A stretch of 64,000 bases of DNA. Origin: an uncultured Verrucomicrobiales bacterium (lineage in GTDB: Bacteria > Verrucomicrobiota > Verrucomicrobiia > Verrucomicrobiales > Akkermansiaceae). The translations under genes were made by a program, and so were the position numbers. The notes beneath the pieces were generated by a model. It was given only the letters and a program-made list of their open reading frames with translations, was not told the DNA's origin and ran no database searches. The first letter of the stretch is position 1, and the number at the start of each line of letters is the position of its first letter. The stretch lies in NCBI GenBank assembly GCA_949373085.1, contig CASICJ010000002.1:124001-188000 (forward strand). The letters run 5' to 3'. Positions 1 through 64,000 of the stretch are shown here, piece after piece.

Positions 1-1
1 A

Positions 2-136
2 ACTCTTGAGGAAGTTGGAAGGCAATTCCAAGTCACCCGTGAACGAATTCGTCAGATCGAAGCTAAAGCACTCAGGAAGATGCGTCACCCAACCCGTATT
101 CGGAAGCTGGAAGGCTTCATCGAATTACCAATGTAG
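2..136 (+). CDS. rpoD: RNA polymerase sigma-70 family factor, C-terminal region 4.2 (partial, 5' truncated by window)
   Basis: Frame 2 reads [44 protein letters not shown], a classic sigma region 4.2 helix-turn-helix; only the C-terminus is visible. Confidence 0.85.
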
Positions 137-145
137 ATAAATTTT

Positions 146-179
146 AAAAGCCCGCTGGTTTCAAAACCACGGGCTTTTT
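146..179 (+). terminator. Rho-independent terminator after the sigma factor gene
   Basis: AAAAGCCCGCTGGTTTCAAAACCACGGGCTTTTT: near-perfect stem followed by a T run directly after the TAG. Confidence 0.8.
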
Positions 180-197
180 GGAAATATCAATTTTCAA

Positions 198-584
198 ATG
201 CAGCATAACCAGTTCGAACATGCCGTTTCCTCAATCATTGAAAAGGAGAAGCGCTTCCAGCCCGGAGCTTACTTTCTTGTCAGGGAAGCTCTTGATTTCA
301 CGGTCGATCGCCTTTCCAAGGCTTCCAACAATGAAAAACGTCATGTGAGCGGACACGAACTCCTTTTTGGATTCCGCGACTACGTTCTAAAGGAATATGG
401 ACCAATGGGCGCCACCGTCCTTGAAGACTGGGGCATCAAAAAATGCCATCACGTCGGAGAAATTGTATTCATTTTCATCGAGCACGGTGTTTTTGGAAAA
501 CAAGATTCCGACAAACTCGATGACTTTGGCGAAGCCTACGCTTTCGAGGAAGCTTTTAAGACACCTTTCCTCGTAAGGGCATAG
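198..584 (+). CDS. Minf_1886 family protein
   Basis: 128 aa, FEHAVSSIIEKEKRFQPGAYFLVREALDFT... resembles the small conserved Minf_1886 family of PVC bacteria. Confidence 0.75.
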   Translation: MQHNQFEHAVSSIIEKEKRFQPGAYFLVREALDFTVDRLSKASNNEKRHVSGHELLFGFRDYVLKEYGPMGATVLEDWGIKKCHHVGEIVFIFIEHGVFGKQDSDKLDDFGEAYAFEEAFKTPFLVRA

Positions 585-626
585 GACACAATACCCGCAC
601 CGTAACAAGTGCTCTGGAAACCGTCT

Positions 627-1679
627 CTACTTCTTCCAGCCGCGCCAAAGCCACTTCATCATTTCAGGAAGTTTTGCCCCCGCTGCCTTTGATCCGTGAA
701 AACACTTTCCGTAATGGAACTGATAATCGTAATCTGAGTATTTTAATGCTGCCGCCATCTGTTTATTAGCAAGAGGCCAGTTTCCATACTTATTATCGAG
801 ATCGTTTTCACCCGCGAGAAGGTAAGCACGAATTGGCTTCTTTTCCGTCTTGCGTATCATCGGCGGATAATTGTGCCCACCCCGGATGTCAACAAAGGTC
901 CCCACCCAAATCAAGGCCTTACCAAATGATTGCGGCTTCTCCCAGCAAACCGTCCAAGCGCAAATTCCGCCTGACGAACCACCTGCGATTCCTCGCATCT
1001 TGGGGCTATCGCTAATTGCATAGCTCTTCTCAACCTCGGGAATAATTTCCTCTAAAAGAAACCTCGCATAGGCATCCCCCAGCGAGTCGTATTCCATACT
1101 ACGATTTCTCGGTTTTTCCTTCAGACTCTGGTCTTTAAAGCGGCCAGGATTAATAAAGACTCCAAGAGTCACGGGCAGCTCACCATTTGCGATCAGATTA
1201 TCCATGACCGTTGTAGCCCTTAAATTTCCATTCGGATCGGCGTGCCGGAGCCCATCCTGAAACACCATCAGAGCAGCCGGTTTTGAGGCCTTATATTGAG
1301 CAGGCACATAGACCAAATACTCCCGCTCCGTTCCAGGATAGACCTTACTCTCATTCCAGGTGTATTTAGTCACCCTTCCCTGAGGAACTTTTTGCACCAG
1401 CGAATCCTTGGAATACTGGTAGCTCTCCACCTTCGCCACTCCTTTTTCCAGAACCTTCTCATCCCTATCACGGATCGACCATTCAATCATCTGAAAGTTC
1501 TCAAACAACTGATGCAAGCGACCATTTTTCAGATCTCCAATTCGCTTGCCGGTCTTTTCGTTGAAAACTGAAATCGCAGTGGGATTCTCGCTCACCCAAT
1601 ACACCATTAGTCCCTTTGTCCAGCTCTTGGCCGACATATTTCCGACTAAGCACAATAAAATCACTAGGAATCGCTTCAT
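627..1679 (-). CDS. Secreted esterase, enterochelin-esterase/esterase-D-like alpha/beta hydrolase
   Basis: Signal peptide MKRFLVILLCLVGNMSA; GTEREYLVYVPAQY..., MVFQDG, and GGSSGGICAW nucleophile elbow. The ORF track starts at 1757, but the Met at 1679 fits the signal peptide better. Confidence 0.75.
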   Translation of the reverse strand: MKRFLVILLCLVGNMSAKSWTKGLMVYWVSENPTAISVFNEKTGKRIGDLKNGRLHQLFENFQMIEWSIRDRDEKVLEKGVAKVESYQYSKDSLVQKVPQGRVTKYTWNESKVYPGTEREYLVYVPAQYKASKPAALMVFQDGLRHADPNGNLRATTVMDNLIANGELPVTLGVFINPGRFKDQSLKEKPRNRSMEYDSLGDAYARFLLEEIIPEVEKSYAISDSPKMRGIAGGSSGGICAWTVCWEKPQSFGKALIWVGTFVDIRGGHNYPPMIRKTEKKPIRAYLLAGENDLDNKYGNWPLANKQMAAALKYSDYDYQFHYGKCFHGSKAAGAKLPEMMKWLWRGWKK

Positions 1680-1781
1680 CCTTGAAAGATGCCTTTTCTG
1701 GTCCTGGGCTGGCGAGTAAAGAAAGCAACTTACGATTAGACTTCCAAACTCCATCACTGCTTGCTCTTCTCAAAAGCAGCT

Positions 1782-2699
1782 ATGACCCGCCAAAAAGTCA
1801 TCGACTTGCTCGCCATGAGCAGATTCGCCAACCTCCCCACCGTTTGGTCAAATGGCCTTCTCGGAATTCTTATCGGAATAGGCATTTTCCAAGACCAAGC
1901 CCACATTTGCCCAACTTGCATTGCCATACTAGGAATTGCCCTTTCCTGTCTCTACCTTGGCGGATGTTTTTTCAACGATTGGCATGACCTCGACTTCGAC
2001 ACTAAAACCCGCCCTGAAAGGCCCATTCCTTCCGGTCGTTGGTCTCGCAAAACAATCTTGATTTTCTCCCTTCTTCTTATGGGCGGTGGATTTATCTTTT
2101 GCTCCTTTGTCAGCATTCCCTCCGGACTCTGCGCTGCCGGCATCGTCTTCTGTATTCTCGCTTATACCAAGTGGCACAAGATTCACCCTTCTAGCTTTTT
2201 CTTTATGGCCGGAGCACGCGCCCTCATATACCCAACAGCAGCCTTCTCTCTCATTTCTTGGAGGCAGTTCACCAATACTTCTTTCGATAGCTCCTTCCTT
2301 ATTCTTTTACTCGGACTCGGACTCGGTGGATACATCCTCGGAATCTCCCTCACCGCCCGGGCCGAGACCTCCAAAAACCCCATTAGCGATTCACAGAAAA
2401 TATTTCCTATTCTCTGCCTCTGCACCCCCATCTTCTTTTTCTCAATTCCCCAAATCGCCTCGCAAAACGGATATGCTCTGATTCCGCTCATCCTCTTCAT
2501 CGGAATCCTCGCAATCATTGTCAGAAGCCTTCGTGCTTGCCACAACGTCGGCGCTTTTGTCTCCCGGGCTCTTGCTAGCATTCCCCTGGTGGACTATCTA
2601 ATCGTCTTCCCGCTTGCCCCAAACCTTCTCATCCTGATTTCCTGCCCTCTCTTAGCTATCACCGCCCTTGGCCTTCAAAAAATCGCCCCCGCCACCTAA
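1782..2699 (+). CDS. UbiA-family prenyltransferase-like integral membrane protein
   Basis: SRFANLPTVWSNGLLG... and NDWHDLDFDTKTRPERPIPSGRWS (NDxxDxxxD-like) motif, many TM segments. Confidence 0.8.
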   Translation: MTRQKVIDLLAMSRFANLPTVWSNGLLGILIGIGIFQDQAHICPTCIAILGIALSCLYLGGCFFNDWHDLDFDTKTRPERPIPSGRWSRKTILIFSLLLMGGGFIFCSFVSIPSGLCAAGIVFCILAYTKWHKIHPSSFFFMAGARALIYPTAAFSLISWRQFTNTSFDSSFLILLLGLGLGGYILGISLTARAETSKNPISDSQKIFPILCLCTPIFFFSIPQIASQNGYALIPLILFIGILAIIVRSLRACHNVGAFVSRALASIPLVDYLIVFPLAPNLLILISCPLLAITALGLQKIAPAT

Positions 2700-3708
2700 A
2701 TGATACTCGCCATCGAATCCTCCTGTGACGAGACCGCGGTTGCCATTATCCGGCGGAAAGGCAAGACGGCTGACCTCCTTACCTCGCTCATCTCATCACA
2801 AATCGAAATCCACCGCCAATACGGAGGCGTTGTCCCAGAAGTAGCCTGCCGTAATCATGCCCAACGAATTCGCCCCTTAGTCCAACAAGCTCTCGATGAC
2901 GCCGGAGTCAGTCTCGATGACATCACCGCTTTCGCCGCCACTCGCGGCCCCGGACTCGCCTCATCCCTTCTCGTCGGCCTCGCTTACGCAAAGGGACTCG
3001 CGGCCGCTTCGGCCAAACCCTTTTTCGGGATTAATCACATGGAAGGCCATCTTCTCTCGCCCTTCCTTGAAGAAGGCACAATCCCGCCCCACCTCAGCCT
3101 CATCGTCTCCGGGGGGCATACCATGCTCATCTCAGTGCAAGCATACGGACAATATCAACTCATCGGCCGCACCATCGATGATGCCGGCGGCGAAGCCTTC
3201 GACAAGGTCGGCCGCATGCTCAAGCTCCCCTACCCCGGCGGACCCGAAATCGAAAAACACGCCCGCGAGGGAAACCCTAAATCCTTCATCTTTCCCCGTG
3301 CCCATCTTAAAGACGCTCCCTTTAACTTCTCCTTTTCGGGTCTTAAAACTGCTGTTCTTTACCAAATTCAAAAGCTTGACGACTCCCAAGCTCACCTCGC
3401 TGATCTCTGCGCATCCTTTCAGGATGCCGTCATTGATGTCCTGGTCAAAAAAAACAATTAAAGCCGCTCGTCAAACCAGCCACACCTTAATCACTCTTTC
3501 TGGTGGAGTTGCCTGTAACCGAACTTTACAAGAAGCCCTTACCCGTGCTGCACAAAACGCCGGCATAAAAGTCCAGCTCACCCCACCAGCACTTACCACC
3601 GATAACGCAGGTATGATTGCACTCGCCGCTCTTCTCGCTTCCGAAAACCGGTCCGACGACTCTCTCAAAATCGGCATTGACCCTAATCTCGTGCTCGCCA
3701 CTCCATAG
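2700..3708 (+). CDS. tsaD: tRNA N6-adenosine threonylcarbamoyltransferase TsaD, split by a +1 frameshift at the A8 run 3447-3454
   Basis: N-part MILAIESSCDETAVAII...GGVVPEVACRNHA...SGGHT (ORF 2700-3461). The C-part continues in the other frame as KKTIKAARQTSHTLITLSGGVACN...TDNAGMIALAAL...LATP, ending at 3708. Confidence 0.9.
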
Positions 3709-3757
3709 CTCCGCTACCCCGCTTGCCCTAATAAGATAGGATACGAATTAATAGTAA

Positions 3758-4315
3758 CTACTTCGACCAAGCCACATGAATGTGAGTCGAATGGCCTCGG
3801 TCTCCCGGTCCAAAAGTTTCGGTCGCGCCAAGTTCACGGCAGCGCTTGAGAAATCCTCGCCAATAGCGATTACCATAATTCACTCGAATACCATTGATGG
3901 TGTCGACATCAAAAGCAAGTCCAGCGTAATGGCGTGAATTTCTGGCATGACTCCCCCCCGCTAAGGCAACTACCCGAAAAGTATACCCCCGGCTTACAAG
4001 GTCACAGATAGCCCAAAGCATTCTATGATCGAGTCCCACATAGCCACCTGGAGCCGTGCCGTAATAACTACGCTTAACAGCATAACCAGCAGCAGCATGG
4101 TTGATGTTATCTAATGCCAGACGCCGCCATCATAACGACCGCTGACCTGACGAGGAAGCCAACTGATCCTGTTACAATTCTTCAACCATTGCGCTGCCTT
4201 AGGGGGTAGGATTACTCACATAAAATGTGGGAGGCGTAAGAGTACAACTCGAGAACCCCGAGCAACAGCAGACTGCTACGACAATCGCACGAAGAAAAAG
4301 GACGAGACGCTTCAC
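3758..4315 (-). pseudogene. Peptidase M15-like (D-Ala-D-Ala carboxypeptidase fold) secreted protein, disrupted by two frameshifts
   Basis: Intact C-part contains SRHYAGLAFDVD (SxHxxGxAxD) and HSTHIHV (HxH). Upstream minus-strand frames give a signal/lipoprotein-like start MKRLVLFLRAIVVAVCCCSGFSSCTLTPPTFYVSNPTP, then LPPKAAQWLKNCNRISWLPRQVSGRYDGGVWH, then LDNINHAAAGYAVKRSYYGTAPGGYVGLDHRML in successive frames. Confidence 0.65.
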
Positions 4316-4408
4316 TTGTCTAAAGATGCCCATTTTGCCCCCAATGGCAATGCCATGATCCCTCTCTTGTTTTCCGGAGAGCTCAGGGGCTATACCTCCT
4401 CCGTAATT

Positions 4409-5635
4409 ATGCGCCTGCGGACAATTCTCGCCCGAACCAAGCGTCTCGTTTTCCCGAGACGCGCTCGAGCGGCGTCATGAAAAAACAGCCCAAGCACTCT
4501 CACAAGTCTTTGCCTCCTTTATAAATCACGATGGTCACGCGTCGCGACGGGAACTTGAAATCGTTTATGACTTTGTCCGTAATGTTTTCCCAGATATTGA
4601 TCATGGCATTCTCGGAAAATCACTAGAATCTGCAGTTGCTTGGCCCCAACCGATTGATGAAGCGCTGAAGCATCTCAAGAAAAAATCTAAACACGGAACA
4701 CCGGATTCCCTTAGCCCTCCAGCTTTATTCGGTCATTAGAGCAGGCGGAGACGCCCCCGAAGAAAGAGAAAAATTCTCCGAGGTTATGCAAGCTATCGGA
4801 AATGGTAAGATCACCGAAGCAGTCATACGTGAACTCGGGCAATTCAACGCACCAAAAGACAGTCTCTTGGCTCGGGTAGACTTTGGCTCTGATAAATCAT
4901 GTGACGTCCGCTTAAAAGACGAAGCCGACACGCCCTGGTTTCGCTGTTACCACGCAGGAGCACTGATTCTTATTCGAAACCTTCGCGATCAACCTCTCTG
5001 GATTAGAGGCTATCAACTCGACTCAGATCACCTCTTACTAGTCCGCCCTTCAGACGAAGTCATCGCCGGAGGATGGCGTTTAAATTACAACGATCTCATC
5101 TTTTTTTTACAGGCGGAAGAAAAAGATATTCCTTCCACACTCTTCCTCATAGAAGAAAACGAGGAATTCACTTTAAGCCGAAACAATTCGCGTCTTGCCC
5201 TAGCTAAGATCGCTTTCGGACATCGCGTTTACTTTACTCCATTTAAAAAACGGATGCCTCACCAGCGGCTCACACAACCCTCTCATTGCTGAAACCACCT
5301 ATGAGCTCGATTACCACGACATGATTCGTGTGGGTGAAAAGGAACCCCTCGCGCTAGAAGCCCTGAGGCGAATTACACAACAAACTGGACAGCGATTTGT
5401 TCTTCCAGCGGGACGTCGAAGGGTTCTTGTTTCAAACGATCCCAATCGACTCTCAGGTGACAGCCTGCTCCTCACTCCGGGTCTTGCTGGGCGCTTTGTT
5501 TTAGAGCTCGACTTCGACCCTAAAACAGGGGTTGGCGAGATGAAGGTCATCGAATCTACCGAGGCTATTCTTGTCAATGGCCAACAAGTTAAAGAAGAGC
5601 CGTTACCGGATGGATCAATGATTCGGTTTGAGTAA
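4409..5635 (+). pseudogene. N-terminal portion of an FHA-domain ABC transporter gene (TerB-like helical region plus FHA regions), broken by about four +1 frameshifts
   Basis: Frames chain into one protein: MRLR/QFSPEPSVSFSRDALERRHEKTAQALSQVFASFINHDGHASRRELEIVYDFVRNVFPDI...KHGTPDS / LALQLYSVIRAGGDAPEER...FGHRVYFTPFK / NGCLTSGSHNPLIAETTYELDYHDMIRVGE...LPDGSMIR / LSNRQALRCRFSD... leading into the ABC domain. Confidence 0.6.
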
Positions 5636-7850
5636 TCGTCAGGCCCTCCGCTGCCGCTTTTCGGATAACATTCTTGATGAAGAACGGAACCTCGTTCGCC
5701 ACCTTGAAGTCGAAAATCTCAACCATAGTTTTTGGAAAGGCGGAAAGGCCATCGACAGCCTCTCTTTCCGGCTAGAACGCAGTCAAATGATGTGTATCAT
5801 CGGCCCTAGTGGAAGCGGGAAAAGCACGCTTCTCGAAATCCTAGCCGGCCAAAGAAAACCAAGGAACGGACAGGTTAAGCTGAATGGCATCTCACTTTAC
5901 GACCACCCAAAGAGGCTCGCCCCCTTAATTTCATTTATGCCGCAGGAAGATGCCCTGATCGAGCAGCTTACTGTCTACGAGCACCTCGTCCATGCTGCTG
6001 CCATCCGCCGGCCCCACCTCTCGATCGAATCGATCGAGAAACGGGTGAACTTCCTCGTCGGCGAGCTAGGATTAGAACGAATCGGACATCGCCGGGTCGG
6101 TAGCCCTGAGTCCAAAAGCCTGAGTGGAGGTGAACGTTCCCGGCTAAATGCGGGGCTCGACTTAGTTGGCGGCGGCGAAGTTTTCCTCTTCGACGAGCCC
6201 ATCTCGGGGCTTTCCTCGAAGGATGCCGAAAACGTCGTCGATGCCCTCCACAGTTTCGCTCAAGATAAGATCGTGGTTGCCTCCCTTCACCGTCCCAGCG
6301 AAAAAGTCTTAGAAGCTTTTGATACGGTCCTTCTCCTCGATCGTGGCGGGAAAATGGCCTATTTGGGACCACCAAAAGATCTAGTAAGTTACTTCCAACA
6401 AGCCTCGAAAGATTTACAGATCGAGCGTCAATCCGACCTCACCCCTCAGGGAGCCGACTTTGTTTTCGATATTCTCGAAAGCACAATGCTAAAGCTCCAC
6501 ACACCTGGCAAATCGCGCAGACGTTTCCAGCCCGAGTTCTGGCAGGAAAGATTCGAGAACCACTGCGTGATGGACCATCTATCACTATCAAAATCAAGGC
6601 CCATTGCTGGCGAACTAGATTTACCAACTGCTGATGACCAAGTTGCGGCGCCCGAACCTCCAGCTCACGGACGTCGACAGAAATGGATGATTTTTAAAAC
6701 CCACTTGGCACGGGCCGTCAAATCAAAATTCCGACACCGGGAAACTTTCAACTCTATCTTGTTAGAAGCTCCACTGCTCGCAGGACTGATCGGCCTAACC
6801 TTAAGAGCTTCTCCCGATGGTAGCTACCAATTCCATTCAGCTCTTCATCTGCCATCTTACCTCTTCCTATCCGTAACAGTCGCGATGTTTTTCGGTCTTA
6901 CCAACAGCGCAACGGAGGTCCTACGAGATCGTCCGATTTTAAGACGCGAACGCAACTGCCAGCCACACCCAGTCCTTTATCTTAGCTCGAAATTCGTCGT
7001 GCTCATTCTCACTGTAGCAGTTCAATCTGCGGTCTTCATCGCGGTTGCACATCAGATTCTCGATCTTCATTACATGTTTTGGGATCACCTCGGCTGGATG
7101 ATTCTCACAGGATCCTGTGGAACTGCCCTGGCCTTGATGGTCTCGGTGATCTCGCGATCCGAGCGTACTGCCTTAGGATCTATTCCTTTGATCCTCGTTC
7201 CACAAATCCTACTGGCAGGCGCCCTCATTCCCTTCACTGAGATGAACCGCGGACTTTTTGTCGGTGGAGATGAAGGCCGTGATAACGGAGGTGAACCGGT
7301 CCCTTCAGCCATCATGCCCCTGCGCTATGCCTTTGAAGGTAGCATCGTGACCCAAGCCACGGCTAATCGCTTTGAAAAAACACGACAACCCATCCAGGAT
7401 AAAATCGACAAACTCAAAGACAAGGAAGACCTAGAACGGTCAGAAGAGGATGAACTCAAAGAAGCCGGAGAGAAGATCGGGGTTCTCTTTGCATCAGTTT
7501 CAAACAATTTCTCTCAGGCTGACAAAATCCTAAGTGAGCCGCTCAGGCAATTAAAACAACTCAAAGAAGAGGAAATGGCAGCGCTTGAACCCAAAATCGA
7601 TCGCGATACTCGCTCAGTTTCTCAATTCTTTGTAAACGAACGAGTCGAAAACATGGTAGATCTTGCTGAAACTCTGAGACTCGACCGCAGGAGAAATGAT
7701 AAGCCCAAGATTTTCTTGGCTAAGGAAAAACCACTCTTTGGCGTCAATCTAAGCACCCAGTGGTTTTGTCGAATATTTTTGATATTCCTAACAACTGCTT
7801 TTCTACTCCCGGCAGCGAGCTTTCTCAACTACTCACTCACCCGGCGTTGA
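5628..7850 (+). CDS. ABC transporter ATP-binding protein/permease (ABCG/ABC-2 type half transporter), C-terminal part of the FHA-ABC protein
   Basis: Walker A GPSGSGKS, signature SLSGGERSRLN, Walker B FLFDEP, H-loop ASLHRPS; C-terminal TM segments of ABC-2 type. Confidence 0.9.
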   Translation: MSNRQALRCRFSDNILDEERNLVRHLEVENLNHSFWKGGKAIDSLSFRLERSQMMCIIGPSGSGKSTLLEILAGQRKPRNGQVKLNGISLYDHPKRLAPLISFMPQEDALIEQLTVYEHLVHAAAIRRPHLSIESIEKRVNFLVGELGLERIGHRRVGSPESKSLSGGERSRLNAGLDLVGGGEVFLFDEPISGLSSKDAENVVDALHSFAQDKIVVASLHRPSEKVLEAFDTVLLLDRGGKMAYLGPPKDLVSYFQQASKDLQIERQSDLTPQGADFVFDILESTMLKLHTPGKSRRRFQPEFWQERFENHCVMDHLSLSKSRPIAGELDLPTADDQVAAPEPPAHGRRQKWMIFKTHLARAVKSKFRHRETFNSILLEAPLLAGLIGLTLRASPDGSYQFHSALHLPSYLFLSVTVAMFFGLTNSATEVLRDRPILRRERNCQPHPVLYLSSKFVVLILTVAVQSAVFIAVAHQILDLHYMFWDHLGWMILTGSCGTALALMVSVISRSERTALGSIPLILVPQILLAGALIPFTEMNRGLFVGGDEGRDNGGEPVPSAIMPLRYAFEGSIVTQATANRFEKTRQPIQDKIDKLKDKEDLERSEEDELKEAGEKIGVLFASVSNNFSQADKILSEPLRQLKQLKEEEMAALEPKIDRDTRSVSQFFVNERVENMVDLAETLRLDRRRNDKPKIFLAKEKPLFGVNLSTQWFCRIFLIFLTTAFLLPAASFLNYSLTRR

Positions 7851-8567
7851 AGAACGCGAAAGTGCTGTTTTGAAGCTCCGGCGAATCGTAGCAAGCGCTT
7901 CGGAGGTCAATGGTCGGGCAACCACAAGTCCTGCGATCGAGTGTCCTTCCTTAGATTCCAGCTGGAGGATTTCTATCATTCGATCCTTAGCAATCTCAAC
8001 CTGAAGCAGCCCGCTAGGTGCACCTTCACCCATAGTGACTGAGGCCAGAGCAAGTGATCTCGCTACCTTGATTAGCTTCTCACTTCCAACATCATCAACT
8101 ACAATCTCCCCCTTCGGATCGCAGACAAATGCAGCCAGAATAGGAGTTTGTTTTTTAAGCCAATTTGAAAATGTGCCTAGGGCGCGAGGCAGCGAAGGAA
8201 GCCCCGAAGAGCGGCTGGATACGACTTCAAGCGGAGCAGCTTGTTTTACAGCAGCAGTCAACGCAACTGGTGGTTGTCCTTCACGAAACGGATCAGGTCG
8301 GACTGACTGCTTGATCCCATCAACAACGGAGCGAGCTGGCTTGGATTTTGGCGAAGCTTGAGGAAACGGATTAGCTGGTTCGGAAGTAACCGATTGCAAC
8401 GGCTGGGTAGAAAGATTGGATTCCCCATCGAAACCTTCAAAATCCTTACCAAAAACTGATTCGTGAGAAGGGATTTGTGACACCGGATTTTTAGCTAGCA
8501 AACCTTCGGCGAGCGACCTGACTTCGTCTGGGTCGAGCCACTGACTCACAACTTCGTTCTCATTCAT
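7833..8567 (-). CDS. Roadblock/LC7-like domain protein
   Basis: C-terminal ~110 aa TPILAAFVCDPKGEIVVDDVGSEKLIKVARSLALASVTMGE...LQVEIAKDRMIEILQLE resembles a roadblock/LC7 fold. The N-terminus is low complexity. Adjacent to a ParA-like ATPase on the same strand. Confidence 0.5.
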   Translation of the reverse strand: MNENEVVSQWLDPDEVRSLAEGLLAKNPVSQIPSHESVFGKDFEGFDGESNLSTQPLQSVTSEPANPFPQASPKSKPARSVVDGIKQSVRPDPFREGQPPVALTAAVKQAAPLEVVSSRSSGLPSLPRALGTFSNWLKKQTPILAAFVCDPKGEIVVDDVGSEKLIKVARSLALASVTMGEGAPSGLLQVEIAKDRMIEILQLESKEGHSIAGLVVARPLTSEALATIRRSFKTALSRSSTPGE

Positions 8568-8571
8568 AGTT

Positions 8572-9348
8572 CTAGCTTGGGATCGGAGGATTGATGCGTT
8601 GCTCTAGTTCAAGACGGAGTTCTTCAAAAATTGCCAAAGTCTTTGCGCCTTCTGCCATCACTCCCACCGGAAGACCCCTCGCACTAGCTTGCACATAAAG
8701 ATCATTTCTTGGGATTTCAGTTTGCATCACCATTTCGTCCGGAAGAAGTCCCCGAAGTGCTTGAGCAGATTCTAAGCTTTCGGAGAGCTCCTTTTTCACC
8801 ATCGTCAAGATAACTCCAAGAACCTGAAGGCTGGGATTGACAGCGCGCATCCGGGTTAATGCTTCAAGCATTTTGGGAACTGAACGAACTCCAAGTGGTT
8901 CCGATTGCTGAGGCACCATCACTCCATTCGAAACTCCAAGAACATCGGCAGTGACGCCAAATAACCCTGCAGCCGTATCGAAAATACAAACGTCGTATTT
9001 CATAGCACGAATTTGTGAGACAAAACCCCTGATTCGATGGATGTTTCCCGAAATCGGACCACTCCCAAATTCGTAAGCACTACCCCGCCCAGCCGCAACA
9101 AGACTGAAGGTTGGAAGGCGGGTAGGCACAATGAGCTCCCCAACATTCATGACTGGGTTTTCAAGAAAATCGTAGAAGCCCGAGAGATGGCGCGATTGGC
9201 GAGTTAGAGAAAGTCCCACCGATCCCTGAGGATCAGTATCGACAAGCAAAGTTTTGCGACCGCTGCGAGCAAATGCATAGGCTAGATTAATGGAGAGAGT
9301 CGTTTTTCCGACGCCTCCCTTTTGGCTGGTGATGGCTAGAGTGGTCAC
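8572..9348 (-). CDS. ParA/MinD-family ATPase
   Basis: MTTLAITSQKGGVGKTTLSINLAYAFARSGRKTLLVDTDPQGS: deviant Walker A KGGVGKTT. Confidence 0.9.
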   Translation of the reverse strand: MTTLAITSQKGGVGKTTLSINLAYAFARSGRKTLLVDTDPQGSVGLSLTRQSRHLSGFYDFLENPVMNVGELIVPTRLPTFSLVAAGRGSAYEFGSGPISGNIHRIRGFVSQIRAMKYDVCIFDTAAGLFGVTADVLGVSNGVMVPQQSEPLGVRSVPKMLEALTRMRAVNPSLQVLGVILTMVKKELSESLESAQALRGLLPDEMVMQTEIPRNDLYVQASARGLPVGVMAEGAKTLAIFEELRLELEQRINPPIPS

Positions 9349-9486
9349 TGAAACAAATCTAAAATGAAATTCGGGAAACCTATTCCTGATTGGCCTTGAG
9401 CGATGGAACCATTTAGAATCTCCTTTGTCTGGTCATTTTCTCTCTATTTCTTAAATTCAAGGGGCCCGCACTGCGGGGAATCAATC

Positions 9487-11715
9487 ATGCGCATTTACTT
9501 TTCAATCTTACCTCTTATTTGCTTTTTTCAGCTGACATCATGTTCCGAGGAAAAAACCACGGAAAAAAAAGATGTCGAAACGGACTATTTTTCCGACACC
9601 AAAATTAAGGATAGCGCTGATGATTTTAAAAATGAAATGGCCACAGGCGAGACTGATTTCCTCAGATCTTTATCCACCCACCAGATTGCTTGGCAAAAGT
9701 GGAATCAAAAGATTCTTGAAAAAGCCAAGAATACGCAGCGCCCGATATTTGCCCTCTTGTGCTCTCCACTAGGAAGCGCCTCGCGCACTGTCGTTGATGA
9801 GCTAAACGAGAATCAAGACCTCCGGGAAATAATCTCCAGCCAAGCGGTCTGCACCGTGATTGACTCATCTGTAAACCCCGAAATAGCTAATTTGGGATAC
9901 CGTCTCTCTGCCGAAAACAAAAAAAGTGCTGCTTTCCCCATGATTATTTGGCTTAGCCATGAAGGCTCGCCCATTGCTTGGGACCCCGTTGGAGACATCT
10001 CAGGGCGCGAGTTGAAAGTCATCGTTTCAAACCTTGCAAACGTGGTAGAGGACCTCTGGAACGAATCCTCTCGATACACGGTTGAAAACAGCCGAAGCGA
10101 AAATGAAAAAAGACAGCTTCGCTTAGAACCAAACATCGAGGAACTTAAACAGCCGATAACACGAAATGAACTCTTTCAAAGAGAAGCTCGCCAGCTCAGT
10201 TCTCTTTACAACTTCGGAGAAAAAAATCTGGATTTCATCGGGGGATTAATTCCCTCCAGCAGCATCGAACTTCTAGCTATCGGATCACATTCGGTAAGCT
10301 TGACCAAAGATGTTCGCGAGCAAAGCAGAAAAGCAGCTAAGGCAATGACCCTAGAGCTAACCTCGGGGGCCCTTAAAGATCACCTAACAGGTTCTTATTT
10401 CTACGCGCGGAGAACAGACGATTGGACGCTCCCCTTTTTTTCCAAAGACCTTCTTTCCCAAGCCAAAGTCGCCGCAACATTAATGAAAGTTGGTAATCTT
10501 CTTGGTGACGAACAATTTACCCAGCAAGGCCTAAAATTACTTGAACTCCTCGAATCCGAATGGCTTGCGAAAGAAATTTCTAGTAAATGCCCAAATGGTA
10601 ACGCTGATACAACTGGAGGTTTTCTCTGGGATTATAGGACTCTTAAAAAAATCCTAACTCCAGACCAGCTTAAGGTAGCCATCATTGCATTTTCCCTGGA
10701 ACCAACCGGTAATATTCCACTCGAAACCGATCCTCTTGGAGACTATTACAACCTCAATTCACTTCGAGGTAAAACTTCCAACCAAGAGCTCGCCGATAAA
10801 CTTCAAATTTCGTTGGAAGGAGCTTCAAAGGCCGTGGAGACCATTAAATCTAAACTGCTGACAGATCGCAGGGAGAACATTAAAATAACGGAAGAAAGCA
10901 CCTTGACTGTTAAAGATCTGGCCTTGGTTTTAAGAGCTCAAATCCTAAGAGCCAATCATACTGGATCACCAGCACATTTCGACGCAGCAAAGGCAACCGC
11001 GAATAGAATTTTATCTAATTACTGGAAATCCGAAAAAGGACTACTCCGCATTTCGGCGGATTTAACAATGGTCCCTGCACGATGTCAGGACGCTATGGCA
11101 GTTGGCAGATCTTTGAACGAACTTTACCAAGCGACTCTCGACCAACATTGGCTAAAAAGCGCAACTGAAATTGTAGATCATAACATTCAGAAATTTGGCT
11201 TTTCAGGAAAGATTCTGACCGAACTTTCGAAAGAAGAACAGATTGTCCCTTTAAGGCAATTCAGTGTGAGTATGGTTTTTGGTGAATCCACCCTAGGCAT
11301 CTCTGATCAAACTTTGAGCCGGCTTTATGCCCTGACCGGAAAAGAGGTTTATGGTGGCATCCTAGACGCCCACCGACGATATATCGCCCGTCAGGCGAAG
11401 GACAGAGTGGTTTACCATACCGATTACATTTCATCATGTTCGCTTGGCGATTCCGCTCTAATAGCAGTTCTCCAAGGAGATATAGCCAGTGAACTTGGCA
11501 AACAATTCATTTCTACTCTGAACGCTCCAAAACGTCTATCGTTCCTCACCATTCGCCCGGAATCCACAAACCCGCTTCTCTCGCCCCTCGCCGGGCTCCC
11601 ACCAGCGAAAGGCACAGCTTCTGTTGTTCTGACTCGCGGCGGCGAAGTTCTCGGACAGGTCTTTACAATTGAGGAACTTATCGAACTTCTTGACTCGGTC
11701 ATCTCCGGTGAGTGA
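9487..11715 (+). CDS. YyaL/DUF255-like thioredoxin-fold plus (alpha/alpha)-barrel lipoprotein
   Basis: Lipobox-like SILPLICFFQLTSC; HQIAWQKWNQKILEKAKNTQRPIFALLCSP aligns by eye with the DUF255 pattern; TGGFLWDYRTLKKILTPDQ and ADKLQISLEGASKAVETIKSKLLTDRREN match YyaL-type segments. Confidence 0.65.
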   Translation: MRIYFSILPLICFFQLTSCSEEKTTEKKDVETDYFSDTKIKDSADDFKNEMATGETDFLRSLSTHQIAWQKWNQKILEKAKNTQRPIFALLCSPLGSASRTVVDELNENQDLREIISSQAVCTVIDSSVNPEIANLGYRLSAENKKSAAFPMIIWLSHEGSPIAWDPVGDISGRELKVIVSNLANVVEDLWNESSRYTVENSRSENEKRQLRLEPNIEELKQPITRNELFQREARQLSSLYNFGEKNLDFIGGLIPSSSIELLAIGSHSVSLTKDVREQSRKAAKAMTLELTSGALKDHLTGSYFYARRTDDWTLPFFSKDLLSQAKVAATLMKVGNLLGDEQFTQQGLKLLELLESEWLAKEISSKCPNGNADTTGGFLWDYRTLKKILTPDQLKVAIIAFSLEPTGNIPLETDPLGDYYNLNSLRGKTSNQELADKLQISLEGASKAVETIKSKLLTDRRENIKITEESTLTVKDLALVLRAQILRANHTGSPAHFDAAKATANRILSNYWKSEKGLLRISADLTMVPARCQDAMAVGRSLNELYQATLDQHWLKSATEIVDHNIQKFGFSGKILTELSKEEQIVPLRQFSVSMVFGESTLGISDQTLSRLYALTGKEVYGGILDAHRRYIARQAKDRVVYHTDYISSCSLGDSALIAVLQGDIASELGKQFISTLNAPKRLSFLTIRPESTNPLLSPLAGLPPAKGTASVVLTRGGEVLGQVFTIEELIELLDSVISGE

Positions 11716-11754
11716 GTGTCTTCCCGCCTCAAACTTTTTTCTTCACCCTATTCT

Positions 11755-12345
11755 ATGAGCAACCGCACCGCATCACAGGCACGTAATACCGCCGAAACTA
11801 AGATTAAGATCAGCCTCGATCTTGATGGTTCCGGCAAATCTTCAATTGCCACTAGGATTCCATTTTTTGATCACATGTTAACCCTCTTCTCACGTCACTC
11901 GCTCATCGACTTGAATGTCGAAGTCGATGGTGATGTCGAAGTCGATTTCCACCACACCGTAGAAGACACTGGTATTGTCCTAGGTGAGTGCATCAACTCC
12001 GCGATGGGAGACAAGGATGGTATTCGGCGCTACGGACACGCCTACGTCCCAATGGACGAGACCCTTTGCCGCAGCGTGATCGATCTGAGCAACCGACCAC
12101 AACTTGAACTCCGAACGCCTGAGCAAACTGCAGATGCTCAGAACTTCCCTTTTACCCTCGTGGAAGAATTCTGCCGCGCACTCGCTTCAAACCTTCGCTG
12201 CAACCTCCACATCGAGGTTCTTTATGGCCGCGACGGGCACCACATTGCCGAGTCGATTTTTAAATCCATGGCTGTCGCACTTCGCATCGCTTCGGAGAAC
12301 GACCCACGACGCAAAGGAATCCCATCCACCAAGGAAGTCCTCTGA
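11755..12345 (+). CDS. hisB: Imidazoleglycerol-phosphate dehydratase
   Basis: RNTAETKIKISLDLDG...FFDHMLTLFSRHS...DFHHTVEDTGIVLGE...GHHIAESIFKS: diagnostic HisB motifs. Confidence 0.97.
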   Translation: MSNRTASQARNTAETKIKISLDLDGSGKSSIATRIPFFDHMLTLFSRHSLIDLNVEVDGDVEVDFHHTVEDTGIVLGECINSAMGDKDGIRRYGHAYVPMDETLCRSVIDLSNRPQLELRTPEQTADAQNFPFTLVEEFCRALASNLRCNLHIEVLYGRDGHHIAESIFKSMAVALRIASENDPRRKGIPSTKEVL

Positions 12346-12351
12346 ATCGAC

Positions 12352-12963
12352 ATGAAACTCGGAATGATCGACTACGGTCGGGGCAATCTTCGAAGTGTCA
12401 TCAATGCCTGCAAGGCTTTGGGCCATGACCCTACCCTAATTACCAGACCCGAAGAGCTTGAACAATTTACCCACCTCATCTTCCCTGGCCAAGGATCTTT
12501 CGGAGACTGCATGGAAAGCCTACACCGATTGAGACTGGACAAACCTCTTAAAGAATGGATCGCTTTAGGAAAACCCTACTTCGGGATTTGTGTCGGCTTT
12601 CAGCTTCTTTTTGAGGCCAGCGAGGAATCTCCCGGCACCACCGGACTAGGAGTCGTCTCCGGGACCGTCAAACGGTTTACCAGCAAAGACATTAAAATCC
12701 CTCATATGGGGTGGAATGCCACCCTCCACACGAGAGAGAATTCTCCATACTGGGTAGACTTTAACGCAGCACCCTACTTCTATTTCGTTCACTCGTATTA
12801 TCCGGACGGTGTGGATTCAAAAATTGTTTCAGCAACCTGTAACTACGGCGACGAAACCTTTTGTGCAGCTATTGAGAAAGGAAGCCTCTTTGCCACGCAG
12901 TTTCACCCCGAAAAAAGCCAACATGCCGGTCTCAAACTACTCGAAAACTTTTTTAATGCCTAA
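12352..12963 (+). CDS. hisH: Imidazole glycerol phosphate synthase, glutamine amidotransferase subunit
   Basis: MKLGMIDYGRGNLRSV...FPGQGSFGDCM...YFGICVGFQLLF...FATQFHPEKS. Confidence 0.97.
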   Translation: MKLGMIDYGRGNLRSVINACKALGHDPTLITRPEELEQFTHLIFPGQGSFGDCMESLHRLRLDKPLKEWIALGKPYFGICVGFQLLFEASEESPGTTGLGVVSGTVKRFTSKDIKIPHMGWNATLHTRENSPYWVDFNAAPYFYFVHSYYPDGVDSKIVSATCNYGDETFCAAIEKGSLFATQFHPEKSQHAGLKLLENFFNA

Positions 12964-13037
12964 ATCACATAGGGTGACACTAAAAAAACTGGCCGTTTCC
13001 GCTCAGCTTTTTGAAGAAGTAGAGTAGAAAAGGCGCT

Positions 13038-13301
13038 TTAAATCAGGCCTGCTTTCTTCAGCGTCGCGTATGCACCATTCTTATTGATGGTTTTAAGCGC
13101 TTTAGCACTTGCCTTAACGCGAACATACTTTCCGAGCTCCGGAACCCAGACTCGCTTGGTGTGAAGGTTAGGAGAAACTTTGCGCTTCACCGTCTTGGTT
13201 ACGTGACGGCCAATGCCGCCTTTCTTCTTAGCCAAACCAGAACGGTGGATTTTACGTCCAACACGAACTTTAGAACCGCGGATGCTGCATACTCTTGCCA
13301 T
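13038..13301 (-). CDS. rpmB: 50S ribosomal protein L28
   Basis: MARVCSIRGSKVRVGRKIHRSGLAKKKGG...HTKRVWVPELGKYVRVKASAKALKTINKNG. Confidence 0.95.
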   Translation of the reverse strand: MARVCSIRGSKVRVGRKIHRSGLAKKKGGIGRHVTKTVKRKVSPNLHTKRVWVPELGKYVRVKASAKALKTINKNGAYATLKKAGLI

Positions 13302-13444
13302 AAATCTTGAAAACTAGTGGAGAGGTGAGATATGCGAAATTCAGAATGGGTCAAGCCGTTTCCGGAAATTCCTTAAGGTTTTTCATTCCTATTATTTAAT
13401 AGGATGAACTGGAAATCCCCTTTCATGTATGATTTTCTCGCTTT

Positions 13445-14260
13445 ATGGACGCTCCGATTCTCCTTGATTACTTAAAACAGCTCGAAAAACAGGGAATCGA
13501 CCATGTGGAAATCGACGACCACGCACGGTCAGTTCTTCGCGAGCTCTACACCCGCGGAAGTGCCCGTCGCCCCGCGAAACCCAATATGGTTGAAACGAGT
13601 GAGCAATTGCAATCGAACTCGATTGTCGCGCAAGGTAACACCGCAGCCGAGAAAATAGCCTCGCTCGCCAACATCGCCAAAACCTGGCAACCAGCACGAT
13701 CCCTTGGCAGCCTCCGGGATACGATGGTTTTCTCCGCCGGTAATCCCGAAGCTGATTTCATGCTCGTCGGCGAAGCCCCTGGATTTCAAGAAGAACAAAA
13801 ATGCGAACCTTTCGTCGGCCCAGCTGGAGAAAAACTTAATCAAATCCTCGAAGCTATGGGGCTCGCACGCGAAAAAGTCTATATTTCCAATGTTTGCAAA
13901 TTCCGGCCTACTACCCGGAACCAGACAACTAACAACCGCAAACCCTCTCCCGAAGAAATGGCAACCTCGCTTCCATTTGTGAAGGCCGAGATTGATATCG
14001 TGAAACCACGCGTCATCGTTGCGCTTGGAGGCAGCGCAGCTCAAGGCCTACTTGGGTCTGATAAACCAGTTGGCCAACTACGTGAATCCTGGCACCAATT
14101 CCAAGGCATTCCTCTCCGTGTTACCTACCACCCTTCCTATCTTTTAAGGCAAGAGGACGGACTCGGCGAAAAACTCAAGGTCTGGGAGGATATGCTGGCG
14201 GTCATGGAAAAATTGAGCCTGCCAGTTTCCGAAAAACAACGCAGCTACTTCAAGAAGTAA
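13445..14260 (+). CDS. Uracil-DNA glycosylase family 4/5-like protein (apparently without Fe-S ligand cysteines)
   Basis: GEAPGFQEEQKCEPFVGPAGEKLNQILEAMGL.REKVYISNVCKFRP...VIVALGGSAAQGLLG...VTYHPSYLLR. Confidence 0.85.
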   Translation: MDAPILLDYLKQLEKQGIDHVEIDDHARSVLRELYTRGSARRPAKPNMVETSEQLQSNSIVAQGNTAAEKIASLANIAKTWQPARSLGSLRDTMVFSAGNPEADFMLVGEAPGFQEEQKCEPFVGPAGEKLNQILEAMGLAREKVYISNVCKFRPTTRNQTTNNRKPSPEEMATSLPFVKAEIDIVKPRVIVALGGSAAQGLLGSDKPVGQLRESWHQFQGIPLRVTYHPSYLLRQEDGLGEKLKVWEDMLAVMEKLSLPVSEKQRSYFKK

Positions 14261-15082
14261 TCAACTTTGGCTAAAAAAAATCATTCCCGCGATTCCGGCT
14301 GTAAAGCAGTAATAAGCAAAATACTCCAACTTTCCTCGCTTCACCGCCCCCATCACGACGTAAATTGCAAATAGACCTACGAAAGCAGCCGCAATCGCAC
14401 CGGCAACATAAGGACCGTTAAAACAAGAATTGAGAGCTCTCGTAAGGGATTCCGTCTGCTCCATTTGCTCCTTTAAAGTCAGCACAAATCCGCCAATGAT
14501 CGCCGGGATCGACATTAGGAAGGAAAATTCTGCAGCTTTCCCCGCCTTTACCCCGCTCACTAAGCCAGCCGCGATCGTCGAGCCTGAGCGTGAAATCCCG
14601 GGCAAAATAGCAAAAGCCTGTCCGATCCCCATAATGACAGAACTCTTAAGACCCAGCTTGGCAGCTTTCCCTTTCAGTATCCTGGGAACAAATAGGATAA
14701 ATCCCGTCACAATCAAAAGACCTGAAACAAAAACCGGCTTTCCGGGTGCCGCAGCAAAGAAATCCTTAAAAAGCAATGCTGCGACCACAGCCGGAACTGT
14801 AGCTACCCCAAGCCAAACAATCATCATCCGTTCCTCCTTCATCTCATTATTGAAAAGTGACAGAACCAATCTCCACAAAGCCTTCTTAAAGAAAATCAGC
14901 ACGCTAACTAGGGTTCCTAAGTGGAGAATGATTTCAAACGAAAGATCCGGCTGATGCTCTCCTCCCACCTCCCGAATCCCAAGTAGATACTGCGTTAGCA
15001 CGATATGTCCCGAAGACGACACGGGAAGAAACTCCGCCAATCCTTGCACAATCCCCACGATGACTGCCTTCCAAATTTCCAT
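14261..15082 (-). CDS. uppP: Undecaprenyl-diphosphatase
   Basis: IVQGLAEFLPVSSSGHIVLTQYLLG and LPGISRSGSTIAAGL motifs. Confidence 0.96.
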   Translation of the reverse strand: MEIWKAVIVGIVQGLAEFLPVSSSGHIVLTQYLLGIREVGGEHQPDLSFEIILHLGTLVSVLIFFKKALWRLVLSLFNNEMKEERMMIVWLGVATVPAVVAALLFKDFFAAAPGKPVFVSGLLIVTGFILFVPRILKGKAAKLGLKSSVIMGIGQAFAILPGISRSGSTIAAGLVSGVKAGKAAEFSFLMSIPAIIGGFVLTLKEQMEQTESLTRALNSCFNGPYVAGAIAAAFVGLFAIYVVMGAVKRGKLEYFAYYCFTAGIAGMIFFSQS

Positions 15083-15186
15083 ATCCTTATTTAGGATTAA
15101 CCTCCCTCTCCCTAGCCGGCAAGCCCCACATCACCTCCCTCAAAATTTTATTTCGCATTTCCCGATCTCTCAGGTATGCTGATGCT

Positions 15187-15615
15187 ATGAAAGCAACAGT
15201 AATATTGTTCGCCCTCGTTTCACTTCTTGCCTCCTGCAGCCAGAAAGGCAACCCCGTTGCTCCGGCAGCCAATACCGGTAATCAATATGGGGTCCCAAAT
15301 TCCGGAGCTCCGGGAGGTTACAATCCTCCCTATCAGCCGGTTGCCCCGATCAATCCTCCTGCAACTCAATTACCCGCCCCCTACGGAACTCCAGCTGTTG
15401 CAATCGCACCTTACACACCCCCAACTACCACTCCGGCCCCAGCTCCAGCCCCGTCCCCCGATTTAAACGGGAACGTTTACACGATTAAGGCTGGCGATTC
15501 TCTTTGGGGAATCGCACGTAAGTTTGGAACATCCGTAAATGCTGTCAAGGAAACGAACGGTATGACAAGCAATACCATTATTGAAGGACGTAGTCTCATA
15601 ATTCCCGGAAGATAA
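15187..15615 (+). CDS. LysM-domain lipoprotein
   Basis: Lipobox VSLLASC; Pro-rich linker; C-terminal YTIKAGDSLWGIARKFGTSVNAVKETNGMTSNTIIEGRSLIIP. Confidence 0.9.
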   Translation: MKATVILFALVSLLASCSQKGNPVAPAANTGNQYGVPNSGAPGGYNPPYQPVAPINPPATQLPAPYGTPAVAIAPYTPPTTTPAPAPAPSPDLNGNVYTIKAGDSLWGIARKFGTSVNAVKETNGMTSNTIIEGRSLIIPGR

Positions 15616-15645
15616 TTTATCGGATTACGAACCTTTCATTAATCG

Positions 15646-15677
15646 GTGGGCTAGACTATTTTCTGGCCCACTTTTTT
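15646..15677 (+). terminator. Rho-independent terminator after LysM gene
   Basis: GTGGGCTAGA-CTATT-TTCTGGCCCAC followed by TTTTTT. Confidence 0.7.
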
Positions 15678-15683
15678 ATACCA

Positions 15684-16615
15684 ATGAAAATTTTTCTGAC
15701 GGCCCTTCTCTCTCTCTTCCCGCCCTCACCCAAGAAATACCGAACGATAGAGAAAAAATTCTCGATGCCCTCCTAAACGCACCTGATCGAGCTTCACTAT
15801 ACCAAGCGATCAAAGCAGGAAAAGCCGCATCTCTTCCGGATCAACTGTTTCTTGAAGCTCGTTTTGTCTTTCTTGTAAACGAAGATAATAGCGCTGCACT
15901 GGCTACGCTCTCACCAGAGCTTGAAGCGCACCTCCCAAAATTTTCTCCAGACAACACCATGCTCTTTGCAGTAAGGGAAGATTTCGCAAGCATCGTGCAA
16001 TACACTAAGGCTCTATCCGCCCTTCAAAAAAACGAAATCACACTTTTTAAAAAACATATTACTGAAGCTTTTTAGCTAGCCCCTTCCCACGCCGCCCAAT
16101 TCGCACCCTTGATCGATGACATCCGTATCAATGAAGCGATAAAAAATTTTACCTTAAATCTTAACCTAAAATTTGAAGACCAAAAGCGAGGGGGTGAATC
16201 AAAGTCTTTAAAATCTATCGCAGGGGACTCACCAGCTTTTCTCATTCATTTCTGGAATCCTTGGGTGAACCAATCCATGGCAGCAATGAGAGTATTTCTG
16301 AAACTTTGCGCCACTCTCATCGAAAATAAAATTCCCGTAGCTTCCATTCTTTTGGGCAGCACAAGTGCAGACAGACGGGCTGGAGATGATTTTAGAGCTC
16401 AGAAAAAACACGAAAACACAGGGCACTGGCTCGTCGATACTGAGAAGTTATCATTGGGATCGTTAATGCGCCTTTCCTCTTTCCCAACTGTTGTTTTAGT
16501 ATCAGACAAAGGGAAGATCCTCTTCAATGGAGACCCTGCCAATCGCCGCCTTTGGGAAACTTTAACAGCCATTAAACCAGAAATAAATTTCCCTACGATA
16601 GATGTCGTACTTTAA
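15684..16615 (+). pseudogene. Thioredoxin/TlpA-like fold secreted protein, disrupted by an N-terminal frameshift and an in-frame TAG (16073-16075)
   Basis: MKIFLTALLSLFP / ALTQEIPNDREKILDALLNAPDRASLYQAIKAGKA...KNEITLFKKHITEAF*LAPSHAAQFAPLIDDIRINEAIKNFTLNLNLKFEDQKRGGESKSLKSIAGDSPAFLIHFWNPWVNQSMAAMRVFLKLC.... The TAG is in the same frame as the downstream ORF 16109-16615. Confidence 0.65.
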
Positions 16616-16753
16616 AAAAAAGATGAAAAAAGCGCCTCGGTACTAAAAAATAGCGAATAAGGCCCAAAATATTTGATTGAAAGCATGTGAGATTAAACTT
16701 GAACTATGGTCATGTATTCGGCTTTCTTATTAAAACCAATCGATTAGACAGTA

Positions 16754-17593
16754 GTGTCCCCTTACGACGAACCATCTCCTCAAGAACTTCATGCCCTCGC
16801 CATTCTATGGAACGAGGGCCCAAGTACAGTAGGTTTCGTACATGAAATAATGAATTCCGATGGTGGTGATCGCACCTACACCACCGCCCTAGCTGTCATG
16901 CGCAACCTTGAGAAAAAGAGGCTTGCTGTTCGGAATACTCAGGGACGAGCACATGTCTACGAAGCTAAGGTGAGTCGCGAAATCATCCTCAGGCCCCGCC
17001 TACAGGACCTCGTTCAAAACAGTTTTGGAGGAAGCCTTGGACAGGCAATCCTCTCCCTAATCTCAGTTGGCGTCATGACGCCCGAAGAGAAAACCGCGGT
17101 AACCCGCGTAATTAAACAGCACAAAGCCATGGCTGCAAAAAAGAAGACCACAAAAAAGAAGGCCGCCAAAAAGGCCGCCAAAAAACCAGTGGCTACCAAG
17201 AAAAAGGTAGCCAAGAAGAAAGTCGCTAGAAAAGCGGCTGCTAAAAAAGTAGCTAAAAAGCCCGCCAAGAAAAAGGTAGCTAAAAAAGCCGCTAAGAAAA
17301 AGGTAGCTAAAAAGCCCGCCAAGAAAAAGGTAGCTAAAAAGCCCGCCAAGAAAAAGGTAGCTAAAAAGCCCGCCAAGAAAAAGGTAGCTAAAAAAGCCGC
17401 TAAGAAAAAGGTAGCTAAAAAGCCCGCCAAGAAAAAGGTAGCTAAAAAAGCCGCTAAGAAAAAGGTAGCTAAAAAAGCCGCTAAGAAAAAAGTAGCTAAA
17501 AAGCCCGCCAAGAAAAAGGTAGCTAAAAAAGCCGCCAAGAAAAAGGTAGCCAAAAAAGCCGCTAAGAAAAAAGTAGCTAAAAAGCGTAAGTAA
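16754..17593 (+). CDS. BlaI/MecI/CopY-type winged-helix protein fused to a histone H1-like Lys/Ala-rich C-terminal tail
   Basis: N-terminal ~120 aa: SPQELHALAILWNEGPSTVGFVHEIMN...YTTALAVMRNLEKKRLAVRNTQGRAHVYEAKVSREIILRPRLQDLVQNSFGGS, the BlaI/MecI pattern. C-terminus is (AKKKVAKK[A/P])n. Confidence 0.85.
   Translation: MSPYDEPSPQELHALAILWNEGPSTVGFVHEIMNSDGGDRTYTTALAVMRNLEKKRLAVRNTQGRAHVYEAKVSREIILRPRLQDLVQNSFGGSLGQAILSLISVGVMTPEEKTAVTRVIKQHKAMAAKKKTTKKKAAKKAAKKPVATKKKVAKKKVARKAAAKKVAKKPAKKKVAKKAAKKKVAKKPAKKKVAKKPAKKKVAKKPAKKKVAKKAAKKKVAKKPAKKKVAKKAAKKKVAKKAAKKKVAKKPAKKKVAKKAAKKKVAKKAAKKKVAKKRK
17264..17587 (+). repeat. Coding minisatellite: 12 x 27-bp tandem units encoding AKKKVAKK[A/P/R]
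   Basis: Units with last residue A,P,P,P,A,P,A,A,P,A,A,R in order; 12 x 27 = 324 bp, followed by one Lys codon and TAA at 17591-17593. Confidence 0.95.
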
Positions 17594-17621
17594 GGATTTC
17601 TTTCCCTACTGAGCAATTTTC

Positions 17622-17650
17622 AAGGGACACTCCGTAGGAGTGTCCCTTTT
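17622..17650 (+). terminator. Rho-independent terminator after the BlaI-H1 fusion gene
   Basis: AAGGGACACTCC-GTA-GGAGTGTCCCTTTT perfect stem plus T run. Confidence 0.85.
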
Positions 17651-17689
17651 CTCTTTTCTAGACCTTATTTCCAAGACATCCTTTCGATC

Positions 17690-19234
17690 ATGCCTCGTTA
17701 CCCAATACTCATTTCCAACTTTCTAGGCGTTCTCGTGATCGCCTCAGCTACAGCAGAAAAAAAACCAAACGTTATCATAATCATGGCTGATGACTTGGGC
17801 TACGGAGACCTATCTTGTTATGGAGCCACCACTTTCAAAACTCCCCATATCGATAAGCTAGCTAGCGGAGGCCAACTCTTCACAAGCGGATATTGTTCCG
17901 CCTCCACATGCACACCCACTCGCTACTCGCTGCTAACCGGAAATTACGCTTTCCGTAAAAAAGGAACCGGAATCGCACCTCCCAACGGGCACCTAATTAT
18001 TGAAGCTGGCACTTTCACCCTACCCGACCTCATGAAGAAAGCTGGGTATCAAACCGCCGTAGTGGGCAAATGGCACCTCGGGCTTGGTGAAAAAGGTAAG
18101 GGACCCAACTGGAATGGCGAACTAAAACCTGGGCCTCGTGAAATTGGATTTGATCATCACTTTCTCCTACCAACTACCAACGATCGGGTTCCCCAGGTCT
18201 ATGTGACCGAGAGTAAAGTCCTCAACCTTGATCCTAAAGATCCACTTTGGGTTGGCCGCAAAAAACCGTCTCCAGATCACCCTACCGGTGTTACCCATCG
18301 CGATTCCCTAAAAATGGACTGGTCTCACGGTCATAACTCCACCATTCACAATGGAATTTCTCGGATTGGCTTCTATACCGGCGGAAAAAAGGCCCGCTTT
18401 CGGGATGAAGATCTTGCCGATAAATGGGTTGAGAAATCAGTCGAGTGGATCGAAAAAAATAAAGAAAACCCCTTCTTTCTATTTTATGCATCTCATGATC
18501 TCCACGTGCCCCGCATTCCACACGAGAGATTTCAAGGTGTCACTCCACATGGCTTCCGTGCCGACTCCATTGTTCAACTTGACTGGACCGTCGGAGAAAT
18601 CATGAAAACTCTCGACCGCCTCAAGCTTACCGAAAACACCCTTGTAGTCTTCTGCTCAGACAATGGCCCGGTCATGGACGATGGTTACAAAGACGAAGCA
18701 GTTGAAAAACTAGGATCTCATAAAGCAGCAGGCCCCTACAAAGGTGGAAAATACAGTATTTACGAAGGTGGAACCCGCACCCCCTTTATTACTTTCTGGA
18801 AAGGTCAAATCTCGGCTGGAAAATCAGACCAAATGGTCTGCACCATCGACCTTGCGACTAGCCTTGCCAAGCTTACAGGCACAGCCCTCCCAAAAAACGC
18901 TTTTAAGGATAGCTTTGATGTATTCGATGCCCTACTCGGCAAACCCGATGCGAGAGGGCGGGCAAGCCTAATCCAGCAGGACAATGGGGGTAGGGGCAAA
19001 TTTGGCTTCCGTAAAAACAATTGGAAACTAACCCGACATTCAGGAAAATCAGCCCGTAATACGGCAGTCGGAAAGAAGCTCGCAAATACCAAGGTCCCAG
19101 AATTCCAGCTCTACGATCTCACTAAAGATCCAGCTGAGAAAAAGAACATCATCAAGCAACACCCTGAGACCGCTGCAAAGATGAAGGCAGAACTAGAAGC
19201 TCTCGTGCAAGCTGGTCGCTCACGCCCAAAGTAA
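17690..19234 (+). CDS. Sulfatase (arylsulfatase family)
   Basis: PNVIIIMADDLGYGDLSCYG; formylglycine motif CTPTRYSLLTG; VVGKWHLG; VVFCSDNGP. Confidence 0.93.
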   Translation: MPRYPILISNFLGVLVIASATAEKKPNVIIIMADDLGYGDLSCYGATTFKTPHIDKLASGGQLFTSGYCSASTCTPTRYSLLTGNYAFRKKGTGIAPPNGHLIIEAGTFTLPDLMKKAGYQTAVVGKWHLGLGEKGKGPNWNGELKPGPREIGFDHHFLLPTTNDRVPQVYVTESKVLNLDPKDPLWVGRKKPSPDHPTGVTHRDSLKMDWSHGHNSTIHNGISRIGFYTGGKKARFRDEDLADKWVEKSVEWIEKNKENPFFLFYASHDLHVPRIPHERFQGVTPHGFRADSIVQLDWTVGEIMKTLDRLKLTENTLVVFCSDNGPVMDDGYKDEAVEKLGSHKAAGPYKGGKYSIYEGGTRTPFITFWKGQISAGKSDQMVCTIDLATSLAKLTGTALPKNAFKDSFDVFDALLGKPDARGRASLIQQDNGGRGKFGFRKNNWKLTRHSGKSARNTAVGKKLANTKVPEFQLYDLTKDPAEKKNIIKQHPETAAKMKAELEALVQAGRSRPK

Positions 19235-19311
19235 GTTCATTGTCCAAATTAGACCAAAAAAGCATTTTCCAGTTGCCAGAGTCAACCTCCCCCTTCTAGC
19301 TTTCGCGCGCC

Positions 19312-19386
19312 GCTCGGCTAGCTCAGGGGTAGAGCACCACATTGACATTGTGGGGGTCGCTGGTTCAAATCCAGCGTCGAGCACCA
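19312..19386 (+). tRNA. tRNA-Val (anticodon GAC)
   Basis: GCTCGGC-TA-GCTCAGGGGTAGAGC-A-CCACA-TTGACAT-TGTGG-GGGTC-GCTGG-TTCAAAT-CCAGC-GTCGAGC-ACCA: full cloverleaf by eye with encoded CCA. Confidence 0.95.
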
Positions 19387-19438
19387 TTCTTTTAAAAAGC
19401 GCCGCGATCATCCGATCGTGGCGTTTTAGGTCCATCTC

Positions 19439-20209
19439 TCAAGACACTATCGGACGCACCGGAATTCCGCGTTCACGAAAGTAGTTTTTAGCTTCGGGTA
19501 CGGTATGTTGACCAAAGTGGAAAATACTAGCAGCAAGCACCGCATCAGCTTTTCCCTCATCAAGGACATCCACCATATGTTCAAGATTTCCAGCACCACC
19601 ACTCGCGATTACTGGGATTCCAACGGCTTCGCTAACCGCTCGCGTTAACTCGAGATCATATCCATTCTTCGTCCCATCAGAATCCATACTTGTGAGAAGA
19701 ATCTCCCCAGCTCCCCGATTGCAGACTTCCTTAGCCCACTCGATCGCATCAAGTCCTTCCACAGGACGACGACCTCCGTGGGTATAAACACCCCATTTAC
19801 CCGGTCCCTGGCGCTTTGCATCGATCGCCACCACGATACATTGATTTCCAAATGCCTTGGCGCCTTCATCAATCACCTCGGGGCGGACAATCGCCGCCGT
19901 ATTCACGCCTACCTTGTCGGCACCGGCCAGTAACATACGACTCATGTCAGCCACCTTCCGAATACCACCACCCACTGTCAATGGCACGAAACACTTTGCC
20001 GCGGTTTCACTCACCACATCGACCATGGTATCACGCCCATCGGAGGAGGCTGTGATATCCAAAAAGACAATTTCATCAGCCTGCTGCTCATTATAGGCAA
20101 CCGCGGACTCCACTGGATCTCCGGCATCGACGAGATCAACAAAATTGGTTCCCTTAACAACCCGGCCATTTGTGACGTCGAGACAGGGAATGATTCGCTT
20201 CGCAAGCAT
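19439..20209 (-). CDS. hisF: Imidazole glycerol phosphate synthase, cyclase subunit
   Basis: [34 protein letters not shown]...TVGGGIR...VIASGGAGN. Confidence 0.97.
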
Positions 20210-20414
20210 AACACTGATTTACCTGCCAAGCTTAGGAAAGCAAGACACGACGAATTCTCCCTTACATTTCAGCACGTTGCCAAAATGAAGCTCTTCAACT
20301 CATTTAACCTAATATTAAGATAACTTATTGTATGATAATAATCTATCGATATTTAAAGATCCCGGCACTGCGTGTTTGAACGCGCATGCGAACAGTCCTT
20401 AATAACTCGTCGCA

Positions 20415-21440
20415 TCACTGCTCCGAGCCTGCCGCCGCACGACGTAGACGATCCATCATTGCCACCCCTATGCCAGTCTCAGAGACCGATTCAGAAATAA
20501 TTATATCCACCCCCGCAGCATCGAGCTTTCGTAGACAGTAAAACAACCTGACAGCTCCCTCGGCTAATTTCCCCTTTCCAGGGCTCATGATTTCAATATG
20601 CGCCCAATCCGTCGCTTCCATCAAGGAACTGTTCCCCTCACCACGATAACTCAGCAACCCGTATTTCACTCCCTCCTCGGCTACAAAATCAGTCGGCTTG
20701 TCAATAACCACTAAAGGCGTCGTCGGTGCGTAATGGCTCTTCACCTGACCCGGGGCTTCAATGTGATCCGCTTTGGTCTTCTTCGGCTTGATCACCTTAG
20801 CGATTTTTCTCAAATCCTCGCGAGAAATAGGCCCCGGCCTCAAGAGTCGTAAAACTGGTCCCTTCTCTGATATCTCCGGAGCGACAATCGTGCTCTCCAG
20901 ACCATCACGACAAGCCCCTCCATCAATCACCATCGGGATTTTCCCGCCCAACTCCTCCATTACCGCATCAGCTGAGGTCGGACTAATTTTCCCAAACCGA
21001 TTCGCACTCGGAGCGGCCACTGGAATTTCCTTAGCTACCGCCCGCATCACCTCATGAGCACTCATGCGCACTGCTACAGTCTCAAGTCCGCTAGTCACTA
21101 ATTCAGGAACATCCTCCTTCTTAGGCAAAACCAAAGTTAAAGGCCCCGGCCAGTATGTTGACACCAGTTCATCAACGATTTCATCTAGTTCCTTCGGTAC
21201 TTTCGCCACAATATCAAGATCGCGCTTGTGCCCAATATGAACAATCAGTGGATCAAAAGAAGGCCTCTCCTTGGCCTCAAAAACCTTCGCTACGGCTTCC
21301 GCATCAAAAGCATCTGCAGCCAAGCCATAAACCGTCTCGGTCGGTAAAGCCACTAGTCCGCCATTCTCCAGAAGAGCCACAGCTTCCGCCACGGCCTCCC
21401 GCCAATCTTCAAAATCCGCAACCACTCGTTTTGTGTCCAC
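20415..21440 (-). CDS. L-threonylcarbamoyladenylate synthase (Sua5-type with C-terminal domain)
   Basis: ALPTETVYGLAADAFD...KERPSFDPLIVHIG...YWPGPLTLVLPK...APSANRFGKISPT; Sua5 linker APGQVKSHYAP and C-terminal domain. Confidence 0.93.
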   Translation of the reverse strand: MDTKRVVADFEDWREAVAEAVALLENGGLVALPTETVYGLAADAFDAEAVAKVFEAKERPSFDPLIVHIGHKRDLDIVAKVPKELDEIVDELVSTYWPGPLTLVLPKKEDVPELVTSGLETVAVRMSAHEVMRAVAKEIPVAAPSANRFGKISPTSADAVMEELGGKIPMVIDGGACRDGLESTIVAPEISEKGPVLRLLRPGPISREDLRKIAKVIKPKKTKADHIEAPGQVKSHYAPTTPLVVIDKPTDFVAEEGVKYGLLSYRGEGNSSLMEATDWAHIEIMSPGKGKLAEGAVRLFYCLRKLDAAGVDIIISESVSETGIGVAMMDRLRRAAAGSEQ

Positions 21441-21504
21441 ACAAGATCTTTAGCAGATACAGCTTCGTGAATCGAATCCAGAAAGGTAGAGTTTTTCCAA
21501 GAGT

Positions 21505-22032
21505 ATGCAGAAGAATATTATCCTCATCGGATTTATGGGAACGGGAAAGTCCACAATTGGGCGAAACCTCTCCCAAACCTTTGGCTACCCACTCATTGAC
21601 ACCGACCAACTCATTGTGGAGCAACAAGGCCGCTCAATTCCCTCAATTTTCGAAGAAAACAGTGAGCAAGCGTTTCGCGATATGGAGACCGAACTCCTCA
21701 AATCGCTTATTAAACACTCCGGTCATATTATCGCTACTGGCGGGGGAATCATTGGCCGCCCCGAAAACCGCCAGCTCCTTCGAGAACTCGGTTACGTCGT
21801 CTGGCTCATAGCCCACCCTGCCGAAATCCTGAAGCGAACCTCTCGGAACGCAAATCGCCCTCTCCTTGATAACGACGATCCCGAAAAAACGATCTGTGAC
21901 CTTCTTGGTGTCCGCACACCACTCTACCGTAATGCCGCCCACATCGGTATCGAAACTGACAACCTCTCGTTCGACGAAGTCACCACTGGCATCATCGAGT
22001 CCGCGCGCTATCACTTTGGCACCCAAGAATGA
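21505..22032 (+). CDS. aroK: Shikimate kinase
   Basis: IILIGFMGTGKSTIGRNLSQTFGYPLIDTDQLI...IIATGGGII. Confidence 0.95.
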   Translation: MQKNIILIGFMGTGKSTIGRNLSQTFGYPLIDTDQLIVEQQGRSIPSIFEENSEQAFRDMETELLKSLIKHSGHIIATGGGIIGRPENRQLLRELGYVVWLIAHPAEILKRTSRNANRPLLDNDDPEKTICDLLGVRTPLYRNAAHIGIETDNLSFDEVTTGIIESARYHFGTQE

Positions 22033-23057
22033 ATACGGACATCGCCAAGGGCAATGTCAGGTTCGTGGCCCGACAGCTAGGTTTCGATGACTGCCGCATC
22101 GCTGCTGCGACCCGCGCTCCGCACGCCGACAACTACATAAAATGGGTCGAAGAAGGACACGCCGGCGATATGGGCTGGTTAGAGAAAAACGTCGAACGTC
22201 GCTGTGATCCACGGGAAGTTCTGCCGGGTTGCAAATCTATCGTTTCACTCGCCCTCAATTATCTCCCAGCTAAAGAACAACCGCGCTCCGACTATCGAAT
22301 CGCTCGCTACTCATGGAACGATGACTACCACGACCTCATCCAAGACAAACTCAAGGACCTAGATTTGGCCATGCAAGATATGGGCGGTCTCCAACGCTAC
22401 TATGTCGATACCGGCCCCGTTCTTGAGCGTGATTTCGCGTCTGCTTCTGGGCTTGGTTGGAATGGAAAATCTACCGTCCAAATCCACCGTAAACTCGGCA
22501 CTTGGTTCTTCCTTGCCGAACTACTAACCACCCTCGATCTCGTTCCTGACCCTGAATCCAGCGATCACTGCGGTAAATGCACAGCCTGTATCAGTGCCTG
22601 CCCCACCCAAGCAATCACCGCTCCGCGAAAACTTGCCGCCACCCGCTGCATCTCTTATCTCACCATTGAGCACAAAGGCTCTATTCCCGAAGAATTCCGC
22701 CGTTCTATCGGCGATCGCATTTACGGTTGCGATGACTGTCTTGACGCCTGCCCCTGGAATCGTTTCGCCCGAGTCTCTCGCGAAACTTCCTTTCATGCCC
22801 GTAAAGAAATCTTCTCCCACTCCCTCTCCGACTTTCTTGATATGACGATTGAAGACTTCCGCCGCGTCTTTGCGAAGTCCCCTATCAAGAGGATCAAACT
22901 CGAACCATTCATTAGGAACGTCTGCATAGCCCTCGGTAACACAGGCACAGAAAAAGACCTCCCTAAACTCAGAGAGCTCTCCACCCACGAATCAGCCCTC
23001 ATCGCCGAACACGCCAAATGGGCCATTGATGAGATTACAAGCCGAAACCCGGCATGA
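22029..23057 (+). CDS. queG: Epoxyqueuosine reductase
   Basis: CGKCTACISACPTQAI and YGCDDCLDACPWNRFA twin ferredoxin clusters; DTGPVLERDFASASGLGWNGKST. Overlaps aroK by 4 nt. Confidence 0.95.
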   Translation: MNTDIAKGNVRFVARQLGFDDCRIAAATRAPHADNYIKWVEEGHAGDMGWLEKNVERRCDPREVLPGCKSIVSLALNYLPAKEQPRSDYRIARYSWNDDYHDLIQDKLKDLDLAMQDMGGLQRYYVDTGPVLERDFASASGLGWNGKSTVQIHRKLGTWFFLAELLTTLDLVPDPESSDHCGKCTACISACPTQAITAPRKLAATRCISYLTIEHKGSIPEEFRRSIGDRIYGCDDCLDACPWNRFARVSRETSFHARKEIFSHSLSDFLDMTIEDFRRVFAKSPIKRIKLEPFIRNVCIALGNTGTEKDLPKLRELSTHESALIAEHAKWAIDEITSRNPA

Positions 23058-23178
23058 AGACTCGCTCCATCATTTTATTCCTTATTTCATTATGAGGCTC
23101 TCGTAACATCTCAAAATTTTCTCACTCGAAAAACTAAAACCTCCTTTTGGCATCCTCCACCAATCACTCTCAGCCAAT

Positions 23179-24744
23179 ATGAAAACCTGCATCCTCCTTC
23201 TTTGCATTTCCATCCAAAGCTTACAGCTTCTTGGTCAAATAACCAAACACCCGGATATTCTCATTATTCTAGCGGATGACCTTGGATATTCCGACGTAGG
23301 CGCCTATGGATCTGAGATCAAGACTCCTAACCTAGACGCTCTCGCAAACAACGGTCTACGCTTCACAAACTTTTACAATACCGCCCGCTGTTGGCCGACG
23401 CGCGCATCGATTCTTACTGGCTACTATCCACAGCAAATTCGACGCGACACTCTAAAAACTAAAAGCGGCGGCATGCGTGGAAAACGCCCTCCGTGGGCTC
23501 CCCTTGCCCCGGCCCTCCTGAAGAAAGCAGGCTACCGCTCTTACCACATCGGCAAGTGGCACCTCGACAGTAAACCGATCGCAGCCGGCTTCGACCGGTC
23601 CTACTATCTCAAGGATCAAAGTCGATTCTTCAGCCCCACCACTCATTACCTTGACGATCAAAAACTTTCCCCCGTTAAACGCGGAACTGACTTTTATGGC
23701 ACTACCGAACTTGCCAACCGCACTATCGAATTTCTCGAGGAACACAAAACCAACTACGCTGACTCCCCATCTTTCACCTACCTCGCATTTGCCGCCCCCC
23801 ACTTCCCGCTTCATGCCCTCCCGCAAGATATCGCCAAATATGAAAACACCTACATTCCCGGATGGGATTCGATCCGCCAAGCTCGTCACCAACGCATGAC
23901 CAAACTAGGATTTCCAAAGGTCAATCTTTCACCAGTCCTTCCAAACCTTGGTCCTCCCTATCACTTCCCTGACCAACTCAAAATTCTCGGTTCAGGTGAA
24001 GTAAACCGCCCCCTCCCTTGGGGGAAACTCACCAAAGAACAGAAAGCCTTTCAGTCGAGAAAAATGGCTATTCACGCCGCCATGATCGACCGTATGGACC
24101 AGGAAATTGGCCGTATTATTACCCATCTCAAAAAAAGAGATCGTTTCGATAACACCCTCATCATCTTTCTCTCCGATAATGGAGCGAGCGCCGAGATTAT
24201 GGTTCGGGGCGATGGCCACGATCCCACCGCTCCTCTCGGGTCAGCGGCAACTTATCCTTGCCTCGGCCCTGGTTGGTCAACTACTGCCAACACCCCCTTC
24301 AAAAAACACAAAACCTGGACTCATGAAGGTGGAATCTCTACTCCCTTGATCGCGCACTGGCCGCAAGGTTTCGAGGCGAAAAATAAATTTCGACACACTC
24401 CGGCTCACGTCATCGATCTCCTTCCAACCTTTCTTGAGATAGCCAAAATTGAGAATGAAACTTCTATTATTAAAAGCCCTGGTAAGAGCCTCCTCCCGGT
24501 CTTTAAAGAAGATCAAAAGGATCTTCATCCAGATCTCTGGTGGTCACACGAAGGTCATAACGCCATTCTCAAAGACGGCTGGAAAGCGGTTTCATCTTTC
24601 AAAGAACCGTGGGAACTCTACCACCTTTCCGCTGAGCGCAGTGAAACCAACAATCTAGCAAAAAAGAACCCTGAAAAACTGAAATCTCTCGTCGCACTCT
24701 GGAATAAAAGAGCAGATCAATTTATTGCTGATTCAAAAAAATAA
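23179..24744 (+). CDS. Secreted sulfatase
   Basis: [21 protein letters not shown]; formylglycine motif [29 protein letters not shown]. Confidence 0.93.
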
Positions 24745-24784
24745 GAGCCTTCCCAAGGCATACCCCAAACCGTTAGCTTGCGAA

Positions 24785-25522
24785 ATGTTCTTTCAGAAAG
24801 CGTTCATAGTAGCTCTCCTCATTTCAGCTCTTCCCGCCCAGGAAAAGAACGCAGCACCTTTATCAGAACAATTTGGGTTCACCCACCTTTTCAATGGCAA
24901 GGATCTCACCAACTGGGTCGACGTCAACACCTCGTCCGAAACTTGGTCAGTGAAAGATGGAATCCTCGTTTGTTCCGGCAAGCCCATCGGGGTGATGCGG
25001 TCAGAAAGACAATACGAAAACTTTATTCTCGTCATCGAATGGCGACACATGGAAGCCGGCGGAAACTCTGGGGTCTTCCTCTGGAGCGATGCCAAGCCAT
25101 CCGGAAACCGGCTTCCAAAAGGCATGGAAGTTCAAATGCTGGAACTGGAATGGCCTAATATTCACAAAAAACGTGACGGCTCGCCAAATCACCCCGGCTA
25201 CGTCAGCGGCGAACTATTCGGCGCAGGTGGAATGAGAGCGATCCCGGAAAATCCACGCGGCTCGCGATCCATGTCCTTTGAAATGCGCTGCAAAGGGAAA
25301 GGCGAGTGGAATCAATACGTCATCGTGGCGGTCGATGGCACCGTCAAACTTTCAATTAATGGTAAATTCGTCAATGGCATCCGCGAAGCCGATCTCCGTA
25401 AAGGCTACCTTTGTCTAGAAGCCGAAGGCGCAGAAATACACTTTCGAAAAATCGAGATTATGGAACTCCCTTCAGGACGTGCCGCCGATCTTGGCATGAC
25501 GCTCAATCAGCAGAAAAAATAG
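24785..25522 (+). CDS. DUF1080 (3-keto-disaccharide hydrolase family) secreted protein
   Basis: [71 protein letters not shown] is diagnostic of DUF1080. Confidence 0.93.
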
Positions 25523-25535
25523 ACCCAACGAGTGA

Positions 25536-28259
25536 ATGAAACGATTACTACTCATCTTGACCCTTTCCCCCATTGCTCATGCTGGGCTTCTCGGTTCTTG
25601 GATACTAAACCAAAAAAACTTCACCGGCCAAAAACTCAATCCCGCAGGTGAAGCACAGGAAGTTCCAGAATTCGATACTGATGGCAACCTTGTTTTTTCC
25701 TCAAAGCAGCACATTCTTCTTCCTGAAGAATCCGCGAAAAAACTCCCCCTCCAGACCTTTGCCATTGAAGCACGGGTGAGGATTGACCAAATCCAAAAAT
25801 GGGGCTCAATTTTGAGTTACAGTCAGGATAACGGTAGCTACGAGCGCGGTTGGATCCTCGGATACAATGGCTCTCGCTTCTCCTTTCGGCTCTCCACCGG
25901 TGATCGACTTCTCGAAGTCGCTGCGCCTGAAACATTTGAACCCGGCGAATGGAATCACCTCTTCGCAACCTATGATGGTAATAAGATGAGCCTCTATTTA
26001 AATGGGAGTCTGGTTAGCTCGCGGATTGTCACCGGGCCTATTGTCCTACCCGATATCCCAACTCCGTTCGTAATCGGTGCTTATAAGGACAAGGATGAGT
26101 TTTTCCCCATCAATGGCCGTATCGAGTCGCTCCAATTTTACGATTCCCTGCCGACCCCTAAGGACCTCGCGATCATCGCAAAAGAATTTTCTGTCGTTTC
26201 CTTTTCGGTTCGCCCCGCTGTTCGATTTTTAGCTCCAGGAAAGGCACTCCTTTTTTGGGAAGCTAGCCACCCTGGCAAGGCCATTATTGGATACGGGACA
26301 ACCCGGAAACTTGGCAGTATCGTGGAATCTAGTTCAGAAGACTTGCGCCACGAAGTCATACTCGACAACCTAGAGTCACATACCCGCTATTCCTACCGGA
26401 TCAGCTCCAACACTGAAAACGGCGAAAAATTTAGCCCCCTCTACGAGTTTGACACCAGCATGAATTACATGCCGGCTCCGGCTTCTGATAGCGACCACCC
26501 TCTTGCCAAAACCTATCTACAAGATCTTCCTGCCCAGCCCGGGTTCGCTGTCATTGTGGGACTCACCAATGGCTCGCTTGCCAAAGCCATCGCCTCTCAA
26601 AGCCAACTCAACGTGACGGCCTTTGATGATGACCTCGAAAAGGTTAACGCCTTGCGGAAAGAGCTGACAGACTCTGGTATTCATGGCTCCAGAATCACCA
26701 TCCTCCACCTTCCCAACCTTGACTACATCCCACTCACTTCTTGCGTTGGAAACCTCGTCTGCACCGAACGTGAAACTCCACCCTGTTCTGCTTCCGAACT
26801 CTCCCGACTCACCCGGCCAAAAGGTCGTACCGTCTTGCCGGACAGGACCCTTAACACCCGCCCTCCCATTCCAGGATCCGGTGAATGGACCCATCAATAC
26901 GGGCCACCATCAAACACCACCTACTCCAACGAACGCCTTGGCGGCGCTCAAGCTGTCGATGAATTGGAGCTCCAATGGATTGGCCGGCCCGGTGCCAACT
27001 TTGGCATTGATCGGCAACCCCGCATGTCCGCTCCTCTTGCGACCAATGGGCGCATGTATCATCAGGGACTCAACCGACTCATGGCGCTCGACGCCTACAA
27101 TGGCCAAATTCTCTGGGGCATGGAAATCCCAGACCTTCGTCGGGTCAACGTCCCCCACGATAGCGCCAACTGGTGCGCAGACGACAGCAACCTTTACGTC
27201 GCTGTCAAAGATCTCCTTTGGGTGCTCGACGGATCCACCGGAAAACGCGTCTCAACCTTAAAGCTCACCTCCTCCCAACGCGAAACACACGAGTGGGGCT
27301 TCATTGCCCAAGAAGGAGACAACGTCATCGGATCCTCCGTCCGTCTGGGAGCCGAGTTTAAAAAATACTTCGGGGACGCTTGGTATGACAAAGTTGGCCG
27401 CGAGTCCGACACTGCCAATGTTCTAAGCGACAATATTTTTAGATACTCAAAGTCTAACTGGAAAGGAAGCTGGACCTACTCGGGCGGGCTCATCATCAAC
27501 CCGACCATCTCATTGGCAAAAGGTAAAATTTGCTTTCTTGAAACACGCAACCCCGAGCTCCAAAAATCCACCTCCGGCCGCGAGAGCACCAAAAATCACT
27601 GGAATCAAATTCACGCCGTCTGTCTTGACGCAACTACCGGCAAGATCCTCTGGCAAAAGCCCTTCCCTAAAACTCTTCTCCGGACCGAGGAAAAAGGCTT
27701 CATCCAAGTTTCCTATGGATCCATGACATCCGAAGGCTTCCTCGTCACCCTCTCTGAAGGCGACACCCAAGAAACCGGTGAGCACAATGGAAAAGGGATC
27801 TTCAGCTACCACTACTTTGACCTCGCCAATGGCGATCTCCGATTCCAATCCCAAACCCCGTGGCGAACCAACCACCACGGGTCCCACATTACCCATCCTG
27901 TCGTTTACGAGGACCGAGTCTACACCGACCCCACGGGAATCTCTCTTCCCGACGGAAAACCCCTCGATCACAAATACGGGCCTAAAACCAAATGCTCCGC
28001 CACAGTTGGAACAGCCTATGGACTGCTTTATCGAGGGATCGACGTAAGCCTCACCTTTTGGTCCAAAACCTCTAAGAAACAATCACACTGGCCCAGGCTC
28101 CGCCCCTCCTGCTGGCTCAGCGTCCTTCCCGCCCAGGGGCTCTTCCTCGCTCCCGAAGGCGGAGGCGGCTGTTCATGCGGCGGCTGGATGGAAACCTCAC
28201 TTGCCTTTATTCCCAAAAACAATTCCGGCATCAAAGAGCCCACTCAGCCCAAAGAATAG
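25536..28259 (+). CDS. Secreted mosaic protein: LamG-like domain, fibronectin/PAP-N-like module, Rossmann/methyltransferase-like stretch, PQQ-type beta-propeller, C-terminal GGGCSCGG motif
   Basis: LamG: FAIEARVRIDQIQKWGSILSYSQ...GEWNHLFATYDGNKMSLYLNGSLVSS. Propeller: GRMYHQGLNRLMALDAYNGQILWGMEIP and CLDATTGKILWQKPFP. C-terminus RPSCWLSVLPAQGLFLAPEGGGGCSCGGWMETSLAFIP. Confidence 0.8.
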   Translation: MKRLLLILTLSPIAHAGLLGSWILNQKNFTGQKLNPAGEAQEVPEFDTDGNLVFSSKQHILLPEESAKKLPLQTFAIEARVRIDQIQKWGSILSYSQDNGSYERGWILGYNGSRFSFRLSTGDRLLEVAAPETFEPGEWNHLFATYDGNKMSLYLNGSLVSSRIVTGPIVLPDIPTPFVIGAYKDKDEFFPINGRIESLQFYDSLPTPKDLAIIAKEFSVVSFSVRPAVRFLAPGKALLFWEASHPGKAIIGYGTTRKLGSIVESSSEDLRHEVILDNLESHTRYSYRISSNTENGEKFSPLYEFDTSMNYMPAPASDSDHPLAKTYLQDLPAQPGFAVIVGLTNGSLAKAIASQSQLNVTAFDDDLEKVNALRKELTDSGIHGSRITILHLPNLDYIPLTSCVGNLVCTERETPPCSASELSRLTRPKGRTVLPDRTLNTRPPIPGSGEWTHQYGPPSNTTYSNERLGGAQAVDELELQWIGRPGANFGIDRQPRMSAPLATNGRMYHQGLNRLMALDAYNGQILWGMEIPDLRRVNVPHDSANWCADDSNLYVAVKDLLWVLDGSTGKRVSTLKLTSSQRETHEWGFIAQEGDNVIGSSVRLGAEFKKYFGDAWYDKVGRESDTANVLSDNIFRYSKSNWKGSWTYSGGLIINPTISLAKGKICFLETRNPELQKSTSGRESTKNHWNQIHAVCLDATTGKILWQKPFPKTLLRTEEKGFIQVSYGSMTSEGFLVTLSEGDTQETGEHNGKGIFSYHYFDLANGDLRFQSQTPWRTNHHGSHITHPVVYEDRVYTDPTGISLPDGKPLDHKYGPKTKCSATVGTAYGLLYRGIDVSLTFWSKTSKKQSHWPRLRPSCWLSVLPAQGLFLAPEGGGGCSCGGWMETSLAFIPKNNSGIKEPTQPKE

Positions 28260-28304
28260 CAGCCCCTTCTCCAATCTCCGGACCGAGCCCACCTCCCAAG
28301 CACA

Positions 28305-29648
28305 ATGTTCCGCCCAACTCTTACACTTTTCGTGATTTCCACTCTCTGCCCCGCAGAGGTCTGGCCAACTTATCGCCATGACAATCGCCGAAGCGGCGTG
28401 TCTCCCGCTTCTTTACAACTCCCGCTTACCGAAGCCTGGGTCCACAATGGCGGGCCTCCTCAACAAGCATGGACCGGACCCGCCAAGTGGGATGCCTACT
28501 CCAGCAACGAAGGCCTGCAATCGATGCGTAACTTCGACCCCTGTTATTTCACAACCGCCGCCCATAATCTCATTTATTATGGGTCTTCATCAGACAATGC
28601 TCTCCATTGTCTCGATGCCTCAACCGGAGAAGAACAATGGCAACACTTCACAAATTCCTCCGTCCGTTTCCCTCCCACCCTCGTGGGAGAAAAAGCATGG
28701 TATGGATCCGATGATGGCTACGTCTACTGTTCAGATGCCCTGACGGGGAAATCCCTCTGGAAAAAACAAGCCGCACCTTCCGATCGCCTGATCCCCAGCA
28801 ACGGCAAACTGATTTCGCCGTGGCCAGTTCGAACCGGAATCACCATTGAAGACGGCCGCGCCTTTTTCGCAGCCTCACTCCTGCCATGGAAGACTTCCTA
28901 TCTTTGGTGTATCGATGCCAAGACGGCAGAAAAAGCCTACCTCACCGAGCATCAAGGCGTCACCCTTCAAGGAGCCATGCTAGCCGGAGGGAGCCGCCTT
29001 TATATCCCTCAGGGCCGCGCCGCGCCCATCACCCTAAATCAGAACGACGGCAAAAAGATAGGAACCATCGGACAGGCCGGAGGAACTTTTTGCCTCCTAA
29101 CAGAGGACAATCAACTCATCGCAGGCCCGCCAAACCAAAAAGAACGGGACGAACAGTTACGCGTTGCCGACCCCAAATCCGGAAAACGACTCACAACCTT
29201 CAACAATACCACCCGAGTCGTTGTCACGCAAGGGAAGGCCTTCCTCCATACCGTCGACAACCTGCAATGCCTCGACCTCACCCGAAAGGCTCAGCTTGAA
29301 ACGCTCCTCGGCACCCAGAAGGCCGCTCTCAAAAAAATAGACCCGAAAGTTGAAACAAATCTCGCCCAAATTGAAGCTCTCAAAAAAGAGATCTCCACAC
29401 TTCAGACTCAAATCAAATCCTGCCTCCTCTGGACCATTGATCACCCTGCTCCCTTCGAACTTGTCGTCGCAGGCGATCAGCTTATCGTGGGTATCGATAA
29501 TCAAGTCTCCATTCTCGACATCAAAACCGGCAAGCCACTCTGGCAGCATAAAGTTACCGGAAAAGCATACGGACTCACTCCTGCCGAGGGACGCCTCATC
29601 GTTTCCACTGATCTCGGCCACATTCATACTTTTCATTTCCAACCGTGA
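28305..29648 (+). CDS. PQQ-like beta-propeller repeat protein
   Basis: WPTYRHDNRRSG..., ALHCLDASTGEEQWQHFTNS, VYCSDALTGKSLWKKQ, SILDIKTGKPLWQHKV. Confidence 0.9.
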   Translation: MFRPTLTLFVISTLCPAEVWPTYRHDNRRSGVSPASLQLPLTEAWVHNGGPPQQAWTGPAKWDAYSSNEGLQSMRNFDPCYFTTAAHNLIYYGSSSDNALHCLDASTGEEQWQHFTNSSVRFPPTLVGEKAWYGSDDGYVYCSDALTGKSLWKKQAAPSDRLIPSNGKLISPWPVRTGITIEDGRAFFAASLLPWKTSYLWCIDAKTAEKAYLTEHQGVTLQGAMLAGGSRLYIPQGRAAPITLNQNDGKKIGTIGQAGGTFCLLTEDNQLIAGPPNQKERDEQLRVADPKSGKRLTTFNNTTRVVVTQGKAFLHTVDNLQCLDLTRKAQLETLLGTQKAALKKIDPKVETNLAQIEALKKEISTLQTQIKSCLLWTIDHPAPFELVVAGDQLIVGIDNQVSILDIKTGKPLWQHKVTGKAYGLTPAEGRLIVSTDLGHIHTFHFQP

Positions 29649-30706
29649 AAAATCTCCTGATCTTTCTGTTGGTCACCTCCTCCGCTCTTGCCTGCCAGGT
29701 TCCCGTCTTTCGATACGCTCTGGAGCGCTGGCAATCCGATTCCTTCCGCTTGCAGTTGATTCATCAGGGCGAAGCACCGGCCAAATTATTGTTCGAGCCA
29801 AAGCACCTCAACCTCGAGTTTGAATCTCTGGACATGGACAAGCTCACCCGCAATGAGCGCTTTTCCGTCGTTGGACTCGAGAAGCTCACCGAGTATCCCG
29901 CCTTCCTCCTTCACCCTCCTAAAAGCTGGAAAAACAACGAGCCGCTTGTTTTCCGGGGCACTAAATCGGCTCTTGAAAGCATCATAGACTCGCCCCTCCG
30001 CCAGCGAATTAAGGACGACATCCTTGAAGGACAATCTACCGTCTGGATCCTTGTCGAAGGAACCGACCAAACCGCAAATGAAGCCATTTTCAATCTCCTT
30101 AACGACACTCTGCTAGAAGCCCAAAAAAGCATCCAGATCCCGGAAGGTGTTATTCAGGCCGATCAGGTTGGAAAAGTTGGCGAGGACATTAATCTCGACG
30201 ATGTGCTCCGTTCGTCCATCCCTCTTAAAATATCCTTCAAGATCGAACGGATCAGGCGCAGTGACCCCGCCGAACAAGCTTTCCTCCGTATCCTCACCGC
30301 CAACCGGCATTCCCCATCCGAAGAACCACTTGTCGTCCCTGTCTTTGGCCGCGGTCGCACGCCCGGCCCACTTCTGGGAAGTTCCATCACGACCGAAACG
30401 ATCACCACAGCCTGTGAATACCTCTGCGGAGCCTGCTCCTGTCAGGTTAAAAGTGGCAATCCAGGCTATGATCTTCTCTTTCAGGCCAACTGGCAGGAGA
30501 AGCTTCAATCAGGACTCTTCGTGATCGACAAGTCACTCCCGACCGTTCTCCCCTCTCTTAACGATGAATCTTTACCTGCTCAGGAATCACTTATCGAGAA
30601 ATCTTCTCTAAAATCCTACGTAGTTAGCTTTCCCAAGATCCTCTTGCTTGTTATCCCTATGGTCCTCCTCATAGGTACTATTTTTCTCCTGAAGAAATCC
30701 AATTAA
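29645..30706 (+). CDS. Secreted, C-terminally membrane-anchored protein with a Cys motif (function unknown)
   Basis: Signal MKNLLIFLLVTSSALAC; CQVPVFRYALERWQSDSFRLQLIHQGE; CEYLCGACSCQVKSGNPGYDLLF; C-terminal TM ILLLVIPMVLLIGTIFLL. Confidence 0.6.
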   Translation: MKNLLIFLLVTSSALACQVPVFRYALERWQSDSFRLQLIHQGEAPAKLLFEPKHLNLEFESLDMDKLTRNERFSVVGLEKLTEYPAFLLHPPKSWKNNEPLVFRGTKSALESIIDSPLRQRIKDDILEGQSTVWILVEGTDQTANEAIFNLLNDTLLEAQKSIQIPEGVIQADQVGKVGEDINLDDVLRSSIPLKISFKIERIRRSDPAEQAFLRILTANRHSPSEEPLVVPVFGRGRTPGPLLGSSITTETITTACEYLCGACSCQVKSGNPGYDLLFQANWQEKLQSGLFVIDKSLPTVLPSLNDESLPAQESLIEKSSLKSYVVSFPKILLLVIPMVLLIGTIFLLKKSN

Positions 30707-30757
30707 AATCTCCGCTGATTCGCTAGTCTGATTACGCCCCTTCATCCATTTCCCATT

Positions 30758-31969
30758 ATGCTCTTGGCCGAAATCAAACACCGGAAGTTCAACTTCATCA
30801 TCGCTACCGTAACTGCTGCTGCTGCTATCTGTATCTGGCTTACCGCAGAGGAAAGCTTAGACAACTTTGACCAAAATACCGAAGCCCAACTCAGCTCTCT
30901 AGAATACGAAACCAACGCTGAGATGATCCAGCTTGAGAACGACATTCGCAAAACCATGAAAGGTCTTGGTTTCAACGTCTTCCTCTTCCCCAAAGGCGAA
31001 GAAATCTGGCAAATTAAGGAAAGGGGATACTCCGAAAAAACACTCTCTGAGGACTCCGTTCACAAACTTGCCGAAAGTGGAATCGTCACCGTTAACCACC
31101 TTCTTCCTCAGCTATCAAAACGAGTTCACTGGGAAGAACAAAATCGATCTATCCTTCTTGTCGGCGTTGAGGGACAAGTTCCTATCGCCCATAGATCCAA
31201 AAAGAAACCCATCATGAATCCTCTTGATCTGGGAACAATTAATCTCGGCTACGACCTACACCAACCCCTCGGACTCAAAAACGGTGATCAGGTGACCCTT
31301 AACAACCAAACCTACACTCTTGCCCAAACCTATCCCCCAAGAAACTTCCGCGACGATAGCTCGGCATGGATACACCTTGATGAGGCACAAAAACTATTTG
31401 GGCAACCTGATCGAATTAATGCGATTTTAGCCCTCGGGTGTAATTGCGCCTCTATTGATCGACTCGGCGAAATTCGTTCAGAGATTTCCAAGATTCTCCC
31501 TGAGGTTCAAATTATCGAACTTGGCTCCTCCGCCATGGTTCGTGCAGAAGCTCGCAACAAAACCGGTAATCGAGCCAAAAAAGCCAAAACTGCAATCATA
31601 AAAAGTCGCGCAGCTGCTCGCTCCGAACGCGCTCGTTTTTCTGCAGTCCTCTCCCCAATCATTGCAAGCGGCGCCTTTCTCGCTCTCGCATATCTTTCCT
31701 TTGCTAACGTCCGTGAAAGGCTTCCGGAAATTGGCACTCTTCGTGCGATTGGTGTCAGTCATTTCAAAATTGCAAAACTCCTGCTCGCCCGAGCTGCTCT
31801 AATCGGCCTTCTCGCAACCGTACTGACCTTCACCATTTCCAAAGTCTTCTCATTTTCCTTCCCTCCCATGAGTTGGCTTTTCATTCCCCTCGTTAGCGCA
31901 GCTGCAACGTGGCTCTCGACCATCTACGCTCTCACACGCGATTCTGTTATCCTGCTCCGAAACAATTGA
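30758..31969 (+). CDS. ABC transporter permease, FtsX/MacB-like
   Basis: N-terminal TM, periplasmic domain, C-terminal VRERLPEIGTLRAIGVSHFKIAKLLLARAALIGLLATVL, typical FtsX-fold segment. Confidence 0.85.
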   Translation: MLLAEIKHRKFNFIIATVTAAAAICIWLTAEESLDNFDQNTEAQLSSLEYETNAEMIQLENDIRKTMKGLGFNVFLFPKGEEIWQIKERGYSEKTLSEDSVHKLAESGIVTVNHLLPQLSKRVHWEEQNRSILLVGVEGQVPIAHRSKKKPIMNPLDLGTINLGYDLHQPLGLKNGDQVTLNNQTYTLAQTYPPRNFRDDSSAWIHLDEAQKLFGQPDRINAILALGCNCASIDRLGEIRSEISKILPEVQIIELGSSAMVRAEARNKTGNRAKKAKTAIIKSRAAARSERARFSAVLSPIIASGAFLALAYLSFANVRERLPEIGTLRAIGVSHFKIAKLLLARAALIGLLATVLTFTISKVFSFSFPPMSWLFIPLVSAAATWLSTIYALTRDSVILLRNN

Positions 31970-31975
31970 AAATTG

Positions 31976-32608
31976 CTAATCCATCACCACCACCCGGTCT
32001 GCAATGGCCTCCGCTTCTTTCTTAGAATGAGTGACATGTAAAGCGGTCACACCCTCTCTCTCAATCATCTTCCGAATCACGCCAAGCACCTCATCATGAC
32101 GAGCTTCATCTAAACCCGATAGCGCTTCGTCCAGACAAAGTAATTTTGGTCTCAGCGCAAGAGCTCTACCCAAGGCAACTCGACGAGCTTCGCCACCCGA
32201 GAGCCCTTCTGGTAAGCGACTCAAAAGCCCCTCCAATCCGAGATCTCCTGCCAAGTTCTTCACCCGTTCCTTTATTTCCTCAAGCTTCCAACCATGAAGT
32301 TTAAGACCAAACTCCATTTGCTCTCGGACCGTCAAAGATGGGAAAAGAGCAACATCTTGCGGTACCAGTCCAATTCCCCGTGCCCCAGGCGGCAAATTTG
32401 TCACCTCTAGTCCACCAAGAAAAATGCGACCGCCAACCGGCCCATCGCGTAATCCACAAACCGTTTCAAGGAGCGTCGTTTTCCCGCAACCACTTGGCCC
32501 CATTAGAGCAACACACTCACCCTCCCCAATCTCCAACGAAAAGGGGGACAGGACAAATTCCCCTGCTTGGACCGTCACCTGTTCCAGCATTAAAATGTTA
32601 TCACTCAT
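31976..32608 (-). CDS. ABC transporter ATPase, ModC-like (short, no TOBE domain)
   Basis: Walker A GPSGCGKTT, signature LSGGEARRVALGRAL, Walker B LLCLDEALSGLD. 210 aa; 4-nt overlap with the ModB-like gene. Confidence 0.88.
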   Translation of the reverse strand: MSDNILMLEQVTVQAGEFVLSPFSLEIGEGECVALMGPSGCGKTTLLETVCGLRDGPVGGRIFLGGLEVTNLPPGARGIGLVPQDVALFPSLTVREQMEFGLKLHGWKLEEIKERVKNLAGDLGLEGLLSRLPEGLSGGEARRVALGRALALRPKLLCLDEALSGLDEARHDEVLGVIRKMIEREGVTALHVTHSKKEAEAIADRVVVMD

Positions 32609-33591
32609 ATTGCTCCTCCTCGCCCTGCCAGATATCTCACTATCAAAAGAGTTGAGACCGCCAACAGAATCATCAGAAGCGAAAGTGCCGCCGCTCCTGG
32701 TAAATTCCCTATATTGATTTCAAGGAAAACCGACGTTGCCAACACTTCAGTCCGGCCACGTGTCGCTCCCGCAAAGATTAAGATTGGCCCAAACTCTCCC
32801 AGCGCTCTCGCCCACGCCATTGTTCCTGCCGCCACTATCCCCTTGCCGGCCAATGGCAAAACAACTCGTATAAATGCCTGCCCCCGATTACATCCTAAAG
32901 TCATCGCAACCTCTTCATAACGCGGGCTAATCTGATCAAAGGTCGTCCTCATTGTCCTAACCGCAAAAGCCGCTGCCACCGGAAACTGAGCCAAAACCAC
33001 TCCTAACGGATGAAAGGTCATTGGAAAACCAACCTCACTTACAATGTCCTCGAGTGATCTCTCACTTCCAGAAAACACAAGGCTCAGAAGTCCAAATAAA
33101 ACTACGCTTCCCAATAAAAATCGTATTATAATCTCATTGCCTTTTTGAGCTACTCCCCAAATCGCAGCTATCAATGCACCACCCGCTAACATTCCGCAAC
33201 AAGCCGATGGTGAAATCCGATTGAACAGAATTAAAAGGCTTAAGCCCACAATCAAGGGAGGTAGTAAAATCGGAATATCCAGAAGTGTATCTACCAAGGC
33301 TCTTCCCCGAAATTGATATCGGGACAAGAGATAGCCCACCGGAACCGAAACCAATACTGAAAGAATTGCTGTCGCCGTACAAGTGACGAAAGTCAGTATA
33401 ATTGAGTGCTGAATATCGGCATCCTTCAAAATCTCACTCGCCTGGCTCCACGAAACTGTCAGCACATTTGCCCCCACCATTAAAAGCAGGAGTCCTAGGT
33501 AGGCTGCGACCACAAAGACGAGGAACAGAAGAAAAGGCCACTCCGGCCTAACCCTCCAAATCTTTTGATCACTACTGATGTCCTTCTCCAT
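32605..33591 (-). CDS. ABC transporter permease, ModB-like
   Basis: SIILTFVTCTATAILSVLVSVPVGYLLSRYQFRGRALVDTLLDIPILLPPLIVGLSLL and EVAMTLGCNRGQAFIRVVLPLAGKGIVAAGTMAWARALGEFGPILIFAG (EAA-type loop). Confidence 0.88.
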   Translation of the reverse strand: MEKDISSDQKIWRVRPEWPFLLFLVFVVAAYLGLLLLMVGANVLTVSWSQASEILKDADIQHSIILTFVTCTATAILSVLVSVPVGYLLSRYQFRGRALVDTLLDIPILLPPLIVGLSLLILFNRISPSACCGMLAGGALIAAIWGVAQKGNEIIIRFLLGSVVLFGLLSLVFSGSERSLEDIVSEVGFPMTFHPLGVVLAQFPVAAAFAVRTMRTTFDQISPRYEEVAMTLGCNRGQAFIRVVLPLAGKGIVAAGTMAWARALGEFGPILIFAGATRGRTEVLATSVFLEINIGNLPGAAALSLLMILLAVSTLLIVRYLAGRGGAI

Positions 33592-33605
33592 TTCGCCTTA
33601 TAGAT

Positions 33606-33797
33606 CTAACTCTTGAAAGCCTCAACGGAATTGAATGACGACCTATCGTAATCAATATTCGCTTCCAGGGCATCGCCATAAGCCAATCCTATGCCGGCGT
33701 TTTCGCAATGAAAACTCCCAAGATTGCACCTAGCCAAAAAACCATGGACGCCTATCGAAAAAATAACTTCCAACACTGGGCTCCGCCTAAAAACCAT
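33606..33797 (-). CDS. Putative small single-TM protein within the mod-like operon (central segment probably out of frame)
   Basis: ORF reads MVFRRSPVLEVIFSIGVHGF...GIGLAYGDALEANIDYDRSSFNSVEAFKS; the middle in another frame gives the hydrophobic segment FWLGAILGVFIAKTPA. Confidence 0.35.
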   Translation of the reverse strand: MVFRRSPVLEVIFSIGVHGFLARCNLGSFHCENAGIGLAYGDALEANIDYDRSSFNSVEAFKS

Positions 33798-33799
33798 CG

Positions 33800-35284
33800 T
33801 CAGTTAAGCTCCCATTGGAATCCCAATTTCTCGAATCTTTTCTTCGCTTCCGGCGTCGCCAGAAAGTCGCCTAACCTCTTCATCAACTCGGGATGAGCCG
33901 ATTCCTTTGCCACCGCAAAAGGCTGCTCGGCAAAGGCCAAATCGTCTTTCAAATCCACGATCTCATTATCCTTCAAAGTCATCGGACTAGCGAGTGCGTT
34001 ACTTCGGTAAACCAAAACCGCATCAAGTGATCGGGCCTGCACCGCAGAAACAAGATCATCTCCTTTCGCAACCTTCACAGCAACATTGGCTTCCAATTCT
34101 TCAGCTAATCCACGTCTCTCAAGCATGATCCTCGTTAATTCTCCAAGCGCACTTTTCCGGCCATCACAAATTCCAAGCTTCACCCCTGGCTTTCCAAGAT
34201 CTTTCAATTTGCGAAGCTCCTTTGGATTCCCCATCCGAACCAACAAGACGATTTCATTCCGCGTCATAATCCGTCCCGCGAAAAACCGCTCCTGAACCTT
34301 GTCTAGGAACTTCGTATCACACGCAAAATATCCTGCTGGCTTAGCCCCAGCATCCATTTGTGCAACCAAGGTCCCACATCCCTCAAAAACCGTATTCACC
34401 CGGCACCCCTCACGTTCCTCAAATTCCCTAACCCGCTCCTGAATCGCCGGCCTCAGCATTGATCCTGAAAAAAAAGTCACCTCCGGTCGATCCGACCATT
34501 TATCTCCGTCGTCAGGAACCATAAAACCCATTTTCTTAAAGACCTTTCGCCCACGATCCTGCGCTGTGGCATAACGAGCAAAATGAAGTGCCCTTTTCGC
34601 ATCCTTGCTAGAGGTAAGCACTCCAATGGAAGCTCTCTTCGCTCTTTTGGAAAACTCTGGGACGGCAAGCCATTCCACCTCAGAAAAATTTCTCGCCACC
34701 GCATCCCACGCCAAGGAAACGTCCACAGCACCAGTAGCAACATCTTCCACAATCGCATTTACGGTTGGCTTAGTCACAACCACATTAGGATTAACCTTCG
34801 CTAATAATCCCTCTTCTTCCAAAACCTTCCAGGTAAACTTCCCCACCGAAGCTGATTTCTCGGCCAAAGAAATCTTCAATCCTTCCTTCCCCAAATCCGA
34901 GAGTGTCGTCAAGCCCCGCGGATTACCCTTCGGAACCACCATCCCGGCGGTCAAAAGCGCCACCGGAATCGCCTCTTTCATCAAGCCCTTCTCTCTGGCC
35001 GCCTCGATATAGCTCTGGTCTGCAGGCAAATAAAGATCACCACCTGCCAATTCAAGTTGGCTTGCCAAGGCTCCTGATCCACCAAACTGTAAATTAACCT
35101 TCACCCCAAAATCCTCCTCGTATTGACTGGCAATTTCACTCATCGGTTTTCGTAATCCCGCGGCACAGTGGAAGAGTAAGTCTTCGGTTCCAGGTCCATC
35201 TCGGTCATTGTCCTTCGTCAGCCACCAAAAAGCCCCTCCAAGCAGAACCACGAGAATTCCAATAATAAAAACAGGTTGTTTCAT
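33800..35284 (-). CDS. Tandem two-domain ModA-like periplasmic substrate-binding protein
   Basis: Domain 1: LLFHCAAGLRKPMSEIASQYEEDFGVKVNLQFGGSGALASQLELAGGDLYLPADQSYI. Domain 2: VTFFSGSMLRPAIQERVREFEEREGCRVNTVFEGCGTLVAQMDAGAKPAGYFACDTKFL. Single N-terminal TM/signal. Confidence 0.85.
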   Translation of the reverse strand: MKQPVFIIGILVVLLGGAFWWLTKDNDRDGPGTEDLLFHCAAGLRKPMSEIASQYEEDFGVKVNLQFGGSGALASQLELAGGDLYLPADQSYIEAAREKGLMKEAIPVALLTAGMVVPKGNPRGLTTLSDLGKEGLKISLAEKSASVGKFTWKVLEEEGLLAKVNPNVVVTKPTVNAIVEDVATGAVDVSLAWDAVARNFSEVEWLAVPEFSKRAKRASIGVLTSSKDAKRALHFARYATAQDRGRKVFKKMGFMVPDDGDKWSDRPEVTFFSGSMLRPAIQERVREFEEREGCRVNTVFEGCGTLVAQMDAGAKPAGYFACDTKFLDKVQERFFAGRIMTRNEIVLLVRMGNPKELRKLKDLGKPGVKLGICDGRKSALGELTRIMLERRGLAEELEANVAVKVAKGDDLVSAVQARSLDAVLVYRSNALASPMTLKDNEIVDLKDDLAFAEQPFAVAKESAHPELMKRLGDFLATPEAKKRFEKLGFQWELN

Positions 35285-35287
35285 GAT

Positions 35288-36016
35288 TTAATCCCAGAAC
35301 AGTGATGGACAGTCCGCGTCCCTGACAAGGCGCACTTTCTTCATCCGCATCGATTGCGCATCAATATGGATCATTCGATCCACCGCCGGTTCGGCGAAAC
35401 GGGTCAGAAGCTTAATACCCTCCAAAGCCGCGATTTGAGCCACCATTGCTGAGACCGCCCCAATTACCGGAAAGCGACGTTTCCAGTAAGCAGGAGGTTC
35501 CTTCACTAAACACCCTAGACAAGTCGACTTACCTGGGTCGACTGCGAGCACATGTCCCTCCATCGCGCACATCGCACCATCGACAAAAAACTTGCCCTGA
35601 TTCATCGCCTCTCGATTCATCAAGAGGCGCTCTTCAAAAAGGGGAGCGCAGGAAAACACAATATCTACTCGTTCAACAAGCCCTACTATATTTTCCTCCG
35701 AAACATTCTGCCCCATCGTTTCAATCTCAAGATCCCCATTAAATCGCCTCAACGTCTCCGCAGCCTGAACGTGGCGTGCCCTACCTACTCCCTCATGAGT
35801 CATCAGTATCTGACGATTTAAATCATCCGGTCGCAACTCGCCCCCATGCGCAAGAATGATTCGCCCTACTCCTGCCGCTGCCAAAGACTGAGCCAAAGGT
35901 CCACCCAGACCACCCACTCGTGAAACCAATGCGGTTGAGTTTCTCAACTTCTCCTGAGCCTCACTCCCAAAGCCCGGAACATCTTCCTGCCAAGTGTAAT
36001 AATCCTCATAATTCAC
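35288..36016 (-). CDS. ThiF/MoeB/HesA-family E1-like adenylyltransferase
   Basis: GFGSEAQEKLRNSTALVSRVGGLGGPLAQSLAAAGVGRIILAHGGELRPDDLNRQIL; STCLGCLVKEPP. Confidence 0.88.
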   Translation of the reverse strand: MNYEDYYTWQEDVPGFGSEAQEKLRNSTALVSRVGGLGGPLAQSLAAAGVGRIILAHGGELRPDDLNRQILMTHEGVGRARHVQAAETLRRFNGDLEIETMGQNVSEENIVGLVERVDIVFSCAPLFEERLLMNREAMNQGKFFVDGAMCAMEGHVLAVDPGKSTCLGCLVKEPPAYWKRRFPVIGAVSAMVAQIAALEGIKLLTRFAEPAVDRMIHIDAQSMRMKKVRLVRDADCPSLFWD

Positions 36017-36678
36017 AATAGAATTTTCCCCTTCTCCAAAGTAATCACCCGATCTGCTTTCTCAAGAACTCTTGGATCATGAGTCACCACCAAAACCGAA
36101 CCTCCATCCTTCACAAAATTCCGCAGCCCAAAGACCACTGCTTCGGCGCTCACGTCATCTAGATTTCCCGTTGGTTCATCGGCCAAAATTAACTTCGGGC
36201 GGTGAACCAAGGCCCGGGCCAAGCCTACTCTTTGTTGTTCACCCGCACTCAACTTTCCCGGAACATGAGACGCCCTCCCCTCAAGCCCCAGGGAATCCAT
36301 CAACTGATCCGCCCGGGCTTGATCTCCCCCAGCAGCGAGAATATTTTCCCGAATATCGAGATAAGGAATCAATCTCGCATCTTGGAAAACCAATCCGATA
36401 ATCTCTTTGCGAAAGCGTGTTTTCTCAAACCCACTCATTTTTGAGAGGTCGGACCCAGCTACCTCAATCGATCCTGCATCAGGACCTAACAAGCCAGCTA
36501 CCACATACAAAAGGGTCGATTTTCCCGCCCCACTTGGACCACGAAGGGCGATCAACTCGCCTGCTCCCATTCGCAGAGAAACATCATCAAGGGCGATTAC
36601 TGTGTCATACGACTTCGACAAACCAACCAACTTCATCAGTTGGCTCTCGTCCGTATTGATCGTGCTTTGCTTGTTCAC
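36013..36678 (-). CDS. ABC transporter ATPase, LolD/MacB type
   Basis: RGPSGAGKSTLLYVVAGLLGPDAGSIEVAG...LSAGEQQRVGLARALVHRPKLILADEPTGNLD. 4-nt overlap with the ThiF-like gene. Confidence 0.92.
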   Translation of the reverse strand: MNKQSTINTDESQLMKLVGLSKSYDTVIALDDVSLRMGAGELIALRGPSGAGKSTLLYVVAGLLGPDAGSIEVAGSDLSKMSGFEKTRFRKEIIGLVFQDARLIPYLDIRENILAAGGDQARADQLMDSLGLEGRASHVPGKLSAGEQQRVGLARALVHRPKLILADEPTGNLDDVSAEAVVFGLRNFVKDGGSVLVVTHDPRVLEKADRVITLEKGKILL

Positions 36679-37082
36679 CGGTCGGCAGGATCGTATTTTA
36701 CGTAAGGAGACCCAAGTTAAAGATGTCGTAATTTTTCCGGCCGGTCCAATTTGAGCTTAGGCCAGAGCCCCTGATTAGAGCCAGTCCCGTCATTCGAGTC
36801 AATCGCTCCTCATACCGGACAGGCGCCGGTCGTCCTTTTAGAGTCCACGGCACAAAATGAAGGGCTCTCTCGCCTTTCCTTGAATCCTGTTTATGCCATC
36901 CATCAAACATTTTAACTACCACCGTTACTTTTTAACCGTCACCCGAAATTTGGGCATTAACTAAAGCTGTAAATAGCATAAAAAACGCCATAAATCGTAT
37001 TATATTTTCTGATACGCATCTCCTTCTCAAAGCTTTCCTCAGCGCTTTGCTTCTCAATATAATCTCTTAAACCTTCATCTGA

Positions 37083-38192
37083 ATGCCTTCATCAAACACC
37101 TTCACCCTTTCGGAAATGCAGCACCGGATCAACTGCATTCGGAAAAAAATGCAATCCCTCAATATCGGGGCCGTTATTGCCTGCGATGCTTCAAATATTC
37201 GCTACACTACCGGCTTCAAAGGAGAACCCCGAAGTCTACTCATCCTTCCTGACACTCTCATCCTTTTCACCTCTTTCCGCACCATCTCCTGGGCAAGGGA
37301 ACAAACCAGGCTCCTTGAAGAAGCAATTGAATTCTCGACCATCACATCCCCAAGTAAAGCCATCATAACAAGATTACCAGCTCCTCCTCTCAAAATCGCA
37401 ATCGATCAAAATATTTCTGCAGCCGATCTCGCCCATTGGCAAAAAAAACTGGCCCCCCACGAAATCGAACCTCACTCCATCATCGAAACGATACGCCAGA
37501 CCAAATCTCCCACTGAAATTTCGATTATACAGCAGTCTCAAAAAATTAACGAAGTGATCCTCAATGCTGTTCTTCCGCAAATCAAACCTGATCTGACCGA
37601 ACGGGGAATTCAGGGACTCATCCTTGCTGAAATGGCCAAGCGGGAGGAAGTCGAAGGATACTCCTTTCCGCCCATCGTGGCTAATGGGCCCAATTGCTGG
37701 GAAATCCACCACCTTCCGGACCAATCCGTCAGCCGCTGCGGCGACCTTCTCCTTATCGACCACGGCGTCTTCCACCAAGGCTATGCCTCAGACATGACCC
37801 GCGTGGTCTGCCTTGGTAATAGCTCGGAGAGAATGCGAGAGGTCCACCACGTCGTTAATTTAGCACGCCAAACTGCCATCGACGCCGCGCGCCCGGGCAT
37901 CACTAACCATGATCTTGACCGTATCGCCCGCAACATCATCGAAGCATCTGGCCTCGGTAAAACCTTCACCCACGGTCTCGGCCACAGTATTGGCCTCCAA
38001 ACCCACGATCCCGGAATCACCCTATCTAAAAACGCGCCCGAAATCCCACTAGCATCCGGTATGACTCTCACCATCGAACCCGGAATCTACCTTGAAAAAA
38101 AATTCGGTATTCGAATAGAGGACACCATTGTTATCACCAGCGATGGTTCGAAAAACCTGACCTCGCAATCGACCGAGATTATAGAGCTTTAA
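37083..38192 (+). CDS. M24 family Xaa-Pro aminopeptidase/dipeptidase
   Basis: Creatinase N-domain; LLIDHGVFHQGYASDMTRVVCLG, GLGHSIGLQTHDPG, MTLTIEPGIYLEKKFGIRIEDTIVIT. Confidence 0.93.
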   Translation: MPSSNTFTLSEMQHRINCIRKKMQSLNIGAVIACDASNIRYTTGFKGEPRSLLILPDTLILFTSFRTISWAREQTRLLEEAIEFSTITSPSKAIITRLPAPPLKIAIDQNISAADLAHWQKKLAPHEIEPHSIIETIRQTKSPTEISIIQQSQKINEVILNAVLPQIKPDLTERGIQGLILAEMAKREEVEGYSFPPIVANGPNCWEIHHLPDQSVSRCGDLLLIDHGVFHQGYASDMTRVVCLGNSSERMREVHHVVNLARQTAIDAARPGITNHDLDRIARNIIEASGLGKTFTHGLGHSIGLQTHDPGITLSKNAPEIPLASGMTLTIEPGIYLEKKFGIRIEDTIVITSDGSKNLTSQSTEIIEL

Positions 38193-38503
38193 GCTCTAAC
38201 TCTACCAGCAATCTCTCTTAAAAAGAAGGACGCAATACTCCGCCCCCCTTTCGGGAAACCTCAAAAAAAGACGACACAAATTTTAAAGTTTTGCGCATGT
38301 ATATACAAGAGACTCTTCCGTCTCTCAAGAAATCACTGGTCGAGGAGAACGACTTGATATTTTTGAACGAGCTTCTGACAAAAAACCAAAAGATAACCAC
38401 TCTGATTTCACCCGGAGATATCCAAGCTGTTCTTTGGAAGATAGATTGATTACCTCCCACCCTAATTTTATTAACCTCTACGTCACCCTCAACTATCTGG
38501 ATT

Positions 38504-41500
38504 TTGAAAGAGCAGGAGCCCAAAGATCACCAATTTTTAAATCAGCTTGAAGCTGAATTCAAACGATTCTCAGCTTTACCAAGTGATTGTTGGCGGTCCG
38601 AGCTCGGAAAGCGGACCGATCTGACTGAGAAAGTCAGATCAACCCTCTCGGAGCTTCTCGAAGCTCATAACAACATGCCCACACGATTCATGGACTCTAA
38701 AGAGGTCCGTGAAATGCATGACCAGCCCCCTCTCAAGAGCACTGAGGCTCATTCGCAGCCCCTAGCACCCTCTTTTCAGACCGGGACCTTAATTGGATCT
38801 TACCGATTAGAAGCCGAGATTGGCCAAGGTGGCTTTGGCGTTGTCTGGTTGGCGAAGCAAGTCGAGCCATACGAACGAGAAGTCGCAATCAAGATCCTGA
38901 AACTTGGAATGGATTCGCGCGCCATCCTCAAGCGCTTTGAGGTTGAACAACAAATCCTGGCAATGATGGATCACCCCAATATTGCCCGCCTCATTGAATC
39001 TGGAACTACTATGACCGGACAACCATTCTTTGTGATGGAACTAGTAGCGAGAGGCCTACCAATTACAAAATATTGTGATGAAAAATGTTTAGATATTTCC
39101 TCGCGGCTCAATCTCTTCGTAGACGTTTGTTTCGCGATAAGCCATGCCCATCAAAAAGGAGCAATTCACTGTGATCTGAAACCATCAAACATCCTGGTCA
39201 TTGAGACAGCGAACGGCCCCTTCGCCAAAGTAATCGATTTTGGAATCTCTCAAGTAGTTCAAACTCCAAAATTCCTACTAACACAAGTATTCACGGCCGA
39301 AGGTCAGATATTAGGCACTCCAGATTACATGGCACCTGAGCAATTTCACTCCCGTAAAGCAACCGATACCCTCTCAGATATTTATTCACTTGGCGCTATT
39401 CTTTACGAATTGTTGATCGGAAGCCCCCCTTTCTGCTCTGGGAAATCAAAACATCTATCCCAAGAAGGTTTATTACGCAGAGAGCGTGATTTCATCACAC
39501 CCTCTGCCGCTTTCAGAAGCTTTGAAGCTTTCGATCGTATCGCACTCGCACGTAAACGGAATTTGAGCACTCAAGAACTACGCCGCCGAGTTGCCCAGGA
39601 TCTTGAACGCATCCCGATGAAAGCACTCCGATCTGACCCTAAGGAACGCTATGCCACCGTCATCGGGCTCCTAAATGATGTTCGTAGATCAATGTCTAAT
39701 CTGCCAATAGAGGCAAGACCCCCAAGCAAGCTATACACCTTTCAAAAGTTTTTTCGACGAAACCGCTTGGCAATGGTGGCGGCTTTAACAGCTCTTCTTG
39801 CTTTTCTTATCTCAGCCCTATTCAGCTTCCATCAGGCCTCGTTGGCGCAACAAGCTCGTGGAGAGGAACGAGAACTACGCCTCCATGCTGACAAATTAAG
39901 TAATTTAGCTAAAGAATCAGAAAGTTTAGCGATCCAAGAGCAAATAGATGCCCAGGAGCGCGCATACGTCGCTGATATGCAACTGACAGCAAAAAGTATT
40001 GAGGAAGGCAACTTTCGCGAAAGCAGACGTCTCCTGAATCAATATCGCAAAGACTCAACTAATAAGGATCTACGAGGATGGGAGTGGAGATACTTTTGGA
40101 AACAGGGGCAACCTAAAGGTGTCATTAATCTTGGGAATCATTCTTCACGAGTTTTGACCAGCTTCTTTACCGAGATCCCAGGTAGCGTAGTCAGCTTTCG
40201 CGACCATAGCCACATCGAACTCATCAATAAAAATAATGATAAAGAGAAGATTGTTCTTTCGGCTGGAAATGAAAAAAGCAGGACGACGTCAGACAGTGGA
40301 TTTCTTTGCAAAAATATTGATGGAAGCCATTTTGCAGGTCTGAGCTTTCTTGAAAAAAGTGGTGATTATTATATCAAGGTTTGGGCAGATCTTAACAAGC
40401 CCCCCATTCAAAATCTGAACGTCGGCCCGGACCGACCGACCGGGCTGGCCCTTTCTCCAAATGGTAAAACCTTAGCATTCTTTGTGCCCGCTCATGGGTC
40501 CGCTCAAATCGTCGGAGTTGATTCAGGAAAAGTCTTGCATCTTGAACGAATCAATAATGGAAACTATGAACTTATGGATAGTGAAGGTGCCTGTTGTTTT
40601 TCCCCAAACGGGAAACGACTCGCCATCGGGGGGGAAGATGGGAGGATCACGATACTCAAAACATCAGACTGGTCTCACGAAATTAAGAATCTTCCAAAGG
40701 GCGGTAACATCACAACTCTTGCCTTTTCTCCTGACAATAAAACGCTCGCGGCGGGCCGAATTTGGTGGGACCCAAGGATCTGGCTAATCGATATATCAGG
40801 CCGCAAGCCACCGACTTACCTCAGCGGCCATCAGGGCTTCATCTCCAAGTTAGCTTTCTCTCCAAACGGAAAATTACTCGCGTCGTCCAGCGCTGACCAA
40901 AACATCAAACTTTGGTCTACCGAAAATTGGTCTGAGGTTGCGACCTTATCCGGCCACGCCGATGAGGTCTGGTCTGTGGATTTTTCTTCGGACAGCCAAC
41001 AACTCGTAAGCGCAGGGAAAGATCAAAAAATAAAAATTTGGGATCTCAAAGATTGGACTAAGGGTTCACTGGCGACCTCTGGTTTGCGAATCTCATACGA
41101 TGACTCAGCAATTTCACCGTGCGGAAATAAGCTGCTCGTATTACAAAATGGAATTCCAAGTTTACACGGAGATTTGAGGGGATCCCTCGAAGGGCTGCCC
41201 GCCAATCTTTCGAAGGCCTATTGGCTTTCCAGTGACCGCATAATATGCACTAAATCTTCCCCGCCTGAGCTAGTCATATGGAACCTCAATGGTCATGCTG
41301 AAAAATCTCTCAAGTTACTACACGGAACCAAAAATGTCAGGTATCGGTATTTAGAAGCGAGTCAGACACTCCTCATTGCGATGAATTTCACGAATTCTGG
41401 TCGCGTTCAACTCGATCGATATGACGCGCACTCTCTGAAATTAATCTCTTCGAGTGACATGAGTTTTTCGGAAAGCATGTGGACAAATTTCCAAAAATCC

Positions 41501-42034
41501 GAATCGGTCTTATTTTCTTTTCGCGGAGAAAAAGTGGCCGTTCAGAACCATGTTGATGAAATCAGGGTCTACGAAACTTTATCAGGAAAACTCGTGAAAC
41601 ATCTCGAGTTGCCAAATCTACATGGCATCCAAGGGATGGCCATCTCCCCCGATGGAAATTCCCTGGCTTATGCCACACGGAAACGCCCCTTCATCGAGAT
41701 TCACGACCTGCTCGAAGACCGCCACCTCGCCACATTAAAAGGTCACAACATGGTTCTTTGGCGCATTAATTTTTCTCCAGATGGAAAACGGCTCGTCTCT
41801 TCCTCGATTGGCTACAGCCCAATTCTACTCTGGGACACCACCAAATGGCGGCAGGTTACGTCCTTCCCACCTGCTTCCGGGTTTGCCTCACCGGTCGCAC
41901 ATTTCTTGGGGAATGGGGAGAGCCTTGTAATCAAAGAAGCTTCTTTAGATACAAAAGGCGACTATAACATCCGAGTATTAAACGCTCCTTCGCTAACAGA
42001 AATTGAAAATTCTGGAAATGCGACCGGCCAATAA
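38504..42034 (+). CDS. Serine/threonine protein kinase with C-terminal WD40 repeats
   Basis: IGQGGFGVVWLAKQ...VAIKILKLG...AIHCDLKPSNILV...VIDFGISQV...GTPDYMAPEQF; TM segment ALTALLAFLISALFSF; WD40 repeats such as LSGHQGFISKLAFSPNGKLLASSSADQNIKLWST. Confidence 0.93.
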   Translation: MKEQEPKDHQFLNQLEAEFKRFSALPSDCWRSELGKRTDLTEKVRSTLSELLEAHNNMPTRFMDSKEVREMHDQPPLKSTEAHSQPLAPSFQTGTLIGSYRLEAEIGQGGFGVVWLAKQVEPYEREVAIKILKLGMDSRAILKRFEVEQQILAMMDHPNIARLIESGTTMTGQPFFVMELVARGLPITKYCDEKCLDISSRLNLFVDVCFAISHAHQKGAIHCDLKPSNILVIETANGPFAKVIDFGISQVVQTPKFLLTQVFTAEGQILGTPDYMAPEQFHSRKATDTLSDIYSLGAILYELLIGSPPFCSGKSKHLSQEGLLRRERDFITPSAAFRSFEAFDRIALARKRNLSTQELRRRVAQDLERIPMKALRSDPKERYATVIGLLNDVRRSMSNLPIEARPPSKLYTFQKFFRRNRLAMVAALTALLAFLISALFSFHQASLAQQARGEERELRLHADKLSNLAKESESLAIQEQIDAQERAYVADMQLTAKSIEEGNFRESRRLLNQYRKDSTNKDLRGWEWRYFWKQGQPKGVINLGNHSSRVLTSFFTEIPGSVVSFRDHSHIELINKNNDKEKIVLSAGNEKSRTTSDSGFLCKNIDGSHFAGLSFLEKSGDYYIKVWADLNKPPIQNLNVGPDRPTGLALSPNGKTLAFFVPAHGSAQIVGVDSGKVLHLERINNGNYELMDSEGACCFSPNGKRLAIGGEDGRITILKTSDWSHEIKNLPKGGNITTLAFSPDNKTLAAGRIWWDPRIWLIDISGRKPPTYLSGHQGFISKLAFSPNGKLLASSSADQNIKLWSTENWSEVATLSGHADEVWSVDFSSDSQQLVSAGKDQKIKIWDLKDWTKGSLATSGLRISYDDSAISPCGNKLLVLQNGIPSLHGDLRGSLEGLPANLSKAYWLSSDRIICTKSSPPELVIWNLNGHAEKSLKLLHGTKNVRYRYLEASQTLLIAMNFTNSGRVQLDRYDAHSLKLISSSDMSFSESMWTNFQKSESVLFSFRGEKVAVQNHVDEIRVYETLSGKLVKHLELPNLHGIQGMAISPDGNSLAYATRKRPFIEIHDLLEDRHLATLKGHNMVLWRINFSPDGKRLVSSSIGYSPILLWDTTKWRQVTSFPPASGFASPVAHFLGNGESLVIKEASLDTKGDYNIRVLNAPSLTEIENSGNATGQ

Positions 42035-42229
42035 TCTCACCAGCGAAAAGAAGTATTAACAATATACTTTTAAGACGGAAAGGACTGCCCAGTGGACTAA
42101 GTAGAAGAAAGCTGATGATGGAGTTGATTTTGAAATCAGCACTTTACCACGACCACCTCCGAACTACTCCGATAGGGGGGAGGCTAAAAAGATTGGATTT
42201 TCATCGTGCCAAACTATCAGAGTCTATAT

Positions 42230-42245
42230 TTATCCAATTGGATAA
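42230..42245. promoter_or_regulatory. 16-bp perfect palindrome TTATCCAATTGGATAA upstream of the ECF sigma gene
   Basis: TTATCCAA|TTGGATAA equals its own reverse complement; ends 40 nt before ATG at 42286. Confidence 0.4.
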
Positions 42246-42285
42246 CCTAACAGTAAAGCTGTTTGTTTTATAGACAGAGTCTTTA

Positions 42286-42828
42286 ATGGAGGAGATTACC
42301 AAAATCCTAGAAAAGCGGAAACTAGACGGTGACCCTGATGACGCCCTAATTGCAGCCGTTTATGCCCAACTTAAACTGATGGCCAAGAACCGGATGGCCC
42401 GCGAGCGTCGTGGCCATACCCTGCAGGCAACAGCTCTAGTCCACGAAACTTGGTTACGGATTGGGAATCAAGACTTTGAGAATCGGAAGCATTTTTTCTA
42501 TGCCGCATCAGAAGCGATGCGCCGAATTCTTGTCGACAACGCCCGCCGTAAGCAGTCCGCATGCCGAGGCGGCGAATTCACACGAGTCGAGGACGCTGAA
42601 ATTGATGACTTCCCTTCTAAGGAAAACCTCGAAGATCTCTTAGCTATCAATGAAATCCTAGAAAAACTTGTGGAAATAGACCCTCGTAAAGCGCAACTTG
42701 TCAAACTTCGCTACTTTATCGGAATGACCGGTGAGGAAGTTGCTGAGACTATGGATATGTCACTCACTACTGTAAATCGAGATTGGGCCTTCGCGCGGGC
42801 GTGGCTGTATAAAGAGCTTAACAAGTAG
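42286..42828 (+). CDS. ECF sigma factor (PVC-type, often paired with Ser/Thr kinases)
   Basis: DALIAAVYAQLKLMAKNRMARERRGHTLQATALVHETWLRI...FFYAASEAMRRILVDNARRKQ...VKLRYFIGMTGEEVAETMDMSLTTVNRDWAFARAWL. Confidence 0.93.
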   Translation: MEEITKILEKRKLDGDPDDALIAAVYAQLKLMAKNRMARERRGHTLQATALVHETWLRIGNQDFENRKHFFYAASEAMRRILVDNARRKQSACRGGEFTRVEDAEIDDFPSKENLEDLLAINEILEKLVEIDPRKAQLVKLRYFIGMTGEEVAETMDMSLTTVNRDWAFARAWLYKELNK

Positions 42829-43000
42829 CTCCACTAAGAAAATTCTCAATTACCTAGTCTTTCTTCTCGAAGACAAATCAGGCTAAGCCCCCCCCTGAAA
42901 ATCTAGACTCGTTAGGCATCAGGTGTGGGCCGCCTGGAGGAAAAACATTTTTCCCTCCATGGTCTAAGCAAATAACACCGACTTTGCTAGGCCATATGAT

Positions 43001-43075
43001 TGGCACTCCCGGCGAGAATCGAACTCACATCTAAGGTTTAGGAAACCCTTGTTCTATCCGTTGAACTACGGGAGC
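43001..43075 (-). tRNA. tRNA-Arg (anticodon CCU)
   Basis: Reverse complement GCTCCCGTAGTTCAACGGATAGAACAAGGGTTTCCTAAACCTTAGATGTGAGTTCGATTCTCGCCGGGAGTGCCA; anticodon loop TTCCTAA. Confidence 0.92.
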
Positions 43076-43199
43076 GGCTTGGAGGCTCATAACGTGAACC
43101 TTCCCGAGGTGCAAGTGATCTCAGAAATCTCGGTGATGCACAAGGTCATCGCAATAAACCTTGGCATTTATGTCAATTTTGAACAAGCATCCGCCCGCC

Positions 43200-44051
43200 A
43201 TGGCAGGTTTTTTCAAGAAACTCTTTAATAAGGTTACCGACAAGGCTGAGATAGATTGGGATGATTTGGAAGCCGATCTCATCTCCGGTGATCTCGGCGT
43301 TAGGCTCTCACTCGAAATTGTCGAGGAGCTCAAAGAGCTCGGCCGAAAAATATCTGCCGATGATGTTGTGGAAACCACCCGTAACAAACTGGCTGGGATT
43401 TTTCCGGTAGATGCTTCAAATCTCGAACCTAGGATCGATAAAAATCCTGCCGTTCTATTGATTGTCGGAGTCAACGGCACTGGGAAGACCACCTCCACCG
43501 CCAAACTGGGCAACTTACTAAAAAGCCAGGGGTATTCCGTCCTGATGGCTGCTGCAGACACTTTCCGTGCAGCAGCCGTCGAACAGCTAGTTCGTTGGGG
43601 CGAGCGCCTTGACCTTCCTGTCGTCACCGGTGCTCATGAAGCAGATCCTTCCTCGGTTTGCTACCAAGCCCACCAAAAAGCGATTGCTGGTAACTATGAT
43701 TTTCTCCTCTGCGACACGGCCGGGCGACTCCACACCCGCAATAACCTCATGGATGAGCTGGCTAAAATTAAACGCACTATTGGAAAACAAGATGAGACTG
43801 CTCCACACGAAACTTTCCTGGTTGTCGATGCCTCCACCGGGGGAAATGCTCTTAACCAAGCCCGCGAATTTCAAAAAGCAGTACCACTCAACGGCCTGAT
43901 CCTCACAAAGCTCGACGGATCAGGCAAAGGAGGCGTTGCTGCCGCCATTCAAAAAGAACTCGGCATTGCACCGCGCTTCATCGGCACTGGGGAAGAGCCT
44001 GAGCGCTTCGAGCGTTTCGAACGCGAACGCTTTGTGGAAAAAATTCTTTAG
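43200..44051 (+). CDS. ftsY: Signal recognition particle receptor FtsY
   Basis: MAGFFKKLFNKVTDKAEIDWDDLEADLISGDLG...LLIVGVNGTGKTTSTAKLG...ADTFRAAAVEQL...DTAGRLHT...TKLDGSGKGG. Confidence 0.96.
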   Translation: MAGFFKKLFNKVTDKAEIDWDDLEADLISGDLGVRLSLEIVEELKELGRKISADDVVETTRNKLAGIFPVDASNLEPRIDKNPAVLLIVGVNGTGKTTSTAKLGNLLKSQGYSVLMAAADTFRAAAVEQLVRWGERLDLPVVTGAHEADPSSVCYQAHQKAIAGNYDFLLCDTAGRLHTRNNLMDELAKIKRTIGKQDETAPHETFLVVDASTGGNALNQAREFQKAVPLNGLILTKLDGSGKGGVAAAIQKELGIAPRFIGTGEEPERFERFERERFVEKIL

Positions 44052-45535
44052 TAGCGCTTCCAAAGCTGGCGGCTGAAGAGCACTACAAAAGCGACATATT
44101 CAAGACGGCCTAAAATCATTAGGGTTGCAAAGAACACCTTGGTCGTTGCGCTTGCCTGAGCAAACCCTTCGGCTCCACCCATATCGGCCAGAGCTGGCCC
44201 CATATTCCCAAGACAGCTAATGACAGCAGAAAGAGAACCTTTGAGTGACTGAGCTGGTTCCAGCAATTGCAAAACGAAGGTCCCCATGATCGCAAAAAAT
44301 CCGAACATCGAGATTACGAGAAATAATTGCTCAAAAGCGCCATCTTGAACTTTCCGACCATTTAATTTAATTGGTTCTACCATCTTAGGGCGAAAAGTAC
44401 GATGCAAACCGGATTTTAAAAATCGGACCCACATGATAATCCGGCTCACTTTCAAGCCCCCGACCGTTGAACCGGAACACCCCCCCACCACCATTAATAA
44501 AACCAAAATGCCTACCGCTAACCGGCTCCACCCATCAAAATTACTACTTACATATCCCGTACTCGTTCCGATCGAAATTACATTAAAAATAATATCAACT
44601 GGCTGAGCCCCATTAAATCCACCCAAAAAATGTTGTCCTAGCAACACAATCGAGGCAATTCCAACGATTCCTAGAAACCAGAAGACCTCCTCAAACTTCT
44701 CACGAAGATTCTTCCACTTCCGCTTCATCATCGTGAGATAAAAAGGAAAGCTAATCGCACCTAGTATCATAAACAACATGAGCCATATCTTACTTGCTAT
44801 ACCGAAAGGCTCTCCCGCCACACTAGTATTTTCAGTTCCAAATCCACCTGTCGCAACAGCAGTCAGCCCATGATTTACCGCCTGGAATGGAGTTAAACCC
44901 ATTCCCCACAAACCAAGCCCACAAACGATGGTGAAGCCCAAATAAAGCAGCCAAATTCGTCTCATGGTCTGCCGCAAACTTGCCAAATCAGTATTCGATA
45001 GCGACGACTCCGCGCCGATCAAAGTCTTACTGCTCGAGGTCATTCCCGAGAGCACTACAACGAACATCGCGAGAATCCCCATTGCCCCTACCCACTGCGT
45101 CAGGGATCGCCACATCAGGATCGACTTGGGCAGCCGCTCCAAGTCGACAAAAATTGTCGATCCCGTTGTGGTCAGACCCGAAACACCTTCAAAGAAAGCA
45201 GAATCCAGCGAAACGTGAGGCTCGCAAAAGAAATAAGGTAATGCTGCGGCGCAGCTGCAAGCAAACCAACCCGCCCCCACCAAGGCCATTGCCTCCCTGC
45301 GCCTCATGGCCAGAGAACGCCCCGAGCGCTTACCTTTGACATATCCGACAATGAACAAGGCAGTCCCGACAGTCAGCGTGATCGACAGCGAAATTCCCCA
45401 CCCTTCCAAATCTAGCCCCGTTTCATGGAGATCTCCTGCAGGAACAATAGCCGACAAAGAGACCGAAATCACCATGGCAATGCCCATCAACAGGACCATC
45501 GTCCCGAGCGAGCGTAAAAAGACACAGATATTCAA
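44048..45535 (-). CDS. trkH: TrkH/KtrB-family potassium transporter
   Basis: Repeated pore signatures: EGVSGLTTTGSTIF, TAVATGGFGTENTS, SIGTSTGYVSSNFDGW, GGCSGSTVGGLKVSRI. Confidence 0.93.
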   Translation of the reverse strand: MNICVFLRSLGTMVLLMGIAMVISVSLSAIVPAGDLHETGLDLEGWGISLSITLTVGTALFIVGYVKGKRSGRSLAMRRREAMALVGAGWFACSCAAALPYFFCEPHVSLDSAFFEGVSGLTTTGSTIFVDLERLPKSILMWRSLTQWVGAMGILAMFVVVLSGMTSSSKTLIGAESSLSNTDLASLRQTMRRIWLLYLGFTIVCGLGLWGMGLTPFQAVNHGLTAVATGGFGTENTSVAGEPFGIASKIWLMLFMILGAISFPFYLTMMKRKWKNLREKFEEVFWFLGIVGIASIVLLGQHFLGGFNGAQPVDIIFNVISIGTSTGYVSSNFDGWSRLAVGILVLLMVVGGCSGSTVGGLKVSRIIMWVRFLKSGLHRTFRPKMVEPIKLNGRKVQDGAFEQLFLVISMFGFFAIMGTFVLQLLEPAQSLKGSLSAVISCLGNMGPALADMGGAEGFAQASATTKVFFATLMILGRLEYVAFVVLFSRQLWKRY

Positions 45536-45664
45536 AACAATATCAGATTGAAAAAGACCCTCCTCAGAGAAGCTATGGAAAGAAGTTAGTCAATCTCTGG
45601 GATTTCTCCATTCAAAAAAAACTCGGTTCTCGACCTTCCAGCCACGATTTTTCAATATGTCACT

Positions 45665-48145
45665 ATGATATTACGTTCAGTTTCATTGCTAGCTCTCGCC
45701 ACAATCGGTCTTAGCGCCGCTGAATTTGACCTCGTCAAGCTCGGTAAAGAAACTTTTAACGCCGTTGGTTGTGCAGAATGCCATTCTGAAATAAAGGATG
45801 ACACCTCGGTCAAAACTGGCCCTGGCCTCTACGGTCTTTTCCCAACCACCGCACGCAAGCGCGACATCATTGAAGCGGGAGAAAATCATAAGCACACGAT
45901 CACTGCTGACTACGCATATTTTAATAAGTCGCTGCGCACTCCGGCTACCGAGATCGCAATCTCCGAAGTTGCACCGACTAAAGGAACGACCTTCCTCCCA
46001 GTCATGCCGGCCTACCCTGAGACCTTCCTAAATACGCAAAAGGCCAAGGCCATCTTCCACTATCTACAAACCCTAAACGATGACGGACTTCGCGGCCCAT
46101 CCAAGGTCATGGACGAGCTGAAGGAGGGAACGGTTGTTAAAGACATTCACGAAAACCCAACCGAAATCCTCGTCACCGATCGCACCCGTATTTTTCGTGC
46201 TCGTATTCCCGGTTCCTCCGCACGTGCTGTTCACGTAGGTCACCCCAGCGGGCTCAACTACGCCTTTGATCCTCGCAATATGAAAATCAATAAGGTCTGG
46301 TGGGGTGGATTTCTCAATCTTAAGAACGAGATGTCAGGGCGAGGCAACAGTCCTTCGACCCTGGGAAAAAATGCTCGCGAGGTAAGCCTCTCTAACCAAC
46401 CCAAGCTCCATGGTGAGCCGGTCGATCTATCTTTCAAATCACCCCTCATCAACGATGGTAAAAGCATCGAAAATAATCTCTGGGGTGATGAAGACTTCAT
46501 CGATCAACTTAAAAAAGCCAACGCACACTTCATTGGCTACGACTACCCCTCCGATCCCAAGGGCCACCCAACCTTCCATTACCGTGTTGGAAAGGACACT
46601 TACTCTCTAACTTTCACGATCAAAGCTGACGGCCTTGCTGTCACTCAATCGACCAAGAATGGCAAGGCATCCAAGCACGAAATAAAAACCGACAAACCTG
46701 AGTCGGTTTGGAGACCAAACCCCATCCCATCAACGCTGACCCAGCAAGTCGCGCTAACTCCCATGGACCGGATCGTCCTATTGCCTGGCTACTCTGCAGA
46801 ACGCGTCCCCGCCCCGACCGATCCACATGGACGTCCACAGCTCTTCGAACCCCTTGGGATGGCTCTTGATCCCAAAGATGGCTCCATTGTTGTCACCACC
46901 CGCACCGCCGGAGTCTGGCGCTTTAAAGATAATACCTGGACCATGATTGCCGACGGCCTTCTCGATGCCCTCGGTGTAATCGTTGAAAAGGATCGGCTCG
47001 TGATTGGTCAAAAGGCAGAACTTACCGCGCTCTATGATGAAAATGGCGATGGCTTCTATGAGACCTTTCGCACTCTGAGCGACGACTTCCTTTTTACCGC
47101 AAACTACCACGGATACCTGCACGGCCCGGCAAAGGATCAGTCTGGAAACTACTACTTCACCCTGAACCTTGACCACCGCGATGGTCGCCAGATCCACAAA
47201 GCGAATGGTCCATTTATGGGCTCCCAAGGCGGCTACCGTGGCTGGACCTTACAAGTCACCCCTGACGGAAAAACTATCCCATTTGCAATGGGACTGCGGA
47301 GCCCCGCTGGAATTTCGGCCAGCCCCGAGGGAGACATTTACTACACTGAGAACCAAGGTGAATACAATGGCACCTCGAAAATGCACCTTGTTCAAAAAGG
47401 AAACTATTACGGTCATCCTTCCGGCCTCGTTGATGTTCCGGGCATGAAACCTGACTCGCCAGAAATCGCTTGGGATAAGTGGGTTCCAAAGCGTGCGGTA
47501 TCAGTCGCTCTTTTACCACATGGACGCATCGCCAACGCTCCAGGCAGCCCTACTTGGGACACCACAGACGGGAAATTTGGTCCTTTTGCTGGAGATATTT
47601 ATTGTGGAGACCAAACCCTTTCGACCCTTTTCCGGATTGCCCTGAAGCCGAAAAATGAAGCCGCGCTTATCCACTTCGCAGACGGTTTCCCCTCTGGTCT
47701 CATGAGGCAAACGTTCGACAAAGACGGCGCGATGTATGTCGGTCAAACTGGTCGCGGATGGCGCGCTCGTGGTGGCAGCCAGCACGCCCTCGTTAAACTC
47801 ACCTACACCAAAAATGACTCCCCGCAGTTGAAGGATATCTCACGCAAAGGTGACACCTTCACCTTACACTTCAGCGGCAACACCAAGGAACTCGCGGAGG
47901 AAACCGACCTTGCTATCGAATCATGGTTTTACCACGACAAACCCGACTACGGATCCCCAAGCAATAACAAGCTGAAGGAGAGCATCGCTAGCCAGAAGAC
48001 GAATCGAGCAAAGGGCACAATTACTATCAAACTTAAGTCTAACGATCAGCGACAGGCCGGGAGCCGTGTCTTCTACTTCTCATCCAAGAGTCTTCCCAAA
48101 AACCGGAAGGACTCCCTCCAAGCCTACTACACAATCTCTCGATAA
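45665..48145 (+). CDS. Secreted c-type cytochrome domain plus PQQ/sorbosone-dehydrogenase-like beta-propeller protein
   Basis: Signal peptide; heme motif VGCAECHS; propeller segment LFEPLGMALDPKDGSIVVTTRTAGVWRFKDN...GLRSPAGISASPEGDIYYTENQGEYNGTSKMHLVQKGNYYGHPSG. Confidence 0.85.
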   Translation: MILRSVSLLALATIGLSAAEFDLVKLGKETFNAVGCAECHSEIKDDTSVKTGPGLYGLFPTTARKRDIIEAGENHKHTITADYAYFNKSLRTPATEIAISEVAPTKGTTFLPVMPAYPETFLNTQKAKAIFHYLQTLNDDGLRGPSKVMDELKEGTVVKDIHENPTEILVTDRTRIFRARIPGSSARAVHVGHPSGLNYAFDPRNMKINKVWWGGFLNLKNEMSGRGNSPSTLGKNAREVSLSNQPKLHGEPVDLSFKSPLINDGKSIENNLWGDEDFIDQLKKANAHFIGYDYPSDPKGHPTFHYRVGKDTYSLTFTIKADGLAVTQSTKNGKASKHEIKTDKPESVWRPNPIPSTLTQQVALTPMDRIVLLPGYSAERVPAPTDPHGRPQLFEPLGMALDPKDGSIVVTTRTAGVWRFKDNTWTMIADGLLDALGVIVEKDRLVIGQKAELTALYDENGDGFYETFRTLSDDFLFTANYHGYLHGPAKDQSGNYYFTLNLDHRDGRQIHKANGPFMGSQGGYRGWTLQVTPDGKTIPFAMGLRSPAGISASPEGDIYYTENQGEYNGTSKMHLVQKGNYYGHPSGLVDVPGMKPDSPEIAWDKWVPKRAVSVALLPHGRIANAPGSPTWDTTDGKFGPFAGDIYCGDQTLSTLFRIALKPKNEAALIHFADGFPSGLMRQTFDKDGAMYVGQTGRGWRARGGSQHALVKLTYTKNDSPQLKDISRKGDTFTLHFSGNTKELAEETDLAIESWFYHDKPDYGSPSNNKLKESIASQKTNRAKGTITIKLKSNDQRQAGSRVFYFSSKSLPKNRKDSLQAYYTISR

Positions 48146-48219
48146 GAGCGTCTTTCCTTTTTCCGGCTTCCCCTCCACCTTTTCTCCAATGAATTAGAGG
48201 ATTAATCTTTGATTTTAGT

Positions 48220-48753
48220 ATGGGTCTTCTTTCCTTTCTCAACACCGAACGCCAAAACTTTGACGTTAGCGCAGCCGATAGCCGACTCTCCGTTGACCTT
48301 ACCAAGTTCATCATTGGATCGACGCCCCTCGGTAAAGAGCCTTGGGATGGAGATTCTTTCGCAAAAGAATTGGAGAAGGAAGTAACCCTGAAATCCGATC
48401 GGTCTGGATACGAACTCGGAGTAAAGGACGGCAAGCTAGATCATGCTTTTTTCACCATCAAAAATTTTAAAGGCATCTTCTTAGTGGAGGAAAAGTCGCT
48501 CGTCCTCTCGAGCACGACAAATAGAAAAGAAATCATCTCTATTTTCGGAGAACCCTATTGGGCAGACATTGACGATGGTGAAATCATTCTCTTTTACGAA
48601 TACCAAGAAAGCACAATCGAACTTCAATTCGAATTTCCGGACGGCGAACACCTAGAATTTATCACTCTGATGAAAGGTGGGATCCTATCAAAACAAGAAA
48701 AGCGCGAAAGCTACCGAGTCACCAAACCTTGGCCACCCGAAAAAAGACAATAA
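48220..48753 (+). CDS. Hypothetical protein
   Basis: 177 aa uninterrupted ORF; no family recognised. Confidence 0.5.
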   Translation: MGLLSFLNTERQNFDVSAADSRLSVDLTKFIIGSTPLGKEPWDGDSFAKELEKEVTLKSDRSGYELGVKDGKLDHAFFTIKNFKGIFLVEEKSLVLSSTTNRKEIISIFGEPYWADIDDGEIILFYEYQESTIELQFEFPDGEHLEFITLMKGGILSKQEKRESYRVTKPWPPEKRQ

Positions 48754-48815
48754 AAGCTTTGTGACGTAAGCGATTTTCTCGACACGCGTATCCTCAATAC
48801 CGACGAAGCTGAAGT

Positions 48816-51221
48816 CTAATAATGAACCTCACTTCGTCTCTGCTCCAGCGTTCCCTTCGTAACTCCGAGTCTCTCAATTGCGCCCAACTTCCTCACCAAG
48901 TCCTGAGCTTCGCCCTCCCCATTGAGAAAATTCTGATACCAGCCGACTAACCTTGCCGACTGCCTAACGTCCTCTTCGAGTAACTCCACCCGAAATTTTC
49001 GCAGCCCTAGCGAGATGAAATCATCGACACTTGCTGCTCCTGTCTGAGCCCGTCCATTAAAAAGCGTGTTTCGACACCCTACATCAGCTTTTAAAATGTG
49101 TAACTGCCCCACTCTATCCCGCAGTTGAACATCATGTTGATCACAGGGCTTTCCACAATTTTTGATACTCGTTCCGTCACTCAAAAACGTACAGAACACA
49201 CAGTGTTCCATATGAAACATCGGCATGTGCTGATGGACCGTGAGCTCAAACCACTTCGGCGAAGCGCTCGCCAATAATTCACTCACCTGACCTTCATTCA
49301 AATCATAAGAAACCGTGAGATTTTCAAATCCTCCATGCCTCATCAACAATGCAGCCGAAACTGGGTTCGAGACGTTCAATGAAAAATCCGCGACCGTTTT
49401 AATCCCTCGTTCTTTGAAATATCTGACGCCCCCAAGATTACGAACCAACACCCCATCTGGCTCAGCCTTCTCCACCAATTTAAAAAAACCCATCTCCGTT
49501 GGCTTCTGAATTCTTGGCGTCGCTAAAAACACCTTCATCCCACCTTTACGGGCAATCTTTACTGCCTCGCGGTATTCCTTTAGATCCTCAAAATCACAAT
49601 AAACGAAACCCGCCCCCGCTCGCGCACACCCCTCGACCTGTTCCAACGAACGACATAACACCCGTAACTCCGGCAAACCTTCATCCACTGTCCCACGCTC
49701 TGGCATCAGCCCGGCCAAAATTGCCCCGCCATCTTTCACCACCGGCTCTTCTTTTAACTCCTCTACCAATCGCCGCCGTATTCGATTCAATTCACCCAAT
49801 GGAATCATCACCTCGCCTTCGAGGAAATTTTGCACTAATCCCAACTGGAATTCCGTTCCACCCAATCTCCCTAAGTGCCCCGCTAAAACCTCCTTGGTCA
49901 ACGGGCGCTTCTCAGCTTTTTCAAGCATCACCTCACTCACCACCTTTTTCCCTCGGCATTCCAAAATCAAAGGCTCACCGGACCTTCCTGAAACTTGAAT
50001 CATCAGAGAATCCCCTTTCTCTTCCAATCGCCCACCTTTCCAACTCTTCTTTACTTCTTTCTCCAAACCCGGATCGCTCGTCTTCCACAAACCCTGTCCC
50101 GCGTGCACTCGCTTCCAATTGATTCCCGACCGCCGATCAAAGAACAACTTCTTACCCTCTACCTTCCAAACCATCCCACCCTGCTCGTCATTTCGATCCT
50201 CCCCCGCATCAAAGACAAAGCCATCCCCGGGGTTTAGTGAAACCTTATTCGTAGCCAATTCAACCCAACCCTCTCCGCGAGCCGCAATCTCACCAGCCCA
50301 CGCCCCGCGCTTCTTCCCCCACTTCCCATGAGTCAACCGGGGATGATTTATTCCCTCCAACCAACCACTGGAAAGCCCGCGCGAAAACATCATCTCCAAC
50401 ATGTAACGATCCTTCTCTGTGATCTCGACTTCGTCCAACGCCTTGCGATAAACCCGCGTCACCGCAGCAACATACTCGGGCGACTTTAGTCGCCCCTCGA
50501 TTTTATAACTCCTCACTCCCGCTTTCACCAAATCGGGTATTACGTCCACAGCCGCTAAATCCTGGGGGCTCAGAAGATAACGCACCTCGCCCATCGGCAC
50601 CGTTTCACCATCTACTACCAGCTCATAAGGCATCCGACATGCCTGCGCACACTCTCCACGATTTGCAGAACGCTGCCCCAGACTTTCCGAAGTTAAACAC
50701 TGCCCCGAATAAGCCACACATAGCGCCCCATGTATAAAAACCTCCAAAGCCACCTCACCCTTATTTCGAACCCGCATGATTTCTTCAACCGACATCTCCC
50801 GCGCCAAAACGGCCCGATCCAAATCTAAAAAACCATCCACAAAATCCAAACCCTCCGACGAGGTAATTGTCATCTGCGTCGAAGCATGTAGCTCCATCTC
50901 CGGCGCAATCTCTTGCACCAACTTTGCCGCTCCTAAATCCTGAACAATGACTGCATCCACTCCGGATCGCGCCATCGTCTCGATCTGCTCAACCGCTCCC
51001 CCCAGCTCCGAGGGAAAAATGAGGGTATTGAAAGCCACAAATCCCTTCACCCCGTGCCGATGAAGAAAATCCATTAACTCCGGCAGATCCTCTTCCGTGA
51101 AATTATCAGCCCGCATCCGAGCATTAAACTTCGGTAGCCCGAAGTAGATCGCATCCGCCCCATTGGCCACCGCCGCACGCGCGCAATCCCAATTCCCAGC
51201 CGGAGCCAATAGTTCAGTCAC
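48816..51221 (-). CDS. U32 family peptidase / RlhA-type RNA hydroxylation-like protein (long form)
   Basis: MTELLAPAGNWDCARAAVANGADAIYFGLPKFNARMRADNFTEEDL...HGALCVAYSGQCLTSESLGQRSANRGECAQACRMPYEL; C-terminal EHCVFCTFLSDGTSIKNCGKPC. Confidence 0.92.
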   Translation of the reverse strand: MTELLAPAGNWDCARAAVANGADAIYFGLPKFNARMRADNFTEEDLPELMDFLHRHGVKGFVAFNTLIFPSELGGAVEQIETMARSGVDAVIVQDLGAAKLVQEIAPEMELHASTQMTITSSEGLDFVDGFLDLDRAVLAREMSVEEIMRVRNKGEVALEVFIHGALCVAYSGQCLTSESLGQRSANRGECAQACRMPYELVVDGETVPMGEVRYLLSPQDLAAVDVIPDLVKAGVRSYKIEGRLKSPEYVAAVTRVYRKALDEVEITEKDRYMLEMMFSRGLSSGWLEGINHPRLTHGKWGKKRGAWAGEIAARGEGWVELATNKVSLNPGDGFVFDAGEDRNDEQGGMVWKVEGKKLFFDRRSGINWKRVHAGQGLWKTSDPGLEKEVKKSWKGGRLEEKGDSLMIQVSGRSGEPLILECRGKKVVSEVMLEKAEKRPLTKEVLAGHLGRLGGTEFQLGLVQNFLEGEVMIPLGELNRIRRRLVEELKEEPVVKDGGAILAGLMPERGTVDEGLPELRVLCRSLEQVEGCARAGAGFVYCDFEDLKEYREAVKIARKGGMKVFLATPRIQKPTEMGFFKLVEKAEPDGVLVRNLGGVRYFKERGIKTVADFSLNVSNPVSAALLMRHGGFENLTVSYDLNEGQVSELLASASPKWFELTVHQHMPMFHMEHCVFCTFLSDGTSIKNCGKPCDQHDVQLRDRVGQLHILKADVGCRNTLFNGRAQTGAASVDDFISLGLRKFRVELLEEDVRQSARLVGWYQNFLNGEGEAQDLVRKLGAIERLGVTKGTLEQRRSEVHY

Positions 51222-51325
51222 AGCTAAGTCCTAATCGCCCCAAATGCTGGAAGCAACACTAAGAGACTCAAGCCCCTTAAAGCCTGAAGCAGGTTAATCT
51301 ACTCACAGCTCTGCATAAAACTCCC

Positions 51326-52015
51326 TCATCTTTCCGCCACGAACAAGGTATGGGTAAACCTCTTCGCCTTCGGGTAGGCTTTTGCTGGAATCGCCTCGAC
51401 TCGCGAAAACACCTTTCTCAACAATCTTACAAATCCGGAATCCTCGTGAGCCGACCAGTAAACAACCCGTCCATTTGGTCTCAAAGCCGCTCTCGCAATT
51501 TCCAAGCCCCGCCTTTCATAAAGCCGCCCATTTCCCTTCTGAACTAACGGATCAGGACTGTTATCCACATCCAACAAAATGGCATCATACCTTCCGCCCG
51601 ATTGCATGATCTTAAAAACATCCCTTCTCAATACTTCTACCCTTCCATCATCCAAAAGCGCACCATTCACCTCCCGCAGGTGCTCCCGGTTCCAGTCGAT
51701 AACCACTTGTAGCAACTCAGCCACCTCCACATCCGAATCTGCCGAAACTAATTCCAATACCTTCCGCAAGGTAAACCCAAACCCTAGCCCGCCGATCAAC
51801 ACCCGCTGAGTTCGCCCCCCTGCGCCACAAGCCAATTCCGCCATCATTTGCTCGGACGAACATGCCGTAGTACTCATCAAGGGAACCCCTCCTACCTTAA
51901 GAAAATACTCCCCGTCATGCTCTTGCAGAAGCAAGGTTTCCCCATCGGGAGAGGCGCTGGCAGCGAGATTGTTCGTCGGCTTCACAGGGAAGAGAGTAGT
52001 ATTCCATCGACACAT
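51326..52015 (-). CDS. Spermidine synthase-like SAM-dependent protein
   Basis: VLIGGLGFGFTLRKVLELVSADSDVEVAELLQVVIDWNREHL...YDAILLDVDNSP. Confidence 0.8.
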   Translation of the reverse strand: MCRWNTTLFPVKPTNNLAASASPDGETLLLQEHDGEYFLKVGGVPLMSTTACSSEQMMAELACGAGGRTQRVLIGGLGFGFTLRKVLELVSADSDVEVAELLQVVIDWNREHLREVNGALLDDGRVEVLRRDVFKIMQSGGRYDAILLDVDNSPDPLVQKGNGRLYERRGLEIARAALRPNGRVVYWSAHEDSGFVRLLRKVFSRVEAIPAKAYPKAKRFTHTLFVAER

Positions 52016-52061
52016 TGAAAGGCTTTCGAGACACTGGCTGTAAGCAATTATCACTCGCCCA

Positions 52062-52304
52062 ATGACCAAGAAACGAATCATCTTCATTGTTTTCGTTCTC
52101 CTGCTCCTGCTTCATCAAGACAGCTGGAACTGGGATAACGCCAATCTAGTCTTGGGCTTTATGCCCGTAGGACTTTTTTACCATGCCTGTTACTCTCTCG
52201 TCGCAGCCCTTTTTTGGGGCATCGTCATGAAGGTTGCCTGGCCTACCGAGCTCGAAAAATGGGCCGAAGGCGGACCTGAGTCATCGGAAGGAGGTAGCAA
52301 ATGA
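52062..52304 (+). CDS. Small membrane protein, DUF3311-like, symporter-associated
   Basis: Two TM helices; 4-nt overlap with the downstream SSS-family transporter. Confidence 0.65.
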   Translation: MTKKRIIFIVFVLLLLLHQDSWNWDNANLVLGFMPVGLFYHACYSLVAALFWGIVMKVAWPTELEKWAEGGPESSEGGSK

Positions 52305-53827
52305 CTACTGTCATCGTCATCGCAATTTACCTAGGCCTTCTTCTCGGGCTCGCTCTCTTTGCCAAGACCCTCTTCCGGGGCACGCCAAAAGACTACTTCG
52401 TCGCCAGCCACTCGATCGGCCCCTTCATGTTGCTGATGTCGGTTTTTGGAACTACCATGACTGCCTTTGCTCTCGTTGGATCGACCGGTAAGGCCTTTGG
52501 AACCGGAATTGGAACCTACGGACTGATGGCTTCATCATCAGGGCTCATCCACGCTGCTTGCTTCCTGTTCATCGGCATCAAACTTTGGGCGATCGGAAAG
52601 CGCTACGGCTATGTTACCCAAATACAGTACTTTCGCGCCCGCTTTGAGTCCAAGGCTTTCGGATACCTACTTTTCCCAATCCTCGTTCTTCTCGTCATCC
52701 CCTACCTTCTCATCGGAATTATCGGGGCTGCCAAGACAATCGAGGGCGTGACCAAAGCTAAAGTAAAGCCCAGTGGTGACCTCATCGCTCCCGGAGTATT
52801 CCCAGAATGGACTGACAACGGAGCCATTCCTCCCTGGTTTACTGGACTCGTCATTTGTATCGTAGTCCTAACTTATATCTTTGCGGGTGGATCTCGGGCT
52901 GCCGCTTGGGCCAACACCTTTCAGACGATCGTCTTTATGATTATGGGCGTTCTTGCTTTCTATCTTATCTCAGGTGAACTCGGCGGAGTTGGAGCTGCTA
53001 TTGAGCAGGCAAAGGATACCCACAAAGTCCGAACGGTCGATGGAACGGTGGGAGTCTCGCAACTTACTTTTTTAACCTATATGTTTATCCCGCTCAGTGT
53101 AGGAATGTTTCCTCACCTTTTCCAGCACTGGCTTACCGCTAAGAGCGCCAAGAGCTTCAAGCTTACCGTGGTGGCCCATCCCATTTGTATTGCCATCGTT
53201 TGGGTTCCTTGTGTCCTCATCGGTATTTGGGCCAGCGGCCAACTCGATTCTGGAGCTAATCCCGCTTCCATTCTTTCCATCATGGTTTCCAAGCTCGTCG
53301 CAGACCCGCTCATTGTCGGCCTCGTTACTGCCGGGATTCTCGCAGCCATTATGTCCTCGCTCGACTCACAATTCCTCTGCCTCGGCACAATGTTTACGAA
53401 CGATATTATGCTGCACGATTCGAAAAAAACCTACACTGACAAACAAATACTGCTCATGGCACGCGGATTCATCGTAGCGATTGTTATCGTAATTTATGTT
53501 ATCTCGCTGATCCTTCTTCAGCAGGAAAAACAATTCATCTTCGGTCTTGCCGTATGGAGCTTCTCTGGATTTGCAGCCCTGACCCCTCTCGTGATTGCTG
53601 CTCTTTACTGGAAGCGTTCTACAAAAACTGGTGCCTACGCCTGTGTCATAGCAGTCTTTGTAAGCTGGCTCATCTTCTTCTCCATGTCAGGATTTGGAGG
53701 GGAGCTTCACATCTTGGGTGGAGTGACTCCAGCCGCTATCATGTGGTTCATCGGCGCGACCGCCATGATTATTGGCTCGCTCCTTTCACAACCACCTAGC
53801 GAAAAGACCCTCACCAAGTTTTTTTAG
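52301..53827 (+). CDS. Sodium:solute symporter (SSS family)
   Basis: About 13 TM segments; GSTGKAFGTGIGTYGLMASSSG, GGSRAAAWANTFQTIVFM, GILAAIMSSLDSQFLCLGTMFTNDI. Confidence 0.92.
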   Translation: MTTVIVIAIYLGLLLGLALFAKTLFRGTPKDYFVASHSIGPFMLLMSVFGTTMTAFALVGSTGKAFGTGIGTYGLMASSSGLIHAACFLFIGIKLWAIGKRYGYVTQIQYFRARFESKAFGYLLFPILVLLVIPYLLIGIIGAAKTIEGVTKAKVKPSGDLIAPGVFPEWTDNGAIPPWFTGLVICIVVLTYIFAGGSRAAAWANTFQTIVFMIMGVLAFYLISGELGGVGAAIEQAKDTHKVRTVDGTVGVSQLTFLTYMFIPLSVGMFPHLFQHWLTAKSAKSFKLTVVAHPICIAIVWVPCVLIGIWASGQLDSGANPASILSIMVSKLVADPLIVGLVTAGILAAIMSSLDSQFLCLGTMFTNDIMLHDSKKTYTDKQILLMARGFIVAIVIVIYVISLILLQQEKQFIFGLAVWSFSGFAALTPLVIAALYWKRSTKTGAYACVIAVFVSWLIFFSMSGFGGELHILGGVTPAAIMWFIGATAMIIGSLLSQPPSEKTLTKFF

Positions 53828-53858
53828 ACGACAGTTAGACTTACTCGTAAATCATCTC

Positions 53859-53886
53859 AACCCCGGGGAATACCCCGGGGTTTTTT
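53859..53886 (+). terminator. Rho-independent terminator after SSS symporter
   Basis: AACCCCGGGGAATACCCCGGGGTTTTTT. Confidence 0.88.
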
Positions 53887-54082
53887 CTTGGTTCGATCCA
53901 ATTGCTTCCTGACCTCAATTCCCCAGATCACCAAAACCCGATTTATCTGCTCTTCTTTGTGAGCTTTGCGGCCCCAACGCTCGAATGACATAGCCTCGGA
54001 AAATTCCAAGTTACATCCTTTCCCTGAGGCTCCCTAACAGCTAAACACCCGCCTCGCGAGATCGTATTCCTTCTGCAAATCA

Positions 54083-55075
54083 ATGACCTCTGACAAAACT
54101 TCTCATACCAAGACCGCGACCTATTTGGCGGACATCCGTGAACGTGTTGGACGAATCGTCGTCGGTCAGGACGTGGTCGTTGAGCGCACCCTTATTGCCC
54201 TCCTGACCTCTGGCCACCTCCTTCTGGAGGGAATGCCCGGGCTCGCCAAGACTCTCCTCGTCAACACAATCTCTAAGGCGCTCCACCTCGACTTCCGTCG
54301 AGTCCAATTCACGATTGACCTTCTCCCATCCGATATCCTCGGCACAGAAATTCTCGACGAAAAATCTGGCGAATTTCGCACTCATCAAGGCCCTATCTTT
54401 ACAAATCTTCTTCTCACAGACGAGATCAACCGAGCCGCTCCCAAAGTCCAGGGCGCTCTTCTTGAATCCATGCAAGAGCGAAAGGTCACCCTTGGTGCAG
54501 AAACCTTCTCGCTTCCCACACCGTTCCTCGTGATCGCAACGCAGAACCCGATCGAGCAATCAGGAACTTTCGAACTCCCCGAAGCTCAGCTTGACCGCTT
54601 CATGCTCTGCCACCGACTCGGCTACCCGAAACCCGAGGAAGAAGAAGAAATTCTTCGTCGAAACCTCAAACTTGGCGTTGAAAAGAAGGGGGAAGGAGCT
54701 GTCGCTCGAACCGAATTTGACCTCGTCACCGACAATGCTGTTGGTACGCCGCAAGATCTAGTCGACGCGATGGAAGCGACCCACGAAATTCATGTCAGCG
54801 AAGTCTTGTTGAAACATGTCGTAGATATCGTGGAGCGTACTCGGAATCACCCCGACCTCGAAATGGGCTGCTCGCCTCGTGCCGGCATTTCTCTTCTTAA
54901 AGCCTCGCGTGCTCGCGCTCTCATTCAAGGCCGTAACTATGCCATACCCGAAGATATTTTCGCTCTTGCGGAAGACGTCTGCCTCCATCGAATTCGCCTC
55001 TCCTATGAGGCCCTTGCTGAAGGAAAAACACCCCAAGCTGTCCTTCAGAAAATCCTCAACGATTCAATTTCGTAG
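54083..55075 (+). CDS. MoxR-family AAA+ ATPase
   Basis: VVVGQDVVVERTLIALLTSGHLLLEGMPGLAKTLLV...LLTDEINRAAPKVQGALLESMQERKVTLG...FLVIATQNPIEQSGTFELPEAQLDRF. Confidence 0.96.
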   Translation: MTSDKTSHTKTATYLADIRERVGRIVVGQDVVVERTLIALLTSGHLLLEGMPGLAKTLLVNTISKALHLDFRRVQFTIDLLPSDILGTEILDEKSGEFRTHQGPIFTNLLLTDEINRAAPKVQGALLESMQERKVTLGAETFSLPTPFLVIATQNPIEQSGTFELPEAQLDRFMLCHRLGYPKPEEEEEILRRNLKLGVEKKGEGAVARTEFDLVTDNAVGTPQDLVDAMEATHEIHVSEVLLKHVVDIVERTRNHPDLEMGCSPRAGISLLKASRARALIQGRNYAIPEDIFALAEDVCLHRIRLSYEALAEGKTPQAVLQKILNDSIS

Positions 55076-55126
55076 TCAGAGGCGCTGATTTTTAATCCGC
55101 ACTCCAACATCACGTTTGGCTTTCCA

Positions 55127-55981
55127 ATGCCCCTCCTCACCGACCAGCAAACTAAGCCGCTCGATTCCCGCCAGTTCCTGCTTGCCGTAAAACGACTTGC
55201 CGACTCATTGTCGTATGGCACAGACCGGTCCCCCTTTCTTGGTCAAGGTCTTGAATATATGCAATCGCGCCAGTATGTTCCCGGTGATCCGGTCAAATCG
55301 ATCGATTGGCGCATCACCGCCCGCACTGGCAAAGTCCACGTTAAGGAATACGAATCGCCTAAGTCCCTTCCGGTGTGGTTCATCGTCGACACCTCAGCAT
55401 CAATGGCTTTGTCATCAATCAAAGTCTCTAAGTACCAAATCGCCGCCCAAATCGCAGGCGGACTCGCGCTTGCCTCTATCGACCGCGTTTCGCCCGTAGG
55501 CATCCTTGGAGCAGGTTCACGCGACCTCAATATAAAACCTTCGCTCTCCCGCGAAACCATTCTGCAGTGGCTTCACGAACTCCGAGCCTACCAATTTAAC
55601 GAACCCACTTGCTTAGGTGAAAAGCTCATCGCGCTTAATCCGTCACTTGGCGAAAGCTCACTAATATTCGTGCTTTCTGATCTACACGATCCTAGCGCGA
55701 TACCAGCCCTTAAATTACTAGGACATCGCCATGACATTGTCGTTATCCCGCTTCGTGATCCAGCCGAAGACTCTATTCCGGGAGCAGGCTTCATTCGCGG
55801 ACGCGAAGTCGAGACCGGACACGAAGCTACCCTTTCGGCTAAGAGGCAATTCACCTCTCTGGAAGCTCTTACCACCAATCTCAAAAAATCCTCGCTCGAT
55901 CATTTCCCCATTCGTACTGACCAACCATTCTTGGCTTCTCTTCGCCTCTTCCTTCAATCTCGAAACCTTCTCTCACGATGA
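55127..55981 (+). CDS. DUF58 domain protein
   Basis: GLEYMQSRQYVPGDPVKSIDWRITARTGKVHVKEYESPKSLPVWFIVDTSASMAL. Confidence 0.94.
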   Translation: MPLLTDQQTKPLDSRQFLLAVKRLADSLSYGTDRSPFLGQGLEYMQSRQYVPGDPVKSIDWRITARTGKVHVKEYESPKSLPVWFIVDTSASMALSSIKVSKYQIAAQIAGGLALASIDRVSPVGILGAGSRDLNIKPSLSRETILQWLHELRAYQFNEPTCLGEKLIALNPSLGESSLIFVLSDLHDPSAIPALKLLGHRHDIVVIPLRDPAEDSIPGAGFIRGREVETGHEATLSAKRQFTSLEALTTNLKKSSLDHFPIRTDQPFLASLRLFLQSRNLLSR

Positions 55982-56751
55982 TGAAAGCGCTCTTATTCTT
56001 TCTCATTAGCAGCCTTTGTTCGTTCAGCCAAACCAAGGCCCCTCTTGGGCTTCCCGAAACTCTCGAAGAAATCTATATTCCCGGCCCAAAGGTTGAGGTC
56101 ATCCCCCGAACCAACAACGATTCTCCACTCGTAATTCGAATTCTAAAAATCAAACCTGCAGAGAATGGCTTCCGCTATGACCTAGAAATCTACGCGCTTG
56201 ACCCCGGGACACACCGAATCTCCGAGTTTCTGCACTACGCAACTGACCGCAGCCCGGTCCAGTCCTTGGACGCCACCTTCGAAGTCACGACCACTCACCC
56301 GCTCGACACTCTTCCGAAACCTTCCGATCCTGAACCTGTCGAACTCGAAAAGCTCGGTGGCTATAAAAACCTCATCATCGTCCTCGGAATCTTTTGGCTG
56401 TTGATCTTTCTAGCCATCATCTTCTACCGCAAAAAATATGGGACCGACTTGGTCGTGGAAAAACCACTCCCGACCCTGCACGAAAAACTTCAAGTGCTTG
56501 TCTCCGTAGCATCGCAAGGCGAAATAAACGACCAACAGCAAGCCAATCTCGAACGACTCATCCTCGGCCACTGGAAGGAGCAGATCCCTGAAATTGACTC
56601 CCTCACCCCCGCAAGAGCGCTCGTTGAACTCCGTAGTCATCCGGAAGCTTCACCTCTCATCTTGAAGCTTGAGGAATGGCTTCACGCTCCCAACACAAAA
56701 CTTTCCCGCGAAGAATTCCTCCCCCTTCTCTCTCCCTACGTGGAGAAGTAA
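55978..56751 (+). CDS. DUF4381-like membrane protein in MoxR/VWA operon
   Basis: Signal peptide, central TM IIVLGIFWLLIFLAIIFYRKKYG; position between DUF58 and VWA genes. Confidence 0.6.
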   Translation: MMKALLFFLISSLCSFSQTKAPLGLPETLEEIYIPGPKVEVIPRTNNDSPLVIRILKIKPAENGFRYDLEIYALDPGTHRISEFLHYATDRSPVQSLDATFEVTTTHPLDTLPKPSDPEPVELEKLGGYKNLIIVLGIFWLLIFLAIIFYRKKYGTDLVVEKPLPTLHEKLQVLVSVASQGEINDQQQANLERLILGHWKEQIPEIDSLTPARALVELRSHPEASPLILKLEEWLHAPNTKLSREEFLPLLSPYVEK

Positions 56752-56787
56752 TCGTTCAAGTCTCACAGTTAGGATTTCAAATTTTTA

Positions 56788-57705
56788 ATGTCTTTCGCCC
56801 ACCCCATAGTTCTCATCGCACTTGCGATTCCGATCCTTCTGATCGTTTTCCAATGGATCACGCGAACGCGAGCTCTTCCACTTCCATTCGACCACCAAAA
56901 AATGGCGGACCGCAGATGGCTGGGTGTGCTCCTGAATTCCGTCAACACTTTGCCTTATCTCATCTTGGCAACGCTCATTCTCATCGCTGCTGGACCACGA
57001 GCCTTCGAAAGACCCAAGTCAGAACGCGAACTCACCAACATTCTCTTCTGCCTCGATGTCTCCGGCTCTATGGTCGCGAAATTTGGCGCGGGTGATCGCT
57101 ATGATGCAGCAATGGGGTCACTTAATGAATTTCTCGACTATCGGGACGGCGATGCCTTTTCACTCATGGTCTTCGGGGGCGATAACCTCCGCTGGGTTCC
57201 GCTCACCACGGACGTCTCAGCCTTCCGAAATGCCCCTGCTTTCCTTCACCCAAGTAAGCTTCCACCCTGGTTTAACGGCGGGACTTTCATCGGCAAAGCC
57301 CTCAAACAAGGACAGAAAGAACTCCTCGCCTCGGAGAGTGGTGACCGCATGATCATTCTACTTTCGGATGGCGCTAGCTTTGATCTTTCGAATGGTAACG
57401 ACGTTAAAATCGCTCGTGAACTCGCAGAAAATAATATTACCGTTTATGCCATCCATATCGGAGGAGGAGCACCTCCAGCCGAGGTTTCCGTAGTTGCCTC
57501 GATTACTGGAGGAGAAACCTTTGCTGCCGGTGACCCAGATGCCCTAAAGGCCGTCTTCCAACGGATCGATGAAATGGCGCAAGCTTCCCTTGTTCGACTC
57601 ACGCCTGATCCCGTCGACAATTATAAGCCTTACGTCATCACAGCTCTCTCTCTTGCCGGGCTTTACCTCCTCACTCTCTTCGGACTTCGCTACACTCCTT
57701 GGTAA
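56788..57705 (+). CDS. VWA domain membrane protein (BatA-like)
   Basis: ILFCLDVSGSMVAKFG (MIDAS DxSxS); C-terminal TM. Confidence 0.92.
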   Translation: MSFAHPIVLIALAIPILLIVFQWITRTRALPLPFDHQKMADRRWLGVLLNSVNTLPYLILATLILIAAGPRAFERPKSERELTNILFCLDVSGSMVAKFGAGDRYDAAMGSLNEFLDYRDGDAFSLMVFGGDNLRWVPLTTDVSAFRNAPAFLHPSKLPPWFNGGTFIGKALKQGQKELLASESGDRMIILLSDGASFDLSNGNDVKIARELAENNITVYAIHIGGGAPPAEVSVVASITGGETFAAGDPDALKAVFQRIDEMAQASLVRLTPDPVDNYKPYVITALSLAGLYLLTLFGLRYTPW

Positions 57706-58670
57706 TGTTCTTTCCCATTCTTGTCGCCGCAACCACCGCCGTCCTCGCGACTGGTGCGGAGGTGCTTCACTCCATGCGGATCAGGAAGGTTCGTCACCTC
57801 GCTTTTGGAACCACTGGAGGCTTCTCAGCACTCACCATTCTGGCCCCCATCCTGAGAGTCCTTTTCCTCGGCGGCCTAGCTTGGGCGCTCACCACACTCT
57901 ACTTACTGGAACCAAAAGCACATCGTTCTGAGGTCAAAGAGATTGAGGCGAAGGAACGACGCCACCTTCTCCTTGTGCTCGATGTTTCTCCATCGATGAA
58001 ACTAAAGGACTCCGGAGAAGATTCCGGCCTAACCCGAACTCAACGTAGCTCTAAACTCGTTCAGTCACTGCTGAAACGCACTACCGACGACAAACTCCAC
58101 ATCACCATGGTTGCGGTTTACAATGGCGCAAAACCAGTCGTCCAAGAAAGTCGTGATCTTGAAGTCATCCTTAACTTTCTCGACGGCATGGATATGTCCT
58201 CAGTTTTTCCAGTAGGAAAAACTCGTCTCTTTGACGGGCTTGAGGAAGCCGCTAAAATCGCACGCGAGTGGCCATCAAATTCCGCCACCCTTCTTCTAGT
58301 CAGCGATGGCGACACGGTGCCCGCAACCGGAATGCCGAAGATGCCCCCGTCGATCGACGGTGTTCTTGTGATGGGTGTGGGTAACCCAACCAAAGGCTCT
58401 ATGATTGACGGTCGGCAGTCGCGCCAAGACGTTGGAGCCCTGCAGCAAATCGCATCTCGTCTGGGTGGTCAATATCATGACGGTAACATGCGGCATGTGC
58501 CTAGCTCCGTGCTAGATGGTCTAAGCTCGCTAAAAACCGATGAGGGAAATTTCAAACTCACTCTTCGCGAATATGCACTCATAACCGGAGTCAGTTCAGC
58601 ACTCGGCCTCGCCATCCTTCCCCTCCTACTCTACTTCTTCGCATCTCCCTTTAAGCCCGGTCCCTCATAG
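57699..58670 (+). CDS. VWA domain membrane protein (second, BatA/B-like)
   Basis: LLLVLDVSPSMKLKD; TATLLLVSDGDTVP; terminal TM. Confidence 0.9.
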   Translation: MVMFFPILVAATTAVLATGAEVLHSMRIRKVRHLAFGTTGGFSALTILAPILRVLFLGGLAWALTTLYLLEPKAHRSEVKEIEAKERRHLLLVLDVSPSMKLKDSGEDSGLTRTQRSSKLVQSLLKRTTDDKLHITMVAVYNGAKPVVQESRDLEVILNFLDGMDMSSVFPVGKTRLFDGLEEAAKIAREWPSNSATLLLVSDGDTVPATGMPKMPPSIDGVLVMGVGNPTKGSMIDGRQSRQDVGALQQIASRLGGQYHDGNMRHVPSSVLDGLSSLKTDEGNFKLTLREYALITGVSSALGLAILPLLLYFFASPFKPGPS

Positions 58671-58676
58671 CCAGAC

Positions 58677-59813
58677 TCACTTGGGAAACTTTACTTTTTG
58701 ATTTGGTTTTAAAAGCCCCTCGGGAGCTGGGTGGTCTTTTCCAAAAACAAAGAGGGTGCTTGGATCAATTAAATCGACTTTTAATTCATCCGCCATTTTC
58801 CGGTCCAACTGAAACTGTTCCGCCACAAAGTCATAAAGACCCATTCTCTTTGACTTTCCATAGTCATGCTTCTCCTCAGGGAGGTGGATATTCTTCACCT
58901 TTTCTTCCTTACCGTAAAGTTGATAGATCTTCTGAAGGAATGGATATTCTAGCGTCGCGCTATGTTTGGTCCAGTCGGCACCATTTGAAATAATTAACTG
59001 CGGCTTGGGAGCAAACAACGCTGCGATCTCGGCATTATTTGTGACATGCGTTTCCCGAACGTGAATCGGCAAACCACTTTCACATTGGCACCCGCCGAAA
59101 AAATGGCAGGACACCATGACACACGGCGCTGAAAGAGTGATACGATCATCCAGGGCCGCAATCAAAAACGACTGCGTTCCACCGCCCGAAGCTCCCGTCA
59201 CACCCACCCGTTTCCGATCAGCACCCGGCAACTTAAGCAAATAATCAAGAGCTCTAACCGAATTCCAAGTTTGCAATGCCATCACTTGAGGATCCCAGCG
59301 GTGCTTCCATCCCATTCGTTTCGAGTCACCATAACCAACCATCTCATAAGCAAAGATCCCGCAACCCATGCGCGCCAATGCACCACAGCGATATTGCATC
59401 TCATCGCGGTGTCTCCCGTGATGATGAAGATCGTCTTTCGACCAATGTCCGTGGGGACAAAGAAAGACCGGCATCTCATCGACGGTACTTTTGGGCAGAT
59501 AAAGATTACCGCACAAAAAGTATCCGGGAATCGTTTCAATCCCGACATTTTCGACCGTATATCCATCTCGCTCAACTTTCGAATGTCGAACAATCCGCAT
59601 CTTGGTTTTTTTTGGCCATTTCTTAAAACCTATCCCATCCCGGATGCCACCTCGGACCAACTCGCGTCTCGCCTGCCAACTCTCCTGATCCTTGGCTATA
59701 TCCAAAATATTTTCTAGCTCCTCTCGACCCTCGTCAGAAGTTCGGAACTGCCCCACCCGCAATTCACCCCACAACAGTCCAATTGAACAAAAAACAACTC
59801 CTAGCCATTTCAT
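58677..59813 (-). CDS. Secreted alpha/beta hydrolase (acetyl-xylan-esterase/dienelactone-hydrolase-like)
   Basis: Signal peptide; VFLCPHGHWSKDDLHHHG; KRVGVTGASGGGTQSFLIAALDDRI. Confidence 0.88.
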   Translation of the reverse strand: MKWLGVVFCSIGLLWGELRVGQFRTSDEGREELENILDIAKDQESWQARRELVRGGIRDGIGFKKWPKKTKMRIVRHSKVERDGYTVENVGIETIPGYFLCGNLYLPKSTVDEMPVFLCPHGHWSKDDLHHHGRHRDEMQYRCGALARMGCGIFAYEMVGYGDSKRMGWKHRWDPQVMALQTWNSVRALDYLLKLPGADRKRVGVTGASGGGTQSFLIAALDDRITLSAPCVMVSCHFFGGCQCESGLPIHVRETHVTNNAEIAALFAPKPQLIISNGADWTKHSATLEYPFLQKIYQLYGKEEKVKNIHLPEEKHDYGKSKRMGLYDFVAEQFQLDRKMADELKVDLIDPSTLFVFGKDHPAPEGLLKPNQKVKFPK

Positions 59814-60010
59814 AGCGATGATTATAACTATTTATTCCCAACAAATCCAAATAGATTTTCACCTCAGGGGCAAACGGAACTCTGATTCCTTAATCCAATT
59901 CCGGGGCGATCGAACCAAAAACCGGCACCGAATCACTTTACGCACTACCATTTCAAGAGCCCAAAGTAATCTCCTCCTTGCCACAAAGTTAATTGGCCCG
60001 AGGATCAGGC

Positions 60011-60631
60011 ATGTTAATCTCAACTGAGAAATTGGAAGGGATGGCCAAGCTGACTCGCGTCCAACTTGCCACCTCTCTTCCTGGTCCAAAACCAATCTGT
60101 CTCGTCGGAACCCGTTCCACTGCCGGGATCTCTAATCTCGCACCATTTTCAAGTATCACTCATCTTGGATCCAACCCGATTCTTATCGGAATGGTGACCC
60201 GTCCCGACACTGTTGATCGACATACTTTGAAAAATATTCTCGCAACGCGGGAATGGAGCCTCAACCACATCACTGCCGGAATCTTGGAGAAAGCCCACCA
60301 ATGTTCGGCTCGCTACCCCTCAGGAATCTCTGAGTTTGATGAAACTGGCCTAACCGAAAGCTACCAGCCAAATTTTGACACCCCCTTTGTCAAAGAGAGC
60401 CCACTTCAGATCGGACTCACTCTCGAGGAGATCATCGATATCCCTTCAAACAACACCAAGCTTATCGTGGGAAGAGTCAAATTCGTTAATCTGCCAGATC
60501 ATACCATCAGCGAAGATGGCTCCATAGACCTTCCCAAGCTTGGCACCGTCGCTTCCACCGCCCTCGACACCTATTTTTCGATTAACGAAATTAGCCGACT
60601 CCCCTACGCCAAGCCGACTTCCTTCCCCTAA
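60011..60631 (+). CDS. Flavin reductase-like (FMN-binding) protein
   Basis: KPICLVGTRSTAGISNLAPFSSITHLGSNPILIGMVTRPDTVDRHTLKNILATREWSLNHI. Confidence 0.8.
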   Translation: MLISTEKLEGMAKLTRVQLATSLPGPKPICLVGTRSTAGISNLAPFSSITHLGSNPILIGMVTRPDTVDRHTLKNILATREWSLNHITAGILEKAHQCSARYPSGISEFDETGLTESYQPNFDTPFVKESPLQIGLTLEEIIDIPSNNTKLIVGRVKFVNLPDHTISEDGSIDLPKLGTVASTALDTYFSINEISRLPYAKPTSFP

Positions 60632-60691
60632 AAAGGGACCTTTTTCTGAGGGACGAAAAGTGCTATCTCTTTCCTCAGAAATTCGAACTCT

Positions 60692-61267
60692 ATGAGAATT
60701 ATCCTCGCTACCCTTTGGCTCCTCGTTCCCCTTGGCTTTGCCGCGTACCACTACGGCCCTGGACAAGAACAAGTCAAACTTGATCACACCGAAGTGTTCC
60801 TTGCCCAAGCTAGATCCGCTGTCCAAGACAAAAACTGGAACTCCGCCATTGAGTCCTATCAGAAGGCGCTCGCTAAACTTCCTAAAGAGAACAAGGAAAC
60901 TTCGATGCGGATTCAGCTAGAGATCGCCAAGGCTAAGATGCAGAACTCAGGCCTTCCCGAGGCCCGCGAAGACCTAGCCAAGCTCGTTTCACAACTTAAC
61001 GAAGACCCCACCATTTCGTCCGCGCTTAAGGAAGAGACCCTCTCCACTCTTGCCAACGCTCGCTACTACATGACCTACCTCATGAAGCTAGAGGGCCTAC
61101 CTGCCGAGGAATGGGAACCTGAAATCGAAGCCGCCAGACAGGAATACAAGCTCCTCGCACAGACTGGATCCGATAAGGCAAAGCACCTCTCTGATCTGGA
61201 GTCAGCAATCCGCTTAGCTCGTGCCGAACCAACCGAGCTTTACGGCCTACCGATTCCGAGCCAATGA
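60692..61267 (+). CDS. TPR-containing membrane-anchored protein
   Basis: N-terminal TM; AQARSAVQDKNWNSAIESYQKALAKLPKENKETSMRIQLEIAKAKMQ. Confidence 0.7.
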   Translation: MRIILATLWLLVPLGFAAYHYGPGQEQVKLDHTEVFLAQARSAVQDKNWNSAIESYQKALAKLPKENKETSMRIQLEIAKAKMQNSGLPEAREDLAKLVSQLNEDPTISSALKEETLSTLANARYYMTYLMKLEGLPAEEWEPEIEAARQEYKLLAQTGSDKAKHLSDLESAIRLARAEPTELYGLPIPSQ

Positions 61268-61408
61268 CAAGGCTGTAGTTCGGGCGGTCGCCCAAACCCA
61301 AAAGCTAAGCCAGGGAAAAAGCCCCAAGATTCCCGCGGCGCTGGTCAGGGACCACCGGCGGATGGCTCCGGCTCATAGTCCCCGCATCCACTTCACGATC
61401 CTACCATC

Positions 61409-64000
61409 ATGAAATTTAGGCATATCCTGCTGCTTTCGCTTACCCTGATCTCAGCGTCAGCTCAGAAACCCACCCCCCTCTCGTTCGCAACAAAGATCAC
61501 CCCAGAAATGATCCAAACTTTAGAGGCGCGAGGTGGACAAACTCCCACTGCTAACCCTTCAAGAGTGGCCCCTCCTTCCAAAGCACCCCTCACACCCGAA
61601 CAGCAACGAACTAAAATGTTACAGGGACTAAAAATCGATCGTACAACCTCTGGTATTCTCGCCAACCGGCTCGCTGAGAAAAATGAGGAAGGAAAAACGA
61701 CCACGACCATTCCAGCACCCAAAGAAGATCCCGAGGCCAAGCCTTCAGCTAACCCTCAAGTCAAAAAGCAGCGAGAAGATAAAGCAAAACTCGCTACCTT
61801 CAAAAACGACTTCAACCAATTTACCCGCGATATCACCTTGGGACGATGGATCAAAGTCAACGATTACCTCGAAAACCTCCCTTCCGGCGATGCCGCCTTG
61901 GCCTTCCGTCAAATGGTCACCCAACTCAACGCGCCAGTCACCGTCCGTCCGCGCAAGGAACTTACCAGCCTTGGTGCTAAACAACACCAGCAACAACAAT
62001 ATCTCCGGCCCGAAGAGTTTCTTGCCTTAACCGACGCCTCACAGAAGGCTCCAGACAACTCTGTTCTTCCCCAGCTCGCCAACTTAATCAAAGGCGAGCG
62101 AAAGCCTCCACGCGACTTCTTTGCAAGCCTCGCAAAAGGAACTCGTTATTTTGGTCTTGGCGACGAGGAAACAAGAGCTCGTACCGCCCGGCTCTTGATT
62201 GAGGCCGGACATCTCGACGAAACCATAACATTCCTTCCTTCACTCAAAGTGGCCAAGGAGAAGAAAAACCACGCCGCCCTTAACCTTCTCGGTCGCTATT
62301 ATGCCGAATCCTACTCCGCGGAGCGTGATGACGAACATCTTGAAAACGCTTGGCAAATTTCCCTCCGAATCATTAGGGAAAAAAAAGCCCCACTTAATGA
62401 ACGGGCTGAGGCCCTTTACCGTGCCCTCGCTCTCGTTCCTAATCTCGAAGACGGCACCGGAAGCGACTGGTTGACCGAAACATTCTCCAACGCATCTACT
62501 GAGGGATTTGAAATCCTCGCAACGGTCGGAACTATGACCTCCCAAGTTCGCGAGCATCGCTCGCCGGACTTCCGGCTCGAACAACTCAAGCTCCAAACCG
62601 CAGCGGTCGCAGCACTTACTTCCAATAAGGAAATCAACCTTAAGCCATGGCAAGAAATCCTGACTCTTTACGTTCGTAACTGGAATGCCGAAGCCGCACG
62701 CTCCTACCAACTCGACACCTCAAACTCGATGCGCCCGCAGGCCCAAGTCGATGCCTACGGCAATCTTTTCTACTCCCGCTACAAGCCACCCGTTCAGCAA
62801 AGCAGTTCCCGCACCATCCCGGCTATTCCCTCCGGCGACCTGCTCCGCACCCGCCCCAGCGAGCAATGGCTCGCCCAGGTCGATTCTTCAGTACGGCTCG
62901 AAAACATCATTCTCTCTGCTAAGCTCTTCCTCAAAGTGAAGGAAGAAGAGAAGGCATTCCCAATCCTCAAGAAGCTTGCAAAAATAAAGCCTGACGAAAG
63001 CAAGGAGTTGGTTCGAACAATGATCCGAGTTTGGGCAGAGAACAATAACCCAAACCAAAAAAGTCGCTACCGATCAAGCTACTCTTATTACTACGGATAC
63101 AATCAAAGAGCCGAGACCATCCCGCTCACCCGGTCGAAACAGGAACGTAACCTTAAGCTTTTAGCTAATATGGTTTCGGAAGTGAAGGCACTTGGACTTG
63201 ATGAGAACTTTCAAGAGGAATTTGCCGATGCCTTCATTCAGGCTCACTCTCAGGCCGAAGTCTGGCGAATTGAAGCTCTTACATCCGTATTTGGAGAAAC
63301 CCCCAAGCTCGACGCCGGCACTATTACCTCGCTCCTCCGTCGCATGCGACAAAACCTCGCTCTTCTCTGGCCCAACCCCAAGTTACAAGAACAGGCTAAG
63401 ACCAACCGCAAAGACAAGGAACTCATTGCTCAGATCTTCAAAGGCTACGCCGCTGCCAAAAAACTGTGCCTCGACGCGCTCGATCACCACCCTGATGACT
63501 GGGCTCTGAAGTTACAGCTTGCTTCGATTAAATACGAAGAATCTAACTATAAGGCAGGTCTCGCCTCACACCCCGAACATTCGACCACCAAGGGCTTCGC
63601 GCTTGAAGACCTCGCCACCGCAACTTCAGATTACATTTCTTCCCTTCCTCTTGAGGACGAAGATGAGGAATCCACCGAAGCCTTCACCACTTGGTTCTAT
63701 GCCGCACTCGGTTCCCCTGATCTTGCCGCCCTCAAAGCTGAGCACCAACCTATACAAGCAGAGTTCATTAAAATAAAAGCGGCACTCGAAAGTATCCCCG
63801 AATCTTCCCGCCAACGTCACCTTGACGAATTTGCCAATACACTCAATTCACGCCTCGCCAACGTTAAAGCAGATCTCAAATACCGCTTTTTAGAAGCCGC
63901 CCTTCAAATCACCGGCAAACACGAGCGCATCGAGGAAGCAGCACGCGTATTCGAATACTATCAAGATCTGGTCACCGAAATCGAGCTCGATGTGCACCTC
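61409..64000 (+). CDS. Large secreted helical/TPR-like protein (3' truncated by window; not in the supplied ORF track)
   Basis: Frame 2 from ATG 61409: MKFRHILLLSLTLISASAQKPTPLSFATKITPEMIQTLEARGG...LGRYYAESYSAERDDEHLENAWQISLRII...ITGKHERIEEAARVFEYYQDLVTEIELDVHL, apparently open to position 64000. Confidence 0.8.
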   Translation, partial: MKFRHILLLSLTLISASAQKPTPLSFATKITPEMIQTLEARGGQTPTANPSRVAPPSKAPLTPEQQRTKMLQGLKIDRTTSGILANRLAEKNEEGKTTTTIPAPKEDPEAKPSANPQVKKQREDKAKLATFKNDFNQFTRDITLGRWIKVNDYLENLPSGDAALAFRQMVTQLNAPVTVRPRKELTSLGAKQHQQQQYLRPEEFLALTDASQKAPDNSVLPQLANLIKGERKPPRDFFASLAKGTRYFGLGDEETRARTARLLIEAGHLDETITFLPSLKVAKEKKNHAALNLLGRYYAESYSAERDDEHLENAWQISLRIIREKKAPLNERAEALYRALALVPNLEDGTGSDWLTETFSNASTEGFEILATVGTMTSQVREHRSPDFRLEQLKLQTAAVAALTSNKEINLKPWQEILTLYVRNWNAEAARSYQLDTSNSMRPQAQVDAYGNLFYSRYKPPVQQSSSRTIPAIPSGDLLRTRPSEQWLAQVDSSVRLENIILSAKLFLKVKEEEKAFPILKKLAKIKPDESKELVRTMIRVWAENNNPNQKSRYRSSYSYYYGYNQRAETIPLTRSKQERNLKLLANMVSEVKALGLDENFQEEFADAFIQAHSQAEVWRIEALTSVFGETPKLDAGTITSLLRRMRQNLALLWPNPKLQEQAKTNRKDKELIAQIFKGYAAAKKLCLDALDHHPDDWALKLQLASIKYEESNYKAGLASHPEHSTTKGFALEDLATATSDYISSLPLEDEDEESTEAFTTWFYAALGSPDLAALKAEHQPIQAEFIKIKAALESIPESSRQRHLDEFANTLNSRLANVKADLKYRFLEAALQITGKHERIEEAARVFEYYQDLVTEIELDVHL

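Follow-up and report, generated by a model that had tools for sequence, protein, structure and literature searches.

The gene at positions 16754 to 17593 of the window (the whole stretch of 64,000 nucleotides that was analysed, G000:C2:124001-188000, from the 3.4-Mb draft genome G000) encodes a repressor head of the BlaI/MecI type that runs in frame into a long, histone H1-like Lys/Ala tail. At the level of sequence our analysis established the fusion and its conservation, a constrained internal ATG, decay of the BlaI half in relatives that keep the tail, and palindromes both upstream of the gene and dispersed over chromosomes. The best reading, to which we give a probability of about one half, is that the gene would specify an autoregulated, sequence-anchored nucleoid protein together with a nested, free H1-like protein. 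The features of the locus are as follows, with the strand in brackets where one applies.

15187–15615 (+): LysM-domain gene (PF01476), the second neighbour conserved across the family
16109–16615 (+): thioredoxin-like gene on the 5' side, listed with a TTG start (PF13905 below cut-off), neighbour conserved across the family
16593–16610: operator-like palindrome CTACGATAGATGTCGTAC of MecI-like geometry, with counterparts in orthologs (core TACGA-N6-TCGTA; TACGATAGATGTCGTA at 16594–16609), within the 3' end of the thioredoxin-like gene
16690–16728 (+): presumptive promoter region AGATTAAACTTGAACT...TATTCGGCTTTCTT, about 30–65 nt 5' of the GTG, conserved in same-genus orthologs
16754–17593 (+): full-length gene, BlaI/MecI-type head with in-frame H1-like Lys/Ala tail
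16754–17128 (+): BlaI/MecI winged-helix and dimerisation domain, residues 1–125
17108–17158 (+): codons 119–135, on either side of the internal ATG, where synonymous change is suppressed
17129–17593 (+): nested in-frame ORF for a putative free H1-like protein of 154 aa, MAAKKKTTKKK...
17210–17585 (+): tandem DNA repeats of 27/54/81 bp coding AKKKVAKK[A/P], from repeat analysis of the tail DNA
17622–17648 (+): intrinsic terminator hairpin, then TTCTCTTTTC, from a pattern scan (such patterns are frequent in shuffled DNA too)

A conserved fusion of a BlaI-type head to a Lys/Ala tail

We found that the gene reads as a single ORF of 279 aa from its GTG start, without stop or frameshift. The first-pass annotation had described a BlaI/MecI domain continuing in the same frame into a Lys/Ala tail, and both halves of that description held: Pfam Penicillinase_R (PF03965) matches residues 8–122 with 64.1 bits (E 1.9e-17, above the cut-off of 22.6), and residues 126–279 form a tail of 154 aa with 82 K, 43 A, 16 V and 7 P and a predicted pI of 12.0. 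A profile of the domain retrieved Mycobacterium tuberculosis Rv1846c, MecI and BlaI from the PDB, and the AlphaFold2 model, in which the winged helix is confident (blocks up to 92 pLDDT) and the Lys/Ala tail disordered (pLDDT below 50), had its best PDB fold matches in MecI 1okr (1okr_B, E 5.2e-6) and BlaI 1sd4 (6.7e-6). The predicted recognition helix of the head comprises residues 42–54. There is no cysteine in the whole protein and the C-terminal CXC copper motifs of CopY are therefore missing; the CopY model TIGR02698 scored 28 bits against its cut-off of 121.95. On the tail, Pfam HC2 (PF07382) reached 7.9 bits, well under its gathering cut-off of 40.

Among the 58 relatives searched, the in-frame fusion was present in nearly all members of the same genus, and in other genera at 47–51% identity; some copies are broken off by contig ends within the repeat. 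We conclude that the fusion is neither a chance product nor an artefact of a single assembly, because it recurs in this way in relatives of several genera. The two-part architecture, for which a search in other Verrucomicrobiota had been suggested, is conserved throughout the Akkermansiaceae and in two further families of the order. In named genomes the best 80 loci all belong to Akkermansiaceae or their relatives, including isolates of Haloferula, Luteolibacter and Roseibacillus persicicus, and the tail is present in those of the 80 whose end can be read. BlaI relatives farther off in the phylum have none, and no match to the fusion gene was found in the genomes of genus g3, which from its phylogenetic place we take to be Akkermansia. 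Family f3 carries the gene with linkers too divergent to align; in family f6 the gene is borne by G043 and was not detected in two genomes.

No BlaR1-type protease was found near the fusion gene, in agreement with the claim that a sensor partner is lacking, and the single M56 (BlaR1-type) protease of genome G000 lies on another contig, C23, where a conventional BlaI paralog adjoins it (about 48.2–49.4 kb; L001/L152). The terminator that had been assigned to the gene was recovered as the hairpin listed above. The presumptive promoter was not picked up by a sigma-70 consensus scan.

Lys/Ala-rich segments occur on other proteins of the lineage as well. The primary sigma factor RpoD (L175, L204), encoded from G000:C2:122244 onward, outside the window and about 1.8 kb before its first position, has a KA-rich N-terminal extension of about 100 residues ahead of sigma region 1.1, with a weak Pfam HC2 match (E 0.0026). 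The metabolic enzyme pyruvate phosphate dikinase has a short one in several genera of the order (L205, from G000:C62:13721 onward; L174, L179, L181-L187), and DksA/TraR-type zinc-finger proteins carry long KA-rich N-terminal repeats (L158, at G000:C41, about 15744–16100; L163, L166, L168, L176). Three further proteins have similar KA-rich N-terminal extensions, one HU/IHF-like (L198 in G039), one GyrA/ParC-like (L190 in G056) and one other putative DNA-binding protein (L207 in G462). Standalone KA-rich histone-like ORFs are present in G365 (L177), G515 (L178), G503 (L189) and G056 (L206); a DNA pattern search proved suitable for standalone tails, since composition bias spoils searches of the order with KA-rich protein.

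A potential explanation that would not need to invoke a special histone role is that Lys/Ala repeats are added to many nucleic-acid proteins of this lineage for a shared physical reason, such as tethering to nucleoid or RNA, polyphosphate binding or condensate formation. The extensions seen within genome G000 (on RpoD, pyruvate phosphate dikinase and a DksA/TraR protein) and among its relatives (on proteins that include HU-like and GyrA/ParC-like ones) agree with this, as does the H1-like protein AlgP, which spaces polyphosphate granules in Pseudomonas (PMC9239181). However, the fusion tail is C-terminal, about 150 aa long, has its own conserved start codon and outlives the head in family f3, and we regard a generic appendage as improbable.

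The internal ATG and a candidate nested product

The Met at the junction of head and tail (ATG 17129) is found in 85 of the 87 distinct family orthologs whose junction can be read, whereas elsewhere in the ortholog tails there is no Met in 9,928 residues. All genus orthologs with a readable junction read HKA-M-[AP]AKKKTT. When synonymous differences were counted in 7-codon windows over 22 genus sequences, those covering codons 119–135 fell to 0.30–0.48 of expectation, the lowest values in the gene, compared with a mean of 1.03 and a minimum of 0.54 for windows in the BlaI domain; the suppression at the junction was reproduced with a second normalisation. In 64 other family orthologs the junction region is also strongly constrained, and there the constraint reaches further upstream. 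In family f3, M-A-[AV]-K-K is retained despite the unalignable linker; in one member (G054) AAGGAG lies 8–9 nt 5' of the ATG, and in another (G057) a leader-like CAAACCACC precedes it, in the context CAAACCACCATGG.

Family f3 also contains genes in which the head is broken. In G037 and G444 (genus g12) the BlaI half is wrecked by frameshifts and stops, but the tail ORF still reads through from the same ATG, and in G045 (genus g19) a single frameshift in the BlaI half, possibly an assembly error, is accompanied by a tail ORF that is intact from the ATG.

We weighed these observations against the view that only the full-length product is made, the junction Met being left over from an ancient gene fusion or belonging to a conserved linker. 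In its favour, no Shine-Dalgarno sequence was found 5' of the window's internal ATG, nearly every ortholog has an uninterrupted frame from head to tail, so that selection presumably keeps the full-length product, and G403 keeps both parts of the fusion with no start codon at the junction. Neither a relic nor a linker residue would readily account for the synonymous suppression around the ATG, for a Met retained across linkers that cannot be aligned, or for a tail ORF left intact beside a decayed BlaI half. G365 points the same way: TTG replaces the junction ATG in its short-tailed BlaI fusion, and the genome also has a standalone KA-rich ORF. A full-length product alone thus seems to us quite unlikely.

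Besides the fusion, the tail alone is probably produced from the internal ATG, since the junction Met is near-invariant, constraint acts there at the DNA level, and the BlaI half decays with the tail ORF intact. We consider it likely that the internal start is used; the conservation of this ATG fits separate translation of the tail, and for the window's own species such initiation is a prediction. The single fused product of the first-pass annotation therefore stands in part: the frame is open as proposed, and the outcome named there as contrary to it, separate translation of the two parts, is partly supported by the internal ATG, the constraint around it and the decay of BlaI.

Palindromes upstream of the gene and across chromosomes

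Outside the window's genus, 31 of 66 family orthologs have a CTAC..GTAG palindrome upstream (shuffled sequences gave a mean of 0.97 and a maximum of 3). These lie mostly 120–140 nt 5' of the domain and are intergenic in those inspected; many genus members have CCTACGATAGATSCCGTAC at the equivalent spot, within the terminal (3') part of the gene upstream. In family f3, TTACTAG..GTAGTAG directly follows a TTGACC -35 element, and in the two genomes with a wrecked BlaI half, G037 and G444, this upstream element is changed. Most upstream elements fit the frame TACNA-N6-TNGTA. An earlier idea, that N4, N7 and N10 spacers between CTAC and GTAG reflect coding-frame indels, was dropped as most sites agree in this frame. 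Compared with shuffled sequences, the inverted repeats that overlap the genus promoter (AAGTTTAACCTTGAACTT) stood out weakly, and we do not put them forward.

The 16-bp spacing of TACNA-N6-TNGTA is that of the staphylococcal mec operator (TACTACATATGTAGTA), of which the window palindrome lacks the inner ACA/TGT. We also considered a terminator or a REP element and rejected both, because the palindrome has no T-run, lies mostly inside ORFs genome-wide and varies in its inner bases from site to site. The published CopY/BlaI operator core is TACANNTGTA (PMC7253601), which was not found in the candidate operator TACGA-N6-TCGTA. We think that the BlaI head probably binds the upstream palindrome.

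The same motif is dispersed over the chromosomes of many relatives. Across 14 f1 genomes that carry the gene and fall in genera other than the window's, CTACGATNNNNATCGTAG at no more than one mismatch has 185 sites against 3 for a reversed-pattern control, and G043, the gene-bearing member of f6, has 22 against 1. The two f6 genomes in which the gene was not detected have 0, and 23 Akkermansia genomes without the gene have 6 against 5. As the f1 genomes share ancestry, the link between gene and motif amounts to roughly two independent lineages (f1 and f6). The sites examined are mostly inside open frames. In a de novo count on an evenly spaced 400-kb sample of G301, TACG-N8-CGTA ranked first among the spaced palindromes formed from the 256 four-base words, taken across the spacings tested (15 against about 0.8), and the enrichment was limited to spacing 8; samples of G427 and G077, in which the fusion is undetected, held 2 each. 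On the complete G301 chromosome CTACGA-N6-TCGTAG occurs 22 times against 0 for the control, with one site between about 3.96 and 6.16 Mb, a possible regional bias; GC skew in G301 was too weak for placing ori and ter, and we make no macrodomain claim.

Within the window's own genus, enrichment of the dispersed motif is weaker and only modest. Genome G000 as a whole has 25 sites against 8 for the control at no more than two mismatches (binomial p 0.005), and three other genomes of the genus have 9 against 1.85 at N8 (p 1.3e-4); we rely on these counts, as a 458-kb sample of G000 was partly picked from contigs with known matches. Gene-bearing f3 genomes have about one TACTA-N6-TAGTA each, so that dispersion does not extend to every carrier of the gene. 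G403, which has the fusion, lacks the dispersed motif too. A limitation of the reversed-pattern control is that it gives high counts for TACTA-type patterns. In G515 (genus g10) TACTA-N6-TAGTA occurs 56 times against 7 for this control, which suggests a changed recognition sequence in that genus; G512 and G515 both show the motif and were excluded from the totals, which take in genomes searched for the gene.

These data bear on a simpler proposal, that the protein is a local autorepressor only, the head repressing its own promoter and the tail strengthening nonspecific DNA contact, with the dispersed palindrome belonging to another protein or reflecting sequence bias. Such a restricted role suits the f3 orthologs, whose genomes each hold roughly one strong palindrome, located at the promoter of the ortholog itself, the modest enrichment in the window's own genome, and the small regulons of the BlaI regulators of C. 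thermocellum (PMC8457756). It is harder to reconcile with a dispersed motif that is the same as that found 5' of the gene, is of BlaI-type geometry and is enriched at spacing 8 only, a preference for one single spacing that codon bias would not select, or with a motif that accompanies the gene in two families and is missing in Akkermansia and in the gene-less f6 genomes. On balance we hold this proposal to be rather unlikely, though less so than the two alternatives discussed above.

Local autoregulation looks general and dispersion derived, because f3 shows about one site per genome and the enrichment in the window's genus is weak. For relatives such as Haloferula we see an even chance that the dispersed sites are bound by the fusion protein; for the window's own species such binding is a more tentative suggestion. 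The earlier proposal of a sequence-specific head with a nonspecific tail has thus gained backing beyond the architecture itself, from a palindrome of MecI geometry that stands before the gene and is dispersed in gene-bearing relatives.

Proposed role and comparison with known systems

In the reading that we prefer, the full-length protein would dimerise through its BlaI head, which would bind the TACNA-N6-TNGTA palindrome upstream of its own gene and repress it, and in many relatives would also dock at dozens of additional chromosomal palindromes, where the disordered Lys/Ala tail may grip and compact the DNA nearby. Initiation at ATG 17129 would release the tail alone as a free protein like H1 or Hc2. 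As the tail would then be made from within a gene that the head represses, the head would help to determine how much free histone-like protein there is.

Bacterial H1-like proteins are usually regarded as nonspecific condensers, and here one appears to be joined to a head that reads sequence. With predicted sites and two products predicted from one frame, the targeting and dosing of an H1-like protein become testable in cultured Verrucomicrobiota. If the reading is right, a family of repressors associated chiefly with small resistance regulons would include a chromosome-scale protein, and gene callers would have overlooked a nested product. That this is a new class of chromosome organiser, in which a repressor-derived dimer sits at dozens of palindromes with long H1-like arms and a free arm is made from an internal start, all in one autoregulated frame, is possible but doubtful.

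The first-pass annotation knew of no described system of this kind. Searches of the open-access literature turned up no description of a BlaI-H1 fusion; as for the Lys/Ala appendage, it is not unique, being seen also on RpoD, DksA/TraR and pyruvate phosphate dikinase proteins. The fusion joins two known kinds of protein, BlaI repressors and H1-like nucleoid proteins, and KA-rich appendages elsewhere in the lineage temper its novelty.

With the BlaI/MecI/CopY family (PF03965; MecI 1okr/2d45, BlaI 1sd4/1xsd, M. tuberculosis Rv1846c 2g9w) the protein shares domain, fold, dimerisation helices, a palindromic candidate operator and evidence of autoregulation. It differs in its 154-aa Lys/Ala tail, where family proteins end soon after the dimerisation helices, in having neither a BlaR1/MecR1 partner nor the CXC motif of CopY, in a candidate core without the inner TACANNTGTA, and in the operator-like sites dispersed in relatives. 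The tailed HU proteins HupB and HupS, and AlgP, likewise combine a DNA-binding domain with a disordered Lys/Ala-rich tail, but HU heads are not sequence-specific repressors, and we know of no nested start in the HU-type tailed proteins or AlgP. The chromosome organisers MatP/matS, Noc and SlmA are sequence-specific binders with dozens of dispersed palindromic sites; their folds differ, they have no Lys/Ala tail, and we claim no regional clustering for the sites described here.

EspR of M. tuberculosis is an autoregulated helix-turn-helix regulator and nucleoid-associated protein that occupies at least 165 loci, beyond promoters (PMC3315491). With its many sites outside promoters, it is an earlier example of a regulator that serves as a nucleoid protein, although it belongs to an unrelated family and has no H1-like tail. 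To our knowledge EspR has no nested product.

The chlamydial protein Hc2 (hctB; PF07382) comes from a member of the same PVC superphylum as the window's organism, and like the fusion tail it has Lys/Ala-rich repeats of variable number. Hc2 is 165–237 aa long and built from variable lysine-rich pentamers (PMC2848022). It is a standalone protein, whereas the tail described here is nested in a repressor gene and scores below the PF07382 cut-off. With bacterial H1-like proteins in general, the fusion tail shares a Lys/Ala-rich, repetitive, disordered and highly basic chain.
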